Virus record (IMG/VR): IMGVR_UViG_3300045539_000150
Coordinates: 1-54,705 of that record
Source: a virus
Length of the DNA stretch: 54,705 nucleotides
Strand: one strand, 5' to 3'
The position numbers were made by a program, and so were the translations under genes. Every line of letters begins with the position of its first letter. Position 1 is the stretch's first letter. This document shows, piece by piece, positions 1 through 54,705 of this stretch. The notes beneath the pieces are model-generated. The model was not told where the DNA came from, made no database searches, and worked only from the letters and a program-made list of their open reading frames with translations.

Positions 1-864
1 AGTATCATTATCGAACATATATCTAATTGTTGGAATTTCATCGAACTCCTCAGTAGATCTACCTGCAGTTGCAAGTCCAATAGAGTTTGGAATAAACATC
101 GAGTCAATAGGGCCTTCAAACATAGTTACTTCTCTTTCAAAATCAACCATCATCACATTAAATAATGTCGAAACCTTTTTAACGCTTACTAATTCTTCTT
201 CAGATATTGTAAGTTCCTTTCCAGTCTCTTCATATATTTTTTCAAGGTCATATGTTAAATATCTTGAATTTGCTTTCTTAATAAGAGAACGTGTTTGAAA
301 TCCAATAACTTTGTCCTTTGGGGCAAGATTAAGGACTACAATTCTTTTATCCTTTGGAGAATACATGAACCTATCTAATTTTGAAGATAATAATCTATTC
401 CTTAAATAGAAAAATGCAGGATCTCCTGGTTCTATTTCATAAAAATCAAACCATTCCTTTAATTCGGTTCGTGTTGGAGATAAATCATATGCCAATTTAA
501 ATACGTCATGTTCTAAAACTTCAACATGATTTGTTTCCATCTTATGTTCTTGAATGTAATCAATAACTTGGATTGAATCGTCTGTATTTTTAAATTTTAC
601 ATGATGTTCTTTAAGTAGTTGATATGCATTAGAGTGAGTACCACAATTAAAACAATGATACTGTAAAGTGTCCCAATATAAATTACCTCTCTTCTTTTTA
701 TGGTCTGAACTTGAGTCACCACAAAATGGACATGCCATTGTAATCCTACCTGGCATTTCCTTAAGCATATGTTTAGAAGGCTCATTGTGTGCTTTTACAA
801 TTGCCTCTTTAACTAAACTTCTAATCTTAGCCTTTAATTCTTCTGTGATTTTTTGACCTGCCAT
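1..864 (-). CDS. DNA primase (gp61/DnaG-type), 3' end outside the window
   Basis: The frame is open from the ATG at 864 to the window edge (288 codons), so the C-terminus is missing. It should make RNA primers at the phage replication fork. The N-terminus carries a zinc ribbon with C45-x2-C48 and C71-x2-C74 (CPFCGD and HCFNCG). A TOPRIM core follows, with catalytic-type glutamate E250 in FEGPID, D254, and a D-x-D pair at D285/D287 (FDND) just before the edge. This architecture matches bacterial DnaG and T4 gp61 primases. It sits directly after the gp32 terminator, so it probably starts its own transcript; a TATATAATA motif overlaps the leader. No Shine-Dalgarno is visible. A T4 helicase (gp41) would be expected nearby but is not in the window. 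Confidence 0.9.
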   Translation of the reverse strand, partial: MAGQKITEELKAKIRSLVKEAIVKAHNEPSKHMLKEMPGRITMACPFCGDSSSDHKKKRGNLYWDTLQYHCFNCGTHSNAYQLLKEHHVKFKNTDDSIQVIDYIQEHKMETNHVEVLEHDVFKLAYDLSPTRTELKEWFDFYEIEPGDPAFFYLRNRLLSSKLDRFMYSPKDKRIVVLNLAPKDKVIGFQTRSLIKKANSRYLTYDLEKIYEETGKELTISEEELVSVKKVSTLFNVMMVDFEREVTMFEGPIDSMFIPNSIGLATAGRSTEEFDEIPTIRYMFDNDT

Positions 865-883
865 ATATTATTATATAGAAAAA

Positions 884-910
884 AAGGGTCAAGTTTAAAA
901 CCTGACCCTT
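884..910 (-). terminator. Rho-independent terminator after gp32
   Basis: An inverted repeat (AAGGGTCA at 903-910 read on the minus strand, and its complement at 884-891) forms an 8-bp stem. It is followed on the minus strand by a run of seven T. It lies 21 bases beyond the gp32-like stop codon and before the primase gene, so it ends the long structural transcript. Confidence 0.8.
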
Positions 911-930
911 TAAATTTAAATATATGTTAA

Positions 931-1854
931 TTAAACTCCTAGGTCGTTTAAGAAATCATCCAAATCATCTGCATCGCTAGCTCCACCTGGAGTTGCTGTC
1001 ATTTCGCTTGGAAATTCAAAATCTGAACCTGTAGTTTCATCTTTAGATTCTGTTTTAGCCGCTGGTTTTTTAGCTGCAGGTTTTGATATTACAGAATCCA
1101 TAGAATCTCCTGGATTTAAATAGTTTCTTAAGATACTATTAACAAAATCTCTAGTTTCTTCATCCCACGCTTTGTATTCGTATGGTTCTAATGAAGGTGC
1201 TGCATCCAATTGTGTTTTGATAGTTGACATAACTTCTTTGGTTCTCTCTGCTGGAGTTCCATTCATGTCAATCGCACTAGTTGAAGATGAAAATTTTGAT
1301 TTATCGTAGTTATTGAAGTCTCCTTGTCTTGAGATAATCAATTCGAAGTTTTTACCTGCGAAAAGGTCAAATACTTGAGTTGGTTCACCAAATGCTGGTT
1401 TCAATTCTTCGTCAATTTTTTCTTTGATTTTGTAACCAAATTTAAAGATTTTGTATTGTCCTTCTAAATCTGGGTTTTGAGGATCTTTAATAACTTTAAC
1501 TAGAGCGAAGTATTGCTCACGTCTTTTAAGTTTATCACTCATTTTACGGTCAACTGCTGAATCACTTTTACGTAATTTGAAAAATACATCAGCAATTGGG
1601 CATTTTTCACCAAGTGTTGAAGGTGAATCTACCATTTTACCATCACCGCTTGCATTTGTAAGCCAGTGTACGTATTTTTTTACTAAAGAGTTTCTTGGAT
1701 TTGATGGGTTTGGAACAAAACGGATAATTGCTTTGTAAGTTCCGTCTTTACCATCGTCTGCTGTTGGTTTGTAAAGGTCACTTCCTGAAGAAGCTGCTGT
1801 TTCATGTGTGTCTACATCTGCCACACCTAAGTTAAAAATGTCAAATTCTGCCAT
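931..1854 (-). CDS. 32: gp32-like single-stranded DNA-binding protein
   Basis: The 307-residue product resembles T4 gp32 (301 aa). It has a core segment with IIRFVP, KKYVHWLTN and FKFGYKIKEKI, a Q-x-x-x-NYDKSKF segment like gp32's NYDESKF, and a Lys/Ala-rich linker. The acidic tail ends DADDLDDFLNDLGV, close to the T4 tail that recruits replication partners. It should coat ssDNA in replication, recombination and repair. T4 gp32 binds zinc through one His and three Cys. Here only H63 and C85 occupy that region and C85 is the only cysteine in the protein, so the zinc site is missing. It is the last gene before a terminator, with the primase beyond. The leader contains no Shine-Dalgarno. Confidence 0.9.
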   Translation of the reverse strand: MAEFDIFNLGVADVDTHETAASSGSDLYKPTADDGKDGTYKAIIRFVPNPSNPRNSLVKKYVHWLTNASGDGKMVDSPSTLGEKCPIADVFFKLRKSDSAVDRKMSDKLKRREQYFALVKVIKDPQNPDLEGQYKIFKFGYKIKEKIDEELKPAFGEPTQVFDLFAGKNFELIISRQGDFNNYDKSKFSSSTSAIDMNGTPAERTKEVMSTIKTQLDAAPSLEPYEYKAWDEETRDFVNSILRNYLNPGDSMDSVISKPAAKKPAAKTESKDETTGSDFEFPSEMTATPGGASDADDLDDFLNDLGV

Positions 1855-1916
1855 GTCTTAAATACTTTAATTTTTGTTAATACTTTAATTGTTTATCGTT
1901 AATTATATAATAATCT

Positions 1917-2108
1917 TTAATATTGTTTCATATTTGCCATCGAAAGAATAGAGCCGGAATCATCTTTGTATTTGTTGTCTTTAATTTTTGTAAGACCTGA
2001 TTTAGAAAGAAGAATTTCCATCTCATCTGTTGAGATCTTTTCTAACTTTACTAATTTGCTTAAAGCTCTGTGTAGTTCAAAGTGTTCTGTACTATTAAAA
2101 GAATCCAT
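1917..2108 (-). CDS. Small hypothetical protein upstream of gp32
   Basis: A 63-residue, Lys/Glu-rich, probably helical protein with no family I recognise. In T4 the region next to gene 32 holds small regulators such as gp33 and gp59, but this product is too short and shows no motif of either. Its ATG at 2108 lies 28 bases downstream of a TATATAATA motif and after the long stem-loop at 2155-2239, so it may begin a transcript that includes gp32. It could be a small regulator or a non-conserved ORF; frame and placement favour a real gene. Confidence 0.6.
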   Translation of the reverse strand: MDSFNSTEHFELHRALSKLVKLEKISTDEMEILLSKSGLTKIKDNKYKDDSGSILSMANMKQY

Positions 2109-2135
2109 TATGATACATTTAAATATTGTTATACT

Positions 2136-2144
2136 TATTATATA
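2136..2144 (-). promoter_or_regulatory. TATATAATA motif, candidate phage promoter
   Basis: On the minus strand this reads GATATATAATAAG, 28 bases before the ATG of the small gene ahead of gp32. The same nonamer recurs in other gene leaders (869-877, 15851-15859, 27490-27498, 34896-34904, 39406-39414, 42407-42415, 46653-46661, 53354-53362). It resembles, but is not identical to, the T4 late-promoter box TATAAATA. In such an AT-rich genome chance occurrence is possible. Confidence 0.3.
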
Positions 2145-2154
2145 TCTCTATTTA

Positions 2155-2239
2155 TTTTTGTTTCAGAACTATTTAATTTATTTATGGGGATGCCTTAGAA
2201 ACTATTTTAAAATATTCTTTGGATATTCTGAAACAAAAA
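2155..2239 (-). other. Long stem-loop in the RuvC-gp32 intergenic gap
   Basis: A perfect 14-bp inverted repeat (TTTTTGTTTCAGAA at 2155-2168 and its complement at 2226-2239) encloses a 57-base loop. It fills most of the 159-base gap, one of the largest gene-free stretches here. No T-tract follows the stem on either strand, so it is not a classical terminator. It may be an RNA structure, an mRNA processing site or a small RNA; strand is assigned only from the surrounding genes. Confidence 0.45.
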
Positions 2240-2266
2240 GTTACAGATACAATATAACTTAAGTCT

Positions 2267-2923
2267 TTAAGCCTTCGGGTAAAATAAGGTTCTTGCTAAA
2301 TTATTTAGAAAGTAAGCATCGACTAAATCGTCCATTGGTTTAGGTATGTTTTTTACAACTCCAATGTTATCTCTACAGAATTTAAGAAGAGACGAGGATT
2401 CAAGCTCTTTGTCGACAAGGACATTTTCAAGGAATTTAATCCAAAGTTCATCCTTCTTCATGTTTCCTTTTCCTGCATGTTTCTTAATTGTTGAAGGTGC
2501 AATGGTCATCATTTCCAAGACTTCAAGTCGCGACATCATTTCCATCTTTAAGATTGCGGCTCCGGCAGCCATGTCAATAATATTATTAGTTCCTGCAGAA
2601 GAACCATAAGAGGATCCTTCAAACGCAATAACAAAAGGAGAATCATTACCTGTGATTTCAATAACCATATCTATAATATCTCTAGCAGTTTGTGTATGTC
2701 GTTGGATTTTAATCATCTCACTCTTAGAATAATCTTCAGTATTAGTCCAGTCAGGTTGATGTGTTATTTGAGTATCTTCAAGAAGATTAAGTTCCTCTTG
2801 TAATATCTGTTCCTTTTTAGTTCCGGTCTTAGGTTTTAAATAACCAATAAAATGGTATTTATTATTTTTAAAAACACAGATTCCAGGGGAATTTAATGAA
2901 AAGTCAATTGTTACAAAATTCAT
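2267..2923 (-). CDS. RuvC-like Holliday-junction resolvase (RNase H fold)
   Basis: The 218-residue product has the spaced acidic residues of RuvC-type nucleases. D7 lies in the first strand (VTIDFSLNSPG), E102 in IAFEGSSYG, and D198/D199/D202 in the C-terminal PMDDLVDAYFLNN motif. It should cut four-way or branched DNA, resolving recombination intermediates before packaging. T4 uses the unrelated endonuclease VII (gp49). I chose the ATG at 2923, one base after the upstream stop; the frame extends six codons upstream only through a TTG inside the previous gene. It sits between a structural operon and gp32, as expected for a recombination-dependent replication style. Confidence 0.8.
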   Translation of the reverse strand: MNFVTIDFSLNSPGICVFKNNKYHFIGYLKPKTGTKKEQILQEELNLLEDTQITHQPDWTNTEDYSKSEMIKIQRHTQTARDIIDMVIEITGNDSPFVIAFEGSSYGSSAGTNNIIDMAAGAAILKMEMMSRLEVLEMMTIAPSTIKKHAGKGNMKKDELWIKFLENVLVDKELESSSLLKFCRDNIGVVKNIPKPMDDLVDAYFLNNLARTLFYPKA

Positions 2924-2924
2924 A

Positions 2925-3293
2925 TTATATTCTACTACCAAGTGCAGAACCTAAGGCAGCTCCAACTAATCTTGAGGTTAACATTTCATACATGATTCCA
3001 TCTCTAATTCCAAGAATATTAGCAATTGTTTTTCCAACAGTTTTACCTAGTGCAAAACCTGCAAGTCCACCAAATATACTACCTAAGATACCTTCATTAG
3101 TAAGTTCCTCATTAAATCTTTGGATATCATAAGATCCATCAGATAATTTATAAGTTAATGAAAATTCTATAAGAGCAGCATCTACCTTTTCTTCAAGTTC
3201 ATCAGTCCATTCAGTCTGTAAAGATTCTGTAAGAATCATTAATTCCGTTTCAGTAAGAGTTTCCTCTTTAATATAATCTAAAAATGTTTTCAT
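2925..3293 (-). CDS. Small glycine-zipper protein with T4 capsid-targeting-like N-terminus
   Basis: 122 residues. It begins MKTFLDYIKEE, strikingly like the capsid-targeting leader of T4 internal proteins (IPIII starts MKTYQEFIAEA), which is cut off by the head protease. The centre (about residues 68-90) is rich in small residues, with a GSIFGGLAGFALGKTVGK glycine-zipper pattern that could insert into or cross a membrane. A second Gly/Ala stretch ends the protein. It may be a capsid-internal protein delivered with the DNA, or a small membrane protein. Both readings are inference, and the leader similarity is short. Confidence 0.6.
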   Translation of the reverse strand: MKTFLDYIKEETLTETELMILTESLQTEWTDELEEKVDAALIEFSLTYKLSDGSYDIQRFNEELTNEGILGSIFGGLAGFALGKTVGKTIANILGIRDGIMYEMLTSRLVGAALGSALGSRI

Positions 3294-3296
3294 ACT

Positions 3297-3851
3297 TTAT
3301 ATATCTATTTCTAATGCTATATTAAATTTGTTGTAGTAGAAGTTTAAATCAAATGTGGTAAACTCAGCAATGTTAGAACTCATATTTAAATCAAGTTCAG
3401 ATATTGAATTTAAAATTGGCTTTTCAAAAACAGCACTTATAATATGAATTCCTTCGGCATCCATTATTTGTAATTTGATGTCATTAATAAATGGTTGCTT
3501 AACGGCCTTTGAATAATAATATAGTAAAGTATCTTGCATAATCCAATAGTTAATATAACCATCTAATAATTGCATTGTAACTTTAAATTGTCTATCAATT
3601 GTATTTTGTATTGGAATAGAACCTCTGTGATATGTTATTGTTCCATCATTAGGTGCAACTTCAATAGGGTCAAATGTTATTCCTGGTAAATTAACACCCT
3701 GAATAGAATAATTAATAAAGTCTATTGGTTCAGTTACTAGATTTCCTGGCATTCTATTCAAATACTTGCGATATTTGTCAGCAACTTCTATAGGAATAAA
3801 AGTCCTAGGAAATTTAAAGTTGAATAAGTTATTTCTACTATTTAAAATCAT
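3297..3851 (-). CDS. Tail-tube-fold structural protein (gp19/gp54-like)
   Basis: 184 residues with a pattern I associate with phage tail-tube folds: an N-terminal NFKFPRTFIPI segment, VNLPGITFDPIEV, a TITYHRGS turn, RQFKVTMQLLDGYINYW, and a final FDLNFYYNKFNIALEID strand. It could be the tube subunit, a tube initiator or a related baseplate protein. The placement, far from the hub genes and after the fibres, is unusual for the main tube gene. Its ATG overlaps the preceding stop by one base, indicating translational coupling. The family assignment is from sequence pattern only. Confidence 0.5.
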   Translation of the reverse strand: MILNSRNNLFNFKFPRTFIPIEVADKYRKYLNRMPGNLVTEPIDFINYSIQGVNLPGITFDPIEVAPNDGTITYHRGSIPIQNTIDRQFKVTMQLLDGYINYWIMQDTLLYYYSKAVKQPFINDIKLQIMDAEGIHIISAVFEKPILNSISELDLNMSSNIAEFTTFDLNFYYNKFNIALEIDI

Positions 3852-5914
3852 TATATAATGTTAACGTTTCCGTAATATAACAGTGATTCGGTACCACCAT
3901 TTTTTATGTTAATATAAAATTTGTCTGCGTTTTGATTTGTATCTGATTGATCGAATCTGTTTGCAGTACTCTTTGAAACTTTAAAGAAAATTTCACCGTT
4001 ACCCATATCAACTCCTGGAAATGAAGGGTCATGTGATATTCTTTCCTCTATTGAACCACTTTTAATAATCAATATAAGATCTTCTGAATTTACAAGGCTA
4101 ATTGCGTTTAAAACACCATCGCCTGGTTTTGCTACTCTAAATTTAATAAAGTTATCAGATACCTTTGATAATACAATTGTTCCTACACCTTCTATATCAT
4201 ATTTAAGATCTGCAGTTGCAGTAACATCTATTCCATCCGTTGACATTTTAGAATTTGATGCAACAATACCATAAGTATCTAACGCAACTGGAACGTATTT
4301 TGTTTCTCCAACATCAGGTCGTATAGAATTTACAAATTGATTTAATTCTCTATTTACTGATGTATTTGGTAATGTATTATAAACAATAGTAGGTGAAAAG
4401 CTTGAGTTTAAATTCAACTTCAATAATTTCTTACCATATTTTTTAGGTTGGCTATATATTAAAGAAGCAACTTTTAAAATTTGAGTGTTATCGGTTTCAT
4501 TATAAATTCTAAGATTAACCGTAATTAAAAAGTTACTTGAAATAGAAGAGTTTAAAATCACTGGTCTAAATACTATAGCTTCGTCAAATTGTGATGTTTG
4601 TGTAAATGTATTTGTAAATGTATTAATATAATTAAGACCAATTTGTTCACTTACTTGTACCTCATAGAATAGGGTTAAATCATCACCTGAAGTTTGCATT
4701 TTTCCATTGATATAACCTTCAAATCCTGTTTGAGAACCATCTTTAGTTCCATATATTTTAAAGTAATCTCCGTCTGTTGCGTGTTCTACATTTACCGCAA
4801 GATCCACGTATTCATCTTCCTGTGGTAATATTATAGATTTACCTTCTACTAAATTTATATAATCATATCCATCAATGGTTACTACTGCACTAATTAATTT
4901 AAAATCAATTTCATAATTGATTGAAGTATTAATTGCATCTAAAGTGCTACTTGTTCCAAAGAAACTTTCTTCAAATTCAAGGTTTTTAGTTGGGTCATAC
5001 ATATGAACCAATGCAGGTACTTTAATTTCAATATATTTTGAGTAGGATGTTTCACCTAATATAAATGGATTTGGATTTTGAATCTCATAGTTTGATGAGT
5101 TTAAATAAACTAAAGAGTTAAAATAATTATAAACTCCAGAGTTTCTTTTAATTTTTGTTTGGAATAAAAATCCGTCATAACCTCTTCCACTAAATGAATA
5201 TCCAGTTCTTAAATGTAATCTAATGGTATCGTACCAAACCGCATTTACTGTAGTTGATGGAACCACTGTTAAATTAGATGATGTTGTTCCTAACCACTCA
5301 GTAGAATTTAAATAATTTAAAGAATTATTTAATAATGCCATTGTACCACTTACTTCAGTAGGTACTGCATAATATCTCCCACTTTCACCTGGCGCCGTTT
5401 TAATATCGTTTCCAGTTTGTGCCTGTGGTGTTGAAAAAAGAGAACTAGCTCTATTTGAAACTTCAATTTGTCCTCCAATAAAAGAACTTCCACCTAAGTC
5501 AGTATACTCATATTTATAGTTTCCATTTGTCGTTGGTGTATAAATGTAGATTTGACCTGAAAGATATCCACTGCCAGCAGGAATATTGAACCCATTCACA
5601 TTATCGATACTAGAGTCACTTAAATCAAATTTATATGTTTTTCCATTTCTAAGTAAAAGTTGTCTGCTAGCGAACCCGTTTACAACCAAGTAACCACTGG
5701 CAGATGTAACTGTAAATTCCACAACATCATCTCCAAGTTCATTGATTAAGAATCTTGAAGCACTATTATCTCCATCAACAGTATTTAAATATTTAAGTTG
5801 ACTTCCATTATTATCATTCTCAATCTTAGCCTCATTTGGACTTGATTGGTCATGATAGATGAATTCTAATAATACATCTTCGTCTATTCTTAAGAATCTT
5901 GATGATTTTGCCAT
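3851..5914 (-). CDS. Virion structural protein, unknown (687 aa)
   Basis: A 687-residue protein, mostly short beta-strand segments rich in Ser, Asn, Thr and Tyr with few charged stretches, as in tail or baseplate appendage proteins. It has no signal peptide or membrane segment and no enzymatic motif that I recognise. It lies between the spanin-like gene and the tail-tube-fold gene, 14 bases downstream of the former, so it belongs to the long structural operon. It may be a fibre, a decoration protein or a baseplate component. Confidence 0.6.
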   Translation of the reverse strand: MAKSSRFLRIDEDVLLEFIYHDQSSPNEAKIENDNNGSQLKYLNTVDGDNSASRFLINELGDDVVEFTVTSASGYLVVNGFASRQLLLRNGKTYKFDLSDSSIDNVNGFNIPAGSGYLSGQIYIYTPTTNGNYKYEYTDLGGSSFIGGQIEVSNRASSLFSTPQAQTGNDIKTAPGESGRYYAVPTEVSGTMALLNNSLNYLNSTEWLGTTSSNLTVVPSTTVNAVWYDTIRLHLRTGYSFSGRGYDGFLFQTKIKRNSGVYNYFNSLVYLNSSNYEIQNPNPFILGETSYSKYIEIKVPALVHMYDPTKNLEFEESFFGTSSTLDAINTSINYEIDFKLISAVVTIDGYDYINLVEGKSIILPQEDEYVDLAVNVEHATDGDYFKIYGTKDGSQTGFEGYINGKMQTSGDDLTLFYEVQVSEQIGLNYINTFTNTFTQTSQFDEAIVFRPVILNSSISSNFLITVNLRIYNETDNTQILKVASLIYSQPKKYGKKLLKLNLNSSFSPTIVYNTLPNTSVNRELNQFVNSIRPDVGETKYVPVALDTYGIVASNSKMSTDGIDVTATADLKYDIEGVGTIVLSKVSDNFIKFRVAKPGDGVLNAISLVNSEDLILIIKSGSIEERISHDPSFPGVDMGNGEIFFKVSKSTANRFDQSDTNQNADKFYINIKNGGTESLLYYGNVNII

Positions 5915-5928
5915 TTCTTTATAATTTT

Positions 5929-6756
5929 TTAAAATCTAAGCCACTTTGGAGACCAAAGTATGCCAATATTAATTGAAGGTCCATATGAAATTACACCACT
6001 TCCAAGGTTTATTCCATATCCAACTCCAATTCCAGCAGAAAACCCTGCCTTCTTTGTATTCTTTTCATTTAGTTTATCGTTAACTAAATTTATATTTTCA
6101 ATATTAGTAAAGGTAACTCCAGGATATGGAGTACTTATTCTAAGAGAGTTAACTCCATTTTCGTTTAAGATAGCTGCCTTTAATTCAATTCCCTGTTCAA
6201 AATCAAATCTACTTGATACCACTGACAAATTATTATCTTTGCCCTTTAAGATATTTATGTTTCCATTGAATCTTCTCCAGTTATATTTATCCCAATTTTT
6301 ATTGTCATCAAATTTAACACTTGAAATACTATCGTTAATTGCAACAATAGATACCTTTGAGTTTATGATTGAATCCTTTATTTTTAGATCTGCTCTTAAA
6401 AATGAGTTTACTTTATTTAAACCACTATTAATATTTAATGCAGTTTGATAACTTGATAATAGTTTTTTATTTTCAGAGCTTAAGGAATTTATATCGAATT
6501 CATATGTTTTTTTAATAGCAACTAATTGGCCATTTTTATTTCTTTCAATCTTAATAGTATCTAAACTTGCTTTGTAATTATTAAGTTCTCTATTAGCTAC
6601 CATTTGTGTTTGGGTAACTTCTCTCTTTAGGGAAGATATAGAATCACATTGCTTTAAGAAAAGCAAAATAAAGACAATAAGACTGATATAAAGAATATCA
6701 GTCTTTGTTAGTTTTAGATTTTTAATCCAATTTATTATTTTAGTTATGTATATCAT
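5929..6756 (-). CDS. Membrane-anchored envelope protein, spanin-like candidate
   Basis: 275 residues. After a basic start, one hydrophobic segment (about residues 19-37, ILYISLIVFILLFLK) should cross the inner membrane. A long periplasmic region rich in helix and coiled coil follows (about 40-150). The C-terminus has alternating Gly/aromatic strands (GVGYGINLG, YGPSINIGILW) and ends in Phe, like an outer-membrane beta signal. This layout would let one protein reach from the inner to the outer membrane, as spanins do in lysis. Such one-TM coiled-coil proteins are common in phages of Bacteroidota as families of unknown function. It lies between fibre and structural genes; no endolysin or holin was seen nearby, so the lysis role is inference. 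Confidence 0.5.
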   Translation of the reverse strand: MIYITKIINWIKNLKLTKTDILYISLIVFILLFLKQCDSISSLKREVTQTQMVANRELNNYKASLDTIKIERNKNGQLVAIKKTYEFDINSLSSENKKLLSSYQTALNINSGLNKVNSFLRADLKIKDSIINSKVSIVAINDSISSVKFDDNKNWDKYNWRRFNGNINILKGKDNNLSVVSSRFDFEQGIELKAAILNENGVNSLRISTPYPGVTFTNIENINLVNDKLNEKNTKKAGFSAGIGVGYGINLGSGVISYGPSINIGILWSPKWLRF

Positions 6757-6758
6757 TA

Positions 6759-9122
6759 TTATAAATTATTGTATACTTCAAACCATGCAGAATCAGCAAG
6801 ACTTGTTGAATATGACCAAACTAACCCTGCAGTATAAGAAGTAGAAGGATCTAATGTATATAGCGCAATACTCATAGTGCTAGGAGTATTAGGAGCCGGT
6901 CGGGGTGCCAGTGTGTAATAGTTAGGCGAATATACTACTCCTTGAAAATTAGAGTAAGCACTTAGCGAGTTACCTGAAATACCATCATTATCTGCGAATA
7001 CACTTGCATAGTTGTTAACTTGATTAACCAATTTCATTTTTATATAAACAGCAACATCTGTATTATTATAAACAATAACATTAGCAGAACCTGCATTTTG
7101 AGTTATTGGATATACTGGAGTTCCGGTTGTCTCCAACCAAACTGCCGGCAATTGTAAAGTAGGTTCTGCTGAAACATGGAAATTTACTTGAAAAGCAGGG
7201 TTTACTCCCGTTAAGGTAACATTTACTGTAACCTCACTTCCTTCATCACCAGATCCTGTAAATGTTCTGCTATTTATAGTCATCACACCATTATTGACAT
7301 ATGGAATAGATATATCAGCTGCAGTTAGAGGTGCTGTAAATAAATAATCTGCCTCTGCTGTTACTATTAAGTCAAATGTATATCCACTATTAAGATTGTA
7401 ATTTACAGTAACTGGTAAAATTCCGAAATAAGGATACATGGTTGCATGCGCAGGGTACGTTCCTGTTTGAAATAATTGTATTGGAACAGTAGGCAGCGCA
7501 GTAAACATTCCCGAAGTGTCAATTCCAATTGTAGCCATTGTTCCATTTGCAGGCTGAATGTCTACACTAATGTCTAATGTCAACGTTGTTGGATTTACTC
7601 CAGCTGCTAATGTTTTTATAATTCCATCAATATACCCTGGATGTGTTAATGTTGGTATACTATTCCAATAATATCCAGCAGGGGCGGTTATAATTGCCTG
7701 ATGAAAATAAGATCCTCCTTGAGTATATGCTGCTGCTCCTGCTGAAATAGTTCCAAGGTTAGGAGATACCGTATTTGCATCTACTAATTGAAAATTCAAA
7801 GTGGTAGTTGGGGCCTGTCCAGTTCCTTTATCGCTCCAATATAAATTAGACTTCGCCAAATAAATAATCTGTGGAAGTTTTTTAATTTTAAAAGGAGTTG
7901 CTCCGGTTGCAGTATTAAATACAACATCGTTAGTTTGTATTGTTTGTCCAATTGCATATGTACCAGCTCCTTGAAAATTAGCTGTCATATTAATATCGGC
8001 TCCACCTACTATATTAATTGCATTATTTGGTACACCACCTGCATTTCCCTGACTGTTTATATCCGTACTAGCAGTATTATCTGGAATTGAATATGAAAAT
8101 GAATTTAAATCTGGAACCAATGTGGTTCCTTGTACAGTACCATCCGTCCAATATTGTCCATTACATAGGTACCAACCTTCATAATCTCCAATACCTGCAC
8201 CAACTATTATCTTAAGAACATCATTAATTGTATTTGGTAATTGAGTTAAATCAATTGTTTGTGCATTTATAAATCTAGTGTTATCAGCAAATACAGAAGG
8301 AAGTATTGAAATTATAGTTCCATAGGGTACAGTTCCTCCAAGTTCTTGAATGCTTTTAAATGTAACAAGACCACTTGCATCTACTGATGTTGCGATTTTA
8401 TTAAGACCTGCTGCTGCATTTTCAATATAAAGTTCACTATTAATTTTAACTGGAGAGTTAAAATGTGCATCCTTATCAAACGTTATTAAATTTGTACTAA
8501 TCGATAATATATTAGTACCTATGACATTACTTTTAAAAATATGATTATCGGCATTCCAGATAATTCTGGTTGGAAGTGCAAAGCCAGATTCCTTAAACGA
8601 CATTCTAAATATTGTTTTATTAATAGCTTGGTCATAATGTATTCTAAAGTCGAAATGATTATCTAAAACATCGCTACTTTTAAAACGTAAATTAGAATAA
8701 AAGTGGGCTTTTCTATTAATAATCCACTGATATGGTGATTGTCCATTATTTAACGACTGATGTGTATTATATTCAGGATCTGATGATAAAAAACCAATAC
8801 TAATTACAGGTGGATTAAGAGCGCCTGGCACCAACGCTACCGGAAATAACGTATCTGTTGTAAGAGAACTATTATCTCCATCTATTCTTTTCCAATATGA
8901 TTCAGTATTAGCACCGGGTTGTCCAACATTTCCCTGAAACCCCATTGTTCCTTGAAAACCCTGAGGCCCCATAACACCCTGAAACCCTGTGTCTCCTTTA
9001 GGACCCAAAGGACCTTGAGGACCACCGCCATTTGCAACTAATTGGTCAAAATTATAATTAACTTTGTCTAATTTAATATTGTCGCTATCAGAAGTACTAA
9101 TTTGTTTTAAATTGATTGCCAT
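6759..9122 (-). CDS. Tail fibre with collagen-like and tail-collar domains (A)
   Basis: 787 residues. The order is: an N-terminal NYNFDQL segment, collagen-like Gly-X-Y repeats (about residues 33-71, rich in GFQG and GPQG), a beta-rich shaft, then a phage tail-collar domain around residues 255-430 with the signature EGWYLCNGQYW. A long C-terminal region of Ig-like or beta-sandwich repeats is likely the receptor-binding part. Collagen-like stretches in phage fibres form trimeric stalks. It is paralogous to the next upstream gene over its N-terminal half only; the C-terminal parts differ, as expected for adhesins that diversify. It probably recognises a cell-surface glycan or protein. Confidence 0.75.
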   Translation of the reverse strand: MAINLKQISTSDSDNIKLDKVNYNFDQLVANGGGPQGPLGPKGDTGFQGVMGPQGFQGTMGFQGNVGQPGANTESYWKRIDGDNSSLTTDTLFPVALVPGALNPPVISIGFLSSDPEYNTHQSLNNGQSPYQWIINRKAHFYSNLRFKSSDVLDNHFDFRIHYDQAINKTIFRMSFKESGFALPTRIIWNADNHIFKSNVIGTNILSISTNLITFDKDAHFNSPVKINSELYIENAAAGLNKIATSVDASGLVTFKSIQELGGTVPYGTIISILPSVFADNTRFINAQTIDLTQLPNTINDVLKIIVGAGIGDYEGWYLCNGQYWTDGTVQGTTLVPDLNSFSYSIPDNTASTDINSQGNAGGVPNNAINIVGGADINMTANFQGAGTYAIGQTIQTNDVVFNTATGATPFKIKKLPQIIYLAKSNLYWSDKGTGQAPTTTLNFQLVDANTVSPNLGTISAGAAAYTQGGSYFHQAIITAPAGYYWNSIPTLTHPGYIDGIIKTLAAGVNPTTLTLDISVDIQPANGTMATIGIDTSGMFTALPTVPIQLFQTGTYPAHATMYPYFGILPVTVNYNLNSGYTFDLIVTAEADYLFTAPLTAADISIPYVNNGVMTINSRTFTGSGDEGSEVTVNVTLTGVNPAFQVNFHVSAEPTLQLPAVWLETTGTPVYPITQNAGSANVIVYNNTDVAVYIKMKLVNQVNNYASVFADNDGISGNSLSAYSNFQGVVYSPNYYTLAPRPAPNTPSTMSIALYTLDPSTSYTAGLVWSYSTSLADSAWFEVYNNL

Positions 9123-9158
9123 TCGAGTATCTTAATTTATTTTATATATATTCATTTT

Positions 9159-11348
9159 TTATGGACAGTTGGATATACCTGTTATAACTCCTGTAGTTTG
9201 GTTAATAGTCCCAGTGTTTCTAATATTATACACATTACCATTAATGGTATAACTATTTTTAAATGCTGATTTATATTTAACGCTGCTTGATGGTGCATTC
9301 ATAGATACTGCTGTCATAAGCGGACCTATTCCTGCAGTTCCACCCGCCCATGCAAGGTTTACATACAATACAAACCCCTCATAATCTGAAAGATTACTAG
9401 AATAAACAAGCATAGAATGTTCTATATATGTAGAACGCATGGATCCAACAGCTACACAGGCAAGTTGCGCCGTCGTCGTTGAAAATAATATATTATTTAA
9501 TGACATAACGTAATTCGCGGTTAAGTTTACTCCTAGAAAACCATCATTCACGCCATTCCAATATCTTCTAATTCCGGTGGTGGTTTCACGGTACCATCCC
9601 TCGGGTGCAATGGCTCCATTAAATTCAAGCGAGGTTGCGTCAAACCAATCAAATCCATCTATCACATAACTCTGACCATCACCTGGTAATATTTCACCAT
9701 TTACACTTGAAACAGTTATGCCATATATGAGATCTACTGATGTAGCAATACTAAGTGGACATGCAAATATGCTTGTAAATTGAGTACCATTCCAATATCT
9801 AACGATTCCTCCTGTAATAGTTCCAGTATTACCATACCATCCGGCTGGGGCAAATGTGGTTGTTCCATGATTATATAAATATCTTGTTGTTGTTAAATAG
9901 TTAAATGTACTCCACTCTGCAGTACTAGTCCCTGTCCATGAATACCATGTATCTGGTACATCTAAGCATGCTGGTTTTGGGAAACTTGCCATCTTTAAGA
10001 AAATATCCTGAGTTGTTGGAGGTGGCGGCGGTGTTGAAGTATTTGACCAATGTAAATCCGTTAAATCCAAAAACACAATATGAATCATTCTACTAGCAGA
10101 TGTAGTATTTGTTACTTGAGGTACTACCTCCAATACTTCATCGGAATTATCAAGTGTCATATTTATTTGATAATTACCTAAATTATTAGTAGTTGATACC
10201 ATATTGATATTACCGCCTCCTATTATTATAGGTGAATCGTCGCCACTTGTAAGCGCATTTTGACCACCAGTATTACCTTGTATCATATAATTAAAAGAAG
10301 ATAAATTTGGAGTTGGAAATTCATTTACTCCATTTGCAACTTTCCATGTTTCACCATTACATAAATACCATCCCTCGTATTCTCCTCCTATTTTTCCTTT
10401 TCCATGTATTATTTGTAATTCAGCAAATGATGGACCTCCTGGCTGTACTATAGTCTCTGCTAAATGGAAGTTAGTAGAATTAAAATCCTCAGGTCTTATT
10501 GATATAATAGAACCTATTGGAAAACTTCCAAATACTGTTTTTTTCTCTACCCATTTCGCCTTTCCATTAGTTCCTTCTGAAATTAATACATTTCCTGCAA
10601 TTGCAGATTGGTTAAACATAAAGGCATTATGTGAATACGCTTTATTTACATTTATATTAGTAAGATTGTTTCCTCCTAATGTAACTAAAGAATCTGTTAT
10701 TTTTAAATAACTTGTGCCAGATATTTCATAAATAATCTCATCAGACATATTTAGTAAATCAAACCCTGGATCTCCAGACACTATTCTACCAATTTCCATA
10801 TCTAAGAAATTAGGTGGATTTAATATACCCGATGCAGTTAATTTTAATCTAAAATCTGCTGCCTTTGATTCATGTTGCAATCTTAATCCTATCATTTGCT
10901 GGGATGGAACTGTTGCTCCAGTAACTGGACTTGAAAATACAGTTTTTACAGCACCTAAATAATCTTCAGGTAATTCCAATAAAGGATTCAAATATCCGGT
11001 TTTTAAAACGACTGGTAATTGTTCAACAAAGCCAATAGCCTGTCTTACCTTTGGAAATAAATATTTTGGAATATTTGCATCAACAGGAGTCCATTGAATC
11101 CATTCAGATGGCGAAGCGGGTCCTGTCTCTCCGATATATCCTTGAGACCCTAAAAATCCTTGATGTCCTTTAGGTCCCATATATCCATAATCTCCATCAG
11201 GTCCAATTGTTCCTTGAGGTCCTGGCATTCCTCCATTTATAAATTGATAAAAATTAAAATTTAATTTATCAAGTTTATCTTTAGACCACCATATTGAACT
11301 GTTAGGATCTAGGTCAGTTTTAAATATCTCTTTTATATTTACATTCAT
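9159..11348 (-). CDS. Tail fibre with collagen-like and tail-collar domains (B)
   Basis: 729 residues, a paralogue of the following fibre gene. It has an N-terminal KLNFNFYQFINGG segment, Gly-X-Y repeats at about residues 39-78 (GPQGTIGPDGDYGYMGPKG), and a tail-collar domain with EGWYLCNGETW near residue 329. The C-terminal region differs from fibre A and has an internal near-repeat (APAGWYG...RYWNG and APEGWYR...RYWNG), suggesting duplicated small beta modules. It should be a trimeric receptor-binding fibre. Two adjacent fibres with a common stem and different tips would allow two receptors or two host types. Confidence 0.75.
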   Translation of the reverse strand: MNVNIKEIFKTDLDPNSSIWWSKDKLDKLNFNFYQFINGGMPGPQGTIGPDGDYGYMGPKGHQGFLGSQGYIGETGPASPSEWIQWTPVDANIPKYLFPKVRQAIGFVEQLPVVLKTGYLNPLLELPEDYLGAVKTVFSSPVTGATVPSQQMIGLRLQHESKAADFRLKLTASGILNPPNFLDMEIGRIVSGDPGFDLLNMSDEIIYEISGTSYLKITDSLVTLGGNNLTNINVNKAYSHNAFMFNQSAIAGNVLISEGTNGKAKWVEKKTVFGSFPIGSIISIRPEDFNSTNFHLAETIVQPGGPSFAELQIIHGKGKIGGEYEGWYLCNGETWKVANGVNEFPTPNLSSFNYMIQGNTGGQNALTSGDDSPIIIGGGNINMVSTTNNLGNYQINMTLDNSDEVLEVVPQVTNTTSASRMIHIVFLDLTDLHWSNTSTPPPPPTTQDIFLKMASFPKPACLDVPDTWYSWTGTSTAEWSTFNYLTTTRYLYNHGTTTFAPAGWYGNTGTITGGIVRYWNGTQFTSIFACPLSIATSVDLIYGITVSSVNGEILPGDGQSYVIDGFDWFDATSLEFNGAIAPEGWYRETTTGIRRYWNGVNDGFLGVNLTANYVMSLNNILFSTTTAQLACVAVGSMRSTYIEHSMLVYSSNLSDYEGFVLYVNLAWAGGTAGIGPLMTAVSMNAPSSSVKYKSAFKNSYTINGNVYNIRNTGTINQTTGVITGISNCP

Positions 11349-11351
11349 CGA

Positions 11352-14300
11352 TTAAGCTTGTATTTTAACATGTATTTTAAAGTTGTAAGAATATCCAAGC
11401 ATTTTATTATATATTAATCTAAAACTTAAACCATCATTTTGGTAACTTAGTATATTGTAATTGCTTAATTTAACGAAACTATCATTTGTCAATTCAGAAA
11501 CATTAGTAACTGAAACAAAATCCGTTACTAAATCTTTACCTTGAATTCCATAAATATCTATAGTATCTAATATAAATCGTGGAGATATATTAGAATTTGA
11601 ATATATTTGCAAATCATCAGCAAGTGATTCTTTGTTCCCATATGAAAATGATTTACTAACATATTTTCTAAATTTATCGTTAGCATCTATTCCATCCTCT
11701 ATTAATTCATCAAGTATTGCACTTGGTAAATAAAAGTCAGCTATTAACTGAGAATCATTTTCATACCAATGTATTGATGTTTTATTTGATTGATTAAATC
11801 TAATTCTATCTAATTCATCTAATGATTTTTCACTAGAATTAGTAAATCGCGTAATATCGTATGAATCTTTAACTTTCATTATTGTTGAAACCATAAAATT
11901 CTTCTTTTCAACTGGACTTAAAGTTCCATGAACTTCTTTAGCAGTTCCTCCAGGTAATGCTTTGGAAAAATATTTAGGTGAATATTTAGATCTAAATAAA
12001 TTTAAATCCTTTTTATCTATTGCTATCTCTCCGATGGCAGGGTACAATGGTAATTTGTCAGAGGTCTGAGAAAGTTTAAGAATATTTTTAGAATCCTCAT
12101 CATTTACTTTATGATAAAAATAGTTTTTTATAATTCCATATCCTTCATCATTATTTTTAAATGATTCAAATGCAATTCCAAGTCCATTGAATTTATTATA
12201 TACTAACCTTTCATATTCAGTATAATTAGAAAGCAACACTTTATTAGAAGTATACAAATCTGTGAATGTTATTATATTATTGAAAGATGGATTATAATCC
12301 CCATTCATTCTACGCAATAGGGTAATGTATCCTTCATCAGATCTATCTGTAATTATTTTTCCAATTTCTCCAGAAACCAATTGATATGCCTTTGGTCTAT
12401 CAGGATCTGCTTTAGAAATTACCATTGATGGTTTAATAACATCAGTACCTGATTCTATATTTAGAACATATTCATTATTTGTAATAGTTCCATCTATCCC
12501 AACTGTTATATAGTTAATTTCACCATATTTATTAAATGAATTTACAAAATTATATGCGTTAATTTGATTTAAAATAGAATCAAACTGATTAGCACCCCCA
12601 TCATAATATTTAAATACAGAGTTTAGCGCTATTAATCCAAATTGTGAAGGATCTAATCTTCCTAAGGATTCAATAATTTCGCCAGTCGCACTATTAAACG
12701 CGTATGGCCAACCACTTACAAATACACTTTCATCATTAATTACATTAATAACCTTTACGGCCCATGTATCTGTCCCTGACATGAAGTAAATCCATCCATA
12801 ATTTCCAATTGCATCAGGGGTAACATATGTTCTAAATTTAGCACTTCCATCATTTATTGAAAACTGAGAAGCATTTAAAACTGCAGAATCATCTTGTCCT
12901 GTAAATAAACTATCACCAAAATTTATTTGAAAATCAATAGTAGTATCTATAATATCTCCATTTACTGTAATATCTTCAAGTGTGTACATTAAATATCTTG
13001 TAAGATATTGAATATCATTGGACACAACTTCAAGTTCAATTAAAATACATATAAATTTAAACGCATCGTTTTTAATTGCATTTATAGTAACTGCTTCTTT
13101 TGCAGAACCCTGTTTATATTTTAAAATTACACCAAATTTGTAATCATTTATTTCATTTGTAGGAATAAATTCAGTAGGGTTTAATGATGTAGTTTCTTTT
13201 CTTTTTTGATAAATATATCTTAATCCTCTAAATACAGTTGACGCATTCTTTTCATTATTTCCAGAATCAAATTTAGTCCAAAGTTTTTTAAATGTATTAT
13301 CGTACCATATTGGGTTTAATGGATCGCTTTCATCTAGGTAACCATTCCAATTCAAATATTCTCCAAAATAATCAAATGAAGTATCTTGTAATTTAGATAT
13401 TGTTAACTCATCGTCTGCAAAATTTATATAATTATTTAAATCCTTTCTTGCTCCTAACATATCGGCAGGAATATTGTGAATATGGAAGTGTTCCATATTC
13501 ATTAAATCTACATTTCTCTTTGAATCTATTTCTATATTAGGCGAAAGGTTATCCTCTCCAAATGCTTCATTAACATTTAGAACATATGGTAAATTTCTAG
13601 CGTTTGTCGCATCCTTTAATTCAAACTTACATATAGATGGAGAAATTCTACTCTTTATTGCAGTTTCTTTTAGTTTATTTTCACCTAATCTATCATACTC
13701 AGATTTTAAGTTTGTAAGTGCTTGTCCTTCTTCTACCTTTTCATTTTCTAAAACCGGATTTAATCCATCATAAAATACAGAAGTATCTATTAGTATTGGA
13801 TCTAATTGACTATCCAAGAGTACCTGATTAATTGGTGGCATTAGTTTATCATAATTATATGTATAATCATATGAAAGATCTCCCATCTTTGAGTTTTTAG
13901 TAGAATAAAAATCGAAATCGAAATCTTTAAAATCATATGTTGCAAATCTTCCATGTGATATTTTAAAAATACCATAGGTTTCGAATACCATATCGTTTGA
14001 CATTCTAATAGGCGACTCTAATATTAATCTGTACATTGTAGAATCAAATGGATCTTTATTAAACTCCACTATTTTTGAATAAATTTCGGAATCCTTTTGT
14101 TTAACCCATTCTGCTCCTGCATTTATTCCATTAATTTCAGAACTTTTAACTAAAACACCCTGTCCTTTATTGGATCCTCCTATCATAGTACATATTGTCC
14201 AATCTGAAAACACAGTATTTGTTGAAATTGGAACGACCGAATCTATTAAACCAATATCATTAAATTCTGCATCTAATACGTTTATGAAAATTGAAAAATT

Positions 14301-15827
14301 TAAATTATAAATTCCAAAGGCATTCATATGTCTTTTATTTCCATCTAAATAATCTTCAACAATAACTACATTATCTTTTACATATGTTTTATATGCAATA
14401 ATTTCTCCGGTTTTAATAGCACTTGAAATTGCTATCGCTATTTGTTGAAGAGTTCCTTGATTTGAGAATTTATTTCCATTTGCTCTACCTGGCAAAAGAG
14501 TATTATCAGCCACAAATGTAAAATCTCCAAGATTATATCCTGAAATTTGTATTTCTACCTTATCACCAATAAAGAATTTATCATTATGGCTAGGTACTCC
14601 AACCACTTCAAATTTTATAAAACCTCTAGGATTAGGAGTATTTTTCTCCGCATTAATTGTTCTACCCGTTTTTGAGAATCCTTCAAAAAGATCCACAGAT
14701 GCAGAATTTAATCCTATTGGCAATTTACCAAATTGGTAATCAACACCGTTTTTTATATTATGGAAATTTCCATCTTTATCTTTTACATAATGTAGTGATG
14801 GAATATTAAAAAGTTCAGATTTATTAGGTATCATATCCGTTTGTGATAGGGACGTCCCTGTTAAATCGTAAACACTCTTATATGAATCCATATTAATAAT
14901 TACAATTCCATCTTTATTAACGCTATCAACCTTGAAGTACCCCTCATCAATATCATCGGCATACAATCCAAAGTATCTATATATTTTGTAGTTTTCGGCT
15001 GTTGTATCGTCAAACAAAAATTCTAAGTTTATGGCGTTAGCTGATATAACACCATTTCTTTCGAATCCTTGTGTTATAATTTCATTACTAAATATTTCTG
15101 GGTAATCTACCTGTGCGTAGTATTTATCAAATTGTTCAGCCTTGCTTACAAATCCACCATTAATTGTATCAATACCATTATAAAATGAAGAAGAACCTTC
15201 CTTAAAATTAATACTAATCGCAGCTTTAGGAAATAATTTATCATTAACATGAGTTGATAGGTACTTTCCAAGAGGTGCATTAATATTAAGGTCAAACGAT
15301 TTAATTATAGTTGCTTTATTTAAAAGTTCTATAATTCTTTGGTTTTGACCAACTGTAGTTTCGTCGTATGAATATTTATAATCAACTTCTTCAACTCTAT
15401 AAATTATAAATTTAGAAGGTAATTTCTTTTCAACCCATATCGGGGCGAATATCTTATATTGCTCATCATATAATTTTGTAATATTATGTGAAGCACCATA
15501 TTGATATTGGTCTTCATATTGAATTGAATAATCTGAGTAAAGTACAACGTCAGTATTAGTTCTAAGAACCTGATATTTTTCAGCATTAGGTAATTTTCTA
15601 AAAAATGCAGAAACATCTTTAGAGTATACCCCATCTGGTTTAATATCAAACTTTTGATATTCTACCTTTGCAAGTTCTTTGTTTGCTTTAAAGGTGCTTA
15701 AAAATAAATTGGAATTTGAATCAACAACTAATTTAATATTACTTGTTAATTTTGGATTCGTTCTTAATAGTGCAAAGGATTTATTATCATTTACATTATT
15801 TTCAACACCTGTATTAATTGTAGCCAT
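11352..15827 (-). CDS. Very large baseplate/tail structural protein (1491 aa)
   Basis: 1491 residues, rich in Asn, Ile, Lys and Tyr with a mixed beta character. No enzymatic motif and no transmembrane segment were seen. Its position between the fibre genes and other giant structural genes suggests a baseplate-wedge or fibre-attachment role (T4 gp7 and gp10 are also large), but I cannot align it to a T4 protein by eye. Its start codon sits six bases after a perfect 14-bp stem-loop that fills the gap from the previous gene, so its translation or transcript end may be regulated. Confidence 0.6.
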   Translation of the reverse strand: MATINTGVENNVNDNKSFALLRTNPKLTSNIKLVVDSNSNLFLSTFKANKELAKVEYQKFDIKPDGVYSKDVSAFFRKLPNAEKYQVLRTNTDVVLYSDYSIQYEDQYQYGASHNITKLYDEQYKIFAPIWVEKKLPSKFIIYRVEEVDYKYSYDETTVGQNQRIIELLNKATIIKSFDLNINAPLGKYLSTHVNDKLFPKAAISINFKEGSSSFYNGIDTINGGFVSKAEQFDKYYAQVDYPEIFSNEIITQGFERNGVISANAINLEFLFDDTTAENYKIYRYFGLYADDIDEGYFKVDSVNKDGIVIINMDSYKSVYDLTGTSLSQTDMIPNKSELFNIPSLHYVKDKDGNFHNIKNGVDYQFGKLPIGLNSASVDLFEGFSKTGRTINAEKNTPNPRGFIKFEVVGVPSHNDKFFIGDKVEIQISGYNLGDFTFVADNTLLPGRANGNKFSNQGTLQQIAIAISSAIKTGEIIAYKTYVKDNVVIVEDYLDGNKRHMNAFGIYNLNFSIFINVLDAEFNDIGLIDSVVPISTNTVFSDWTICTMIGGSNKGQGVLVKSSEINGINAGAEWVKQKDSEIYSKIVEFNKDPFDSTMYRLILESPIRMSNDMVFETYGIFKISHGRFATYDFKDFDFDFYSTKNSKMGDLSYDYTYNYDKLMPPINQVLLDSQLDPILIDTSVFYDGLNPVLENEKVEEGQALTNLKSEYDRLGENKLKETAIKSRISPSICKFELKDATNARNLPYVLNVNEAFGEDNLSPNIEIDSKRNVDLMNMEHFHIHNIPADMLGARKDLNNYINFADDELTISKLQDTSFDYFGEYLNWNGYLDESDPLNPIWYDNTFKKLWTKFDSGNNEKNASTVFRGLRYIYQKRKETTSLNPTEFIPTNEINDYKFGVILKYKQGSAKEAVTINAIKNDAFKFICILIELEVVSNDIQYLTRYLMYTLEDITVNGDIIDTTIDFQINFGDSLFTGQDDSAVLNASQFSINDGSAKFRTYVTPDAIGNYGWIYFMSGTDTWAVKVINVINDESVFVSGWPYAFNSATGEIIESLGRLDPSQFGLIALNSVFKYYDGGANQFDSILNQINAYNFVNSFNKYGEINYITVGIDGTITNNEYVLNIESGTDVIKPSMVISKADPDRPKAYQLVSGEIGKIITDRSDEGYITLLRRMNGDYNPSFNNIITFTDLYTSNKVLLSNYTEYERLVYNKFNGLGIAFESFKNNDEGYGIIKNYFYHKVNDEDSKNILKLSQTSDKLPLYPAIGEIAIDKKDLNLFRSKYSPKYFSKALPGGTAKEVHGTLSPVEKKNFMVSTIMKVKDSYDITRFTNSSEKSLDELDRIRFNQSNKTSIHWYENDSQLIADFYLPSAILDELIEDGIDANDKFRKYVSKSFSYGNKESLADDLQIYSNSNISPRFILDTIDIYGIQGKDLVTDFVSVTNVSELTNDSFVKLSNYNILSYQNDGLSFRLIYNKMLGYSYNFKIHVKIQA

Positions 15828-15833
15828 GAAAAT

Positions 15834-15892
15834 CGCCTCTTTTTATTTATTATTATATATATCCTTGGAAATGGATTCAATAAAAAGAGGCG
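15834..15892 (-). other. Stem-loop filling a structural intergenic gap
   Basis: A perfect 14-bp inverted repeat (CGCCTCTTTTTATT and its complement; arms 15834-15847 and 15879-15892) with a 31-base loop. The loop contains an ATCC/GGAT mini-stem and a TATATAATA motif at 15851-15859. It starts seven bases after one stop codon and ends six bases before the next ATG. Only ATTTTC follows the stem on the minus strand, so it is a weak terminator at best. It could be a processing site, or could control the start of the 1491-aa gene. Confidence 0.55.
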
Positions 15893-15899
15893 GTTATAT

Positions 15900-18800
15900 T
15901 TAGTAATTTGTAATTTCAGGGTATGAATAGTCAACTCCTATATTACCAGATGAAAGATATCTTCGTCTTCCACCAAATGATTGATAATTTGTATTATAAT
16001 TAGATAACATCGAACTTGTAATATTATTAATGTTCTTACCTTGCGCAGAATATTTTGAATAAACTTCGATATCAAATTGAAATTCTTTTTTAGCAAAATC
16101 TATTATATCTAATCCTATTTTTTTAGAATATGTCAAGTTACTTAATGTGTTGTCAATAATACCGCCAACTCTACCAGTTCCAGCAGATCCAACACCATAA
16201 TAATCAGTCATTCTATATTGAAATACAAGATCGATTGTAATAGCGTTAGTACTTCCACCTGGTATAACCTTTTTCCCATTTTTATTTGGGGAATCAACTA
16301 CTAACGAATCAACCGTTAATGGAGAAAGATATAAGAAAGAACCACATGAACGTCCACCTAATAGATATTGATCCTCAGGAGCAAATCCATTTTTAATTGT
16401 AGCTCTTAATCCTTGAATTCCTCCCTTATTAATTGAGTTAATAATTCTAAGAGGTGTTTGTTTTTTACCATGTAAATCATTTGCTCTTCGTGTTGCAGTT
16501 TTAGGCATGCCAACTAATCCATTTCCTGCAATTTCTAATATTGCAGTAGATCCAGAAGGTATCGGTGCACTAGGACCATATCCTTCAAGAAGCGGGTGGT
16601 CTTGGTGTATATATAATCCATTCGAATAAGCAGCGTATGTTAAAGCACCTACACCTAAGGTTGCAACGTTTGGTTTAGATACTAGTGGATTTGAACTTGC
16701 AGGATTATACCCTACAGGATATGAACCTGCCCATATAAAATCAGTAGGAGATGTACTCGTATTAAAATTAGAAGACGATGCAGCCACAAAGTTTTTAGAA
16801 CCATCCAATGGATTTGATTGTACTCCGCCTATAGTATAACTTATTCCATATTCGTATTTATCGTATCCATTACTTGCATTAACATCAATATCTCCATCAG
16901 GAACTCCATTAGTGTTTGATTCGTCTATTATATAAAGATTATCATCATTTGCAATATTTCTAAATCTTGAATATATGAATTGTCCTCTTAATTGTGTTGA
17001 TTGCTCAGGTCCACTATTAAAATAATCTGCCCCACCTGCGATAATGTTTGCAACATTCTCTATATTTTGATAAACAACTGGAACTAAATCGTAGCGTGCT
17101 TCTTTTGTATAAAATGCGTCATTAACATATTCATTATCTATAACTCCTGTCCCTAATCCAAATTTAGTATTTACCGTCGAAATATATGATGGAGTTTTTG
17201 TATCTCCTAAAATTCTAGCAATTAATTCAAGATCAGTTGCTTTTGTATTTGATATTTCAACTTTAAAGTTCTTAGTAACAATATATCCTTTACCGCCTGT
17301 ACTTGGAATTTGATTTACATAATATCCAGCAAATAATTGAACTGTTGTATTATTTGTAACTGGTGTTACATTACCGTCTTCATCAATAATTCTAACCATT
17401 AATTCTCCAGTAGCACCTTCAATCACCGCTCTAAGTCTTAAAACTTCATTTTGTAAACTTAATAGTTTTTCATAAACTGAAATTGGAGCACTTTGATCTG
17501 TTAAAAATCCAGAAGAAATTGAGCTAGCAGGATGCGCGAATGTAGTATCTCCCGCGACAAATGTGTCAGCAACGTGTGAAAGTACACCTGCAGTTTCAAG
17601 GTCTTGTTGAATTTGAACGCGTAACGCATCTAATTCATTTGCCTTAACTACATTTCCCAATGCATCTGTATTTAATTCTCCTTGTGGAAATTCTATTTTA
17701 GATATTTCAGACCATTCAGATTCTACTGGATTTGCTGGAAATCCAGCTTCAGAAATAGACTTAACCATTATCTCGACTATTTCACCTGGGTTAATAGAGA
17801 TATCTAATGAGTTAAAGTTAATTGCGTTAGCATCTTCCTCGCTCTCTAATACCCATGCGTATTTTCCATCAGTTCCTAGTTGTCTTTTTCTAATAGGACC
17901 CATAACCTCTGTCCAATTTGAAAAGGCAGCAGTTTTTTCCGTTTGATTAACACTATCTGTAAATTTGATTTGGTCAACCTCTGATGTTTTACCAGATGTT
18001 GAAACATATCTATATCGTATTTTAAATTGTACAACCTCTTGCGAAACTTGATTTCCAATTTTCTTAGGTTCAGGTACAGACCAAAATCCTCTTACTCTAA
18101 ATTTAGGAGTAACTGATTGTAGATCCGCGCTTTCTGCTGAAGATTTAATATCGGTAATAATAGAAGAAAACAGTTTTGAATTGGATTCTCTTTGATTAAC
18201 TAATGAACTTAATTCACTTGCCTGTGTATCTTTTTCAGCAGACGATTTAAACTTCTTAGTATTAATTAATGATTTTTTCTGTTTAATAGATTCGTCTAAT
18301 TTCTTTAACTCTTGTTCGGCTGAAGTTTTATCAGATTTTAATTGCTTAATCTTATCAGTATTTGTATTGTCTGTTAAGTGTTTATTAATTTGAACAACCT
18401 TAAAATTAGTTACATCAATTGCAGGAGAATCTGGTTTAACACCAACTGATGCTGGTGGAATATAATCTACCTTTAATGATTTAATAAATTGACCAAAATC
18501 GGAAACCTCATTTTTATAATATTCTGCCAATGTCATTTTATTTCCTACAGTAGTTACAATTTCTAATTCGTTAGAATAAAATGCAACTCCTGGCGAATAG
18601 TTTTCAGCAGGTATTTTTGAATTTGGATCTATTGGTTTAATAAATACAACTTGTCTTTCGTTAAAACCAATTTTAATTTCAACATCTAAATTAGTATCGA
18701 CATCTTTATAAATTCCAAGTTGATTAACTCCAATTTTAATTGATTCCGAACCTTCCATTAATAAAAGTTCAATTTGAGAAGTTGAATTATCTATAGAAAC

Positions 18801-19637
18801 AATTTGATATCTTGTTCTATAATTTCCAGAATTTACAATTAATGAATCACCAACTCTTAAAGTTTCTGTATCTTTTAAAGATTTTACAGAATCAGTGTAT
18901 GATAGTTTATTAACTGTATATAATTTTATGGTTTTAGTTTGAGAAGTACCATCAATAACTTGTGTTTTTTCAACATTATCTACTTTAATAATATCGAATG
19001 CTCCAGTGTATTGGATTAATCTCATTGGCATATCTAAAACTTCAGCATCAAGATAGTACTTGTAAGAACTATCAGTCAATTGAGTTTTAAACGTTGCATA
19101 ATCTATTTCACTTCCGCCTTTATAAATTTCATCAAATGCAGTAAGTGTTGCAACATCGTCTGAATCAAATACAAATCTTTCAACATAAACCTTTTCAGTT
19201 TCAACTGGAATTTGACCAGTGATATCAAGATTAATTGTTAATAATGGATTAAGGAAATCTTCAAAGAATTCATTTAATTTTGTACCAAACATTGTTGGTG
19301 ATGCAAGAGAAGTCACTGACTTAGAAGGTCCTTTTAATCTTGCAGTATGTATTGTTCTATATGAACCATCTTTTAATCTAACGTTGGCGTCAGACCCTTC
19401 AAGACCACTTATAGAATTAATGTTATTATTTAACCTTTCAATTTCTCTTTTCAAATATCCAAATGCTGGAATCTGAATAGTTTCCATTTTATTGGTACTA
19501 CTATTAAACAAGTCAATAACCACAGTTTCTTTGTTTGTGGTTATTGCTTCATTAATTCTATTGAATGTTTCTAATGCGTTAGTGTTTAACTCTAGAAACT
19601 GCTCAAGTAATTGTGATATTGAATTGCTAGCGCTCAT
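15900..19637 (-). CDS. Large tail/baseplate protein with central coiled coil (1245 aa)
   Basis: 1245 residues. The N-terminal part is beta-rich. A strongly charged Lys/Glu/Ser coiled coil lies at about residues 415-505 (KIKQLKSDKTSAEQELKK and following heptads). A fibronectin-III-like segment follows (RVRGFWSVPEP, VQFKIRYRYVST). A C-terminal beta-rich region ends in Tyr/Asn-rich sequence. This suggests an elongated structural element such as a long fibre or wedge protein, bearing domains often involved in surface contact. It belongs to the large structural block; the next upstream gene ends one base before its start. No T4 homologue is recognisable. Confidence 0.6.
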   Translation of the reverse strand: MSASNSISQLLEQFLELNTNALETFNRINEAITTNKETVVIDLFNSSTNKMETIQIPAFGYLKREIERLNNNINSISGLEGSDANVRLKDGSYRTIHTARLKGPSKSVTSLASPTMFGTKLNEFFEDFLNPLLTINLDITGQIPVETEKVYVERFVFDSDDVATLTAFDEIYKGGSEIDYATFKTQLTDSSYKYYLDAEVLDMPMRLIQYTGAFDIIKVDNVEKTQVIDGTSQTKTIKLYTVNKLSYTDSVKSLKDTETLRVGDSLIVNSGNYRTRYQIVSIDNSTSQIELLLMEGSESIKIGVNQLGIYKDVDTNLDVEIKIGFNERQVVFIKPIDPNSKIPAENYSPGVAFYSNELEIVTTVGNKMTLAEYYKNEVSDFGQFIKSLKVDYIPPASVGVKPDSPAIDVTNFKVVQINKHLTDNTNTDKIKQLKSDKTSAEQELKKLDESIKQKKSLINTKKFKSSAEKDTQASELSSLVNQRESNSKLFSSIITDIKSSAESADLQSVTPKFRVRGFWSVPEPKKIGNQVSQEVVQFKIRYRYVSTSGKTSEVDQIKFTDSVNQTEKTAAFSNWTEVMGPIRKRQLGTDGKYAWVLESEEDANAINFNSLDISINPGEIVEIMVKSISEAGFPANPVESEWSEISKIEFPQGELNTDALGNVVKANELDALRVQIQQDLETAGVLSHVADTFVAGDTTFAHPASSISSGFLTDQSAPISVYEKLLSLQNEVLRLRAVIEGATGELMVRIIDEDGNVTPVTNNTTVQLFAGYYVNQIPSTGGKGYIVTKNFKVEISNTKATDLELIARILGDTKTPSYISTVNTKFGLGTGVIDNEYVNDAFYTKEARYDLVPVVYQNIENVANIIAGGADYFNSGPEQSTQLRGQFIYSRFRNIANDDNLYIIDESNTNGVPDGDIDVNASNGYDKYEYGISYTIGGVQSNPLDGSKNFVAASSSNFNTSTSPTDFIWAGSYPVGYNPASSNPLVSKPNVATLGVGALTYAAYSNGLYIHQDHPLLEGYGPSAPIPSGSTAILEIAGNGLVGMPKTATRRANDLHGKKQTPLRIINSINKGGIQGLRATIKNGFAPEDQYLLGGRSCGSFLYLSPLTVDSLVVDSPNKNGKKVIPGGSTNAITIDLVFQYRMTDYYGVGSAGTGRVGGIIDNTLSNLTYSKKIGLDIIDFAKKEFQFDIEVYSKYSAQGKNINNITSSMLSNYNTNYQSFGGRRRYLSSGNIGVDYSYPEITNY

Positions 19638-19638
19638 A

Positions 19639-21570
19639 TTATCTTATAATTTCAAGTTCGAATGTCTTGTTTATTTGGTCTACACAAATTAATTCAACAT
19701 ATGGTTTTGTACTTAAGATATTTGCAGCATTTAAAACTGCCTTTAATACCCATCCATTTTGTTTATCCGTGTAAATATTAATTTTATTTGTTCCTATAGT
19801 AGGCAACTCATTTTTAAAAGAAAACTTAACAGTTTGTCCTTTTTTCCAAGGGTTGATACTATCATCTAGGTATATATTTAAATCTCCAGATAACGTTCCC
19901 GCATCCGCATAAATTCTTACTAAATTATCATAAGGTCTAACCCTTGTTAATAATCCAGCAGAAGCGGTCAGTGTCATATTAAATAAATTACTTCCATCTA
20001 TTAAAGTTCCAGTAGTATTAGATATAAAATCATATTCGAAAACTTCATTTAATGTATATCCATAATTAGTGTTAACTAATTTAATATAATCTGGATTTGA
20101 TTTATCAATTGTCATTCCATCTCCACCTGCTAAAACATCAGTATTATACTGTACTTCGCTAGGGATTTGTCCACTAATAACCTGGTTTAATCTGGTATTG
20201 ACAGACGTAATCATATCTAAAATAGATGTTGATTCTGCATAATTTAGTGCGGCATCCTCTAGGGATTTCTCAAGGTCTTGCACTCTAGCCAATAAATTGG
20301 TAGCAGTATTTGAAGTCATTAATAAATCTTCAACATTTGCCAATCTATCAACGATACTTGCATATCTTGCATTTGCCTGAACCATTAATCTTGCTGCATT
20401 TTCAAGTGCAGTAGTTGTGTCCAAGAAAATATCCATAGAAAACGTAGCATAATCATTAATATTCGCCTCTACTCCTACATTATCTAATGATGAATTAAAT
20501 TTAACATTTAACTTTAAAGCAAACGCATTTCCATTTAATCCAGTTACATCGTTTGGTTTATATTTTGTTAATTCTGGAATATACCATCCCTGTGAAAGTG
20601 AGTCATCTTTAAAATTATCTAAAATAATTATACCATATAAATTAGTAGATTTATTTACAATATTTGATTTTGAATATACATCATAATAAACAAGTATTGC
20701 GTTAAATCTAAAATCTCCACCTCTCTTAGAATAATCTAAGAAATTATTTAATGTAGGGTCATTTGCTATTTTAGCGTATAGTGGTGCATTCCATTCAATA
20801 CCATAATTATATAAATTAAGAGGATTTAAATCTATTTCACCATTTACATTATCCGCAAGCGAATCTAATGTAATATTAATATCTGGGTGTGTTTGTCCTG
20901 CTCTACCATTTATTTTAGTATCTGGTGAATATGCAGTTGCAGTAGTATTATAATTAGATGATTTAAATAAAACTTCAGGAGTATAACCAACCGAAGATGG
21001 AACATTTACAAATATTTCATTGTAAGTATTTCCCTGATAATTTTTGTCATTAGACACGTCAATGTTTCCAAGGTACTTTACTACTCTACTATAGTTATTT
21101 CCAGTATTCGTAGTATCTTCACTCTCGATTGCTCTTGAATATCCAGACACTACCTGTTGTGTATTTGCGTTTATAACTTCAAATGCACCAATATGATGTA
21201 ACCACTTAAAGAAAACTTTCTCTGCATCGGATGCATATATTGAAGGATCAAAATCGTCATCAGTTAAAATGAAGTTTTCAAAGTTCAATGCATAATTTTG
21301 TAATGTTTCTGCAAAACTAACGTTTGCATCTGCATTTGGAAGATATGAGGATGCAGAAGGTGCTCCTCCTTCAAATAACTTTTCGAATTGGATATAATTT
21401 TCACCATTTCCTGGAGTAGCAACTACTGGAATATCTAATAGAGCAAACTTAGAATATTCAAAATTGATATCTGGGTTATAATATGCTCGTGTTAAATCCC
21501 TTGCTGCACTTGAAAATGCATACATAGTTCCTCCTTGCTCTTGAGGTATTCTTATTAACGGTGATGCCAT
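19639..21570 (-). CDS. Structural protein with short coiled coil (643 aa)
   Basis: 643 residues. The first ~390 residues look beta-rich with many Asn and Tyr. A helical, coiled-coil-like stretch follows at about 390-460 (ANVEDLLMTSN, RVQDLEKSLEDAAL). A C-terminal beta domain resembles a carbohydrate-binding or fibre tip in composition only. It starts MASPLIRIPQEQGG. Placement between the 189-aa fibre-like gene and the 1245-aa gene suggests a baseplate or fibre-network component. I recognise no family. Confidence 0.55.
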   Translation of the reverse strand: MASPLIRIPQEQGGTMYAFSSAARDLTRAYYNPDINFEYSKFALLDIPVVATPGNGENYIQFEKLFEGGAPSASSYLPNADANVSFAETLQNYALNFENFILTDDDFDPSIYASDAEKVFFKWLHHIGAFEVINANTQQVVSGYSRAIESEDTTNTGNNYSRVVKYLGNIDVSNDKNYQGNTYNEIFVNVPSSVGYTPEVLFKSSNYNTTATAYSPDTKINGRAGQTHPDINITLDSLADNVNGEIDLNPLNLYNYGIEWNAPLYAKIANDPTLNNFLDYSKRGGDFRFNAILVYYDVYSKSNIVNKSTNLYGIIILDNFKDDSLSQGWYIPELTKYKPNDVTGLNGNAFALKLNVKFNSSLDNVGVEANINDYATFSMDIFLDTTTALENAARLMVQANARYASIVDRLANVEDLLMTSNTATNLLARVQDLEKSLEDAALNYAESTSILDMITSVNTRLNQVISGQIPSEVQYNTDVLAGGDGMTIDKSNPDYIKLVNTNYGYTLNEVFEYDFISNTTGTLIDGSNLFNMTLTASAGLLTRVRPYDNLVRIYADAGTLSGDLNIYLDDSINPWKKGQTVKFSFKNELPTIGTNKINIYTDKQNGWVLKAVLNAANILSTKPYVELICVDQINKTFELEIIR

Positions 21571-21590
21571 TTAGGTGTTTTTATATTTTA

Positions 21591-22160
21591 TTAATATATC
21601 AAGTTAGTATTCGCTGATGAAACTACATAGAATAATGAATTTGTTACTGAGTATCTAAAGGTAATTGAACCATTATCTGCTAACTCAACTGTAGTTGCGC
21701 CTGCGATATTAGTAACATCGAAAATAATTAAACCACCATCTGCGATAAATGTAAGTTCCTGTCCATCTTCTGCTATTGGTAAAAGAATTGGAGAAGTAAA
21801 TATTGCATTCGTTGCATCTAATATATATGTCGAAGCAGTATATCCAGTAGTAGGAATATTAATAACTCCAGCTTCTATATTTAAAATTAACGCATTTTCT
21901 AAAGTTACCTTTTGATTAAATGTTGCTGCAACTTCTGCTATAATATTAGTAGAAGTAACCTTAAATGTATCGATTAGACCATTATTGATTCTTAATGTTC
22001 CACCTTTAATCTCACCTGTTAGAGATAATGTTTGTGTTGTTGTATTTAACAATGCGGCAATTGTACCAAGTTCGGTATTTAATGCGTTAAAATTATTGTT
22101 AATTACAATTCTTGACGAAGAAACACTGTCTGTTCCTAAAATTGTTGTTATACTTGCCAT
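21591..22160 (-). CDS. Small trimeric-fibre-like structural protein
   Basis: 189 residues. It begins MASITTILGTDSVSSSRIVINNNFNALN; the NNNFNALNTELG pattern is a typical start of trimeric phage fibres and is echoed in fibres A and B (NYNFDQL, NFNFYQF). The rest is Ile/Thr/Asn-rich beta structure without charged loops, ending LFYVVSSANTNLIY, which fits a small beta-prism tip. It probably contributes to a baseplate-attached fibre or cap. It starts one base after the preceding stop. The function is inferred from composition and context. Confidence 0.6.
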   Translation of the reverse strand: MASITTILGTDSVSSSRIVINNNFNALNTELGTIAALLNTTTQTLSLTGEIKGGTLRINNGLIDTFKVTSTNIIAEVAATFNQKVTLENALILNIEAGVINIPTTGYTASTYILDATNAIFTSPILLPIAEDGQELTFIADGGLIIFDVTNIAGATTVELADNGSITFRYSVTNSLFYVVSSANTNLIY

Positions 22161-22161
22161 T

Positions 22162-25029
22162 TTAAATGATTTTTAATATATTTTTATTTATTTTGTTTTT
22201 ATTTCCATTGATATCTGTTAATTCAAGCTCAACTGTATAATCTCCTTTGTGTTTGAATAGGTATGTTAGCCACGTATTACTATAATATATATCATCAATA
22301 TTTTGACTATTATTTTTTAGCGTCCATTTTTGAGATATTATACCTGGCATGTTGGTCGTATCATACGAAAACGTAACATGGTTTAACATATTTACTTCCA
22401 TATGCGAATCTATTATACATATATCATTAAAATCAGGGTTATAACTGCTAAAGTGTACTTCAGAATCTGTAACTATAACTCCTCCTAATGGATTATTAAA
22501 TCCAACTTCAGAAAAATCATGAGTTCTTGAAGGTTCTTCTCCTACAATCAATATATAATTACACACATCTTCTATTCCATCACCATCATTATCTTTAAGA
22601 ATTGGATTGAAATTAAATTTTGAAAATAATGGATGCGCTATAGCATTTAATCCAGATAATTCATTTGCAATTGCAATCCACGCTGATAAATCAGTATTAT
22701 TTGTAGGATATGGCGATGTAATTTCATAAGAATCTGTTATCTCTATATTTGTAACAGGATCCATTTGTTTAATATATAACTTAAATCCATTTACATAACC
22801 TGCATTGTTTCTAAGATCTATTTTAAATGATGAATTAATATCTGGGCCAACTCGCATCATGTCCCAATTTAATTCTGAACCATCATTCCAAACTTGCGTT
22901 CTTAATTCTTTCCATTGGTATGGACCTGGAGTTTCATTATATCCGGTTGGTGTACTACTATCTAAATATCTTCTAACTGTTGAGAATTCCTCTCCGTCAT
23001 CTCCATCATGCACATAATTAGCTCTATCTAATGTCAAATAATACGTTGCAATTATGCTATCAACATCTGCTGTATTTTCTCTAGCCCAATCCCAATCACT
23101 TCCTACTTCTTTCCAATCATATTTGTATTGGTTCCAGTTTAATTGTGGAAGCATTCTTTGGAATAATCCATAAACTTCTACATTTTTATTTTTAACTTCA
23201 AAATAATTTGCTTCTCTCCATGAACTTCTAACATTATATAAATCATATATTGCAAGTTCTACTGAATAACTTCCTGCAAATGGTAAAACAACTGGAAATT
23301 GTTGGTAACCTGGGTGAAATACACCGGCGCCATCCCAATATCCAACATTTCCCTTAAATGTTTTTAAATATCCATTAGGTCCACTTATGGTCCATTCTAA
23401 TTCATAAATTCCTTGTCTCCACCAATTGTCCCATGTTATCAAATCGTATGGTTCATTTGCCTTTAAAAAATCATAGTAGTTTAATAATGGATTTCCAGAA
23501 GGATGTGGTGGAAAATCATTATAAAAATTATATCCAACTGCTCCGCCTACATATTGTTTACCACCATCCATCCATGTGAATTCGGCTGAATCCCATGTGT
23601 CAATAAATGAATCTGCATTTAATACAACAGGGCAACCTACAGGTATACCCACTAACGTATTAAAGGTTGACATGTCATTATCATAATATGTCGTGTAATA
23701 ATCAATAATGGACTGAGTAATATCTTCTCGATCGGACTCACTTAATGCATTAAAGTTTTGATTTATTCCAGTAAGTCTATAATCTACCTTTCTAAGATCT
23801 TCAATAAACAATTGTCTTTTCTCAGGAAATCTATTAAATGAAACGTTAGAACCAGCAGTTTGTACTTTAATTGAATGTTGATTGTTCCAAACATTTTGAT
23901 TAAATTGAGAGAAGTAATCTCCCTCTCCTGTAATATCTACAATTTTAGCCTGTAATGGTAAAAAATCTTTTTGTAGTTTATTCTTTAATCCATATAATTT
24001 AATTAATACCTCATCTGGAGAATAATCCAAAGATTCCTGTACTGTTGGGATATCCCATTCATCTACATTTCCATCTGCCTCATTTAATCTATAAACTAAT
24101 GAAAATCTACTCGTCTTTTTTAAATTAGAACTTGGTAATTCATTTCCTCTATTTTTATCTGCTAAAAATCCAACGGTATCTTGATTTGGAACTGCAACTG
24201 CCTTTAATTTCCCAAAGTTTTCAGATTGCTCATTGATATTTAACCAATATTCCTTTAATGTTATTTTATCGTAACCGAAAAAGTCAATAGCATTTAAAAG
24301 AGCTTTATATGTTCCAACAAATGGTTTGATTTGGCTTGCTTGTAAAAGTAATTCCTTTCTCTTTTGATTCATAAGAATCCAATCAGGTGCTAACTCCTTA
24401 ATGTCAGAATCTCTAAGTACTAAATAGTCTTCTGGGCTAAGTGTCATTCCAATATTAGATAATAAAACAGATAATCTCTCATCTTCCTCTTCAGTCTCAC
24501 CATAAATTCTAATAGTAGCAATTAAAGTTTCATTGCCATTTGCATCTATTTCAGTAATGTCTAAAAGACGAGTATGGAAATTATCAACATTGCTAGTTAG
24601 GGCCACATTACATTTAAGTGGAGCCATTTTAATATTTGCACCAATTGTTTTAAATCCACTAGGGGTTAAACCAATAGAAGTACTTGAATCTAATAAATCA
24701 AAGATAACCTCATCCTTTTTTTGAATTTCAAGTCTTCCATTTACATTAATAGCGTCATACATAAATATGTCTTCACTATATTCGTATCCACTAAAAAATT
24801 TAAATTTAAATTTACTTACACCTGCATTCTCAGAAATCGGTGTAATATATTTTGTATTTCCAAGAGGTCCATTAACCTCCTCTAAAATATAAATAGTAAG
24901 AGTCTCATATAGACCAGTTGAAACTTTAGGCAAATAACAAATACCTTCCCACAATTCATCATCTGAATTATAAAGAAGGTTTAAATCATTCGACTCACTA
25001 TCAAAGAATCTTAATTTATTATATGCCAT
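22162..25029 (-). CDS. Baseplate protein with PKD/Ig-like domains (955 aa)
   Basis: 955 residues. An N-terminal beta domain is followed by a helical segment at about 195-260 (DSDIKELAPDWILMNQ, ASQIKPFVGTYKALLNAIDFFGYD) of the type seen in baseplate-wedge proteins that follow gp6/J. The C-terminal half has at least two PKD/Ig-like modules (WTISGPNGYLKTF ... GSYSVELAIYD, and KWTLKNNSQN ... GDYTVELELTDING). Such modules on virions bind cell surfaces weakly. It lies directly after the gp6-like gene and a small gene, equivalent to the place of gene I in P2. It is longer than P2 gpI-type proteins, apparently through added domains. Confidence 0.6.
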   Translation of the reverse strand: MAYNKLRFFDSESNDLNLLYNSDDELWEGICYLPKVSTGLYETLTIYILEEVNGPLGNTKYITPISENAGVSKFKFKFFSGYEYSEDIFMYDAINVNGRLEIQKKDEVIFDLLDSSTSIGLTPSGFKTIGANIKMAPLKCNVALTSNVDNFHTRLLDITEIDANGNETLIATIRIYGETEEEDERLSVLLSNIGMTLSPEDYLVLRDSDIKELAPDWILMNQKRKELLLQASQIKPFVGTYKALLNAIDFFGYDKITLKEYWLNINEQSENFGKLKAVAVPNQDTVGFLADKNRGNELPSSNLKKTSRFSLVYRLNEADGNVDEWDIPTVQESLDYSPDEVLIKLYGLKNKLQKDFLPLQAKIVDITGEGDYFSQFNQNVWNNQHSIKVQTAGSNVSFNRFPEKRQLFIEDLRKVDYRLTGINQNFNALSESDREDITQSIIDYYTTYYDNDMSTFNTLVGIPVGCPVVLNADSFIDTWDSAEFTWMDGGKQYVGGAVGYNFYNDFPPHPSGNPLLNYYDFLKANEPYDLITWDNWWRQGIYELEWTISGPNGYLKTFKGNVGYWDGAGVFHPGYQQFPVVLPFAGSYSVELAIYDLYNVRSSWREANYFEVKNKNVEVYGLFQRMLPQLNWNQYKYDWKEVGSDWDWARENTADVDSIIATYYLTLDRANYVHDGDDGEEFSTVRRYLDSSTPTGYNETPGPYQWKELRTQVWNDGSELNWDMMRVGPDINSSFKIDLRNNAGYVNGFKLYIKQMDPVTNIEITDSYEITSPYPTNNTDLSAWIAIANELSGLNAIAHPLFSKFNFNPILKDNDGDGIEDVCNYILIVGEEPSRTHDFSEVGFNNPLGGVIVTDSEVHFSSYNPDFNDICIIDSHMEVNMLNHVTFSYDTTNMPGIISQKWTLKNNSQNIDDIYYSNTWLTYLFKHKGDYTVELELTDINGNKNKINKNILKII

Positions 25030-25031
25030 TA

Positions 25032-25301
25032 TTATCTAACTTTTTTATCTCCCTTTTTAAGGGTAAATGATTTATATGATTTTAAGTATGTAACAGAATC
25101 TACCCAATCTGCAATAACATGTTGAATCATAATAATAAAATCATTCATAGTATCATTCCTCTGTATGTACTTTGAAATAGAATTTGATAGGATATTAATT
25201 CTATAGTTATTTCCTATGTGTTTTCTATCGTCCATTGCAGATAATTTAATATCGTACGTTTTTAATTTTCGTACCTTAAATAAATTACTTAATATATCCA
25301 T
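25032..25301 (-). CDS. Small baseplate-cluster protein, unknown
   Basis: 89 residues, basic, probably helical, ending KKGDKKVR. Its ATG overlaps the stop of the gp6-like gene by one base, and two bases separate its stop from the 955-aa baseplate gene. It is therefore translationally coupled within the baseplate module. No family is recognised. It may be an assembly factor or a small wedge component. Confidence 0.6.
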   Translation of the reverse strand: MDILSNLFKVRKLKTYDIKLSAMDDRKHIGNNYRINILSNSISKYIQRNDTMNDFIIMIQHVIADWVDSVTYLKSYKSFTLKKGDKKVR

Positions 25302-27121
25302 TATAATGCTTTTCTATTTTGTGCTTGCATCTTACTAAAAATAGTATTTGGCGATGCAGGTTCATCGAAGTAAACTGACAGTGCTGCCATTTCACCAATT
25401 TTAACATCATCAGGTACCATAATATCTGCTCTATCTTTCCATCCTCCTCTAAATAATGCAACTTCTTCCTTCTCTAAAATAATATCTCCAAATGAATCAA
25501 GGTTTATTACATTTTCTGGAAGAGGTGCACCTGGTTCAAAGTTAATTTTTTGCTCAGTTACTGTTCTCTTAAAGAAAACATATTTTGATTTCCCATTTCC
25601 AATATCCTCAAGCACTGGTGTACTTGGAGTTACAGTTGTTGTCTTTGAAATATAGTAACCATTTCTTCTTGCAGTTTCCTCTTTCTCAGAAACAAATCTA
25701 ATATTTACAGAATCAATACCTTCAATACCTTCTAGTATTGCAATAATATCTGATTTTGGTAATCTATCTCTTCTTGTTATATTAATTAGGTATTCTGAAA
25801 TTTTTGAACGAATTAATGTATATAAATTTGTTTTGTCATATCCTTCAAAATATCTAGCTTTAATATCCATTCTAAAATATTGAGCTTGTGGTTGAACTAT
25901 TTTTACTTCAGTAGTAACCATTTGCTGTCCAGAATTTTCAAGTACACTTAAGATTCCATTTGTTTCATCTTCAGAAAAGAAAAACTCTTCTTGATTAAGA
26001 TTAAAATAATCATTATTTTTGGAAAGCTTTCTTGCAGTGTCAGGTAACATAAATAAGTATATCACATTGTCATCATCAATATAACCATCGTCTGTTGTAT
26101 TATATGCATCTAAATATGAAAACATACCATATCTAGATAGAAACGATTCATAGTTTGATGGTGTTGCCAATACAAATGAATGACTTTGTAGAGGTGCAAT
26201 TAATTTAGTTAATTCCACCGATTCTGGATCTGAACCCATAGATGGTGCTGTTGTAAATGAAGATTCCAATAATTTATTTAAATTATAGGTATTTCCTAAA
26301 GAATCAAATCCTTCCGTTTGAAATTTAAAATTAAGATCCTTAGAACCTGTTAAATTTCCTTTAACTCCATCTGTTATTAGATATTCAATACCGATAGAAG
26401 CTCCTTCACTTGGTATTAATCCAAATGAACCATTTCCAAAATAAAGATCTAATCCTCCTGTAATTCCGGTTTTTACTAAATATCCTTTAGTTCCAACCTT
26501 CATATCATATAATGAATCGTATTTTGTCCAAGGTTCTCCATTAACACTAACCTTTATTGAATGGTGATCTGTATTCTTTTTAATAATAACATTAAATGAT
26601 TGCAATTTTTCACCAGTACCTGTAAGTATTTGACTTTCTATTTTTCCTTGAATAACTGGAATATAAATATATTCTGGATTACTTTTTTCAATTCTAAATT
26701 GATCGTTATTTGTTTTTAAGATATATTGTAAACCATTCTTGTTTGCCTTAATCAATGTATTTGCTGGAATATTAATAGCATCTCCCGCAATTTCATTAAA
26801 TGCACTTGTATTTAATCTAATTTTAATTTCACCAATTGATGAACTTCCTCTAAATGCATCATGACCTGCAAGTCTTGCAAGTCCATATATAGATTCAGCA
26901 TGCTGTGCTGTTAATATATTTTGTTCAACTACAGCATCTTCTATATAGAAAAAAACTAAGTTTGTTAGTTCTGTTAATACCTCTAGTATTTGTGCAAATG
27001 GAGAGGCAGTTGTAAATAATTCACCTGTTCTACCATATAATCTACTAATATATGTTCTAGTGTCTGTCAACATTTCGGTAGTTTTAATCCTAGCCGCCGA
27101 TAAAAATTTTAATTCTGCCAT
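25301..27121 (-). CDS. 6: Baseplate wedge protein, gp6/J-like
   Basis: 606 residues (T4 gp6 is 660). It has the features of the baseplate J family: an N-terminal helical segment (LTELTNLVFFYIEDAVVEQNILTAQ), a region of ordered strands (EIKIRLNTSAFNEIAGDAINIPANTLI) and an ending with FxD motifs. In T4, gp6 dimers link the wedges into the inner ring of the baseplate. The gene follows the gp25-like gene directly, the order also seen in P2 (W-J) and many contractile phages. This makes the identification firm even though sequence similarity to T4 is low. Confidence 0.8.
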   Translation of the reverse strand: MAELKFLSAARIKTTEMLTDTRTYISRLYGRTGELFTTASPFAQILEVLTELTNLVFFYIEDAVVEQNILTAQHAESIYGLARLAGHDAFRGSSSIGEIKIRLNTSAFNEIAGDAINIPANTLIKANKNGLQYILKTNNDQFRIEKSNPEYIYIPVIQGKIESQILTGTGEKLQSFNVIIKKNTDHHSIKVSVNGEPWTKYDSLYDMKVGTKGYLVKTGITGGLDLYFGNGSFGLIPSEGASIGIEYLITDGVKGNLTGSKDLNFKFQTEGFDSLGNTYNLNKLLESSFTTAPSMGSDPESVELTKLIAPLQSHSFVLATPSNYESFLSRYGMFSYLDAYNTTDDGYIDDDNVIYLFMLPDTARKLSKNNDYFNLNQEEFFFSEDETNGILSVLENSGQQMVTTEVKIVQPQAQYFRMDIKARYFEGYDKTNLYTLIRSKISEYLINITRRDRLPKSDIIAILEGIEGIDSVNIRFVSEKEETARRNGYYISKTTTVTPSTPVLEDIGNGKSKYVFFKRTVTEQKINFEPGAPLPENVINLDSFGDIILEKEEVALFRGGWKDRADIMVPDDVKIGEMAALSVYFDEPASPNTIFSKMQAQNRKAL

Positions 27122-27133
27122 CTTTTTTATATT

Positions 27134-27487
27134 TTATACATACAATCCTATACCGTATTTGTTATCAACTACGATATCTATATAAACTGCATTTCTTTCA
27201 GATTCTGTCGTATATTCTACATTAACATCAACTGGATATTTTTTTGATAATGGAATATATTGTGATATTGCATTAGAAACTACTCCCTTTAACATATCAT
27301 CATTATACATAAATGAATATACATAATCCTCAAGGTTTAATCCAAAATCAGGTACACCCATAACATCTCCTTTAGCTGTAAAAATTAAAGTTTCTATTTG
27401 TGTTAATAATAATTGGATATCCTCATCGACTTGCATCTGATCGTATCTGAAATTAGGATCTCCTATTGTCTTTATATATAGTTCCAT
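27134..27487 (-). CDS. 25: Baseplate wedge protein, gp25/GPW-like
   Basis: 117 residues (T4 gp25 is 132). It shows the GPW/gp25 pattern: TKGDVMGVPDFGLNLEDYVYS near residues 37-57, a following helix with ISQYIPLSKKYPVDVNVEY, and a short last strand. The related T6SS TssE has the same fold. gp25 forms the core bundle of the baseplate wedge with gp6 and gp53 and templates the sheath. It lies between the neck-like gene and gp6, as in other contractile phages. The lysozyme label often given to this family is historical and has no support here. Confidence 0.85.
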   Translation of the reverse strand: MELYIKTIGDPNFRYDQMQVDEDIQLLLTQIETLIFTAKGDVMGVPDFGLNLEDYVYSFMYNDDMLKGVVSNAISQYIPLSKKYPVDVNVEYTTESERNAVYIDIVVDNKYGIGLYV

Positions 27488-27503
27488 AGTATTATATATT
27501 TGT

Positions 27504-28331
27504 TTAAGAATGCATCATCCAATCAGTACCTTCATCGGTCTTAATTTCTTCAACAACCTTTTCTAACTCTTCTTCTCCAAGACCTTTAATGGCATCGGCA
27601 TTTACTTCAATATTTCCAGGAAGTGCAAATCCAAATATAGATAATTTTTGTCCTAATGAAATTTTAATCTTTGCTGCGCAATATCTGAAAAATGCTTCAT
27701 CGCCAAAGAGTGCACATTCTGGAATTGTTTCATATACTTCTAATATGATATCTCTCTTTGGAGTTTCTCCAGTAAATTTTAACTCATGTGTTAATTGGTT
27801 ATAATGATAACTTATTGGGTTTTGAATAATTTGTCTTGCCAAATCATAAAAACTTTCGTTAATAACATAAGCTTGTAAGTTTTCTGCAGCCGCCGCATTA
27901 TTTGAACCACCATACATTCCACCCATTAATATTCTCTCTACTGAGAAATCTCCTTGTGTAAAGTTAATGTCCATTGAACCACCCCAGTTTGAACCTGTTT
28001 CAAAACAACCATAAACTGAATAAATTTCATTTCCTCCAGTAATAGGGCTCTGTCCCGGTAATGTAAAAGATCTCTTATTTTTAAATTGTTGAGAAGAAAA
28101 TAATGTAATGGGTAATACCATAAAATTCTCTTTAACCGAGTACTCATAGTTTTTATAAAACCATTTCTTTGCGTTCTTTACTATATTTTGTACTTCGGAT
28201 TTTGGAAGACTCATTGGAATCATACATGAACCGGTAACATCATTTGCTAAATCGTTTACAAATGTATTAAAACAATCTGTTGCCCATATTGGATCTTGTA
28301 ATAAATTGTCATCTCCTATAATTCTACTCAT
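27504..28331 (-). CDS. Neck protein, gp13-like
   Basis: 275 residues. It begins with a helix-turn region, then beta segments. The C-terminal block YHYNQLTHELKF ... IILEVYETIPECALFGDEAFFRYCAAKIKISLGQKL ... LPGNIEV resembles the last part of T4-like neck proteins (a folding strand pair, a helix with KxxxGQ and a LPGxxxxN motif). It should join the head to the tail or close the head portal. Its placement beside gp25 is not the T4 order. Alternative: another baseplate/tail completion protein. I rely on pattern recognition alone. Confidence 0.5.
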   Translation of the reverse strand: MSRIIGDDNLLQDPIWATDCFNTFVNDLANDVTGSCMIPMSLPKSEVQNIVKNAKKWFYKNYEYSVKENFMVLPITLFSSQQFKNKRSFTLPGQSPITGGNEIYSVYGCFETGSNWGGSMDINFTQGDFSVERILMGGMYGGSNNAAAAENLQAYVINESFYDLARQIIQNPISYHYNQLTHELKFTGETPKRDIILEVYETIPECALFGDEAFFRYCAAKIKISLGQKLSIFGFALPGNIEVNADAIKGLGEEELEKVVEEIKTDEGTDWMMHS

Positions 28332-28349
28332 GCTTTTTTATTTTTATTT

Positions 28350-29642
28350 TTATATAAGTTTATATTTAACAATTTCAACATCATTAAATTTTGCTATTTT
28401 TTTATCGTATGTACCTTCTCTAAATATTCCGCCATACATCGTTCCTTTAAATACTCCCATACCATATATATAACAGTCGTTCGCTACACAAGATCCATGG
28501 ACATACGATGAATCTATTTTACTTGATTTAAGTTGTGTTGACGAATAAAAATTACAGTAGTGAATATCAGATCCATGTATATCACATCCATACATATCGC
28601 ATTCGGTAAATTCTCCTCTTAAGAAACATCCAACAAATTCATATCCATGTAAATCTACGCAATACTCTAATCTTCCATCAGATACTTGCACTCTTCCACT
28701 ATCTGAATCATAATTAATATGTCCTTTTGAAAGATCTCCGTGCGTAAATAATTTTATAACTCTTTCTTTAACGCTTGGCCAATAAAGATCTACGATTTTT
28801 GGATTATCTTTTAAATCAACTGTAAATTTTACATTTTGCCAATTATCTTTAATAGTTTTCCAATCTCTTCTTGCATCTATTATTCTTTGATTTTCTGCAA
28901 TAATTTTCTTAAGTTCAATTGCATTTAATTGAGAAAATTCAGTATTTTCAGTAGATTTCCATAGTTGCATTAAGAAGCTATCAACTAAATGTAATATTTT
29001 AGTTGTTTTCTTTTCCCATTCAGCACCACCAATGTATCTAAATTCTAAATAGTTTTTGTGTCTTTTATCAAAATTTATACCATAGTATTTTGAATCGGGA
29101 AATATGAAGTTTTGTTGATTAATATATTTACCATCAAAAAAGTAAGTGTCCTCTTTAGGTAATACAAATTTTATGGATTTGGCATACGCTGAGAATTCTC
29201 TCTTTGGAAACAGTTTAAAAACCTGTTCCTCATTAAAATCTAGAATGAATTTAAGAGTATTCATCTTTGCGATTCTATATTTATTATCTATCTTAGATTT
29301 ATCAAATGAGAGATTCAGGTGAATCGAGGAACGGTCATTTGTATATCCATTCTCTTCAATCCACTGGCATACTTTAATTATCATTAAACGTGCAGCAAAA
29401 TATGGAAGAGCCCCTGTTACAAGTTCAAGAAGTTTAGCGCCTCCTGACATATCGGGTTCTATTTTAAACTCATCGCCAGTTACCACAAAATCACTATGCG
29501 ATTTCTCTTCTAAATGAATTTTCTTTCCTAATAGCTTAGCTAATTTATCAGTGGTTTCCTGTGGAGATAAATTTGAATAAAATTCAAATTCAACACCTAC
29601 TAGGGCATTTTGCAAAATAGTTGCATCATTAATGTTATTCAT
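28350..29642 (-). CDS. Amidoligase-family enzyme fused to pentapeptide-like beta-helix
   Basis: 430 residues in two parts. The first (about 1-300) matches the putative amidoligase family (COOH-NH2 ligases related to glutamate-cysteine ligase and glutamine synthetase). It has GVEFEF at 16-21, EPDMSGG at 62-68 followed by ELVTG, SSIHLN at 105-110 and LEFRYIGG near 200; these supply the Glu, His and Arg residues for ATP, metal and carboxylate binding. The second part (about 330-413) is a five-residue periodic repeat (e.g. GCFLR, ECDMY, GCDIH, GSDIH, YCNFY), the signature of a right-handed quadrilateral beta-helix. It may ligate amino groups to a carboxylate of host or virion protein, glycan or peptide. 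The neighbours are S1 and baseplate genes. Confidence 0.75.
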   Translation of the reverse strand: MNNINDATILQNALVGVEFEFYSNLSPQETTDKLAKLLGKKIHLEEKSHSDFVVTGDEFKIEPDMSGGAKLLELVTGALPYFAARLMIIKVCQWIEENGYTNDRSSIHLNLSFDKSKIDNKYRIAKMNTLKFILDFNEEQVFKLFPKREFSAYAKSIKFVLPKEDTYFFDGKYINQQNFIFPDSKYYGINFDKRHKNYLEFRYIGGAEWEKKTTKILHLVDSFLMQLWKSTENTEFSQLNAIELKKIIAENQRIIDARRDWKTIKDNWQNVKFTVDLKDNPKIVDLYWPSVKERVIKLFTHGDLSKGHINYDSDSGRVQVSDGRLEYCVDLHGYEFVGCFLRGEFTECDMYGCDIHGSDIHYCNFYSSTQLKSSKIDSSYVHGSCVANDCYIYGMGVFKGTMYGGIFREGTYDKKIAKFNDVEIVKYKLI

Positions 29643-29683
29643 TACTATATAGATATATTACTTAAGTTAGGTTATATATCTTA

Positions 29684-29716
29684 GTTTTAATTATAATGTA
29701 AATATAAACAAAAAAA
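29684..29716 (-). repeat. Partial third copy of the intergenic promoter-like element
   Basis: These 33 bases match the promoter-like half of the 83-bp element at 44526-44608 and 48394-48476. On the minus strand they read TTTTTTTGTTTATATTTACA followed by TTATAATTAAAAC. They lie directly after the S1 terminator and 42 bases before the amidoligase ATG. The adjacent terminator hairpin is different in sequence, so this copy shares the AT-box but not the stem. Confidence 0.65.
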
Positions 29717-29738
29717 CCCAGATTAAAAAATCTGGGTT
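29715..29738 (-). terminator. Rho-independent terminator after the S1-like gene
   Basis: A ten-bp perfect stem (AACCCAGATT and its complement, arms 29715-29724 and 29729-29738) with a four-base loop. A seven-T run follows on the minus strand (29710-29716). It ends the transcript that carries the hub genes and the S1-like gene, and separates it from the amidoligase unit. Confidence 0.85.
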
Positions 29739-29765
29739 GTTAAATTTATGTTAAAGTTATTAACA

Positions 29766-30956
29766 TTATAGTTTCAAGAAAACCTTTCTTGTATCGACAT
29801 CGATTCTTGTTATAGAAACTGTGATTGGACTATTTTTTGTAAGTGCATCAATTTCCATACCCTCTGGCAATTCTGAAATATGAAGCAATCCAACAATACC
29901 ATCTCCAATATCCACAAATACACCATATTCTTTTACAGATTTAATTATACCTGTAACTTCAGTTGGAAAAGATTTATATTTTCCTGCGATTTCTTTCCAA
30001 GGATCTACTGTTTCTACCACATCAAGTTGAGTTAATGTAATTTTAGTATCGCTAATAATCTCCTTAACTTTAAATTCGATTTCATCGCCTGGTTGGATTT
30101 CTCTTGCCTTATGTTTCTTAGACATCTCTAATGATAAATCGTTAGAGTGAATCATTCCGGTTAAACAACCATCAAATTCAACGAATACTCCATATTTTGC
30201 AGAACCTGTAACGTTACCGATTTTAGATTCTCCAATGCTATTTCTAAGTTCCTCGACTTTATTAGGAATCATTGCCTGTAAATACTTTCTATGTGAAACA
30301 ATTACGGTACCTCTTTCTGGAGAGTAACTCATTGGCACAACATACATTTGTGTATTTAGTATTGATTCAAATTCTGCAAGTTTATTAATTCCTGCAAGAG
30401 AACCTGGCATAAAACAATCTACCCCTTGTACATTTACAAAATATCCTCCATTTGGAATCATTCCAGTTACAGTTCCAATATAAGCCATATTTCCTAATTC
30501 AATAGAAGCTAATATTTCTCTAAGTATTGCAGCTTTAATTCCAGCTTCAACCGATCCTAATACATATCCTCTGGCATGTTTATCTGCTGAGATTTCAACG
30601 TCAATGGTTTGTCCAGGAACTAATTTCGCTTTTGAAATTACTGATTCTCTTGACATATTTACATATACCATTTCCTTGTGACCAATATCTATTGAGGCCC
30701 ATTCCATATCCACAGAATATACAATTCCAGAATGTGTTTCTCCTGCGTTTACTGCAAATACAGGTGGATTGTTTGCCAATGCATTTTCCATTAAGTCATA
30801 AAGTTCTTGAGCGTACGGCTCTCTTGAATAAACCTTATGCCCATCCTTGGTTTTTACATGCGTGTTTGGTCTTTTGTAAGCTGAAGGACAATCAGCTAAG
30901 TGTGCATTCCAATCAAATCCTGGAATTCCTTCAGTTACTAATGCTTGTTTTGACAT
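29766..30956 (-). CDS. S1-like RNA-binding protein with four S1 domains
   Basis: 396 residues, with about 70 N-terminal residues before the domains. Four S1/OB repeats lie near residues 73-140 (GETHSGIVYSVDMEWASIDI), 155-230 (YIGTVTGMIPNGGYFVNVQG), 240-310 (GNVTGSAKYGVFVEFDGCLTGMIH) and 330-396 (VTGIIKSVKEYGVFVDIGDG). The last two keep the canonical GxVxxxxxYGVFVxxxxxxxGxxH core. Ribosomal S1 (usually six repeats) delivers mRNA to the 30S subunit. This shorter version could bind AU-rich phage mRNA. The ATG follows eight consecutive A bases, with no Shine-Dalgarno. A paralogue of host bS1, Tex or PNPase-like proteins are alternatives; the four tandem S1 domains favour an S1 mimic. Confidence 0.85.
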   Translation of the reverse strand: MSKQALVTEGIPGFDWNAHLADCPSAYKRPNTHVKTKDGHKVYSREPYAQELYDLMENALANNPPVFAVNAGETHSGIVYSVDMEWASIDIGHKEMVYVNMSRESVISKAKLVPGQTIDVEISADKHARGYVLGSVEAGIKAAILREILASIELGNMAYIGTVTGMIPNGGYFVNVQGVDCFMPGSLAGINKLAEFESILNTQMYVVPMSYSPERGTVIVSHRKYLQAMIPNKVEELRNSIGESKIGNVTGSAKYGVFVEFDGCLTGMIHSNDLSLEMSKKHKAREIQPGDEIEFKVKEIISDTKITLTQLDVVETVDPWKEIAGKYKSFPTEVTGIIKSVKEYGVFVDIGDGIVGLLHISELPEGMEIDALTKNSPITVSITRIDVDTRKVFLKL

Positions 30957-31007
30957 TTTTTTTTGTTTTGAGTGTTAATAAATATTATAGATTATATATA
31001 TGTTTTT

Positions 31008-32942
31008 CTAGAAGGTAGTAGGACTAACACCTACCATAGGAATTGGTGGATTTGAAGGAATAAGCATTCCTCCTAAATATAAGAACTTAACTCCTAATAA
31101 ATGTTTTGCGCATGCAACCGATACTGCAGATGCAACGGCCTTTGAAGCAGTTGGAGTTAATGGTTGTTTTTTAAATCTCTTTCCAGTATTCCATGCCTTT
31201 CTTAAATCTCCAGCAAGTACATTCTTATTACCATATGATATTGGGGCATATTTACCACCTAATGGGGGTATAGAAGTACATGGTATTATTGGAGGACCTG
31301 GTTTAAAGGGTTGTACTGCCGTACTTTTCCAATAATCAATAATAGATTTTGCCATTAAATCATATCCATCTCCACCTTGGGAATCTTCCTCTGGTTTTCC
31401 AGCCATTGAATTACCCCATTTCATTAGAAGTGCATACCATTTATTTTTCTCTTCTAGATACTTTAAAATCTTTTGAGAATTTCTTCGTAATTCAGTCCTT
31501 TCATATCCCCAATCATTAAGTTTTCCAATAGCCTTTTCACCTGGTAATATTATTTTTCTATTAGAATATCCAGGCATTCTGTCATCAATTTGCTTAAAAA
31601 ATACAAATTTACAAATATCAGGTGCAGTTAACCATTCTGGAATCCTATTTTTATTATCGGAATGTTCCTCTTGAAAGATATATTCATTAATTGGATTTTT
31701 TATATCATCGGGTTTTGGAATTCCATAAATTTGCTTAAACGCATCCTCTTCTTTAAGGTTTTTATTTTCCTTTAGAATATCATTAATAACATCGCGTTCG
31801 GTTAAAGTACCCTTATATTCCTTTTCATATTTTTTAAGTTCAGACTCAAACTCTTTTTTTATATAAGCTAATGTAATTCCAAATACACCTCCTTGATTAC
31901 CTTGCTTATTAAATTGTTCCATCAATGTTTTTCTATAAGATTCTGCCTTTTTAAGAGCTCTATTATGCGCAATTTGATTCTTTATTTTTTCATATACTCC
32001 AATTGATTCTATTCCTAAAATTTCAAATATCTTCGATTTTATTTTTTTCCCGTATGCTTTATTATATCCAATATCTAATCTATCAACCCACTCTCCAAAC
32101 TCTGCACTTCCATCATTTTGATAAATAACGCGAAGAGCTATATTTTTAATACGTTCTTCTGGTGTCATATCTGCCATTATACCTCTTGGCTTTTTATCAG
32201 CAAAAGGATCTTTAATTACATCAATAACTGAAACACCTTCAGGTTTAATTTCCAAAGTTATTGTTTGGTTTATCTCTTTTAATAATGTAATTCCATCTGG
32301 AGAATAAACACCTTTAAAAATATAAACGTATGATCCGTTCTGAATAGGGGCAAGTATGCGTAATACATTATCAGATGCTATCTGGATAGGTTGATCCTCC
32401 CCGTTAATAGAATATAAGAATTTATAGTTTATTCCTTCTGTAAACCCTGAGATTGCCATGGTAATGTATTTTTCAGGAGGTCCTGGTTTTCCAGCTTCTT
32501 CTAATAAATTATAATCGATTACAGCGGCAACTTTTGGAGTTTCTTCAGTTGGACACGTAGATGGAAAGAATGGATAAAATATAAACTTTTCTAAGTTGTC
32601 TTTATTTTTCTCAGTCCATTTTTCAAGTTCACAATAAGGATCAAAGTTAACATCAGGTCCAGGGGATTTTTCAAACATATCAGCATACCTTGGATCGGTA
32701 GCCTTACTATCAAATAGTACTTCCTCTTCCTCGTATATTTTTTTAAATGCTTTTTTGAAACCCTCCTCCAGTATTGTCTTTTGACCAGGTTGGTGCATAT
32801 TGCCAAACATGGTTTGTGAAGTTTTTACACTATTAAAATATTCATTAGCTACAAATACTGCAAATTCATCTATACTAGAAGAACTTTGACTAGATAGTTT
32901 TGCAGATACTTTGTTAATAAAAATTGGCCATTGTGCAGGCAT
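31008..32942 (-). CDS. Baseplate-region structural protein, unknown (644 aa)
   Basis: 644 residues. The N-terminal ~100 residues are helical, followed by a beta-rich section around 145-230. A long charged helical middle (about 270-420, with many KKYEKEYK-type segments) comes next. The C-terminal part is rich in Pro, Gly and Ala (PLGGKYAPISYGNK, GGMLIPSNPPIPMVG), reminiscent of spike or PAAR-adjacent linker sequences. It sits directly after the gp5-like gene, where T4 carries baseplate hub assembly factors. It could be a hub-associated or tape-related protein. No enzyme motif is seen. Confidence 0.5.
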   Translation of the reverse strand: MPAQWPIFINKVSAKLSSQSSSSIDEFAVFVANEYFNSVKTSQTMFGNMHQPGQKTILEEGFKKAFKKIYEEEEVLFDSKATDPRYADMFEKSPGPDVNFDPYCELEKWTEKNKDNLEKFIFYPFFPSTCPTEETPKVAAVIDYNLLEEAGKPGPPEKYITMAISGFTEGINYKFLYSINGEDQPIQIASDNVLRILAPIQNGSYVYIFKGVYSPDGITLLKEINQTITLEIKPEGVSVIDVIKDPFADKKPRGIMADMTPEERIKNIALRVIYQNDGSAEFGEWVDRLDIGYNKAYGKKIKSKIFEILGIESIGVYEKIKNQIAHNRALKKAESYRKTLMEQFNKQGNQGGVFGITLAYIKKEFESELKKYEKEYKGTLTERDVINDILKENKNLKEEDAFKQIYGIPKPDDIKNPINEYIFQEEHSDNKNRIPEWLTAPDICKFVFFKQIDDRMPGYSNRKIILPGEKAIGKLNDWGYERTELRRNSQKILKYLEEKNKWYALLMKWGNSMAGKPEEDSQGGDGYDLMAKSIIDYWKSTAVQPFKPGPPIIPCTSIPPLGGKYAPISYGNKNVLAGDLRKAWNTGKRFKKQPLTPTASKAVASAVSVACAKHLLGVKFLYLGGMLIPSNPPIPMVGVSPTTF

Positions 32943-32969
32943 AATATATGTTTTATAAGTTTATATATC

Positions 32970-33689
32970 TTATTTACCTTTTTGCTGATAATCCTTATGA
33001 GAAGATTTTAAACTACTAATAGCAGATGGTGTTGCTGCGGTAGGTGGACCTGATGGTCCAACTCCTGTTGGGTGAAAATGACTTTTATAATCATCCAAAA
33101 ATTTATTCAACCATTTTTCTAAAGAAACTCCACGAACTGCAGGTTCAGCCTCATCTTCGCTACCTTCACCTGTATTACTTAAGAATATATTTCCAGAATC
33201 AAGGAATATCTTTTCGCTTGAAGATATTTTAATATAACCCTTTTCGTCAATTTGAATTAATGGTCTTTCCTTTGCTCCACTTCCTCGAGTAATTACTAAT
33301 CCATCCTCTGGTGAGTGATAGATTCTAATATTTCTTACTTCATCATATACCAATGAAACGACATCATTTGCCTTTCCAGACTTTTCTAATACATCTGCTT
33401 TAAGAGCTTTACTCTGATTTATTTGAAACCAATATTCTGGGTGATATATGTTTCCATTATCAAAACGAACCGCAACTATAGTGCCAACATTTGGAGTGTG
33501 ATGCGAACCAACAAAGTCCCTATTCATTGGAGTTGCCCATGGAATAGAATCATTTGGCAATTTATCAAATTTACCAAATACTTTTATTCTGCATCTTCCA
33601 AGAAATTTCGGATCATTATTATCTACAACCTCTCCTATCCAGTGGGTTTCTCTAATATTATCTTTGTCTAATTCAGTATCGGTAGCCAT
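32970..33689 (-). CDS. 5: Baseplate hub spike, gp5/gpV OB-fold protein
   Basis: 239 residues. The N-terminal OB fold (about 12-110) has the hallmark pattern THWIGEVVDNNDPKFLGRCRIKV followed by PWATPMN. The middle is a beta-rich stretch (IRIYHSPEDGLVITRGSG, YIKISSSEKIFLDS) like a beta-helix shaft. The end holds HFHPTGVGPSGPP, a short metal-binding, Pro/Gly tip. Such proteins form the trimeric spike that pierces the outer membrane. There is no lysozyme insert of the T4 gp5 type. Its ATG overlaps the preceding stop (TAATG), which couples it to the tail-tube-like gene. Confidence 0.8.
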   Translation of the reverse strand: MATDTELDKDNIRETHWIGEVVDNNDPKFLGRCRIKVFGKFDKLPNDSIPWATPMNRDFVGSHHTPNVGTIVAVRFDNGNIYHPEYWFQINQSKALKADVLEKSGKANDVVSLVYDEVRNIRIYHSPEDGLVITRGSGAKERPLIQIDEKGYIKISSSEKIFLDSGNIFLSNTGEGSEDEAEPAVRGVSLEKWLNKFLDDYKSHFHPTGVGPSGPPTAATPSAISSLKSSHKDYQQKGK

Positions 33690-34894
33690 TAATTGTATAC
33701 GTTTCCTAGGTTATTTATTGCTTTTCCAGCTGCGACATCAAGTCCCTGTTTTATGGTAGCTCCAGCTACATTATCATTTACATTTGCCTGTATTGCATTT
33801 CCAATATTTCTACTCTGTTGTGTTATGTCGGTTGCGTTATCAATCTTTCTTACGAAATTTGAAAATACATTTTCAAATGATGGAATTCTATTTACAGTTT
33901 TATTTCTAATTTCCTGTACAAGTTCTCTCTTTTTATCTTCGGCTAATTTCTTTAAAGCTTCTTTTCCTTTTTTCTCAGCTTCTTCCATTTTGCCTTTAAG
34001 TTTATCCTTTGCAAATTCTAAAGGTGTTTTGCTTGAAGCTTCAAAAAATTCAGAGTCAGGTGCCGGTGATAAATAGTCTTTTGTATGTTCTAATTCTTTT
34101 ATAATTCCATTAAGTACCCTTGCTTCTATTTTGTTATAATTTTCATATTTAATAGTAATTGCATTTGCAGCAGGGGCTTCGGGACTTTTAGAAAGATCTG
34201 CAAAAATTGCAGTTCCAGTTGTCATATCGAATTCACAGTAATTTAATCCAACCATAAAATATGGACGACCAGTGTCTCCCATAATGCCTGCATTTAAATT
34301 TTCCACATCGATTTTTGGTTTCATATTATCTGGAAATCCAGAAATTGCATCTTTATTTAATTTCTTGGGTATACCTGAAACCTTTGTACTTGTATTTACT
34401 TGTATGCTTCTAACCTCAGTAACATATACGTACATTGAAAATTTTCTAAGGTTAGATGGTAATATATAAGATCGCTTTCTATCATCGTATATTGCATGAC
34501 GATATAGGTGCATAAGACCTGCGATTGGTAAATTTAATGATTCTAACGTATCTATTTCAATTTTAGCATCATCACCTCCTAAATATGCTTCATTTGGGTC
34601 ATGTTGGAAAATTCTTTCTAATCCTTTTAATGATTGCCAATACCATGGCATTTCATTATTAATTACCAATAAGGCGGTTTTAAATTCTTTAAAACTTGCT
34701 AAAGCCTCTGCATAAAAAGGATCTTCTGTTGATAATCTTGTTAAAAAATCTTCAGCAGGTCCTGCTAATAGTGGTGAATTCTCAGGATTATATACATCAA
34801 ACAATATTGCAAAGGAAAGATAGGTCGGATCCTGGTATGGATATAATCTATATGAACCTTTCTTGAAATCCGATACATTTTTAAAATCTGACAT
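33689..34894 (-). CDS. Baseplate tail-tube-initiator-like protein (gp48/gp54 group)
   Basis: 401 residues. The first ~250 residues have the strands of a tail-tube-type fold (YLSFAILFDVYNP, LRKFSMYVYVTEVRSI, YFMVGLNYCEFDMTTG). A Lys/Glu/Ala-rich helix follows (about 300-345), then a tail ending NLGNVYN. In T4, gp48 and gp54 sit on the hub and start tube polymerisation. This gene lies between gpD/gp27 and gp5, matching that role. The assignment is contextual and pattern-based. It might be the hub protein's partner rather than a tube initiator. Confidence 0.5.
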   Translation of the reverse strand: MSDFKNVSDFKKGSYRLYPYQDPTYLSFAILFDVYNPENSPLLAGPAEDFLTRLSTEDPFYAEALASFKEFKTALLVINNEMPWYWQSLKGLERIFQHDPNEAYLGGDDAKIEIDTLESLNLPIAGLMHLYRHAIYDDRKRSYILPSNLRKFSMYVYVTEVRSIQVNTSTKVSGIPKKLNKDAISGFPDNMKPKIDVENLNAGIMGDTGRPYFMVGLNYCEFDMTTGTAIFADLSKSPEAPAANAITIKYENYNKIEARVLNGIIKELEHTKDYLSPAPDSEFFEASSKTPLEFAKDKLKGKMEEAEKKGKEALKKLAEDKKRELVQEIRNKTVNRIPSFENVFSNFVRKIDNATDITQQSRNIGNAIQANVNDNVAGATIKQGLDVAAGKAINNLGNVYN

Positions 34895-34928
34895 GTATTA
34901 TATATTGTTTTTATTTAATAGTTATAAT

Positions 34929-37091
34929 TTAACCTTTCATTAATTCAGCAGAATTTGCTTCCTCAGTTTGTGCTAGAACATCCTTCAAATTATCGCCTTC
35001 TACTTTACCATTTTTAGGAACATCATAATCATTTTTCTTAGCATCAGCTTGTAAAACATAGCTACCTACGAATATGCCAGGGTCTGGACCGTATTTTACT
35101 TCCCATGCAAAAACCTTTTTACTTTTGGAGGCGTTTACAGCACCCTGATCTACGATTTCTCCTGTTTTCCATGGTCGCCATGTAAAATCAACTTCTTTTT
35201 CAACAGTTTGGGCTTTATATGTTAATGTTACCTTTAATTTATATTTACCAGTTTTATCTTTAAAAGTATCTTTAGGTATGGTTGCAGTTATATTATATCT
35301 GTCCCATGAATCTCCTTCATATTCCATGGTTGCTTTTGCATCAAATTCTGCCTCAGAAGGTCCTGTAAATTTCATTTTTATTTTAGGAACTTCTGTAACT
35401 AACGCTTTATCGTCTGCTGACCATTTAAATTTAGGATTAAACTCATACCAATATCCTAAACCATTTTGATATTTGAAATAATCTAAATTTAAATCAAGAA
35501 CAGGTTCTTTTATTGGTTCCGGAGCAGGCGGCGGTGGTTCTGGAGCAGGTGGTTCAACAATAGGTGGAGCAGGTGGAGTTTCCTTTGGTTTTGCAGCAGG
35601 TGGGGTTACCGTTTCCTTATTAATATTATTCATTCTACTTGGCCATTCTCTTCTTAATAGATTAAGTTTTTGACCTATACTAGCATCTCCTGTCTTGTAC
35701 GTGTATTGAATCCCTCCTATTATATAATAACCACTTAAAAATTCATCAACCACATATGTACCTGGATCCCCTACCTCAGTGTCTTCTACCTTTTTTGTAT
35801 CAAACCCTGCAGTATCTTTAAGTTCCTTTATTGTTTTATCAGCTTGTAATACTTCCGAATTATTAGTATAAATAAATACAGGTATTTTATGATATCTGTG
35901 TAGAGCTGGATTAAACGTTTGTAATTCAATGTCTAATGACATTTTCTGGATTTCATCTAGATTTTGAGCATTCGATATTGCAGAATATTCATAATTTAAA
36001 TGAGTGTTTCCAGATTCAGGATCTCCTGATTTTCTACCAACATACTTATACTTAATTTCATTTTTATATCTTTCCTCATCTCTTCTACCTTTCATTGGTT
36101 CAACAATATCATTCATCGTTTTACTAACAAGAGGTTCTATATCATGCGAAACCAATCCTTCATCGGAATCGTTTTCATAATATTGCAATACTCTTTTATA
36201 TCCATTCTTTTTAGTAGAAGCACCTGACTTATTCTTTAATGACTGTGCTGTAATAAATCTATTTGTCCCGGAATCACGTTTATGATTTGAAAGAACTAAT
36301 GGTAAAGTTGCCTGATTCAATGAATCTTCGACGTCCGATGTATTCATATCTGCGTAATCTACTCCAAACGCAAGGATCGCATCCTCTAACGTTTCTTCAG
36401 AATCAAATAGCTTATTTAAATTTACATAATTTAAATAATAATGAGGATCAATACTATATGATTGAAAACTATCCTCATCAATATAAGAGTGCCTAACTAA
36501 ATCTTCTAATGTATCATGTATAGAATTGAATGGTATAACCAAATTCATTGAGTCATCGGTTGAATCAATATTTGTGGCAACACCTAATTTTAAATCATTT
36601 GCAATTGCTTCAATATGGTCTAATGATGTTCCAACCCCATACGATTTACAATCTTCAGCGTATAATCCAGGAATTTTAATCCTGCCGGCTAATGTATATT
36701 TTCCACCTTTAGAATCTCCTTTTTGATTCGGAGATTCAACTCGTATAATATCGAAATCCATTCTAATTGCCTTATACGTTGTTTTATCAAGATTTCCCAT
36801 TCTAAAATTAATTACATCTCCATCTCTAGGAAATGTATCAACACTAAATTGTCCCTTTGAATCTACCAACGTAATATCTAAAGTAGGTAAAGTTCCAGTG
36901 CAATCTAAATTCATTCGCAAAATATCATCCATTGCAAATTCATATCGATTAATTAATACAGTAATATCTAATCCTCCACTAGTAATTGCTTTATCATTTC
37001 CTTCATCTTCTTTAAATGACTCAAATTGCAATGTATCTAATACTATCGTAGGTTCTGTTATTGTTAATATGTGATTATCTATTGATGCCAT
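34929..37091 (-). CDS. Baseplate hub protein, gp27/gpD (late-control) like
   Basis: 720 residues (T4 gp27 is 391). The N-terminal half has the gpD/gp27 hub pattern: YEFAMDDILRMNLDCTG, PTLDITLVDSKGQFS, PRDGDVINFRMG, KAIRMDFDIIRVE, HDTLEDLVRHSYIDE. A proline-rich linker at about 497-525 (repeated PPAPE) joins it to a C-terminal Ig-like domain (IKMKFTGPSEAEFDAKATM ... KYKLKVTLTYKAQ) and a short tail. The hub trimer links tube and spike. The extra linker and Ig module are additions compared with T4. Neighbours are gp53 upstream and the tail-tube-like gene downstream. Confidence 0.75.
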   Translation of the reverse strand: MASIDNHILTITEPTIVLDTLQFESFKEDEGNDKAITSGGLDITVLINRYEFAMDDILRMNLDCTGTLPTLDITLVDSKGQFSVDTFPRDGDVINFRMGNLDKTTYKAIRMDFDIIRVESPNQKGDSKGGKYTLAGRIKIPGLYAEDCKSYGVGTSLDHIEAIANDLKLGVATNIDSTDDSMNLVIPFNSIHDTLEDLVRHSYIDEDSFQSYSIDPHYYLNYVNLNKLFDSEETLEDAILAFGVDYADMNTSDVEDSLNQATLPLVLSNHKRDSGTNRFITAQSLKNKSGASTKKNGYKRVLQYYENDSDEGLVSHDIEPLVSKTMNDIVEPMKGRRDEERYKNEIKYKYVGRKSGDPESGNTHLNYEYSAISNAQNLDEIQKMSLDIELQTFNPALHRYHKIPVFIYTNNSEVLQADKTIKELKDTAGFDTKKVEDTEVGDPGTYVVDEFLSGYYIIGGIQYTYKTGDASIGQKLNLLRREWPSRMNNINKETVTPPAAKPKETPPAPPIVEPPAPEPPPPAPEPIKEPVLDLNLDYFKYQNGLGYWYEFNPKFKWSADDKALVTEVPKIKMKFTGPSEAEFDAKATMEYEGDSWDRYNITATIPKDTFKDKTGKYKLKVTLTYKAQTVEKEVDFTWRPWKTGEIVDQGAVNASKSKKVFAWEVKYGPDPGIFVGSYVLQADAKKNDYDVPKNGKVEGDNLKDVLAQTEEANSAELMKG

Positions 37092-37093
37092 TA

Positions 37094-37594
37094 TTATATA
37101 GTTATTGTACCGTTTCCGATAGTTATGTTAGTATCGCCTTCTTTAAGAATATTAGGAGGTAATATCTGTGATGAACCATTTGCTTTTTGTGCAGCCTTTC
37201 TTTGAAGATACTCTATTCTTTTTGCATCTTTAATAGGAAGACGTTTAGTATCGATAAACTGATCTCTAATAGAAATAGCATCTGTAGATTTCTGTACCAT
37301 TTTAATTGGATTTATCGTGGCAAGTACTGCAGTATTCTGTGGAATATTTAATACATCTCCTAAATTTATTGAAAAAGGATTTGATATGTTATTCCATTTT
37401 AAAATATAATCTGCATAGTTTGCATCGCGATAATATTTCAAAGATATTAAATCGATACGACCTATTTCATCGTCTGTTACTATGTGTTCCGCTATTGTTT
37501 CAGTCTCTTTTATAAATACAACAGTCGGAGTAGTAAACACTATTTTACTAGAACCCTTATTTGCACTCTTTTTTTCTAATGTATTAAATTTCAT
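37094..37594 (-). CDS. 53: Baseplate wedge protein, gp53/LysM-like
   Basis: 166 residues. The middle (about 45-100) reads RIDLISLKYYRDANYADYIL, then KWNNISNPFSINLGDVLNIP. This is a LysM-like pattern of the type found in T4 gp53 and related baseplate proteins: a helix with YYxDxxYA, a short N-x-I-S-N-P-F turn and a final GDVLxIP strand. It should complete the wedge with gp6 and gp25. Its start overlaps the previous stop by one base, and two bases separate it from the hub gene. Confidence 0.7.
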   Translation of the reverse strand: MKFNTLEKKSANKGSSKIVFTTPTVVFIKETETIAEHIVTDDEIGRIDLISLKYYRDANYADYILKWNNISNPFSINLGDVLNIPQNTAVLATINPIKMVQKSTDAISIRDQFIDTKRLPIKDAKRIEYLQRKAAQKANGSSQILPPNILKEGDTNITIGNGTITI

Positions 37595-39384
37595 TATCCA
37601 TTACTTAATTTTCTAAACGTATTAATAAAATCGTCCTTTTTAGGTTTTCCACCATCTTTATTTCCATATGCACTAACATCTGATGTTTTATTAATATCGG
37701 CAACATCATCAGGTTGAACATAAAATCTTCCTCTACCTGAGTTAAACATTGATTCTATTTCGGATTTATCACGGGGTCTTGCTGGTTTTAATTTAATAAC
37801 AACTACCATTCTCTCTGGAAAATCATGTAATGTAGTAGGTCCTTCAAAATTAATTTCACAATCCTGCAATGCAAGATTTCCTACTACCATAATTGGATTT
37901 AATGGATTACCAACAGTAACATGCCATTGTCCAGTAGGATCTCCTGTTAATAATGCCGCGGCTGCTTGTCCACCTTGTGGCGTATTAAACATTTCCATTA
38001 AACTACCTCCGATTAGATTATTTAAAAGTTTATTATTTGCTAAATTTTTAAAATTAGCAGGATCTGCAATTCCCTTAAACATATTACCCATATCACTCAC
38101 AATTGAACCTAAAAAACCTCCATAATCTCCTGATTTAAGTTTTGCTAAATCTCCTAATGGTTTTGCAACAGAACCATCACTGATATACCTTACACTTCCT
38201 CCCCAGAATGGAGCATTATTATATGTAAGTGCAAGAATATTTGCAAGTTGGTCAAGCATCATAATCTTTGGATTAACTCCTTCAAAACTTTTAAGTTCAT
38301 ATTCAAATTTTAATGTAAACTCTTGTTCAAACTTAAGACCTTGTTCTCTTACTAAGGTATTTTTAATAACATTCAATGGACCGAATACGTGATTTGGATA
38401 GGTCGCAGAAAATGCATCAAATCCAGCGTTTTGCTTATTTGCATTCGCAGAAACTGCGTCTCGACCAGCGCCTGCGTTTGCAGCTGCACTTAAAAATTTA
38501 TTACTTTCAACTATACTTCCAAATTTACCACTGGCTGCTCCTTGTTTAGATTGTAATTCTTGAACACCCGCTTCCGCATTCTTCCACTCGAAACCATGAC
38601 TGAATTTTAAAATAGTAGCTAAAGAATTTCCAGGAGCTTCTCCTAACCAAGTTACTGCTCTTGCAATATCAGGCTGTGCCACCTTTTCTAATGTTTTTCC
38701 ATCTGCTGAAAGAGCTTTAGGTGTAATAATATCGTCAGTTACTGGATATGCAAATCTCCTTAGAGTTATAAGCATATTATTAGGAATTTTACCAAAGTAC
38801 TTTGTTAAAGCAAAATCAGAGTATTGATATCTATATCCGTAATTTCCTTCTATTTTACCAGTTATTTCTATTATTTGAGTAGCTGTTGGATTAATTAAAC
38901 TCATCGGATCTATTTTTCGATATCTTCCAGTGGCAACATTAAGTCCATCTGCTGTAATATCTAATGGAGTTCCTCTATAATTTATTAATGAATATTTATT
39001 AAATGCAGAATATGGTCTATTACCTATTGTAATTATTTTACCCTTAGTAGCATCTGCTGCTGTTGATTTATAAGTTTCAGATTCAAATTCTTCAACATAA
39101 TATTTTGATTTATCAGTATCGATTATAGTAAAAGGCTCATCGGTAGCTAATGCCTTTGCCGCAGTTTGGTCAGGTTCCTTAAGAGACTTAAGTGTTTTGT
39201 TCTTTGGCTTCTTACTATTTGCAGTATTAGTAGGATCTTCACCATCAATATCATATCCGGTAATGCTTTTAGTTGCACTAATAAATCCTTTACCTAATTT
39301 TGTTTTCTTTGCATAGGCAAAACCGGCACTTACTTCTTTTTTGGTTGCGTCAGCTAGTTTTTCAAAATAACCTTTTTCTGCCAT
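37594..39384 (-). CDS. Tail/baseplate structural protein (596 aa)
   Basis: 596 residues. An N-terminal charged, helical, Ala/Lys-rich segment is followed by Tyr-rich beta regions. The C-terminal domain (about 490-565) has GDPTGQWHVTVGNPLNPIMV, DFPERMVVVIKLKPARPRDK and SMFNSGRGRFYV, a pattern I recall from structural genes of other large phages and compatible with a tail-tube-type sandwich. It leads the hub gene run (gp53, gp27-like, tube-like, gp5). Its ATG lies five bases after an 11-bp hairpin. It could be a baseplate or tail-terminator component. Confidence 0.6.
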   Translation of the reverse strand: MAEKGYFEKLADATKKEVSAGFAYAKKTKLGKGFISATKSITGYDIDGEDPTNTANSKKPKNKTLKSLKEPDQTAAKALATDEPFTIIDTDKSKYYVEEFESETYKSTAADATKGKIITIGNRPYSAFNKYSLINYRGTPLDITADGLNVATGRYRKIDPMSLINPTATQIIEITGKIEGNYGYRYQYSDFALTKYFGKIPNNMLITLRRFAYPVTDDIITPKALSADGKTLEKVAQPDIARAVTWLGEAPGNSLATILKFSHGFEWKNAEAGVQELQSKQGAASGKFGSIVESNKFLSAAANAGAGRDAVSANANKQNAGFDAFSATYPNHVFGPLNVIKNTLVREQGLKFEQEFTLKFEYELKSFEGVNPKIMMLDQLANILALTYNNAPFWGGSVRYISDGSVAKPLGDLAKLKSGDYGGFLGSIVSDMGNMFKGIADPANFKNLANNKLLNNLIGGSLMEMFNTPQGGQAAAALLTGDPTGQWHVTVGNPLNPIMVVGNLALQDCEINFEGPTTLHDFPERMVVVIKLKPARPRDKSEIESMFNSGRGRFYVQPDDVADINKTSDVSAYGNKDGGKPKKDDFINTFRKLSNG

Positions 39385-39388
39385 TTTA

Positions 39389-39420
39389 TTTAGATATATT
39401 TATTTTATTATATATCTAAA
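39389..39420 (-). other. AT-rich hairpin just before a structural gene start
   Basis: An 11-bp perfect stem (TTTAGATATAT at 39389-39399 and its complement at 39410-39420) with a 10-base loop. It ends five bases before the ATG at 39384. A TATATAATA motif (39406-39414) spans loop and stem. No T-tract follows. It resembles the start-adjacent hairpins at 42391-42420 and 45577-45615. Confidence 0.5.
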
Positions 39421-39428
39421 TATTTTAT

Positions 39429-40016
39429 TTACTCCAATTGATCGAGTTCAAACGATTTTGGTCTGTGTAATAATTTATCAAAGTAATCTGGAGTTGCTCC
39501 TGCTCTATCATCTAGGAACTTCTTGATATGCGCCTGAAACACTCCTTTACTTTCATAATAATATTTACCCTTAGAATAAGTGTTTCGTGTGGATAATTCA
39601 TATAAATCCTTGATGGTTTTCTCAATAAAGAAATCCTGTATGTTATTATATAACTCCGTAATTTCTCCATACGTTCTAACACACATTACAGAATCCACAA
39701 CAATAAGATATGTTTCCCATTTTGAATCTATATGGTTTTGAAAGTCTTTAATGTTTGAATATTTTTGTCTTGAAATTCTAAATGAAGTAAGTGCTCCATT
39801 AAAATTCCTATCAAACTTCATATCAAACATATATCTTTTTAGGAAATCGATATCATCGTAGAATTTGGTAATGCGTATTTGGTATCTTGGCATTTTATCA
39901 CTGAATTCAACATCATGGATTATTGCTCTAACTGGAAAAACCACGTTATTATATCTATTGTTTGATATAAGTACGTGAATATGTTCTCCCTTTGAAAAAA
40001 GCTTATGTCTTATCAT
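39429..40016 (-). CDS. Hypothetical protein (195 aa)
   Basis: 195 residues, basic and aromatic-rich (IRHKLFSKGEHIHVLIS, then RYQIRITKFYDDIDFLKRYMF). No motif known to me. Its start overlaps the stop of the gene upstream (ATGA type), so it is co-translated with the 134-aa gene. It could be an assembly factor for the baseplate genes that follow, in the place where T4 has gp51/gp26-type factors, but no similarity is visible. Confidence 0.6.
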   Translation of the reverse strand: MIRHKLFSKGEHIHVLISNNRYNNVVFPVRAIIHDVEFSDKMPRYQIRITKFYDDIDFLKRYMFDMKFDRNFNGALTSFRISRQKYSNIKDFQNHIDSKWETYLIVVDSVMCVRTYGEITELYNNIQDFFIEKTIKDLYELSTRNTYSKGKYYYESKGVFQAHIKKFLDDRAGATPDYFDKLLHRPKSFELDQLE

Positions 40017-40417
40017 TTTTTAATAATATTAACTGAACTAAATAGATCTAATAGATTTTGCTCTATCTTTACGTTGCTATGAATAATTGTTAATATTATT
40101 GTATGTTCTCGTTCGGATTGAGAATCTATTAAGTTTTTGAAATTATTTGCAATTTCAAATTCAAGGTTTTTAAAAAAATAAATAATGCGAGTTACCTCGA
40201 TATTATCATGTCGTAATTGTCGCGATATTTCGTTTATAATAGTTAATCCAATAATTGAATCGCTGGGTTCTTGTCCATAGGGATCTGCTTTAATAAGTTT
40301 ATTTTTAATTGAAACATTGTCGATTACTCTAGTTGACAACTTATCAATATCTTTTATAAACCTATTAAACTCTCTTCTGGATGGACACCATACACATTCA
40401 ATTATTAAGTCATTCAT
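40013..40417 (-). CDS. Hypothetical protein (134 aa)
   Basis: 134 residues with an alternating beta/alpha pattern (LIIECVWCPSRREFNRF, IDKLSTRVIDN, TRIIYFFKNLEFEIANNF). Two Cys lie near the N-terminus, in a C-x2-C spacing (C8, C11: ECVWC); a partner pair was not seen. The stop overlaps the next start, and three bases separate it from the 103-aa gene upstream. No family recognised. Confidence 0.6.
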   Translation of the reverse strand: MNDLIIECVWCPSRREFNRFIKDIDKLSTRVIDNVSIKNKLIKADPYGQEPSDSIIGLTIINEISRQLRHDNIEVTRIIYFFKNLEFEIANNFKNLIDSQSEREHTIILTIIHSNVKIEQNLLDLFSSVNIIKK

Positions 40418-40420
40418 TTA

Positions 40421-40732
40421 TTATTTTTTAGAGGGAACTAATTCTTTTAATTGAATTTTTAACCTCTCTATTTTTTCCAATTTCTCTTCATTGGATGAAT
40501 TATAATCTTCTCCCCAATCTTCGATAATTTTTATTTGATGTTTACTTTTTGAATTACCAAATGATAACCCAATATCCATGCATAATTCATGAATGAATTT
40601 AATTTTATTAGATTGAACTTCGAAATCATATAATGTAGTTGATTCAAAACTTTCACCTGCTGAATTAATATTATCATCTAGAACTGTTTTAATAACACCA
40701 TTATCTGCTAATGTTATTTTAACTGTTTGCAT
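40421..40732 (-). CDS. Hypothetical protein (103 aa)
   Basis: 103 residues: an N-terminal beta region (TVKITLADNGVIKTVLDD) and a C-terminal charged helix (EEKLEKIERLKIQLKELV). It overlaps the end of the preceding gene by 14 bases, which places it in the same coupled run. Context is the leading part of the structural operon. No function can be given. Confidence 0.6.
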   Translation of the reverse strand: MQTVKITLADNGVIKTVLDDNINSAGESFESTTLYDFEVQSNKIKFIHELCMDIGLSFGNSKSKHQIKIIEDWGEDYNSSNEEKLEKIERLKIQLKELVPSKK

Positions 40733-41111
40733 CTAATCTTGCATTTAATGATTCTCTTGCTTGTTTTTGAAGTTGTGCAGATTTCTTTTTATCTTCTTTA
40801 TAAGTTTCTTTATTCTTTGCAGTCATAAGACACCAAGATTCTTCTAACATTTTAATTTCTGCATCATTATAACCTTGTTCTCTCCAAGATTCTATGATAC
40901 CATTTAGTTTTGTCTGTAATTGATTTTCAATATCATCCTGTACTTTGTTTAAAAATGCCTCTTGTGCAGCTTTACCATCTTCACGAGCTTTATCAGCCCA
41001 TGCCTTTCCAGGTCCATCCAACGGACTATACATATTCTTAATCTTTAAATAACCCATTTGGCGCAATTGGTTTCTTCTTTGTTTTCTAGACGGTGTTGTA
41101 TTTTTACTCAT
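40719..41111 (-). CDS. Hypothetical Lys/Gln-rich protein (130 aa)
   Basis: 130 residues, highly charged and probably helical throughout. It has a basic start (SRKQRRNQLRQMGYLKIKN) and a Lys/Glu/Gln coil-like end (KKKSAQLQKQARESLNARLD). A DNA- or RNA-contacting or scaffold-like role is compatible with this, but nothing identifies it. It overlaps both neighbours by a few bases. Confidence 0.6.
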   Translation of the reverse strand: MSKNTTPSRKQRRNQLRQMGYLKIKNMYSPLDGPGKAWADKAREDGKAAQEAFLNKVQDDIENQLQTKLNGIIESWREQGYNDAEIKMLEESWCLMTAKNKETYKEDKKKSAQLQKQARESLNARLDANS

Positions 41112-41712
41112 TGTAGTATTTATTAATAAATGTTATTACTTCTTCTTTTAAATATTCTTGTAGTTTATTTATCTCAATTTGTGAGACAGCTACCCTTGCA
41201 ATAGTATCTATTAAGTTTTCTTTATTTTCATCTGCATTTTCAATTAGCATATCAAATATCTGTTTATTTGGTATGTTTAAATTTATTATAGCATGCAATG
41301 GTTCTATATTTTTCTTTGAAAGCTTAGCAACTAACGCTTCTAATGGAGATAATTCAGGTACCTTCGTATTGGTTGATGCTACAATTGGAGTACTTTCAGT
41401 TTTAGAAGAAATTTCTCCCATGGACATTGACGTCATTGCATCTGCACCTGGAAATGGCAAATAACCATCAATAACTTCTTCCATAAATTCATCAAGTACA
41501 TTATTAAATATTTGCGTACCATCTTCAAAGTATGTAAATTGGTTATCGGCTGATTTTACCTCAGATATTTTACCAAAGTTTTCTCCTTTTTTCCATTGGT
41601 ATGTTTTTGTAATTTCTTTTACTGCTTCCATTATTTGTGTATTTTCATGATTATATTCCTTTTTAGTAAATTGTTTATTAATCCAATTCGTTAAACTCTT
41701 CGGTAGTTTCAT
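41104..41712 (-). CDS. Hypothetical protein (202 aa)
   Basis: I chose the ATG at 41712 because the frame extends further only through a TTG at 41736. The product has a basic N-terminus (KLPKSLTNWINKQFTKKEY), an acidic middle and two helical sections at the end (PLHAIINLNIPNKQIFDML, then SQIEINKLQEYLKEEVITF). It overlaps the upstream 65-aa gene by 35 bases. Its composition resembles small chaperone or scaffold proteins in phage structural operons. No family recognised. Confidence 0.6.
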   Translation of the reverse strand: MKLPKSLTNWINKQFTKKEYNHENTQIMEAVKEITKTYQWKKGENFGKISEVKSADNQFTYFEDGTQIFNNVLDEFMEEVIDGYLPFPGADAMTSMSMGEISSKTESTPIVASTNTKVPELSPLEALVAKLSKKNIEPLHAIINLNIPNKQIFDMLIENADENKENLIDTIARVAVSQIEINKLQEYLKEEVITFINKYYNE

Positions 41713-41875
41713 AATATTTAGTTTCAAAATCTTCAATGAAATCTATTCCATCACAGTCTCCCATCATTGCATCTACTCCTTTAGAATATCTCCAATAAAA
41801 TCTATTACTTCCATTCTCTTTTAGAAAGGTTCTAAGTACTTCTACTTCAGGCACTATTAATTTATTAAAGCTCAT
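41678..41875 (-). CDS. Small hypothetical protein (65 aa)
   Basis: 65 residues, acidic C-terminal half (GDCDGIDFIEDFETKYYE) and a SFNKLIVPEVEVLRTFLKEN start. It overlaps dCMP deaminase at its 5' end by 11 bases and the following gene at its 3' end by 35 bases, a dense packing typical of phage early or middle genes. No function is evident. Confidence 0.6.
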   Translation of the reverse strand: MSFNKLIVPEVEVLRTFLKENGSNRFYWRYSKGVDAMMGDCDGIDFIEDFETKYYETTEEFNELD

Positions 41876-42383
41876 TCCAAACGTTTACTTGTTTAACATC
41901 TATATTTGCCGTTTTCAATAATTCGACACCACTCATATCCCTATAATCCTCGCTATAATATACTTCGGCAATTCCTGCTTGTATAATTAATTTTGCACAA
42001 TCAAAGCATGGACATGTTGTAGTATATAAAGTAGCACCATCACAATTCATCGTTGACTTTGCAACTTTCATTATTGCATTTGATTCAGCGTGTAATACTT
42101 CTCTCTTTGTGATTTGACTTTCCTTTGTACAACATCCATTTTCACAAGAAAATCCATATTCTTCTAATACTAATGCCATATCTGGATTTTCATAATACTG
42201 TGTTTCTGTTTTAATCTCCTCACAATCATTATTAAATCCTTTAGGGGTTCCGTTATATCCAAATGATATAACTTGATTCTCCTTGACAATTACACATCCT
42301 ACTCTGCGTCTGGTTGCATAACTTAACTTTGCAAATTGATATGCAGTTTGCATATAAATAATTTCTATTGGAATTCTTGGCAT
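41865..42383 (-). CDS. cd: Deoxycytidylate (dCMP) deaminase
   Basis: 172 residues (T4 Cd is 193). The zinc site is complete: H98 with the proton-shuttling E100 in VLHAES, and C126-x2-C129 in TCPCFDCA. An insertion with extra cysteines (FSCENGCCTKE, about 78-86) probably forms the second, structural zinc site of the T4-type enzyme. It converts dCMP to dUMP and feeds thymidylate synthesis, which suits an AT-rich genome. The start sits one base after the seven-T run that follows a hairpin, so its mRNA may begin within or after that structure. No thymidylate synthase is in this window. Confidence 0.9.
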   Translation of the reverse strand: MPRIPIEIIYMQTAYQFAKLSYATRRRVGCVIVKENQVISFGYNGTPKGFNNDCEEIKTETQYYENPDMALVLEEYGFSCENGCCTKESQITKREVLHAESNAIMKVAKSTMNCDGATLYTTTCPCFDCAKLIIQAGIAEVYYSEDYRDMSGVELLKTANIDVKQVNVWNEL

Positions 42384-42390
42384 AAAAAAA

Positions 42391-42420
42391 GTCTATATAT
42401 GTTTAGTATTATATATAGAC
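42391..42420 (-). terminator. Terminator hairpin abutting the dCMP deaminase start
   Basis: A ten-bp perfect stem (GTCTATATAT and complement) with a ten-base loop. A seven-T run on the minus strand (42384-42390) is followed immediately by the ATG at 42383. It ends the UVDE operon. A TATATAATA motif (42407-42415) lies in the 5' part of the hairpin as read on the minus strand, so a transcript starting there could keep the start codon without the full stem. Confidence 0.75.
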
Positions 42421-42446
42421 TTTTTATTTAGTTTATTTGTGAGATT

Positions 42447-42926
42447 TTAGATATCCTCTGCGTCAATAGCATCTTTAGTTTCTTTACACTCATTAATTTT
42501 TTTAGAGTAAGCTTCAGCCATTTTATTTAAACATGCTTCAAATGCTTCAGTTTTCATTTCTCCTTGTAATTCAGTAAGTGTGTTAACTGCCATTTTTGCA
42601 ACTAATGCAGCATTTTCAGCCATGTAAGATTCTACAGTATGGTCATCATGTGCATCTTCATCCCATGTTTTTGCTTCAGCCATTGCTGCTTCATAACATT
42701 TTTCTAGCATTTCAGAAACTGGAATTGTTGGATTAATTCCATCACCCTTTCCTGTAATTGTAGTTACTTTTTCTGAATCTTCAGATTCTTGAACTTCTTC
42801 GGCCTCAGCCTCTACTTCAGCAACATCCTTATTTTCAGGTTCAGCTACTGTTTTTACTTTTGTTTCTATTTCTTCAGTTCTATCCATTTCAGAAATAAAT
42901 GTTTCAAATGATTTAATACTTGCCAT
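42447..42926 (-). CDS. Acidic protein with capsid-targeting-like leader
   Basis: 159 residues, very acidic in the first half (Glu-rich between residues 15 and 55) and helical in the second half (MLEKCYEAAMAEAKTW ... EAFEACLNKMAEAYSKKIN). It begins MASIKSFETFISEMD; the KSFETFISEM segment looks like the N-terminal targeting peptide of T4 internal head proteins (MKTYQEFIAEA). This suggests packaging into the procapsid, or a scaffold role. It is the last gene before a terminator. The acidic composition also allows a DNA-mimic interpretation. Confidence 0.6.
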   Translation of the reverse strand: MASIKSFETFISEMDRTEEIETKVKTVAEPENKDVAEVEAEAEEVQESEDSEKVTTITGKGDGINPTIPVSEMLEKCYEAAMAEAKTWDEDAHDDHTVESYMAENAALVAKMAVNTLTELQGEMKTEAFEACLNKMAEAYSKKINECKETKDAIDAEDI

Positions 42927-42958
42927 ATTATTTTATTTTTTTAGATTATTATATGAAA

Positions 42959-43285
42959 TTATATATCCTCTTTTTTTAACATATATTCAAAACTAGATGG
43001 AGTGATATGTTTTTGCATTTTTAGTGCCTTAATTATTATAGCAACAATTACACCACCTGGCATAAGTGCTATTGTAGTTAGACCTATTGTTTTTAAAACA
43101 TCTTTAAATTGATTACCTACCCATTCCTTTTGAGAATCTTCTAATATGTGGCCATATATCACATGACCATATAATAAATTAAAAGCCATGTGGGTTTCTT
43201 TTCCTTCAAGTTTTAATGCATAAATAAATCTTTTAAAATTTATTCTAAATTCATCAAGGTGTAGCGAGCTAACATGTTTTTTCAT
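42959..43285 (-). CDS. Small LETM1-like membrane-associated protein
   Basis: 108 residues. A helical N-terminus (FRINFKRFIYALKLEGKE) is followed by FKDVLKTIGLTTIALMPGGV and IVAIIIKALKMQKHITPSSF. This combination of a hydrophobic segment, a PGG turn and a final P-x-S-F resembles the C-terminal part of LETM1-related proteins, which flavobacteria also carry. LETM1 domains in mitochondria bind ribosomes, so a membrane or ribosome connection is possible. The similarity is a pattern recalled by eye. The ATG overlaps the UVDE stop by one base. Confidence 0.5.
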   Translation of the reverse strand: MKKHVSSLHLDEFRINFKRFIYALKLEGKETHMAFNLLYGHVIYGHILEDSQKEWVGNQFKDVLKTIGLTTIALMPGGVIVAIIIKALKMQKHITPSSFEYMLKKEDI

Positions 43286-44205
43286 TAACTATATATCATT
43301 GAGAAATCCTTGTGGTACTTTTGTAATGCTAATTCCTTTGCCTTTGCTTCTATTTCAATATCTAATTCCATACCATACGTTTCTATAAATTCATATAGAT
43401 AATCGGCATGGGCTCGTAAAATAACTGTACTATCTTCGTGTAATTTTTTAGAAGATGAGTAGTGACATAATTGACGAATATTCTTTGGCCATGTAGTTGC
43501 ACATAAATCTAATGCTTCTTTTTCAGAGATAGAATCCTCATAACAAAAATGGTGGAAGAAGTCAAATGTAATTGGAGTTCCACATAATTTATAAATTTCA
43601 TATAAATCGCGAACACCATATTGACTTGGTTTATCGTCATTTTCTAGGACAAGACGAGATGCTGCACATTCTGGTAATAGTTTAAAGTTTTCTGCAAATC
43701 TTTCTATTGCAGAATCTTTGTCGCCATAAGTTCCACCTACATGGATATTCATCGCGGCGTATGGAGTTCTTGGTAATCCCATTAAATCCATAGCCTTTCC
43801 ATGTTGGGTTAATTCCCATATTGCATTCTGTACTACCTTTGGATTTGGACTTGCAAGAATATTAAAAGGACCTGGGTGGAATGTAAGTCTTTGACCTACT
43901 TTATTTGCATAATCTCCTGCCTGTTTTAATAATACCTTGATATTATTAAAGTTTGGTAAATCTTCTATATCGTATTCTGAATTCCAAGGGAACATGCTAG
44001 ATGACATACGATACATTGTAATTCCATTTGTATGATTCCATTTAAGAATTTCAATCATATCCCTAAGGTTAGCTTCGGCCAATTCACCTGCATACGTAAT
44101 TCCCTTTGCTTCGAAAGTTCTTTTAATCATGCTTCTACCTATCTTAATTCCCTTTTGCTTGTCCAATGTTAAATTGATACAACAATATCCGTAATTTGCT
44201 CCCAT
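43285..44205 (-). CDS. UV-damage endonuclease (UVDE/UvsE)
   Basis: 306 residues with the TIM-barrel repair-nuclease pattern of UVDE: YGYCCINLTL at the start, MYRMSSSMFPW (about 64-74), RLTFHPGPF (about 105-113), NIHVGGTYGDK (about 155-165), RLVLENDD (about 184-191) and FDFFHHFCYED (about 215-225). The conserved His, Glu and Asp bind three metals. It nicks 5' to UV photoproducts and starts alternative excision repair. T4 uses DenV glycosylase instead, so this is a different solution to UV damage, plausible for a phage of sunlit water. It starts the second gene of a short operon. Confidence 0.9.
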   Translation of the reverse strand: MGANYGYCCINLTLDKQKGIKIGRSMIKRTFEAKGITYAGELAEANLRDMIEILKWNHTNGITMYRMSSSMFPWNSEYDIEDLPNFNNIKVLLKQAGDYANKVGQRLTFHPGPFNILASPNPKVVQNAIWELTQHGKAMDLMGLPRTPYAAMNIHVGGTYGDKDSAIERFAENFKLLPECAASRLVLENDDKPSQYGVRDLYEIYKLCGTPITFDFFHHFCYEDSISEKEALDLCATTWPKNIRQLCHYSSSKKLHEDSTVILRAHADYLYEFIETYGMELDIEIEAKAKELALQKYHKDFSMIYS

Positions 44206-44234
44206 TTAATTTATATTTAAGTTTTTAATAAGGT

Positions 44235-44504
44235 TTATTGTACATTTGTTAATTTTGGATATCTATTACATACATCATATAACTGAGTTACCCTTGATGC
44301 CAAGACCGTTGGTAATTCTAATGCGTATAATTGAATATTCTCGTATAAATATCCATCAAATAAACCATACAACATATTTTCCAAGTGGAATGCTGATTCA
44401 GTATCTTCAACGTCAGAATATCTAACGTCCTTAATAAGACTTAAGATTTCATGTCTTGTGTCTTCATTCATGTTTTCGTGTCTGTCAAATTTTGTGTAAC
44501 TCAT
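44235..44504 (-). CDS. Small hypothetical protein, first gene after the repeat element
   Basis: 89 residues, acidic N-terminal half (NMNEDTRHEILSLIKDV) and helical remainder. The ATG lies 22 bases downstream of the promoter-like end of the 83-bp element, the same spacing as for the 94-aa gene at 48088-48372. It therefore probably starts the UVDE transcript and might be an early product. No family recognised. Confidence 0.6.
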   Translation of the reverse strand: MSYTKFDRHENMNEDTRHEILSLIKDVRYSDVEDTESAFHLENMLYGLFDGYLYENIQLYALELPTVLASRVTQLYDVCNRYPKLTNVQ

Positions 44505-44525
44505 GGTGTTTGTTTTAAATTGTTT

Positions 44526-44608
44526 GTTTTAATTATAATGTAAATATAATCAAAAAAAGCCAAACAAAAAAATGTTTGGCTACTTATTTTCAAAAAGTTA
44601 TTAACAAT
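44526..44608 (-). repeat. 83-bp terminator-plus-promoter element, copy 1
   Basis: Identical to 48394-48476 except for one base (44550 versus 48418). Reading the minus strand, it starts with ATTGTTAATAACTTTTTG, continues through a terminator hairpin (stem 44558-44566 with 44573-44581) and its T-run, and ends in an AT-box (TATATTTACATTATAATTA). A gene ends immediately upstream and another begins 22 bases downstream, so it separates and restarts transcription. Confidence 0.85.
44558..44581 (-). terminator. Rho-independent terminator in repeat element, copy 1
   Basis: A nine-bp perfect stem (AGCCAAACA and complement) with a six-base loop, followed on the minus strand by a seven-T run. It ends the operon carrying bS21, PhoH, RNase HII and the membrane protein. 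Confidence 0.85.
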
Positions 44609-44953
44609 TTATTTCCAGAATATCTGTACACAAATTAATATAAATGCAAGTGATAATGATACAATTGTTTTGGTATTTAAAGGTTCATTCATAATCATAT
44701 AAGTTAAAAATGAAAATGCGATCATTCCTGTGGTAAATCCTATAAATCTGCCAGGCCATAACTGACCATCATAATATTCTGCAACATACGCAGTTGCAAC
44801 AATAAACATATATGAAATGCCGGAACCTCCTACAATTGATATTATCATAGGATGCTTCTTAAACCATGGCCAAACAAACTGTCCATTGGTTTGAAACCAT
44901 ATAAGAGATTGTCCCAATAAAAATAATAAAGAACCATAGATTAGATTTTTCAA
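44609..44953 (-). CDS. Small integral membrane protein
   Basis: 114 residues with four likely transmembrane segments (about 4-18, 36-58, 67-86 and 94-112: LIYGSLLFLLGQSLIW, IISIVGGSGISYMFIV, FIGFTTGMIAFSFLTY, TIVSLSLAFILICVQIF). The end MNEPLNTKTIVSLSLAFILIC resembles small DMT/EmrE-type halves, but this is only a look-alike. The only start before the first segment is TTG at 44953, overlapping the RNase HII stop (TTGA), so I use it. A holin role is conceivable; four segments do not fit the common holin classes well. Confidence 0.6.
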   Translation of the reverse strand: MKNLIYGSLLFLLGQSLIWFQTNGQFVWPWFKKHPMIISIVGGSGISYMFIVATAYVAEYYDGQLWPGRFIGFTTGMIAFSFLTYMIMNEPLNTKTIVSLSLAFILICVQIFWK

Positions 44954-45582
44954 AATAAAGAACCAGTTGAAGTTAATAAATGGGATATAAAACTTGGACG
45001 GTGCGATTCATTTGCACCAATTTCCTTAATAGCCTTAATATGTTGTGCGGTACCATATCCTTTATTAGAATTCCAACCATATCCTGGAGTTTTAATATCT
45101 AACTCCTTCATTAGTGCATCTCTTTCGGTTTTTGCCAAAATACTTGCGGCGGCAATCGATATGTATTTATTATCTCCACCAACTATGGTTTCAAATGGCA
45201 TGCCATCAAATCCATGAAATTGATCTCCATCAATAAGAATAAAATCAAAGTTATTATTTTCTTTGACTTTAGCCAAGCATTCATTCATTCCTTGTAATGT
45301 TGCTCTTAAGATATTGGTAGCCTCAATTTGTTCTGGATAAATGTGAACAATGCTATATGCAATTGCATTATCAAGTACAACTTGTCTTGCATCTTTTCGT
45401 TGTTGTTCATTAAGAAGTTTAGAATCTTTAATAAGGGGGTGTTCAAATCCAAATGGCATAATACATGCGGAAACAGTAACGGGACCTGCAAGGGCTCCTC
45501 TGCCTGCCTCATCCACTCCAATTTCTATTGTTTCTTCTACTCCAGTATAACTTGATTTGAGTAATATTTGTCTAGTTTCCAT
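44950..45582 (-). CDS. rnhB: Ribonuclease HII
   Basis: 210 residues, a complete RNase HII. The GxDEAGRG motif carries D24 and E25, D118 lies in LIDGD, and D137 precedes the IAAASILAK signature (about 143-151). The end shows YGWNSNKGYGT and SHRPSF. It cuts RNA in RNA-DNA hybrids, so it can remove primers and ribonucleotides. T4 encodes an unrelated FEN-type RNase H. Its ATG (45580-45582) lies within one arm of a 13-bp hairpin, which may hide the start from ribosomes. It overlaps the following membrane gene by four bases. Confidence 0.9.
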   Translation of the reverse strand: METRQILLKSSYTGVEETIEIGVDEAGRGALAGPVTVSACIMPFGFEHPLIKDSKLLNEQQRKDARQVVLDNAIAYSIVHIYPEQIEATNILRATLQGMNECLAKVKENNNFDFILIDGDQFHGFDGMPFETIVGGDNKYISIAAASILAKTERDALMKELDIKTPGYGWNSNKGYGTAQHIKAIKEIGANESHRPSFISHLLTSTGSLF

Positions 45583-45615
45583 CTATATATTTTTATACAT
45601 ATTATATAGATGGAA
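45577..45615 (-). promoter_or_regulatory. Hairpin containing the RNase HII start codon
   Basis: A 13-bp perfect inverted repeat (TTCCATCTATATA at 45577-45589 and its complement at 45603-45615) with a 13-base loop. The ATG at 45580-45582 is inside the second arm. In the loop the minus strand reads ATGTATAAAAA, near a T4-like late box. The arrangement recalls T4 genes whose start is masked in read-through mRNA and free in transcripts that begin inside the hairpin. No measurement supports this yet. Confidence 0.55.
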
Positions 45616-45629
45616 TTTAGATTGTTTCA

Positions 45630-46340
45630 TTACTTAAATGGATTATCGATCATCCATTTATCATAGCGTCCTACTACTTCTTGTAGAATTTTAGCTCTAA
45701 CAATATCTGAATTTGAAAATTTATGATGTCCAACTCCATTTATGCCTTGCATTAATTCAATAAATCCAGTTAAACCGGCATTCGCCTTTGGAATATCGTA
45801 TTGACTTATATCTCCGGTAACTAATACCTTTGAACTTTTACCCATTCTTGTGGTGAATAACATAAGTTGTTTAAACGTTGCATTTTGTGCTTCATCTAAA
45901 ATCATAAAGGCATCATCAAATGTATCGCCTCGCATAAATGCAAGAGGTTTAAATTCTATTAGACCATGATGGATTAAACTTTCAGTCAATTCATTTCCAA
46001 CAATTTTTTTAAAGTTAGAAATATATGATTGCATATATGGATCTATTTTATCTGCGATATCTCCTGGAAGGAATCCAAGTTTTTCACCAGATTCCTGTAT
46101 TGGTTTACATAGGATTATTTTTTTTACCTTTTTTTCAGCAAGTAAATACAATGAAGTATAACATGCTGTAAATGTTTTTGAAGTTCCGGCTGGACCAGAA
46201 CAAAACGTTATATCATTTTTTAATATTTGATTGACGTATTCTCTTTGATTATTTTTTAAATTAACGTGCTTAATGTCTTCCTCTTTAACTGACATTTTTT
46301 TAATGGTTGGACCATGTTCAGAACCCGTTTTCTTTTGCAT
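45630..46340 (-). CDS. phoH: PhoH-like ATPase
   Basis: 236 residues. Walker A is GPAGTSKT at 49-56, Walker B is FMILDEAQ at 145-152 (D149, E150), and a sensor-like VTGDISQYD lies near 174-182. The PhoH family are RNA-helicase-like P-loop ATPases, often encoded by marine phages and widespread in bacteria, with links to RNA metabolism in some hosts. The place between bS21/DnaJ and RNase HII suits an RNA-handling role; the older link to phosphate starvation is not supported by any local feature. Confidence 0.85.
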   Translation of the reverse strand: MQKKTGSEHGPTIKKMSVKEEDIKHVNLKNNQREYVNQILKNDITFCSGPAGTSKTFTACYTSLYLLAEKKVKKIILCKPIQESGEKLGFLPGDIADKIDPYMQSYISNFKKIVGNELTESLIHHGLIEFKPLAFMRGDTFDDAFMILDEAQNATFKQLMLFTTRMGKSSKVLVTGDISQYDIPKANAGLTGFIELMQGINGVGHHKFSNSDIVRAKILQEVVGRYDKWMIDNPFK

Positions 46341-46354
46341 ATAATTGAGTATAT

Positions 46355-46612
46355 TTAGTCACCTGCCATTATGACAAGTTCCTTTAATTTTTTAAGTGTT
46401 TCACACTTCTCGTATTCCTCCAGTTCTACAAAATATTCAGTAAGAAGTTCAATAAAGTCGCTTCGTTGTCCAATTCCATGCGGAATATCTATTGTGTTTT
46501 TACTATCCTGATATACGATAAATCGGTTGACAGTTTTTGTAAAATTTCTTGTGATTATATAGTAGCTGGATCGCATCAAAGAGTCTCTTTCCTCTCTTGT
46601 AATTTCTTCCAT
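46355..46612 (-). CDS. Small protein with C-terminal EEYEKC motif (1)
   Basis: 85 residues. The N-terminal part (EEITREERDSLMRSSYYIITRNFTK) differs from its two relatives. The C-terminus has YFVELEEYEKCETLKKLKELV. The same block (hydrophobic-x-E-x-EEYEKC-x2-[IL]K) ends the proteins at 46880-47134 and 48088-48372. It resembles the UVR motif (FEKAAELRD) of UvrB, UvrC, McsA and ClpC, which mediates protein contacts. It may bind a shared partner. The gene stands between bS21 and PhoH, 14 bases upstream of PhoH. Confidence 0.65.
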   Translation of the reverse strand: MEEITREERDSLMRSSYYIITRNFTKTVNRFIVYQDSKNTIDIPHGIGQRSDFIELLTEYFVELEEYEKCETLKKLKELVIMAGD

Positions 46613-46709
46613 CTTATTTTAAATGTTTTTACAGTATGTTTAACTATACTTATATTATATATTTAGATGGTTGTTTGATTTAATCTCTAGGGTAAAAAAG
46701 GTTAGTATA

Positions 46710-46889
46710 TTATAAATTCTGGGATTGTTTATATTTTGCTTTACTAATCACTTTTCTTTTTACAATAGATGGTTTTTCAAATTCCTTTCTTTCTCTAAGT
46801 TCTTGTAATTGTTTTGTGGAAAACACTTTTCTTTTTAAATTTTTAAGTGCTTTTTCAATATTACCGTTTTCTACCTTGGTTATAAGCAT
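46710..46889 (-). CDS. rpsU: bS21-like ribosomal protein (59 aa)
   Basis: A short gene (59 codons plus TAA) open from the ATG at 46889. It has the order of bacterial S21: an N-terminal VENGNIEKALKNLKRK helix, RERKEFEKPSIVKRK, and a basic tail with Y53 (KAKYKQSQNL). S21 normally reads E-x2-x-x-AL+x+K+, RxRxxYEKP, x+++. It should join the 30S subunit near the 16S rRNA 3' end. In Flavobacterium ribosomes, bS21 with bS6 and bS18 shields the anti-Shine-Dalgarno tail; I recall a tyrosine near position 54 taking part. The ATG overlaps the upstream stop by ten bases (ATGCTTATAA), so it is coupled to that EEYEKC gene. Confidence 0.88.
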   Translation of the reverse strand: MLITKVENGNIEKALKNLKRKVFSTKQLQELRERKEFEKPSIVKRKVISKAKYKQSQNL

Positions 46890-47134
46890 GAAAGTTTATC
46901 TATTATTTTTTTTAATTCTTTGCATTTTTCATACTCTTCTCTTTCTTTGAAAAAGTTTAGTACGCTTTGTACTCCATCAATTTTATCTGATATAGGGGCA
47001 TCATGTTTTAAAGCACCCATTTTATCTCCAACTATGGAATTATATATAATTTCCATCATGTCTTCACGCGAAGACTCATGTAATTTTTTAATAAATCTAA
47101 TTTCGTTATTATCGTATTCTTCTAAATCATCCAT
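46880..47134 (-). CDS. Small protein with C-terminal EEYEKC motif (2)
   Basis: 84 residues. An acidic N-terminal part (DDLEEYDNNEIRFIKKLH) and a middle with GDKMGALKHDAPISDK precede the C-terminal NFFKEREEYEKCKELKKII block shared with two neighbours. It overlaps the DnaJ-like gene by eight bases and bS21 by ten, so bS21 translation is probably coupled to it. The motif resembles a UVR element. Whether it touches the ribosome or a chaperone complex is unknown. Confidence 0.7.
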   Translation of the reverse strand: MDDLEEYDNNEIRFIKKLHESSREDMMEIIYNSIVGDKMGALKHDAPISDKIDGVQSVLNFFKEREEYEKCKELKKIIDKLSCL

Positions 47135-47924
47135 TGGAATCTTTAATCTTTTTTAGTAATTCAATTTGAGAATCTGATAAATTAATAGGTAGAGTTCTAA
47201 GCTTTACCATTAAATTACCGCATCCTTCTGAATTATATATTGGCATTCCTTTTCCAACTACTCTAAGTATTTTAGAATCATGGGAACCTTGAGGAACTTT
47301 AATCCTTACAGTATGAACCTTTGTTTTTACTTCAAATTCACCACCTAATAACATATCGATCCAATCTAAACTAAGGTCGACATAAATATCAGCACCATTT
47401 ACAATAAGATCTATATTTGGTGTGACATTAACTGTTAATATTATATCTCCTGCTCTCGCACCTGTATTGATTGGATGCCTTTGACCTTTTTCTTTGATTT
47501 TAAGTTTCGTGCCATTCGGAATTCCCTTAGGTATATTAATATTAAATCCACCAGTGCCGACATCGATGTACCTTCTTGTTCCTTCATAACTTTCTTCTAT
47601 TGTTATATTTATTGCAACTCTAATATCAAACCCTCTGACATCTCCACCAAATGATTGGTCAAATGCCTGCGAAAAATTATAATTGGCAAATATATCGTTC
47701 CATGCATCATTTACATTAAATGAATTGGAACCTCCTGTTCCGTCATGTTTTCTGCGTTTTATAGGATCGCCTAAAATTTCATATGCTTCTGATATCCTTT
47801 TAAAATGAGAGTCATCTCCTCCTGTTTTATCAGGATGGTACTCCTTTACAAGAGTTCTATACGATTTTTTAATATCGTCTTGTGACGCATCTCGAGAAAC
47901 ATTAAGAGTTTCATAATAATTCAT
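47127..47924 (-). CDS. DnaJ-like co-chaperone without zinc domain (CbpA type)
   Basis: 265 residues. The J domain (about 2-62) contains HPD at 30-32 (VKEYHPDKTGG), needed to stimulate Hsp70. A Gly/Asn/Phe-poor linker (about 62-100) is followed by the C-terminal peptide-binding domains (INITIEESYEGTRRYIDVG ... GDIILTVNVTPNIDLIVNG, DLSLDWIDMLLGGEFEVKT). The cysteine-rich zinc domain of DnaJ is absent, as in CbpA. The phage may redirect host DnaK to folding of virion or replication proteins. It is followed by an 8-base overlap with the next small gene. Confidence 0.88.
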   Translation of the reverse strand: MNYYETLNVSRDASQDDIKKSYRTLVKEYHPDKTGGDDSHFKRISEAYEILGDPIKRRKHDGTGGSNSFNVNDAWNDIFANYNFSQAFDQSFGGDVRGFDIRVAINITIEESYEGTRRYIDVGTGGFNINIPKGIPNGTKLKIKEKGQRHPINTGARAGDIILTVNVTPNIDLIVNGADIYVDLSLDWIDMLLGGEFEVKTKVHTVRIKVPQGSHDSKILRVVGKGMPIYNSEGCGNLMVKLRTLPINLSDSQIELLKKIKDSNG

Positions 47925-47926
47925 AT

Positions 47927-48064
47927 CTATTTTTTAGATGATGTTTTATTAGCCTCTTGAATTTTCTTTTTATTTAATGCAACCTCTCTTGATTGCTTGT
48001 TTTCCATGCATACTGCGATACGTAATAAACTATCTGCAATGCTCTTTAATACTTCTTCGTTCAT
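47927..48064 (-). CDS. Very small hypothetical protein (45 aa)
   Basis: 45 residues from the ATG at 48064 to TAG at 47927-47929. It reads as a helical, Lys-rich peptide (MNEEVLKSIADSLLRIAVCM, then ENKQSREVALNKKKIQ). It fills the gap between the 94-aa gene and DnaJ, with the stop two bases before the DnaJ ATG. Its placement and amphipathic pattern support a real gene, although such short frames can arise by chance. Function unknown. Confidence 0.6.
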   Translation of the reverse strand: MNEEVLKSIADSLLRIAVCMENKQSREVALNKKKIQEANKTSSKK

Positions 48065-48087
48065 ATTATCTTATTAATATATTATAT

Positions 48088-48372
48088 TTAAATTCTTTCT
48101 AGTATTTCCTTGATTTTAGAACATTTTTCATATTCTTCAACCTCGACGAATATTTCTAGCATTTGATTAAGAGTTATGTTCAAGGCTTTAATATCCAATC
48201 CATTATTCTTCATCATTTTTATATCTATTCCATTTTCTATAATCATATTATAGTTTTCGTTTGCTAATTTCATTTTTAGCTCATACATAGCCTCTTCCAT
48301 CTGTGCCTCTTTTTTCATAGTTTCGATTTCGTTATCTTCCTCGAATAGTTCATTAAAGTTAAAGTCGTCCAT
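48088..48372 (-). CDS. Small protein with C-terminal EEYEKC motif (3)
   Basis: 94 residues. An acidic first third (DDFNFNELFEEDNEIETM), a Met/Asn-rich helical middle and the C-terminal IFVEVEEYEKCSKIKEILERI block. The block is shared with the proteins at 46355-46612 and 46880-47134, the rest is not. It is the first gene after the promoter-like end of the 83-bp element (22 bases to the ATG), so it leads the operon carrying DnaJ, bS21 and PhoH. Confidence 0.7.
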   Translation of the reverse strand: MDDFNFNELFEEDNEIETMKKEAQMEEAMYELKMKLANENYNMIIENGIDIKMMKNNGLDIKALNITLNQMLEIFVEVEEYEKCSKIKEILERI

Positions 48373-48393
48373 AGTTATATGATTTATTTATTA

Positions 48394-48476
48394 GTTTTAA
48401 TTATAATGTAAATATAAACAAAAAAAGCCAAACAAAAAAATGTTTGGCTACTTATTTTCAAAAAGTTATTAACAAT
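48394..48476 (-). repeat. 83-bp terminator-plus-promoter element, copy 2
   Basis: 82 of 83 bases match 44526-44608. It overlaps the last codons and TAA of the glycosyltransferase at 48469-49296. The hairpin stem is 48426-48434 with 48441-48449. The downstream end (TATATTTACATTATAATTA on the minus strand) is 22 bases from the next ATG, exactly as in copy 1. The sequence identity through both hairpin and AT-box suggests a recent duplication or gene conversion. Confidence 0.85.
48426..48449 (-). terminator. Rho-independent terminator in repeat element, copy 2
   Basis: The same nine-bp AGCCAAACA stem, six-base loop and T-run as in copy 1. It ends the operon of glycosyltransferases and oxygenase. 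Confidence 0.85.
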
Positions 48477-49296
48477 CTACTTTAATAGCCTTTAATTCTA
48501 GTTCATCTATTTCGTTTTGTATTGAATTATTTTGTAGTGATGTTTCATAATGAATAGCCAATTTTGCCTTTATATTAGCTTCACTATTTCTAATAGCGTA
48601 CTGTCGATATCTACCTTCTACATAATCCTTTCCCATAAACTTATAATGTAATAATTTTATTGGAAAATCGTTAAATGAATTTAATATTTCAAATTGCATT
48701 TTCCATCTTCCCCATGGATGTCCATTCCATTCTCCAATTGGTCTAATATTTGAAGGAACTGGATGGTATATTTCTCCATGTATTTTGGAATTTAAATCTA
48801 TTTCATGACAACCTTCAATCCATTCAAATGAATCCACTTTATTTGGATTAATCAATATTGGTTTTGAGTACCATGGATCTGGAACTCCATACTTAATCTC
48901 ATCGTATATTTGATTATCTTCTATTGGAAATGATTGAGATACCATTTGAAATCCTGCTGGAAATATTACAGCATTATCATTATTTTCTAGCCATTCTAAA
49001 ATATTTGGATGTACTATAAATTCGTCACAATCACTTACAATAATATAATCTGCATTTCCTTTAGCGTCATTAATACATTGATGTTTTAAATCTAAATGAA
49101 CGTAATCATTAAAGGTTTCATTTGTATTATATTCTCTAACTTCTACTATTGGATATTGTTTACAAATCCTTAGAGTGTTGTCTGTTGATTGATTGTCTAA
49201 TACTATTATTCTTTCACAAAAAGTAGAATAGTGTCTTAGATAATACGGGAGCATCTTCTCCTCATTCCACACGGTAACATATGCCCATACTTTCAT
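48469..49296 (-). CDS. GT-A family glycosyltransferase
   Basis: 275 residues. The N-terminus has the GT2-like start VWAYVTVWNEEKMLPYYLRHY, then ERIIVLDNQSTDNTLRIC and the donor/metal site SDCDEF (about 90-95, D-x-D). A C-terminal acceptor region contains WIEGCHEIDLNSKIHGE and GEWNGHPWGRWKM. It should transfer a sugar from an NDP-donor. The acceptor is unknown: DNA, virion protein or host surface are all possible. It closes an operon with a second glycosyltransferase and an oxygenase. Confidence 0.85.
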   Translation of the reverse strand: MKVWAYVTVWNEEKMLPYYLRHYSTFCERIIVLDNQSTDNTLRICKQYPIVEVREYNTNETFNDYVHLDLKHQCINDAKGNADYIIVSDCDEFIVHPNILEWLENNDNAVIFPAGFQMVSQSFPIEDNQIYDEIKYGVPDPWYSKPILINPNKVDSFEWIEGCHEIDLNSKIHGEIYHPVPSNIRPIGEWNGHPWGRWKMQFEILNSFNDFPIKLLHYKFMGKDYVEGRYRQYAIRNSEANIKAKLAIHYETSLQNNSIQNEIDELELKAIKVDC

Positions 49297-49300
49297 AACG

Positions 49301-50023
49301 TTATAATATTGGTAAGTATGAAAGTTTTAACATAACATTCATTGTTGATTTAACATCTGCCTCACAATAATCCTTAATCTTTTCAAGATTTCCATTCCAA
49401 TATTCTTCAGTTGTTTCACTACCTTTCATAATGGCCTTAGGCGAAGGAATATTTAATGAATCACATATCAAATCAAGGGATGCACTGTTCCAACCTGCGA
49501 ATTTCCAAATTTCATAGGTATCTAATAAACAATTTTCCCATGGTTTTTTGTTTTGCAAATGAAGTTGTTGTGGAATTTTTACTCCATTAATAATTGAACG
49601 CTTAATTAGAAATGGAAAATCAAAGTTCTTTATATTATGTCCAGTAAATTGGATATTTGAATTTTTATTAAATATTGCCTGAGCAGTTCCCATAAATTCT
49701 TGTAGGAATATTGCCTCATCATCTCCATAAAATGATTTGATTTTTTCAACAATTGGATTTCCGGCTTCATCAAATTGAATTTGTCCAATCGATATTACAA
49801 TTATCTTTGCAAATTCAGGGTGTAATGCTGCATTTTTCATATAAAGATCTGCATCACTTAAATCCTTAAGGTCATCCTCTGTTCTTCTATAATTTTCTGC
49901 TTTTTTTACCCAATGAATTATTGCGCCAGGTCTTGCCTCACAAAAGTCACTATAATATTTAAATTCGGAAACGGTTTCAATGTCGATAAACAACATTGAT
50001 TTTAAATTTGATACGCTATACAT
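49301..50023 (-). CDS. DEDD-family 3'-5' exonuclease
   Basis: 240 residues. Catalytic-type residues are D14 and E16 (FIDIET), the GHNIKNFDFPFL block near 125-135 (D of the second motif), and YCEADVKSTMNV near 220 (the last acidic residue, of the DEDDy type with its tyrosine). It resembles the PolB-related predicted exonucleases. It may proofread, trim or degrade single-stranded ends. No DNA polymerase is in this window. The ATG overlaps the upstream stop by 8 bases. Confidence 0.8.
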   Translation of the reverse strand: MYSVSNLKSMLFIDIETVSEFKYYSDFCEARPGAIIHWVKKAENYRRTEDDLKDLSDADLYMKNAALHPEFAKIIVISIGQIQFDEAGNPIVEKIKSFYGDDEAIFLQEFMGTAQAIFNKNSNIQFTGHNIKNFDFPFLIKRSIINGVKIPQQLHLQNKKPWENCLLDTYEIWKFAGWNSASLDLICDSLNIPSPKAIMKGSETTEEYWNGNLEKIKDYCEADVKSTMNVMLKLSYLPIL

Positions 50024-50252
50024 CTTCTAGTTTTTTAGAAATATTATAAATTGAAACTGGATAATTACATGATTTTTTACCTTCGACATCGCATTTAAAC
50101 CAGTAATATGGATATCCATAATGCTTAGTTAATTTTTCACATATTGAAGTTATTGGACCATACATTCTAGTTCCAGCAAACCTAAAATAATATCGTTCTC
50201 CGATCTTAGGCTTTACAACATAGATTACAAGTTCTTTTTTATTCTTTGCCAT
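50016..50252 (-). CDS. Small basic protein (78 aa)
   Basis: 78 residues, basic and aromatic (VIYVVKPKIGERYYFRFAGT, KHYGYPYYWFKCDVEGKKSC). It has a small beta-barrel-like composition (SH3/OB type), but no recognisable family. The ATG lies in a perfect 16-base palindrome (50250-50265). It shares eight bases with the exonuclease. A nucleic-acid-binding role is only a guess. Confidence 0.55.
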   Translation of the reverse strand: MAKNKKELVIYVVKPKIGERYYFRFAGTRMYGPITSICEKLTKHYGYPYYWFKCDVEGKKSCNYPVSIYNISKKLEDV

Positions 50253-50265
50253 ATAATATTATATG
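50250..50265. other. 16-bp palindrome over a start codon
   Basis: CATATAATATTATATG is its own reverse complement; the ATG of the 78-aa gene lies in it. It may be an operator, part of a promoter, or chance in an AT-rich leader. Confidence 0.35.
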
Positions 50266-50282
50266 TAAGTTTTTTAAAAAGT

Positions 50283-50504
50283 TTAAACTTGATTTGAAAT
50301 ACAATTATTATCGGTGGTTTGTCTAAGTGTTAAGTATCTATCAAACGAGATAGATAATTCTATCCAACCTCCTGTTATTGACTCAGGAATATCTGTATTA
50401 TGCGTGAGGTAGTGTGGTGCTTTTTCTATACGCCCTAAAAGGAAGTCGACCATTCGATCAACTTCCATATTATGGACCCATATTTTTACAAAGGTATTAT
50501 TCAT
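50283..50504 (-). CDS. Small hypothetical protein (73 aa)
   Basis: I start at the ATG at 50504 (MNNTFVKIWVHN), which overlaps the previous stop by eight bases (ATGAATAA). The longer start at 50546 would overlap the glycosyltransferase by 50 bases. The product has a hydrophobic/aromatic first half and a Thr/Asn-rich end. No family is recognised. It sits in the glycosyltransferase operon. Confidence 0.5.
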   Translation of the reverse strand: MNNTFVKIWVHNMEVDRMVDFLLGRIEKAPHYLTHNTDIPESITGGWIELSISFDRYLTLRQTTDNNCISNQV

Positions 50505-52332
50505 TTTCGTTATAGATGATATTGGCTGCCATTTCTGCATCGCCATATCGCGGTATTGAATTTAGTGGTGCATTTGGATTTTCGTCATATGCCCAATCTT
50601 TAAGTCCAAGTGCTTCAAATCTATCTTTAATTTGTTCATTATAATGATAACCAATTGTTCTTACTCTTCTTTGAATATCTGCTCTTGCCAAATCATGCGT
50701 ATTTTGACCTGTTGCATTATTATATAAAAATTGAACATATCCTAATTTCGGAATTTTGCAAGTTATTGTTTTTAGGAATGTTCTTACAATTAATTCATAA
50801 TCATCTGCGATTGCTAGCGTTCTATTATGTCCACCTATTTCAAAATAAGTAGAACGTCTCCATGCTCTTACGTGGTTTGGAACTCCAACAATATGTCGAA
50901 TTGTTTTTGGATTGATATTATGTTGGTTTGCAACCTTCATCATTTTTCCATTATACTCTTCGTCCCGATATGAACCATATGCAAATGCAAATCCTTCTGG
51001 ATATGTTTGACACTCCCAATTTTCATTAACCTCTAATGTGTCATTAAAAAAGAATCCTGCCTCCGGATGTTTCTTTGCAGCTCTATATAAATCTATAGTA
51101 CACCATGGAACCAATAAATCATCATGGTCTAATTCAGCAAGAATAAATCCTTTAGCCATGCAATTAGCTCTCCATTTAACTTCACCTATATTTCCTCCAC
51201 TCTTCTCTCTGAAGTCATATACCTTAACTCTAGGATCGTGTGCTGCAATATCTTCCGCTATCTTTAATGTTCTACCTCCATCCGTTGAATCATTTACAAG
51301 CACCCATTCCCAATTAGAATATGTTTGATTTAGCAATGATTGGTATGTATCATATAATTTTTCTCTAGTATTATAGATTGGAGTCGTATACGATATCATT
51401 TCGGAATCTTCTAAAGAATTTGGATCTAACATAATTGCCATTGCACATTGATATGCATATTGTCCTACATTTTCTATTGATTCTGCTTGTGAAATATTTA
51501 TCCATTTTCTACGAAATTGCAATGGCATGCTTGCTAAAATTGGAAATTCTTCCCATGTATCGCCTCTAGTTACAATACAATCTGGTTTAATATCACATAA
51601 ATATCCTTGAATATTTTCATCTGATTTTAAATATTTTACATTTAAATTATCAGCTTCATAATCCAATATTTTTAAAGACTTTAATTCAGGTTCATCTAAT
51701 CCAATATATAAAATGGTAGGAACTTTTGCAGTTGATCTTTTTTCTAAATAATTATAATGGCATAGAATATCTTTTATAAATACAAATTTATCCTTTTCAT
51801 TATTATATAAGTTAGTTATAAAAGTACCATCTGCAACATATCCTGATCCATATTCATAATTTGCATGCAAACTTGAATGAATCAACCATTGCGCCAAATC
51901 TATTTTAGATATTGCAACATTTTCAGGAATTGCTTCTCTTATTTCTAATTTAGAAAAGTCATTACCCCCAACGTACTGTGAAAATATAAATGCCTTTGCA
52001 TCTTTATTATTTTTATATTCATTTTCAATAGTAGAATAAAAATCAGGATGTACTATATTATCATCATCTACATGGTATACCCATCCATCTAAATTTTTTA
52101 TTAAAGAATTTAATTGGCTTAAACCCCAACCGTCTCCTTTCATGAAATGAAGAGTAGTACCCTTTTCATCTAATTTATTTAATAGTTCGGCATCGATATC
52201 CTTTAACGCGGCTGTATCAAAAACCACATGCCATTCTACTGTTGTGTTTTTTGGTAAATTATTAAATACAGATTTCTTTACTGTTTCGATATTACCAAGT
52301 CTGGTGCATCTTGTGATTATGCTAAATTTCAT
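50497..52332 (-). CDS. Tandem-domain glycosyltransferase (611 aa)
   Basis: 611 residues with two GT-A-like halves. The first (about 1-210) starts FSIITRCTRLGNIETVKKSV and has VDDDN at 88-92. A linker-like section lies around 215-305. The second (about 312-600) is a clear GT2 domain: ISYTTPIYNTREKLYDTYQS, WVLVNDSTDGG, ELDHDDLL near 402 and IADDYELIVR. Two sugar-transfer steps could be joined in one protein to build a disaccharide. The acceptor is unknown. It follows the oxygenase-like gene directly and precedes the exonuclease group. Confidence 0.85.
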   Translation of the reverse strand: MKFSIITRCTRLGNIETVKKSVFNNLPKNTTVEWHVVFDTAALKDIDAELLNKLDEKGTTLHFMKGDGWGLSQLNSLIKNLDGWVYHVDDDNIVHPDFYSTIENEYKNNKDAKAFIFSQYVGGNDFSKLEIREAIPENVAISKIDLAQWLIHSSLHANYEYGSGYVADGTFITNLYNNEKDKFVFIKDILCHYNYLEKRSTAKVPTILYIGLDEPELKSLKILDYEADNLNVKYLKSDENIQGYLCDIKPDCIVTRGDTWEEFPILASMPLQFRRKWINISQAESIENVGQYAYQCAMAIMLDPNSLEDSEMISYTTPIYNTREKLYDTYQSLLNQTYSNWEWVLVNDSTDGGRTLKIAEDIAAHDPRVKVYDFREKSGGNIGEVKWRANCMAKGFILAELDHDDLLVPWCTIDLYRAAKKHPEAGFFFNDTLEVNENWECQTYPEGFAFAYGSYRDEEYNGKMMKVANQHNINPKTIRHIVGVPNHVRAWRRSTYFEIGGHNRTLAIADDYELIVRTFLKTITCKIPKLGYVQFLYNNATGQNTHDLARADIQRRVRTIGYHYNEQIKDRFEALGLKDWAYDENPNAPLNSIPRYGDAEMAANIIYNENE

Positions 52333-52356
52333 ATTATTATATTAAGTTATTATTTA

Positions 52357-53307
52357 TTATACATCAAAAAAGAACATGTGAAAAAATCTTGCATTGTCAA
52401 TTGCATCTCCAAAGTATTGTGTTGCTGCATGAATATTTTTAGCGTCAAATAGTACTAATCTATTATATACGTTTCCAACTTCATCAATCTTTTCGAAATT
52501 GGTACCATCATAAAAATTCATTTCTGCACTTTTACCTTGGAAGGCTCGCACATAATTCATAGTTTTTCTTTTTGCATCATCAAAACTATAATCTCCAGTA
52601 ACTTTGCTTCTATAGAATGCAGTACCGGTCGATGCTGGAGCATCTGGTGTTAAAAATACAAGACCAGCATATGTTTGATTATCAACATGGTACACAATAG
52701 GTTGATCAGCGGTACAGAATTGAAATATTCCATTTGCGTATGAACTATGATTCCAATTATATATTGGCTTTCCAATTATTTGTTCTAATGTTTCCTTTGT
52801 GTTAAATGCAGAAAATCTGCTTGTTGCTCTTTCACCTTTATGATATGCGGATGGTGAAAATTTAATTTCATTAATAGCCCATTCTCTTATGAAATCTGGA
52901 TCTTTATAAAAATTATCTACAACGATAACCCCTTTGTTGGTATTTTTAAATCCTGAATAATACGCAATCCATTTTGCAAATGATTCTATTTCATAATCTA
53001 TTAATTCATTCGTAGATTTATCAAGTACCTTAACCTTAATTGGTTTAAAAATATCTAATTTATTAATTGAAATCTCAAACCCAATATCAGAATTAGTTAT
53101 ATTTGAATAAAATGAAGTAACATCAGTTCTATCTGTGAATTGTAATGGTTCTTGTATTTTTACATCATTAGTATTAATACCTTGTATTTTACCATTAGTT
53201 GCAAAAATCCATCCATTTAATTTGTATTCAGATGAATTTTTTTCTACAGAATCAATATACATTAGTATATTATCAGATGATGTTAAGTGTGATATAATGT
53301 CTGCCAT
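52357..53307 (-). CDS. 2OG-Fe(II) oxygenase-like protein
   Basis: 316 residues. A beta-rich N-terminal section (about 1-125) precedes the catalytic-type domain. This shows GVIVVDNFYKDPDFIREWA (about 128), YHVDN (H207, D209: iron ligands), GLVFLTPDAPASTGTAFYR and NRLVLFDAKNIHAATQYFG (H293: distal iron ligand), ending ARFFHMFFFDV. This fits the 2-oxoglutarate/Fe(II) dioxygenase fold of the type found in phage and prolyl-hydroxylase-like proteins. The extra N-terminal domain is unassigned. It may hydroxylate a collagen-like fibre, a sugar or another protein; the fibre gene is the next unit upstream. Confidence 0.7.
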   Translation of the reverse strand: MADIISHLTSSDNILMYIDSVEKNSSEYKLNGWIFATNGKIQGINTNDVKIQEPLQFTDRTDVTSFYSNITNSDIGFEISINKLDIFKPIKVKVLDKSTNELIDYEIESFAKWIAYYSGFKNTNKGVIVVDNFYKDPDFIREWAINEIKFSPSAYHKGERATSRFSAFNTKETLEQIIGKPIYNWNHSSYANGIFQFCTADQPIVYHVDNQTYAGLVFLTPDAPASTGTAFYRSKVTGDYSFDDAKRKTMNYVRAFQGKSAEMNFYDGTNFEKIDEVGNVYNRLVLFDAKNIHAATQYFGDAIDNARFFHMFFFDV

Positions 53308-53353
53308 GTTTATTATATTATTAAATTTAGATTAGTTTATTATTATATTATCT

Positions 53354-53362
53354 TATTATATA
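53354..53362 (-). promoter_or_regulatory. TATATAATA motif ahead of the oxygenase operon
   Basis: This motif lies between the fibre terminator (53373-53394) and the oxygenase ATG (53307), on the minus strand (GATATATAATAAG). The 13-base context GATATATAATAAG is identical to that at 2136-2144. This is the best-placed candidate promoter in the window, because it directly follows a terminator. Confidence 0.35.
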
Positions 53363-53372
53363 TCACTAAAAA

Positions 53373-53394
53373 AGGGACCCTATAAAGAGTCCCT
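53373..53394 (-). terminator. Rho-independent terminator after the fibre operon
   Basis: AGGGAC/GTCCCT arms (53373-53378 and 53389-53394) with a 10-base loop, followed on the minus strand by TTTTTTAG. It lies 26 bases past the 53420-53788 stop and closes the fibre unit. Confidence 0.8.
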
Positions 53395-53419
53395 AATTAA
53401 TATAACTAAAATTTAGTTA

Positions 53420-53788
53420 TTATATTTCTGTAACAGGTGCAACTTCCAGTGTTACGTCTGGTTCAATTTCCCATGGAGCTTTAATACTAACATATTTTGA
53501 TAGTAATTTATCTTCAACACCTCGTATTAATCCAGGTTGTAATACGTTTGTATCAACCTTAGCTTCTAACCATTCCTTAACAATGTTTTGTGTTAAAGAT
53601 TCAAATGGATTGAATTGAGTATTCTCCGATAATTCAAAGTTATGAAAGCTTTCATAATCTGCAAATGTGTTGGAATCAATATCCAATGCTCTATATGCAT
53701 AATGTACACGTGTAACCACGTTTTCATGTCCATTTAGGGTAGGTGCCACTTTAATTTTTAAATTTGTAAATTCATATACAATATTCAT
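53420..53788 (-). CDS. Small fibre-companion protein (122 aa)
   Basis: 122 residues, mainly beta strands with a helical C-terminal third (LTQNIVKEWLEAKVD). It starts MNIVYEFTNLKIKVAPTLNG. Small proteins of this type often follow fibre genes in large phages and are annotated without function; fibre assembly or tail-fibre adaptor roles are plausible. It follows the S74 fibre gene by eight bases and ends at a terminator. Confidence 0.55.
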   Translation of the reverse strand: MNIVYEFTNLKIKVAPTLNGHENVVTRVHYAYRALDIDSNTFADYESFHNFELSENTQFNPFESLTQNIVKEWLEAKVDTNVLQPGLIRGVEDKLLSKYVSIKAPWEIEPDVTLEVAPVTEI

Positions 53789-53796
53789 ACCTTTAA

Positions 53797-54705
53797 TTAT
53801 TTATTTTTTAGTATTGAAATTTCTGATTTTAAATCATCAATCTGTAGTTGTTGTTCTTTTATACCTTCAATTAATAATGCAACTAGTTTTTCATATTTAA
53901 CGGCTTTGTATCCATTACTTCTAGTTTCAACTAACTGTGGAAGTACTTCTTCAATTTCTTGAGCAACTACTCCAATATCATTTCCGGTATAAATGATTTG
54001 CTTGTCATTCCAATCGAAAGAATATCCTCCAATTTTAGATATTTTTAATAAAGCATTTTCAATTGGTTTTATATTATCCTTTAATCTTCTATCTGACGAT
54101 GCGTATGCTACCATATCTCCATTGGCATATATGGTATCAGTATATGGGTTACAGTAAATACCACCAGTACCAAAAACACTATTACTAGATCCCCATAACA
54201 TTTGATATGTTGAGTTTGAATCATTGTTATAACCAATTCCAACTTGTGCAGAATAACTAGAGGTTGCGGCAGAGCCTGCTGAATCTGCATATGATACTTT
54301 TACTCCACTCGGATGGTTTGAAGTTATTGACCAATACGAACCGTTCCAGTTATTTTCTATATAATAATTAGAAGGGTAATTAGCTGCCCATAATCGCGTT
54401 GGGTTAGCAGCGTATGCTCCTTGGAATCCTATTTGACCCTGTAATCCTTGGAATCCTTGTGGTCCAGGTACTGTTGAGTTAGCTCCGGTGAATCCTTGTG
54501 GTCCAGGTACTGTTGAGTTAGCTCCGGTGAATCCTTGTGGTCCAGGTACTGTTGAGTTAGCTCCAGTGAAACCTTGATCTCCTTTGAAACCTTGATCTCC
54601 TTTGAAACCTTGATCTCCTTTGAAACCTTGGTCTCCTTTAATACCTTGGAAACCTGTAAATCCTTGGAAACCTATAAATCCTTGGAATCCTCTATCTCCT
54701 TGGAA
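53797..54705 (-). CDS. Collagen-like tail fibre with S74 chaperone domain, 5' end outside the window
   Basis: The frame is open from the window edge to TAA at 53797 (302 residues visible, N-terminus missing). The first ~95 visible residues are collagen-like Gly-X-Y (GFQGFIGFQG, GDQGFK repeats, and three GPQGFTGANSTVP units). A small head domain follows (about 96-200), then an S74 intramolecular chaperone from about 200: SSDRRLKDNI, YSFDWN, GNDIGVVAQEIEEVLP, KAVKYEKLVALLIEGIKEQQ. This domain trims itself off after helping the trimer fold. It ends in a coiled coil (DDLKSEISILKNK). The protein is a likely receptor-binding fibre. Confidence 0.88.
   Translation of the reverse strand, partial: FQGDRGFQGFIGFQGFTGFQGIKGDQGFKGDQGFKGDQGFKGDQGFTGANSTVPGPQGFTGANSTVPGPQGFTGANSTVPGPQGFQGLQGQIGFQGAYAANPTRLWAANYPSNYYIENNWNGSYWSITSNHPSGVKVSYADSAGSAATSSYSAQVGIGYNNDSNSTYQMLWGSSNSVFGTGGIYCNPYTDTIYANGDMVAYASSDRRLKDNIKPIENALLKISKIGGYSFDWNDKQIIYTGNDIGVVAQEIEEVLPQLVETRSNGYKAVKYEKLVALLIEGIKEQQLQIDDLKSEISILKNK
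54454..54570 (-). repeat. Three tandem 39-bp repeats in the collagen-like fibre
   Basis: Three near-identical 39-base units (54454-54492, 54493-54531, 54532-54570) encode GPQGFTGANSTVP. The third has small base changes. Thirteen residues per unit is not a multiple of three, so each unit interrupts the Gly-X-Y register. Just upstream in the gene are 18-base units encoding GDQGFK (about four). These are good substrates for slippage and copy-number change. Confidence 0.85.

Follow-up and report, generated by a model that had tools for sequence, protein, structure and literature searches.

Why a phage should carry its own gene for the ribosomal protein bS21, and how the expression of such a gene stands to the autoregulation of the bacterial one, is the question raised by a short open reading frame in the viral record IMGVR_UViG_3300045539_000150, the 54,705 nucleotides of which were analysed as a whole (the window). 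Genes for bS21 have been described in phages before, some of them from Bacteroidota phages and with the tyrosine known as Tyr54 (Mizuno 2019, Al-Shayeb 2020, Chen 2022). The useful additions made here are a contrast between the leaders of phage and bacterial bS21 genes, the overlap of the phage gene with its upstream neighbour EEY1, and a slot that is empty of bS21 in some relatives.

The bS21 gene and its phage

A sequence-only reading had placed a frame of 59 codons at 46710-46889, giving no strand. The frame is present on the minus strand, where translation of 46889..46710 yields 59 codons and a stop, MLITKVENGNIEKALKNLKRKVFSTKQLQELRERKEFEKPSIVKRKVISKAKYKQSQNL, with all the peptides quoted by that reading; the strand matters because translation of the plus strand at the same positions is interrupted by stops. 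The profile search proposed as a check of the S21 identity gave 51.2 bits with Pfam PF01165 (E=1e-13, cut-off 27, positions 3-54 of 55) and 43 bits with NCBIfam S21p TIGR00030 (cut-off 28.95), both above the curated cut-off across nearly the full length. Together with phrog_21469 'ribosomal protein S21' (E=2.7e-7) and the best PDB matches, 9i5v (E=2e-10) and 7jil from F. johnsoniae (E=5e-9), these values are far above chance and bear the identity out; among solved structures, the Flavobacterium-type bS21 is the closest. The statement that the gene is too short for most ORF callers does not stand, its 180 nt exceeding the usual minimum gene length of Prodigal, 90 nt. Moreover, 900 published bS21-encoding phages have been profiled by Chen 2022 (PMC9723584). 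The window contains one copy of bS21, for which a dN/dS of 0.08-0.17 (unsaturated pairs of the window and its cluster relatives) indicates purifying selection.

The alignment with Flavobacterium bS21, also proposed beforehand, showed that the C-terminal tyrosine is kept, Tyr53 of the phage protein corresponding to Tyr54 of F. johnsoniae, the position typical of the anti-SD-hiding Bacteroidia proteins; in F. johnsoniae this residue helps to conceal the 16S anti-Shine-Dalgarno tail. An aromatic residue occupies the equivalent position in 73 of the 76 distinct phage copies (64 Y, 5 F and 4 H), and the loop between helix 1 and helix 2 is mostly T-K-Q in phages versus T-G-T or T-G-V in most Flavobacteriaceae. 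The AlphaFold model predicts helices at 11-24, 27-33 and 40-58 (mean pLDDT 80; pTM low, 0.34), consistent with the basic protein of two to three helices expected for the family.

Profiles of a T4-like myovirus were found in the window for the baseplate wedge, head-tail adaptor, baseplate hub and single-strand-binding protein, and a UvdE-type UV endonuclease (43285-44205) scored above the Pfam cut-off. The nearest relatives of the baseplate wedge protein (gp6) belong to uncultured phages of 462-735 kb, to Prevotella Lak phages and to Tenacibaculum phages PTm1/PTm5, and those of the gp6-related phages that exceed 634 kb are predicted to replicate in Bacteroidetes. As the relatives are of this kind, a host in the Bacteroidota is supported, at the level of the phylum only. 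Scans of the window for tRNAs and for Rfam families gave none, a search with EEY1 for a host or prophage in 295 Bacteroidia genomes, run with no positive control, gave nothing, and no cultured phage carrying the bS21 of the window or its downstream neighbour EEY0 was found. Judged from sequence, the gene encodes a true bS21, and the phage that carries it is a T4-like myovirus of Bacteroidota.

A conserved cluster with an optional bS21 slot

The start of bS21 and the end of EEY1 (46880..47134; 84 aa, directly upstream) share ten bases, ATGCTTATAA, at 46880-46889 on the minus strand, just as the sequence-only reading had described, and profile searches confirmed the neighbours named there: a DnaJ-like co-chaperone upstream of EEY1 (47127..47924), a PhoH-like ATPase (45630..46340) and RNase HII (44950..45582). 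The downstream border of the bS21 slot is formed by the highly conserved EEY0 (46355..46612; 85 aa), and the cluster further includes a small conserved protein of 45 aa (47927..48064) and EEY2 (48088..48372; 94 aa). All these genes lie on the minus strand, and the order EEY2, small 45-aa gene, DnaJ, EEY1, bS21, EEY0, PhoH and RNase HII is recurrent in IMG/VR. The start of bS21 overlaps the stop of EEY1, by 4-23 nt, in 16/16 of the distinct bS21-positive slots listed, which suggests that translation of bS21 is coupled to that of EEY1.

The C-terminal motif EEYEKC is common to EEY0, EEY1 and EEY2, three different small proteins for which no Pfam or PHROG family was found above cut-off. For EEY1 the prediction is a mainly helical protein whose C-terminus forms a hairpin; a fold search with it returned no significant match. 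The pattern had raised the suspicion of a UVR motif (UvrB/UvrC-like), which was dropped, there being neither Pfam support nor a significant fold match. At 46640-46670 of the minus strand, some 50 nt ahead of EEY0, phages retain a TAAATATATAATATA-like stretch whether or not they carry bS21; it may be a promoter. In one related record (L032, 6337-7420) an inserted gene (6460-7254), which by eye looks like a GIY-YIG/NUMOD homing endonuclease, comes after the PhoH gene and is itself followed by a second piece matching PhoH.

Many IMG/VR records contain EEY1 and EEY0 with no bS21 between them, the gap being 89-95 nt versus 264-308 nt where bS21 is present. EEY1, EEY0, PhoH and RNase HII all persist in these records, so that the EEY genes are not obligate partners of bS21. 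In a tree of PhoH and RNase HII, rooted by midpoint, the bS21-minus records (10 rows) come together in a single group (93/82) nested among bS21-positive rows; because of this nesting a single loss is the simplest reading, other patterns of gain and loss being possible. A search through the whole length of eight minus records, of which three measure 234-236 kb (record completeness not certified), found no bS21 elsewhere. The existence of such a clade shows, as far as these records go, that bS21 is dispensable in some relatives, and, whether the gene was lost from this fixed slot or never occupied it, the clade lends itself to a natural comparison with phages that are similar in other respects.

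Leaders of phage and bacterial bS21 genes

For every bS21 gene fetched, the energy of base pairing with the F. johnsoniae 16S tail ACCUCCUUUCU was calculated from the 25 nt that precede the start, this single tail being applied to all leaders. The leader of the window gene, TAAAAAAAATAATAGATAAACTTTC (46890..46914, minus strand), has no Shine-Dalgarno sequence (SD) and pairs with -0.4 kcal/mol. The 76 distinct phage leaders have a median of -0.5 and a minimum of -6.2 kcal/mol, none lying below -8, nor does any of the 31 clusters formed at 70% identity; the extended SD (below -13 kcal/mol) that marks the autoregulation typical of Flavobacteriales is thus absent from the phage genes. The lack extends to the other genes of the window, where 0/50 carry AGGAG, GGAGG or GAGGT, the median is -0.3 kcal/mol and no gene has an SD.

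The bacterial relatives nearest to the phage protein gave 69 distinct leaders with a median of -16.9 kcal/mol, 49 of them below -13. In Flavobacteriaceae the extended SD precedes 59/62 rpsU genes, the three weak leaders being those of second, SD-less gene copies in Tenacibaculum. An extended SD was reported for about 80% of Flavobacteriales rpsU (McNutt 2023), a figure that agrees with the strong fraction found here and serves as the positive control of the measure. Weak leaders were seen in the members of the Saprospirales, Crocinitomicaceae, Chitinophagaceae and Bacteroidales that were found, and in a wider Bacteroidia sample, drawn from the better-scoring three quarters of the matches and not perfectly even, 15/90 lay below -13 and 22/90 below -8 kcal/mol, which refutes an extended SD in all Bacteroidia rpsU. 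This sample still differs from the phage leaders (Fisher p=6e-7, relatedness uncorrected), but the contrast between phage and host leaders is to be taken as solid only against Flavobacteriaceae. No earlier report of it was found in the papers searched, among which were few subscription papers and no preprints.

The second Tenacibaculum gene without an SD was observed at three loci (L068 1480-1668; L085 1480-1668; L094), in the first two of them downstream of prfA; other Tenacibaculum copies have the extended SD. A contig labelled Limnohabitans (L113) carries a Flavobacterium-type bS21 with an extended SD and is probably misbinned.

A tree built from 193 bS21 proteins sets the 75 rows of phage origin on one side of a branch (99/87). 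The bacterial proteins nearest to them are those of SD-less Saprospirales (94/75) and the Tenacibaculum second copy, of which at least one lies near the phage group. Within the limits of a short alignment (63 columns, long branches, phage matches picked by similarity), the phage proteins are placed as a single lineage apart from the bacterial ones. Since the nearest bacterial genes lack an SD, the SD-less state may have been inherited from the donor; it may also be a consequence of the general lack of SDs in phage genes.

Possible role and comparison with known systems

The sequence-only reading had linked the gene to the concealment of the anti-SD by S21 in Bacteroidota, and this link holds. 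Compared with ribosomes that lack the bS21 C-terminus, those of wild-type F. johnsoniae are more efficient at initiating on SD-less mRNAs and less efficient on rpsU (PMC9976891). As Tyr53 is kept, the phage mRNAs are SD-less and bS21-replete ribosomes favour such mRNAs, the phage protein is likely to maintain the hiding of the anti-SD rather than relieve it, and a benefit to the phage from replete ribosomes is to be expected. We consider it rather probable that bS21, translated in coupling with EEY1, would enter host 30S subunits, by analogy with pelagiphage bS21 in E. coli, and keep the 3' tail of the 16S rRNA tucked away, with the result that ribosomes would favour SD-less phage messages, the gene itself lacking the host's autoregulation signal. 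Having no Flavobacteriaceae-type extended SD, it could be made at times when ribosomes are already replete and would translate the rpsU of the host slowly. Escape from host autoregulation, suggested by the leader, presupposes a Flavobacteriaceae-like host. That the unregulated gene goes as far as overriding the host circuit, being made by replete ribosomes with a hidden anti-SD while host rpsU is held down until phage bS21 takes over the ribosome pool, seems doubtful. Weighing against the favoured reading are the frequent absence of an extended SD from bacterial rpsU outside Flavobacteriaceae (the 15/90 above), an SD lack that is possibly inherited or general to phage genes, and the dispensability of bS21 in relatives.

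Much of the same evidence fits a neutral substitute, which would top up the pool when host synthesis fails, leaving the choice of mRNA unchanged and needing no particular means of evading autoregulation: the lack of an SD, seen in all 50 window genes, would then be the general style of phage genes, Tyr53 is kept, and the clade without bS21 shows dispensability. We think this rather unlikely, as phage copies consistently differ from bacterial ones in the helix1-helix2 region, with a mostly TKQ-type loop; the phage divergence in the N-terminal helix was reported by Chen 2022 (PMC9723584). If the N-terminal half made ribosomes prefer phage transcripts through a specific contact with the mRNA, which is the proposal of Chen 2022, one would expect the divergence in that helix and loop and the conservation of the Tyr54 region that are seen (cf. 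PMC9723584), but the 50 window genes show no leader motif beyond A/T richness and such selection appears improbable. An action of bS21 outside the ribosome, on phage RNA together with the EEY proteins, PhoH or RNase HII, would account for the constant neighbourhood; it is very hard to reconcile with full-length bS21 features under purifying selection and with the persistence of EEY1, EEY0, PhoH and RNase HII without bS21, and we give it hardly any weight.

The leader contrast bears on why phages carry bS21, and F. johnsoniae, in which the autoregulation is understood, would allow it to be tested sharply. Host bS21 autoregulation may act as a counter-defence, as suggested by McNutt 2023, and a phage bS21 gene without the autoregulatory leader would fit the opposing side of that contest.

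The F. johnsoniae system (PMC9976891; PDB 7jil) has the family, the predicted helix pattern and the Tyr54 position in common with the phage protein, which is 47% identical to a Flavobacterium bS21 nearly identical to that of F. johnsoniae. The phage protein differs in its length (59 versus 64 aa), in having Lys26-Gln27 in place of Gly27-Thr28 and in the leader, which lacks the extended SD. Pelagiphage HTVC008M and uncultured viruses also encode bS21 (Mizuno 2019, PMC6375957), and incorporation of the HTVC008M protein into E. coli 70S ribosomes was shown (PMC6375957), but its lineage is alphaproteobacterial, with no Bacteroidia-type anti-SD hiding known. The nearest proteins in the phage collection (47-53% identity) are those of huge phages with Bacteroidetes-predicted hosts (Al-Shayeb 2020, PMC7162821; LR756501-LR756504, LR745206); N-terminal extensions, reported in that paper for many of the huge-phage proteins, are absent from the window protein. 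The freshwater Bacteroidetes myoviruses of Chen 2022 (PMC9723584) share with the window a Flavobacteriia-type bS21, the retained Tyr54 or other aromatic residue, which that study had already reported for its 61 sequences together with the Tyr54 argument, the myovirus setting, and the clustering of phage copies apart from bacterial ones. In the clades of that study bS21 is encoded on the opposite strand, in a region of TerL, portal, protease and capsid genes, whereas in the window it is co-directional with the DnaJ-EEY-PhoH-RNase HII cluster and overlaps EEY1.
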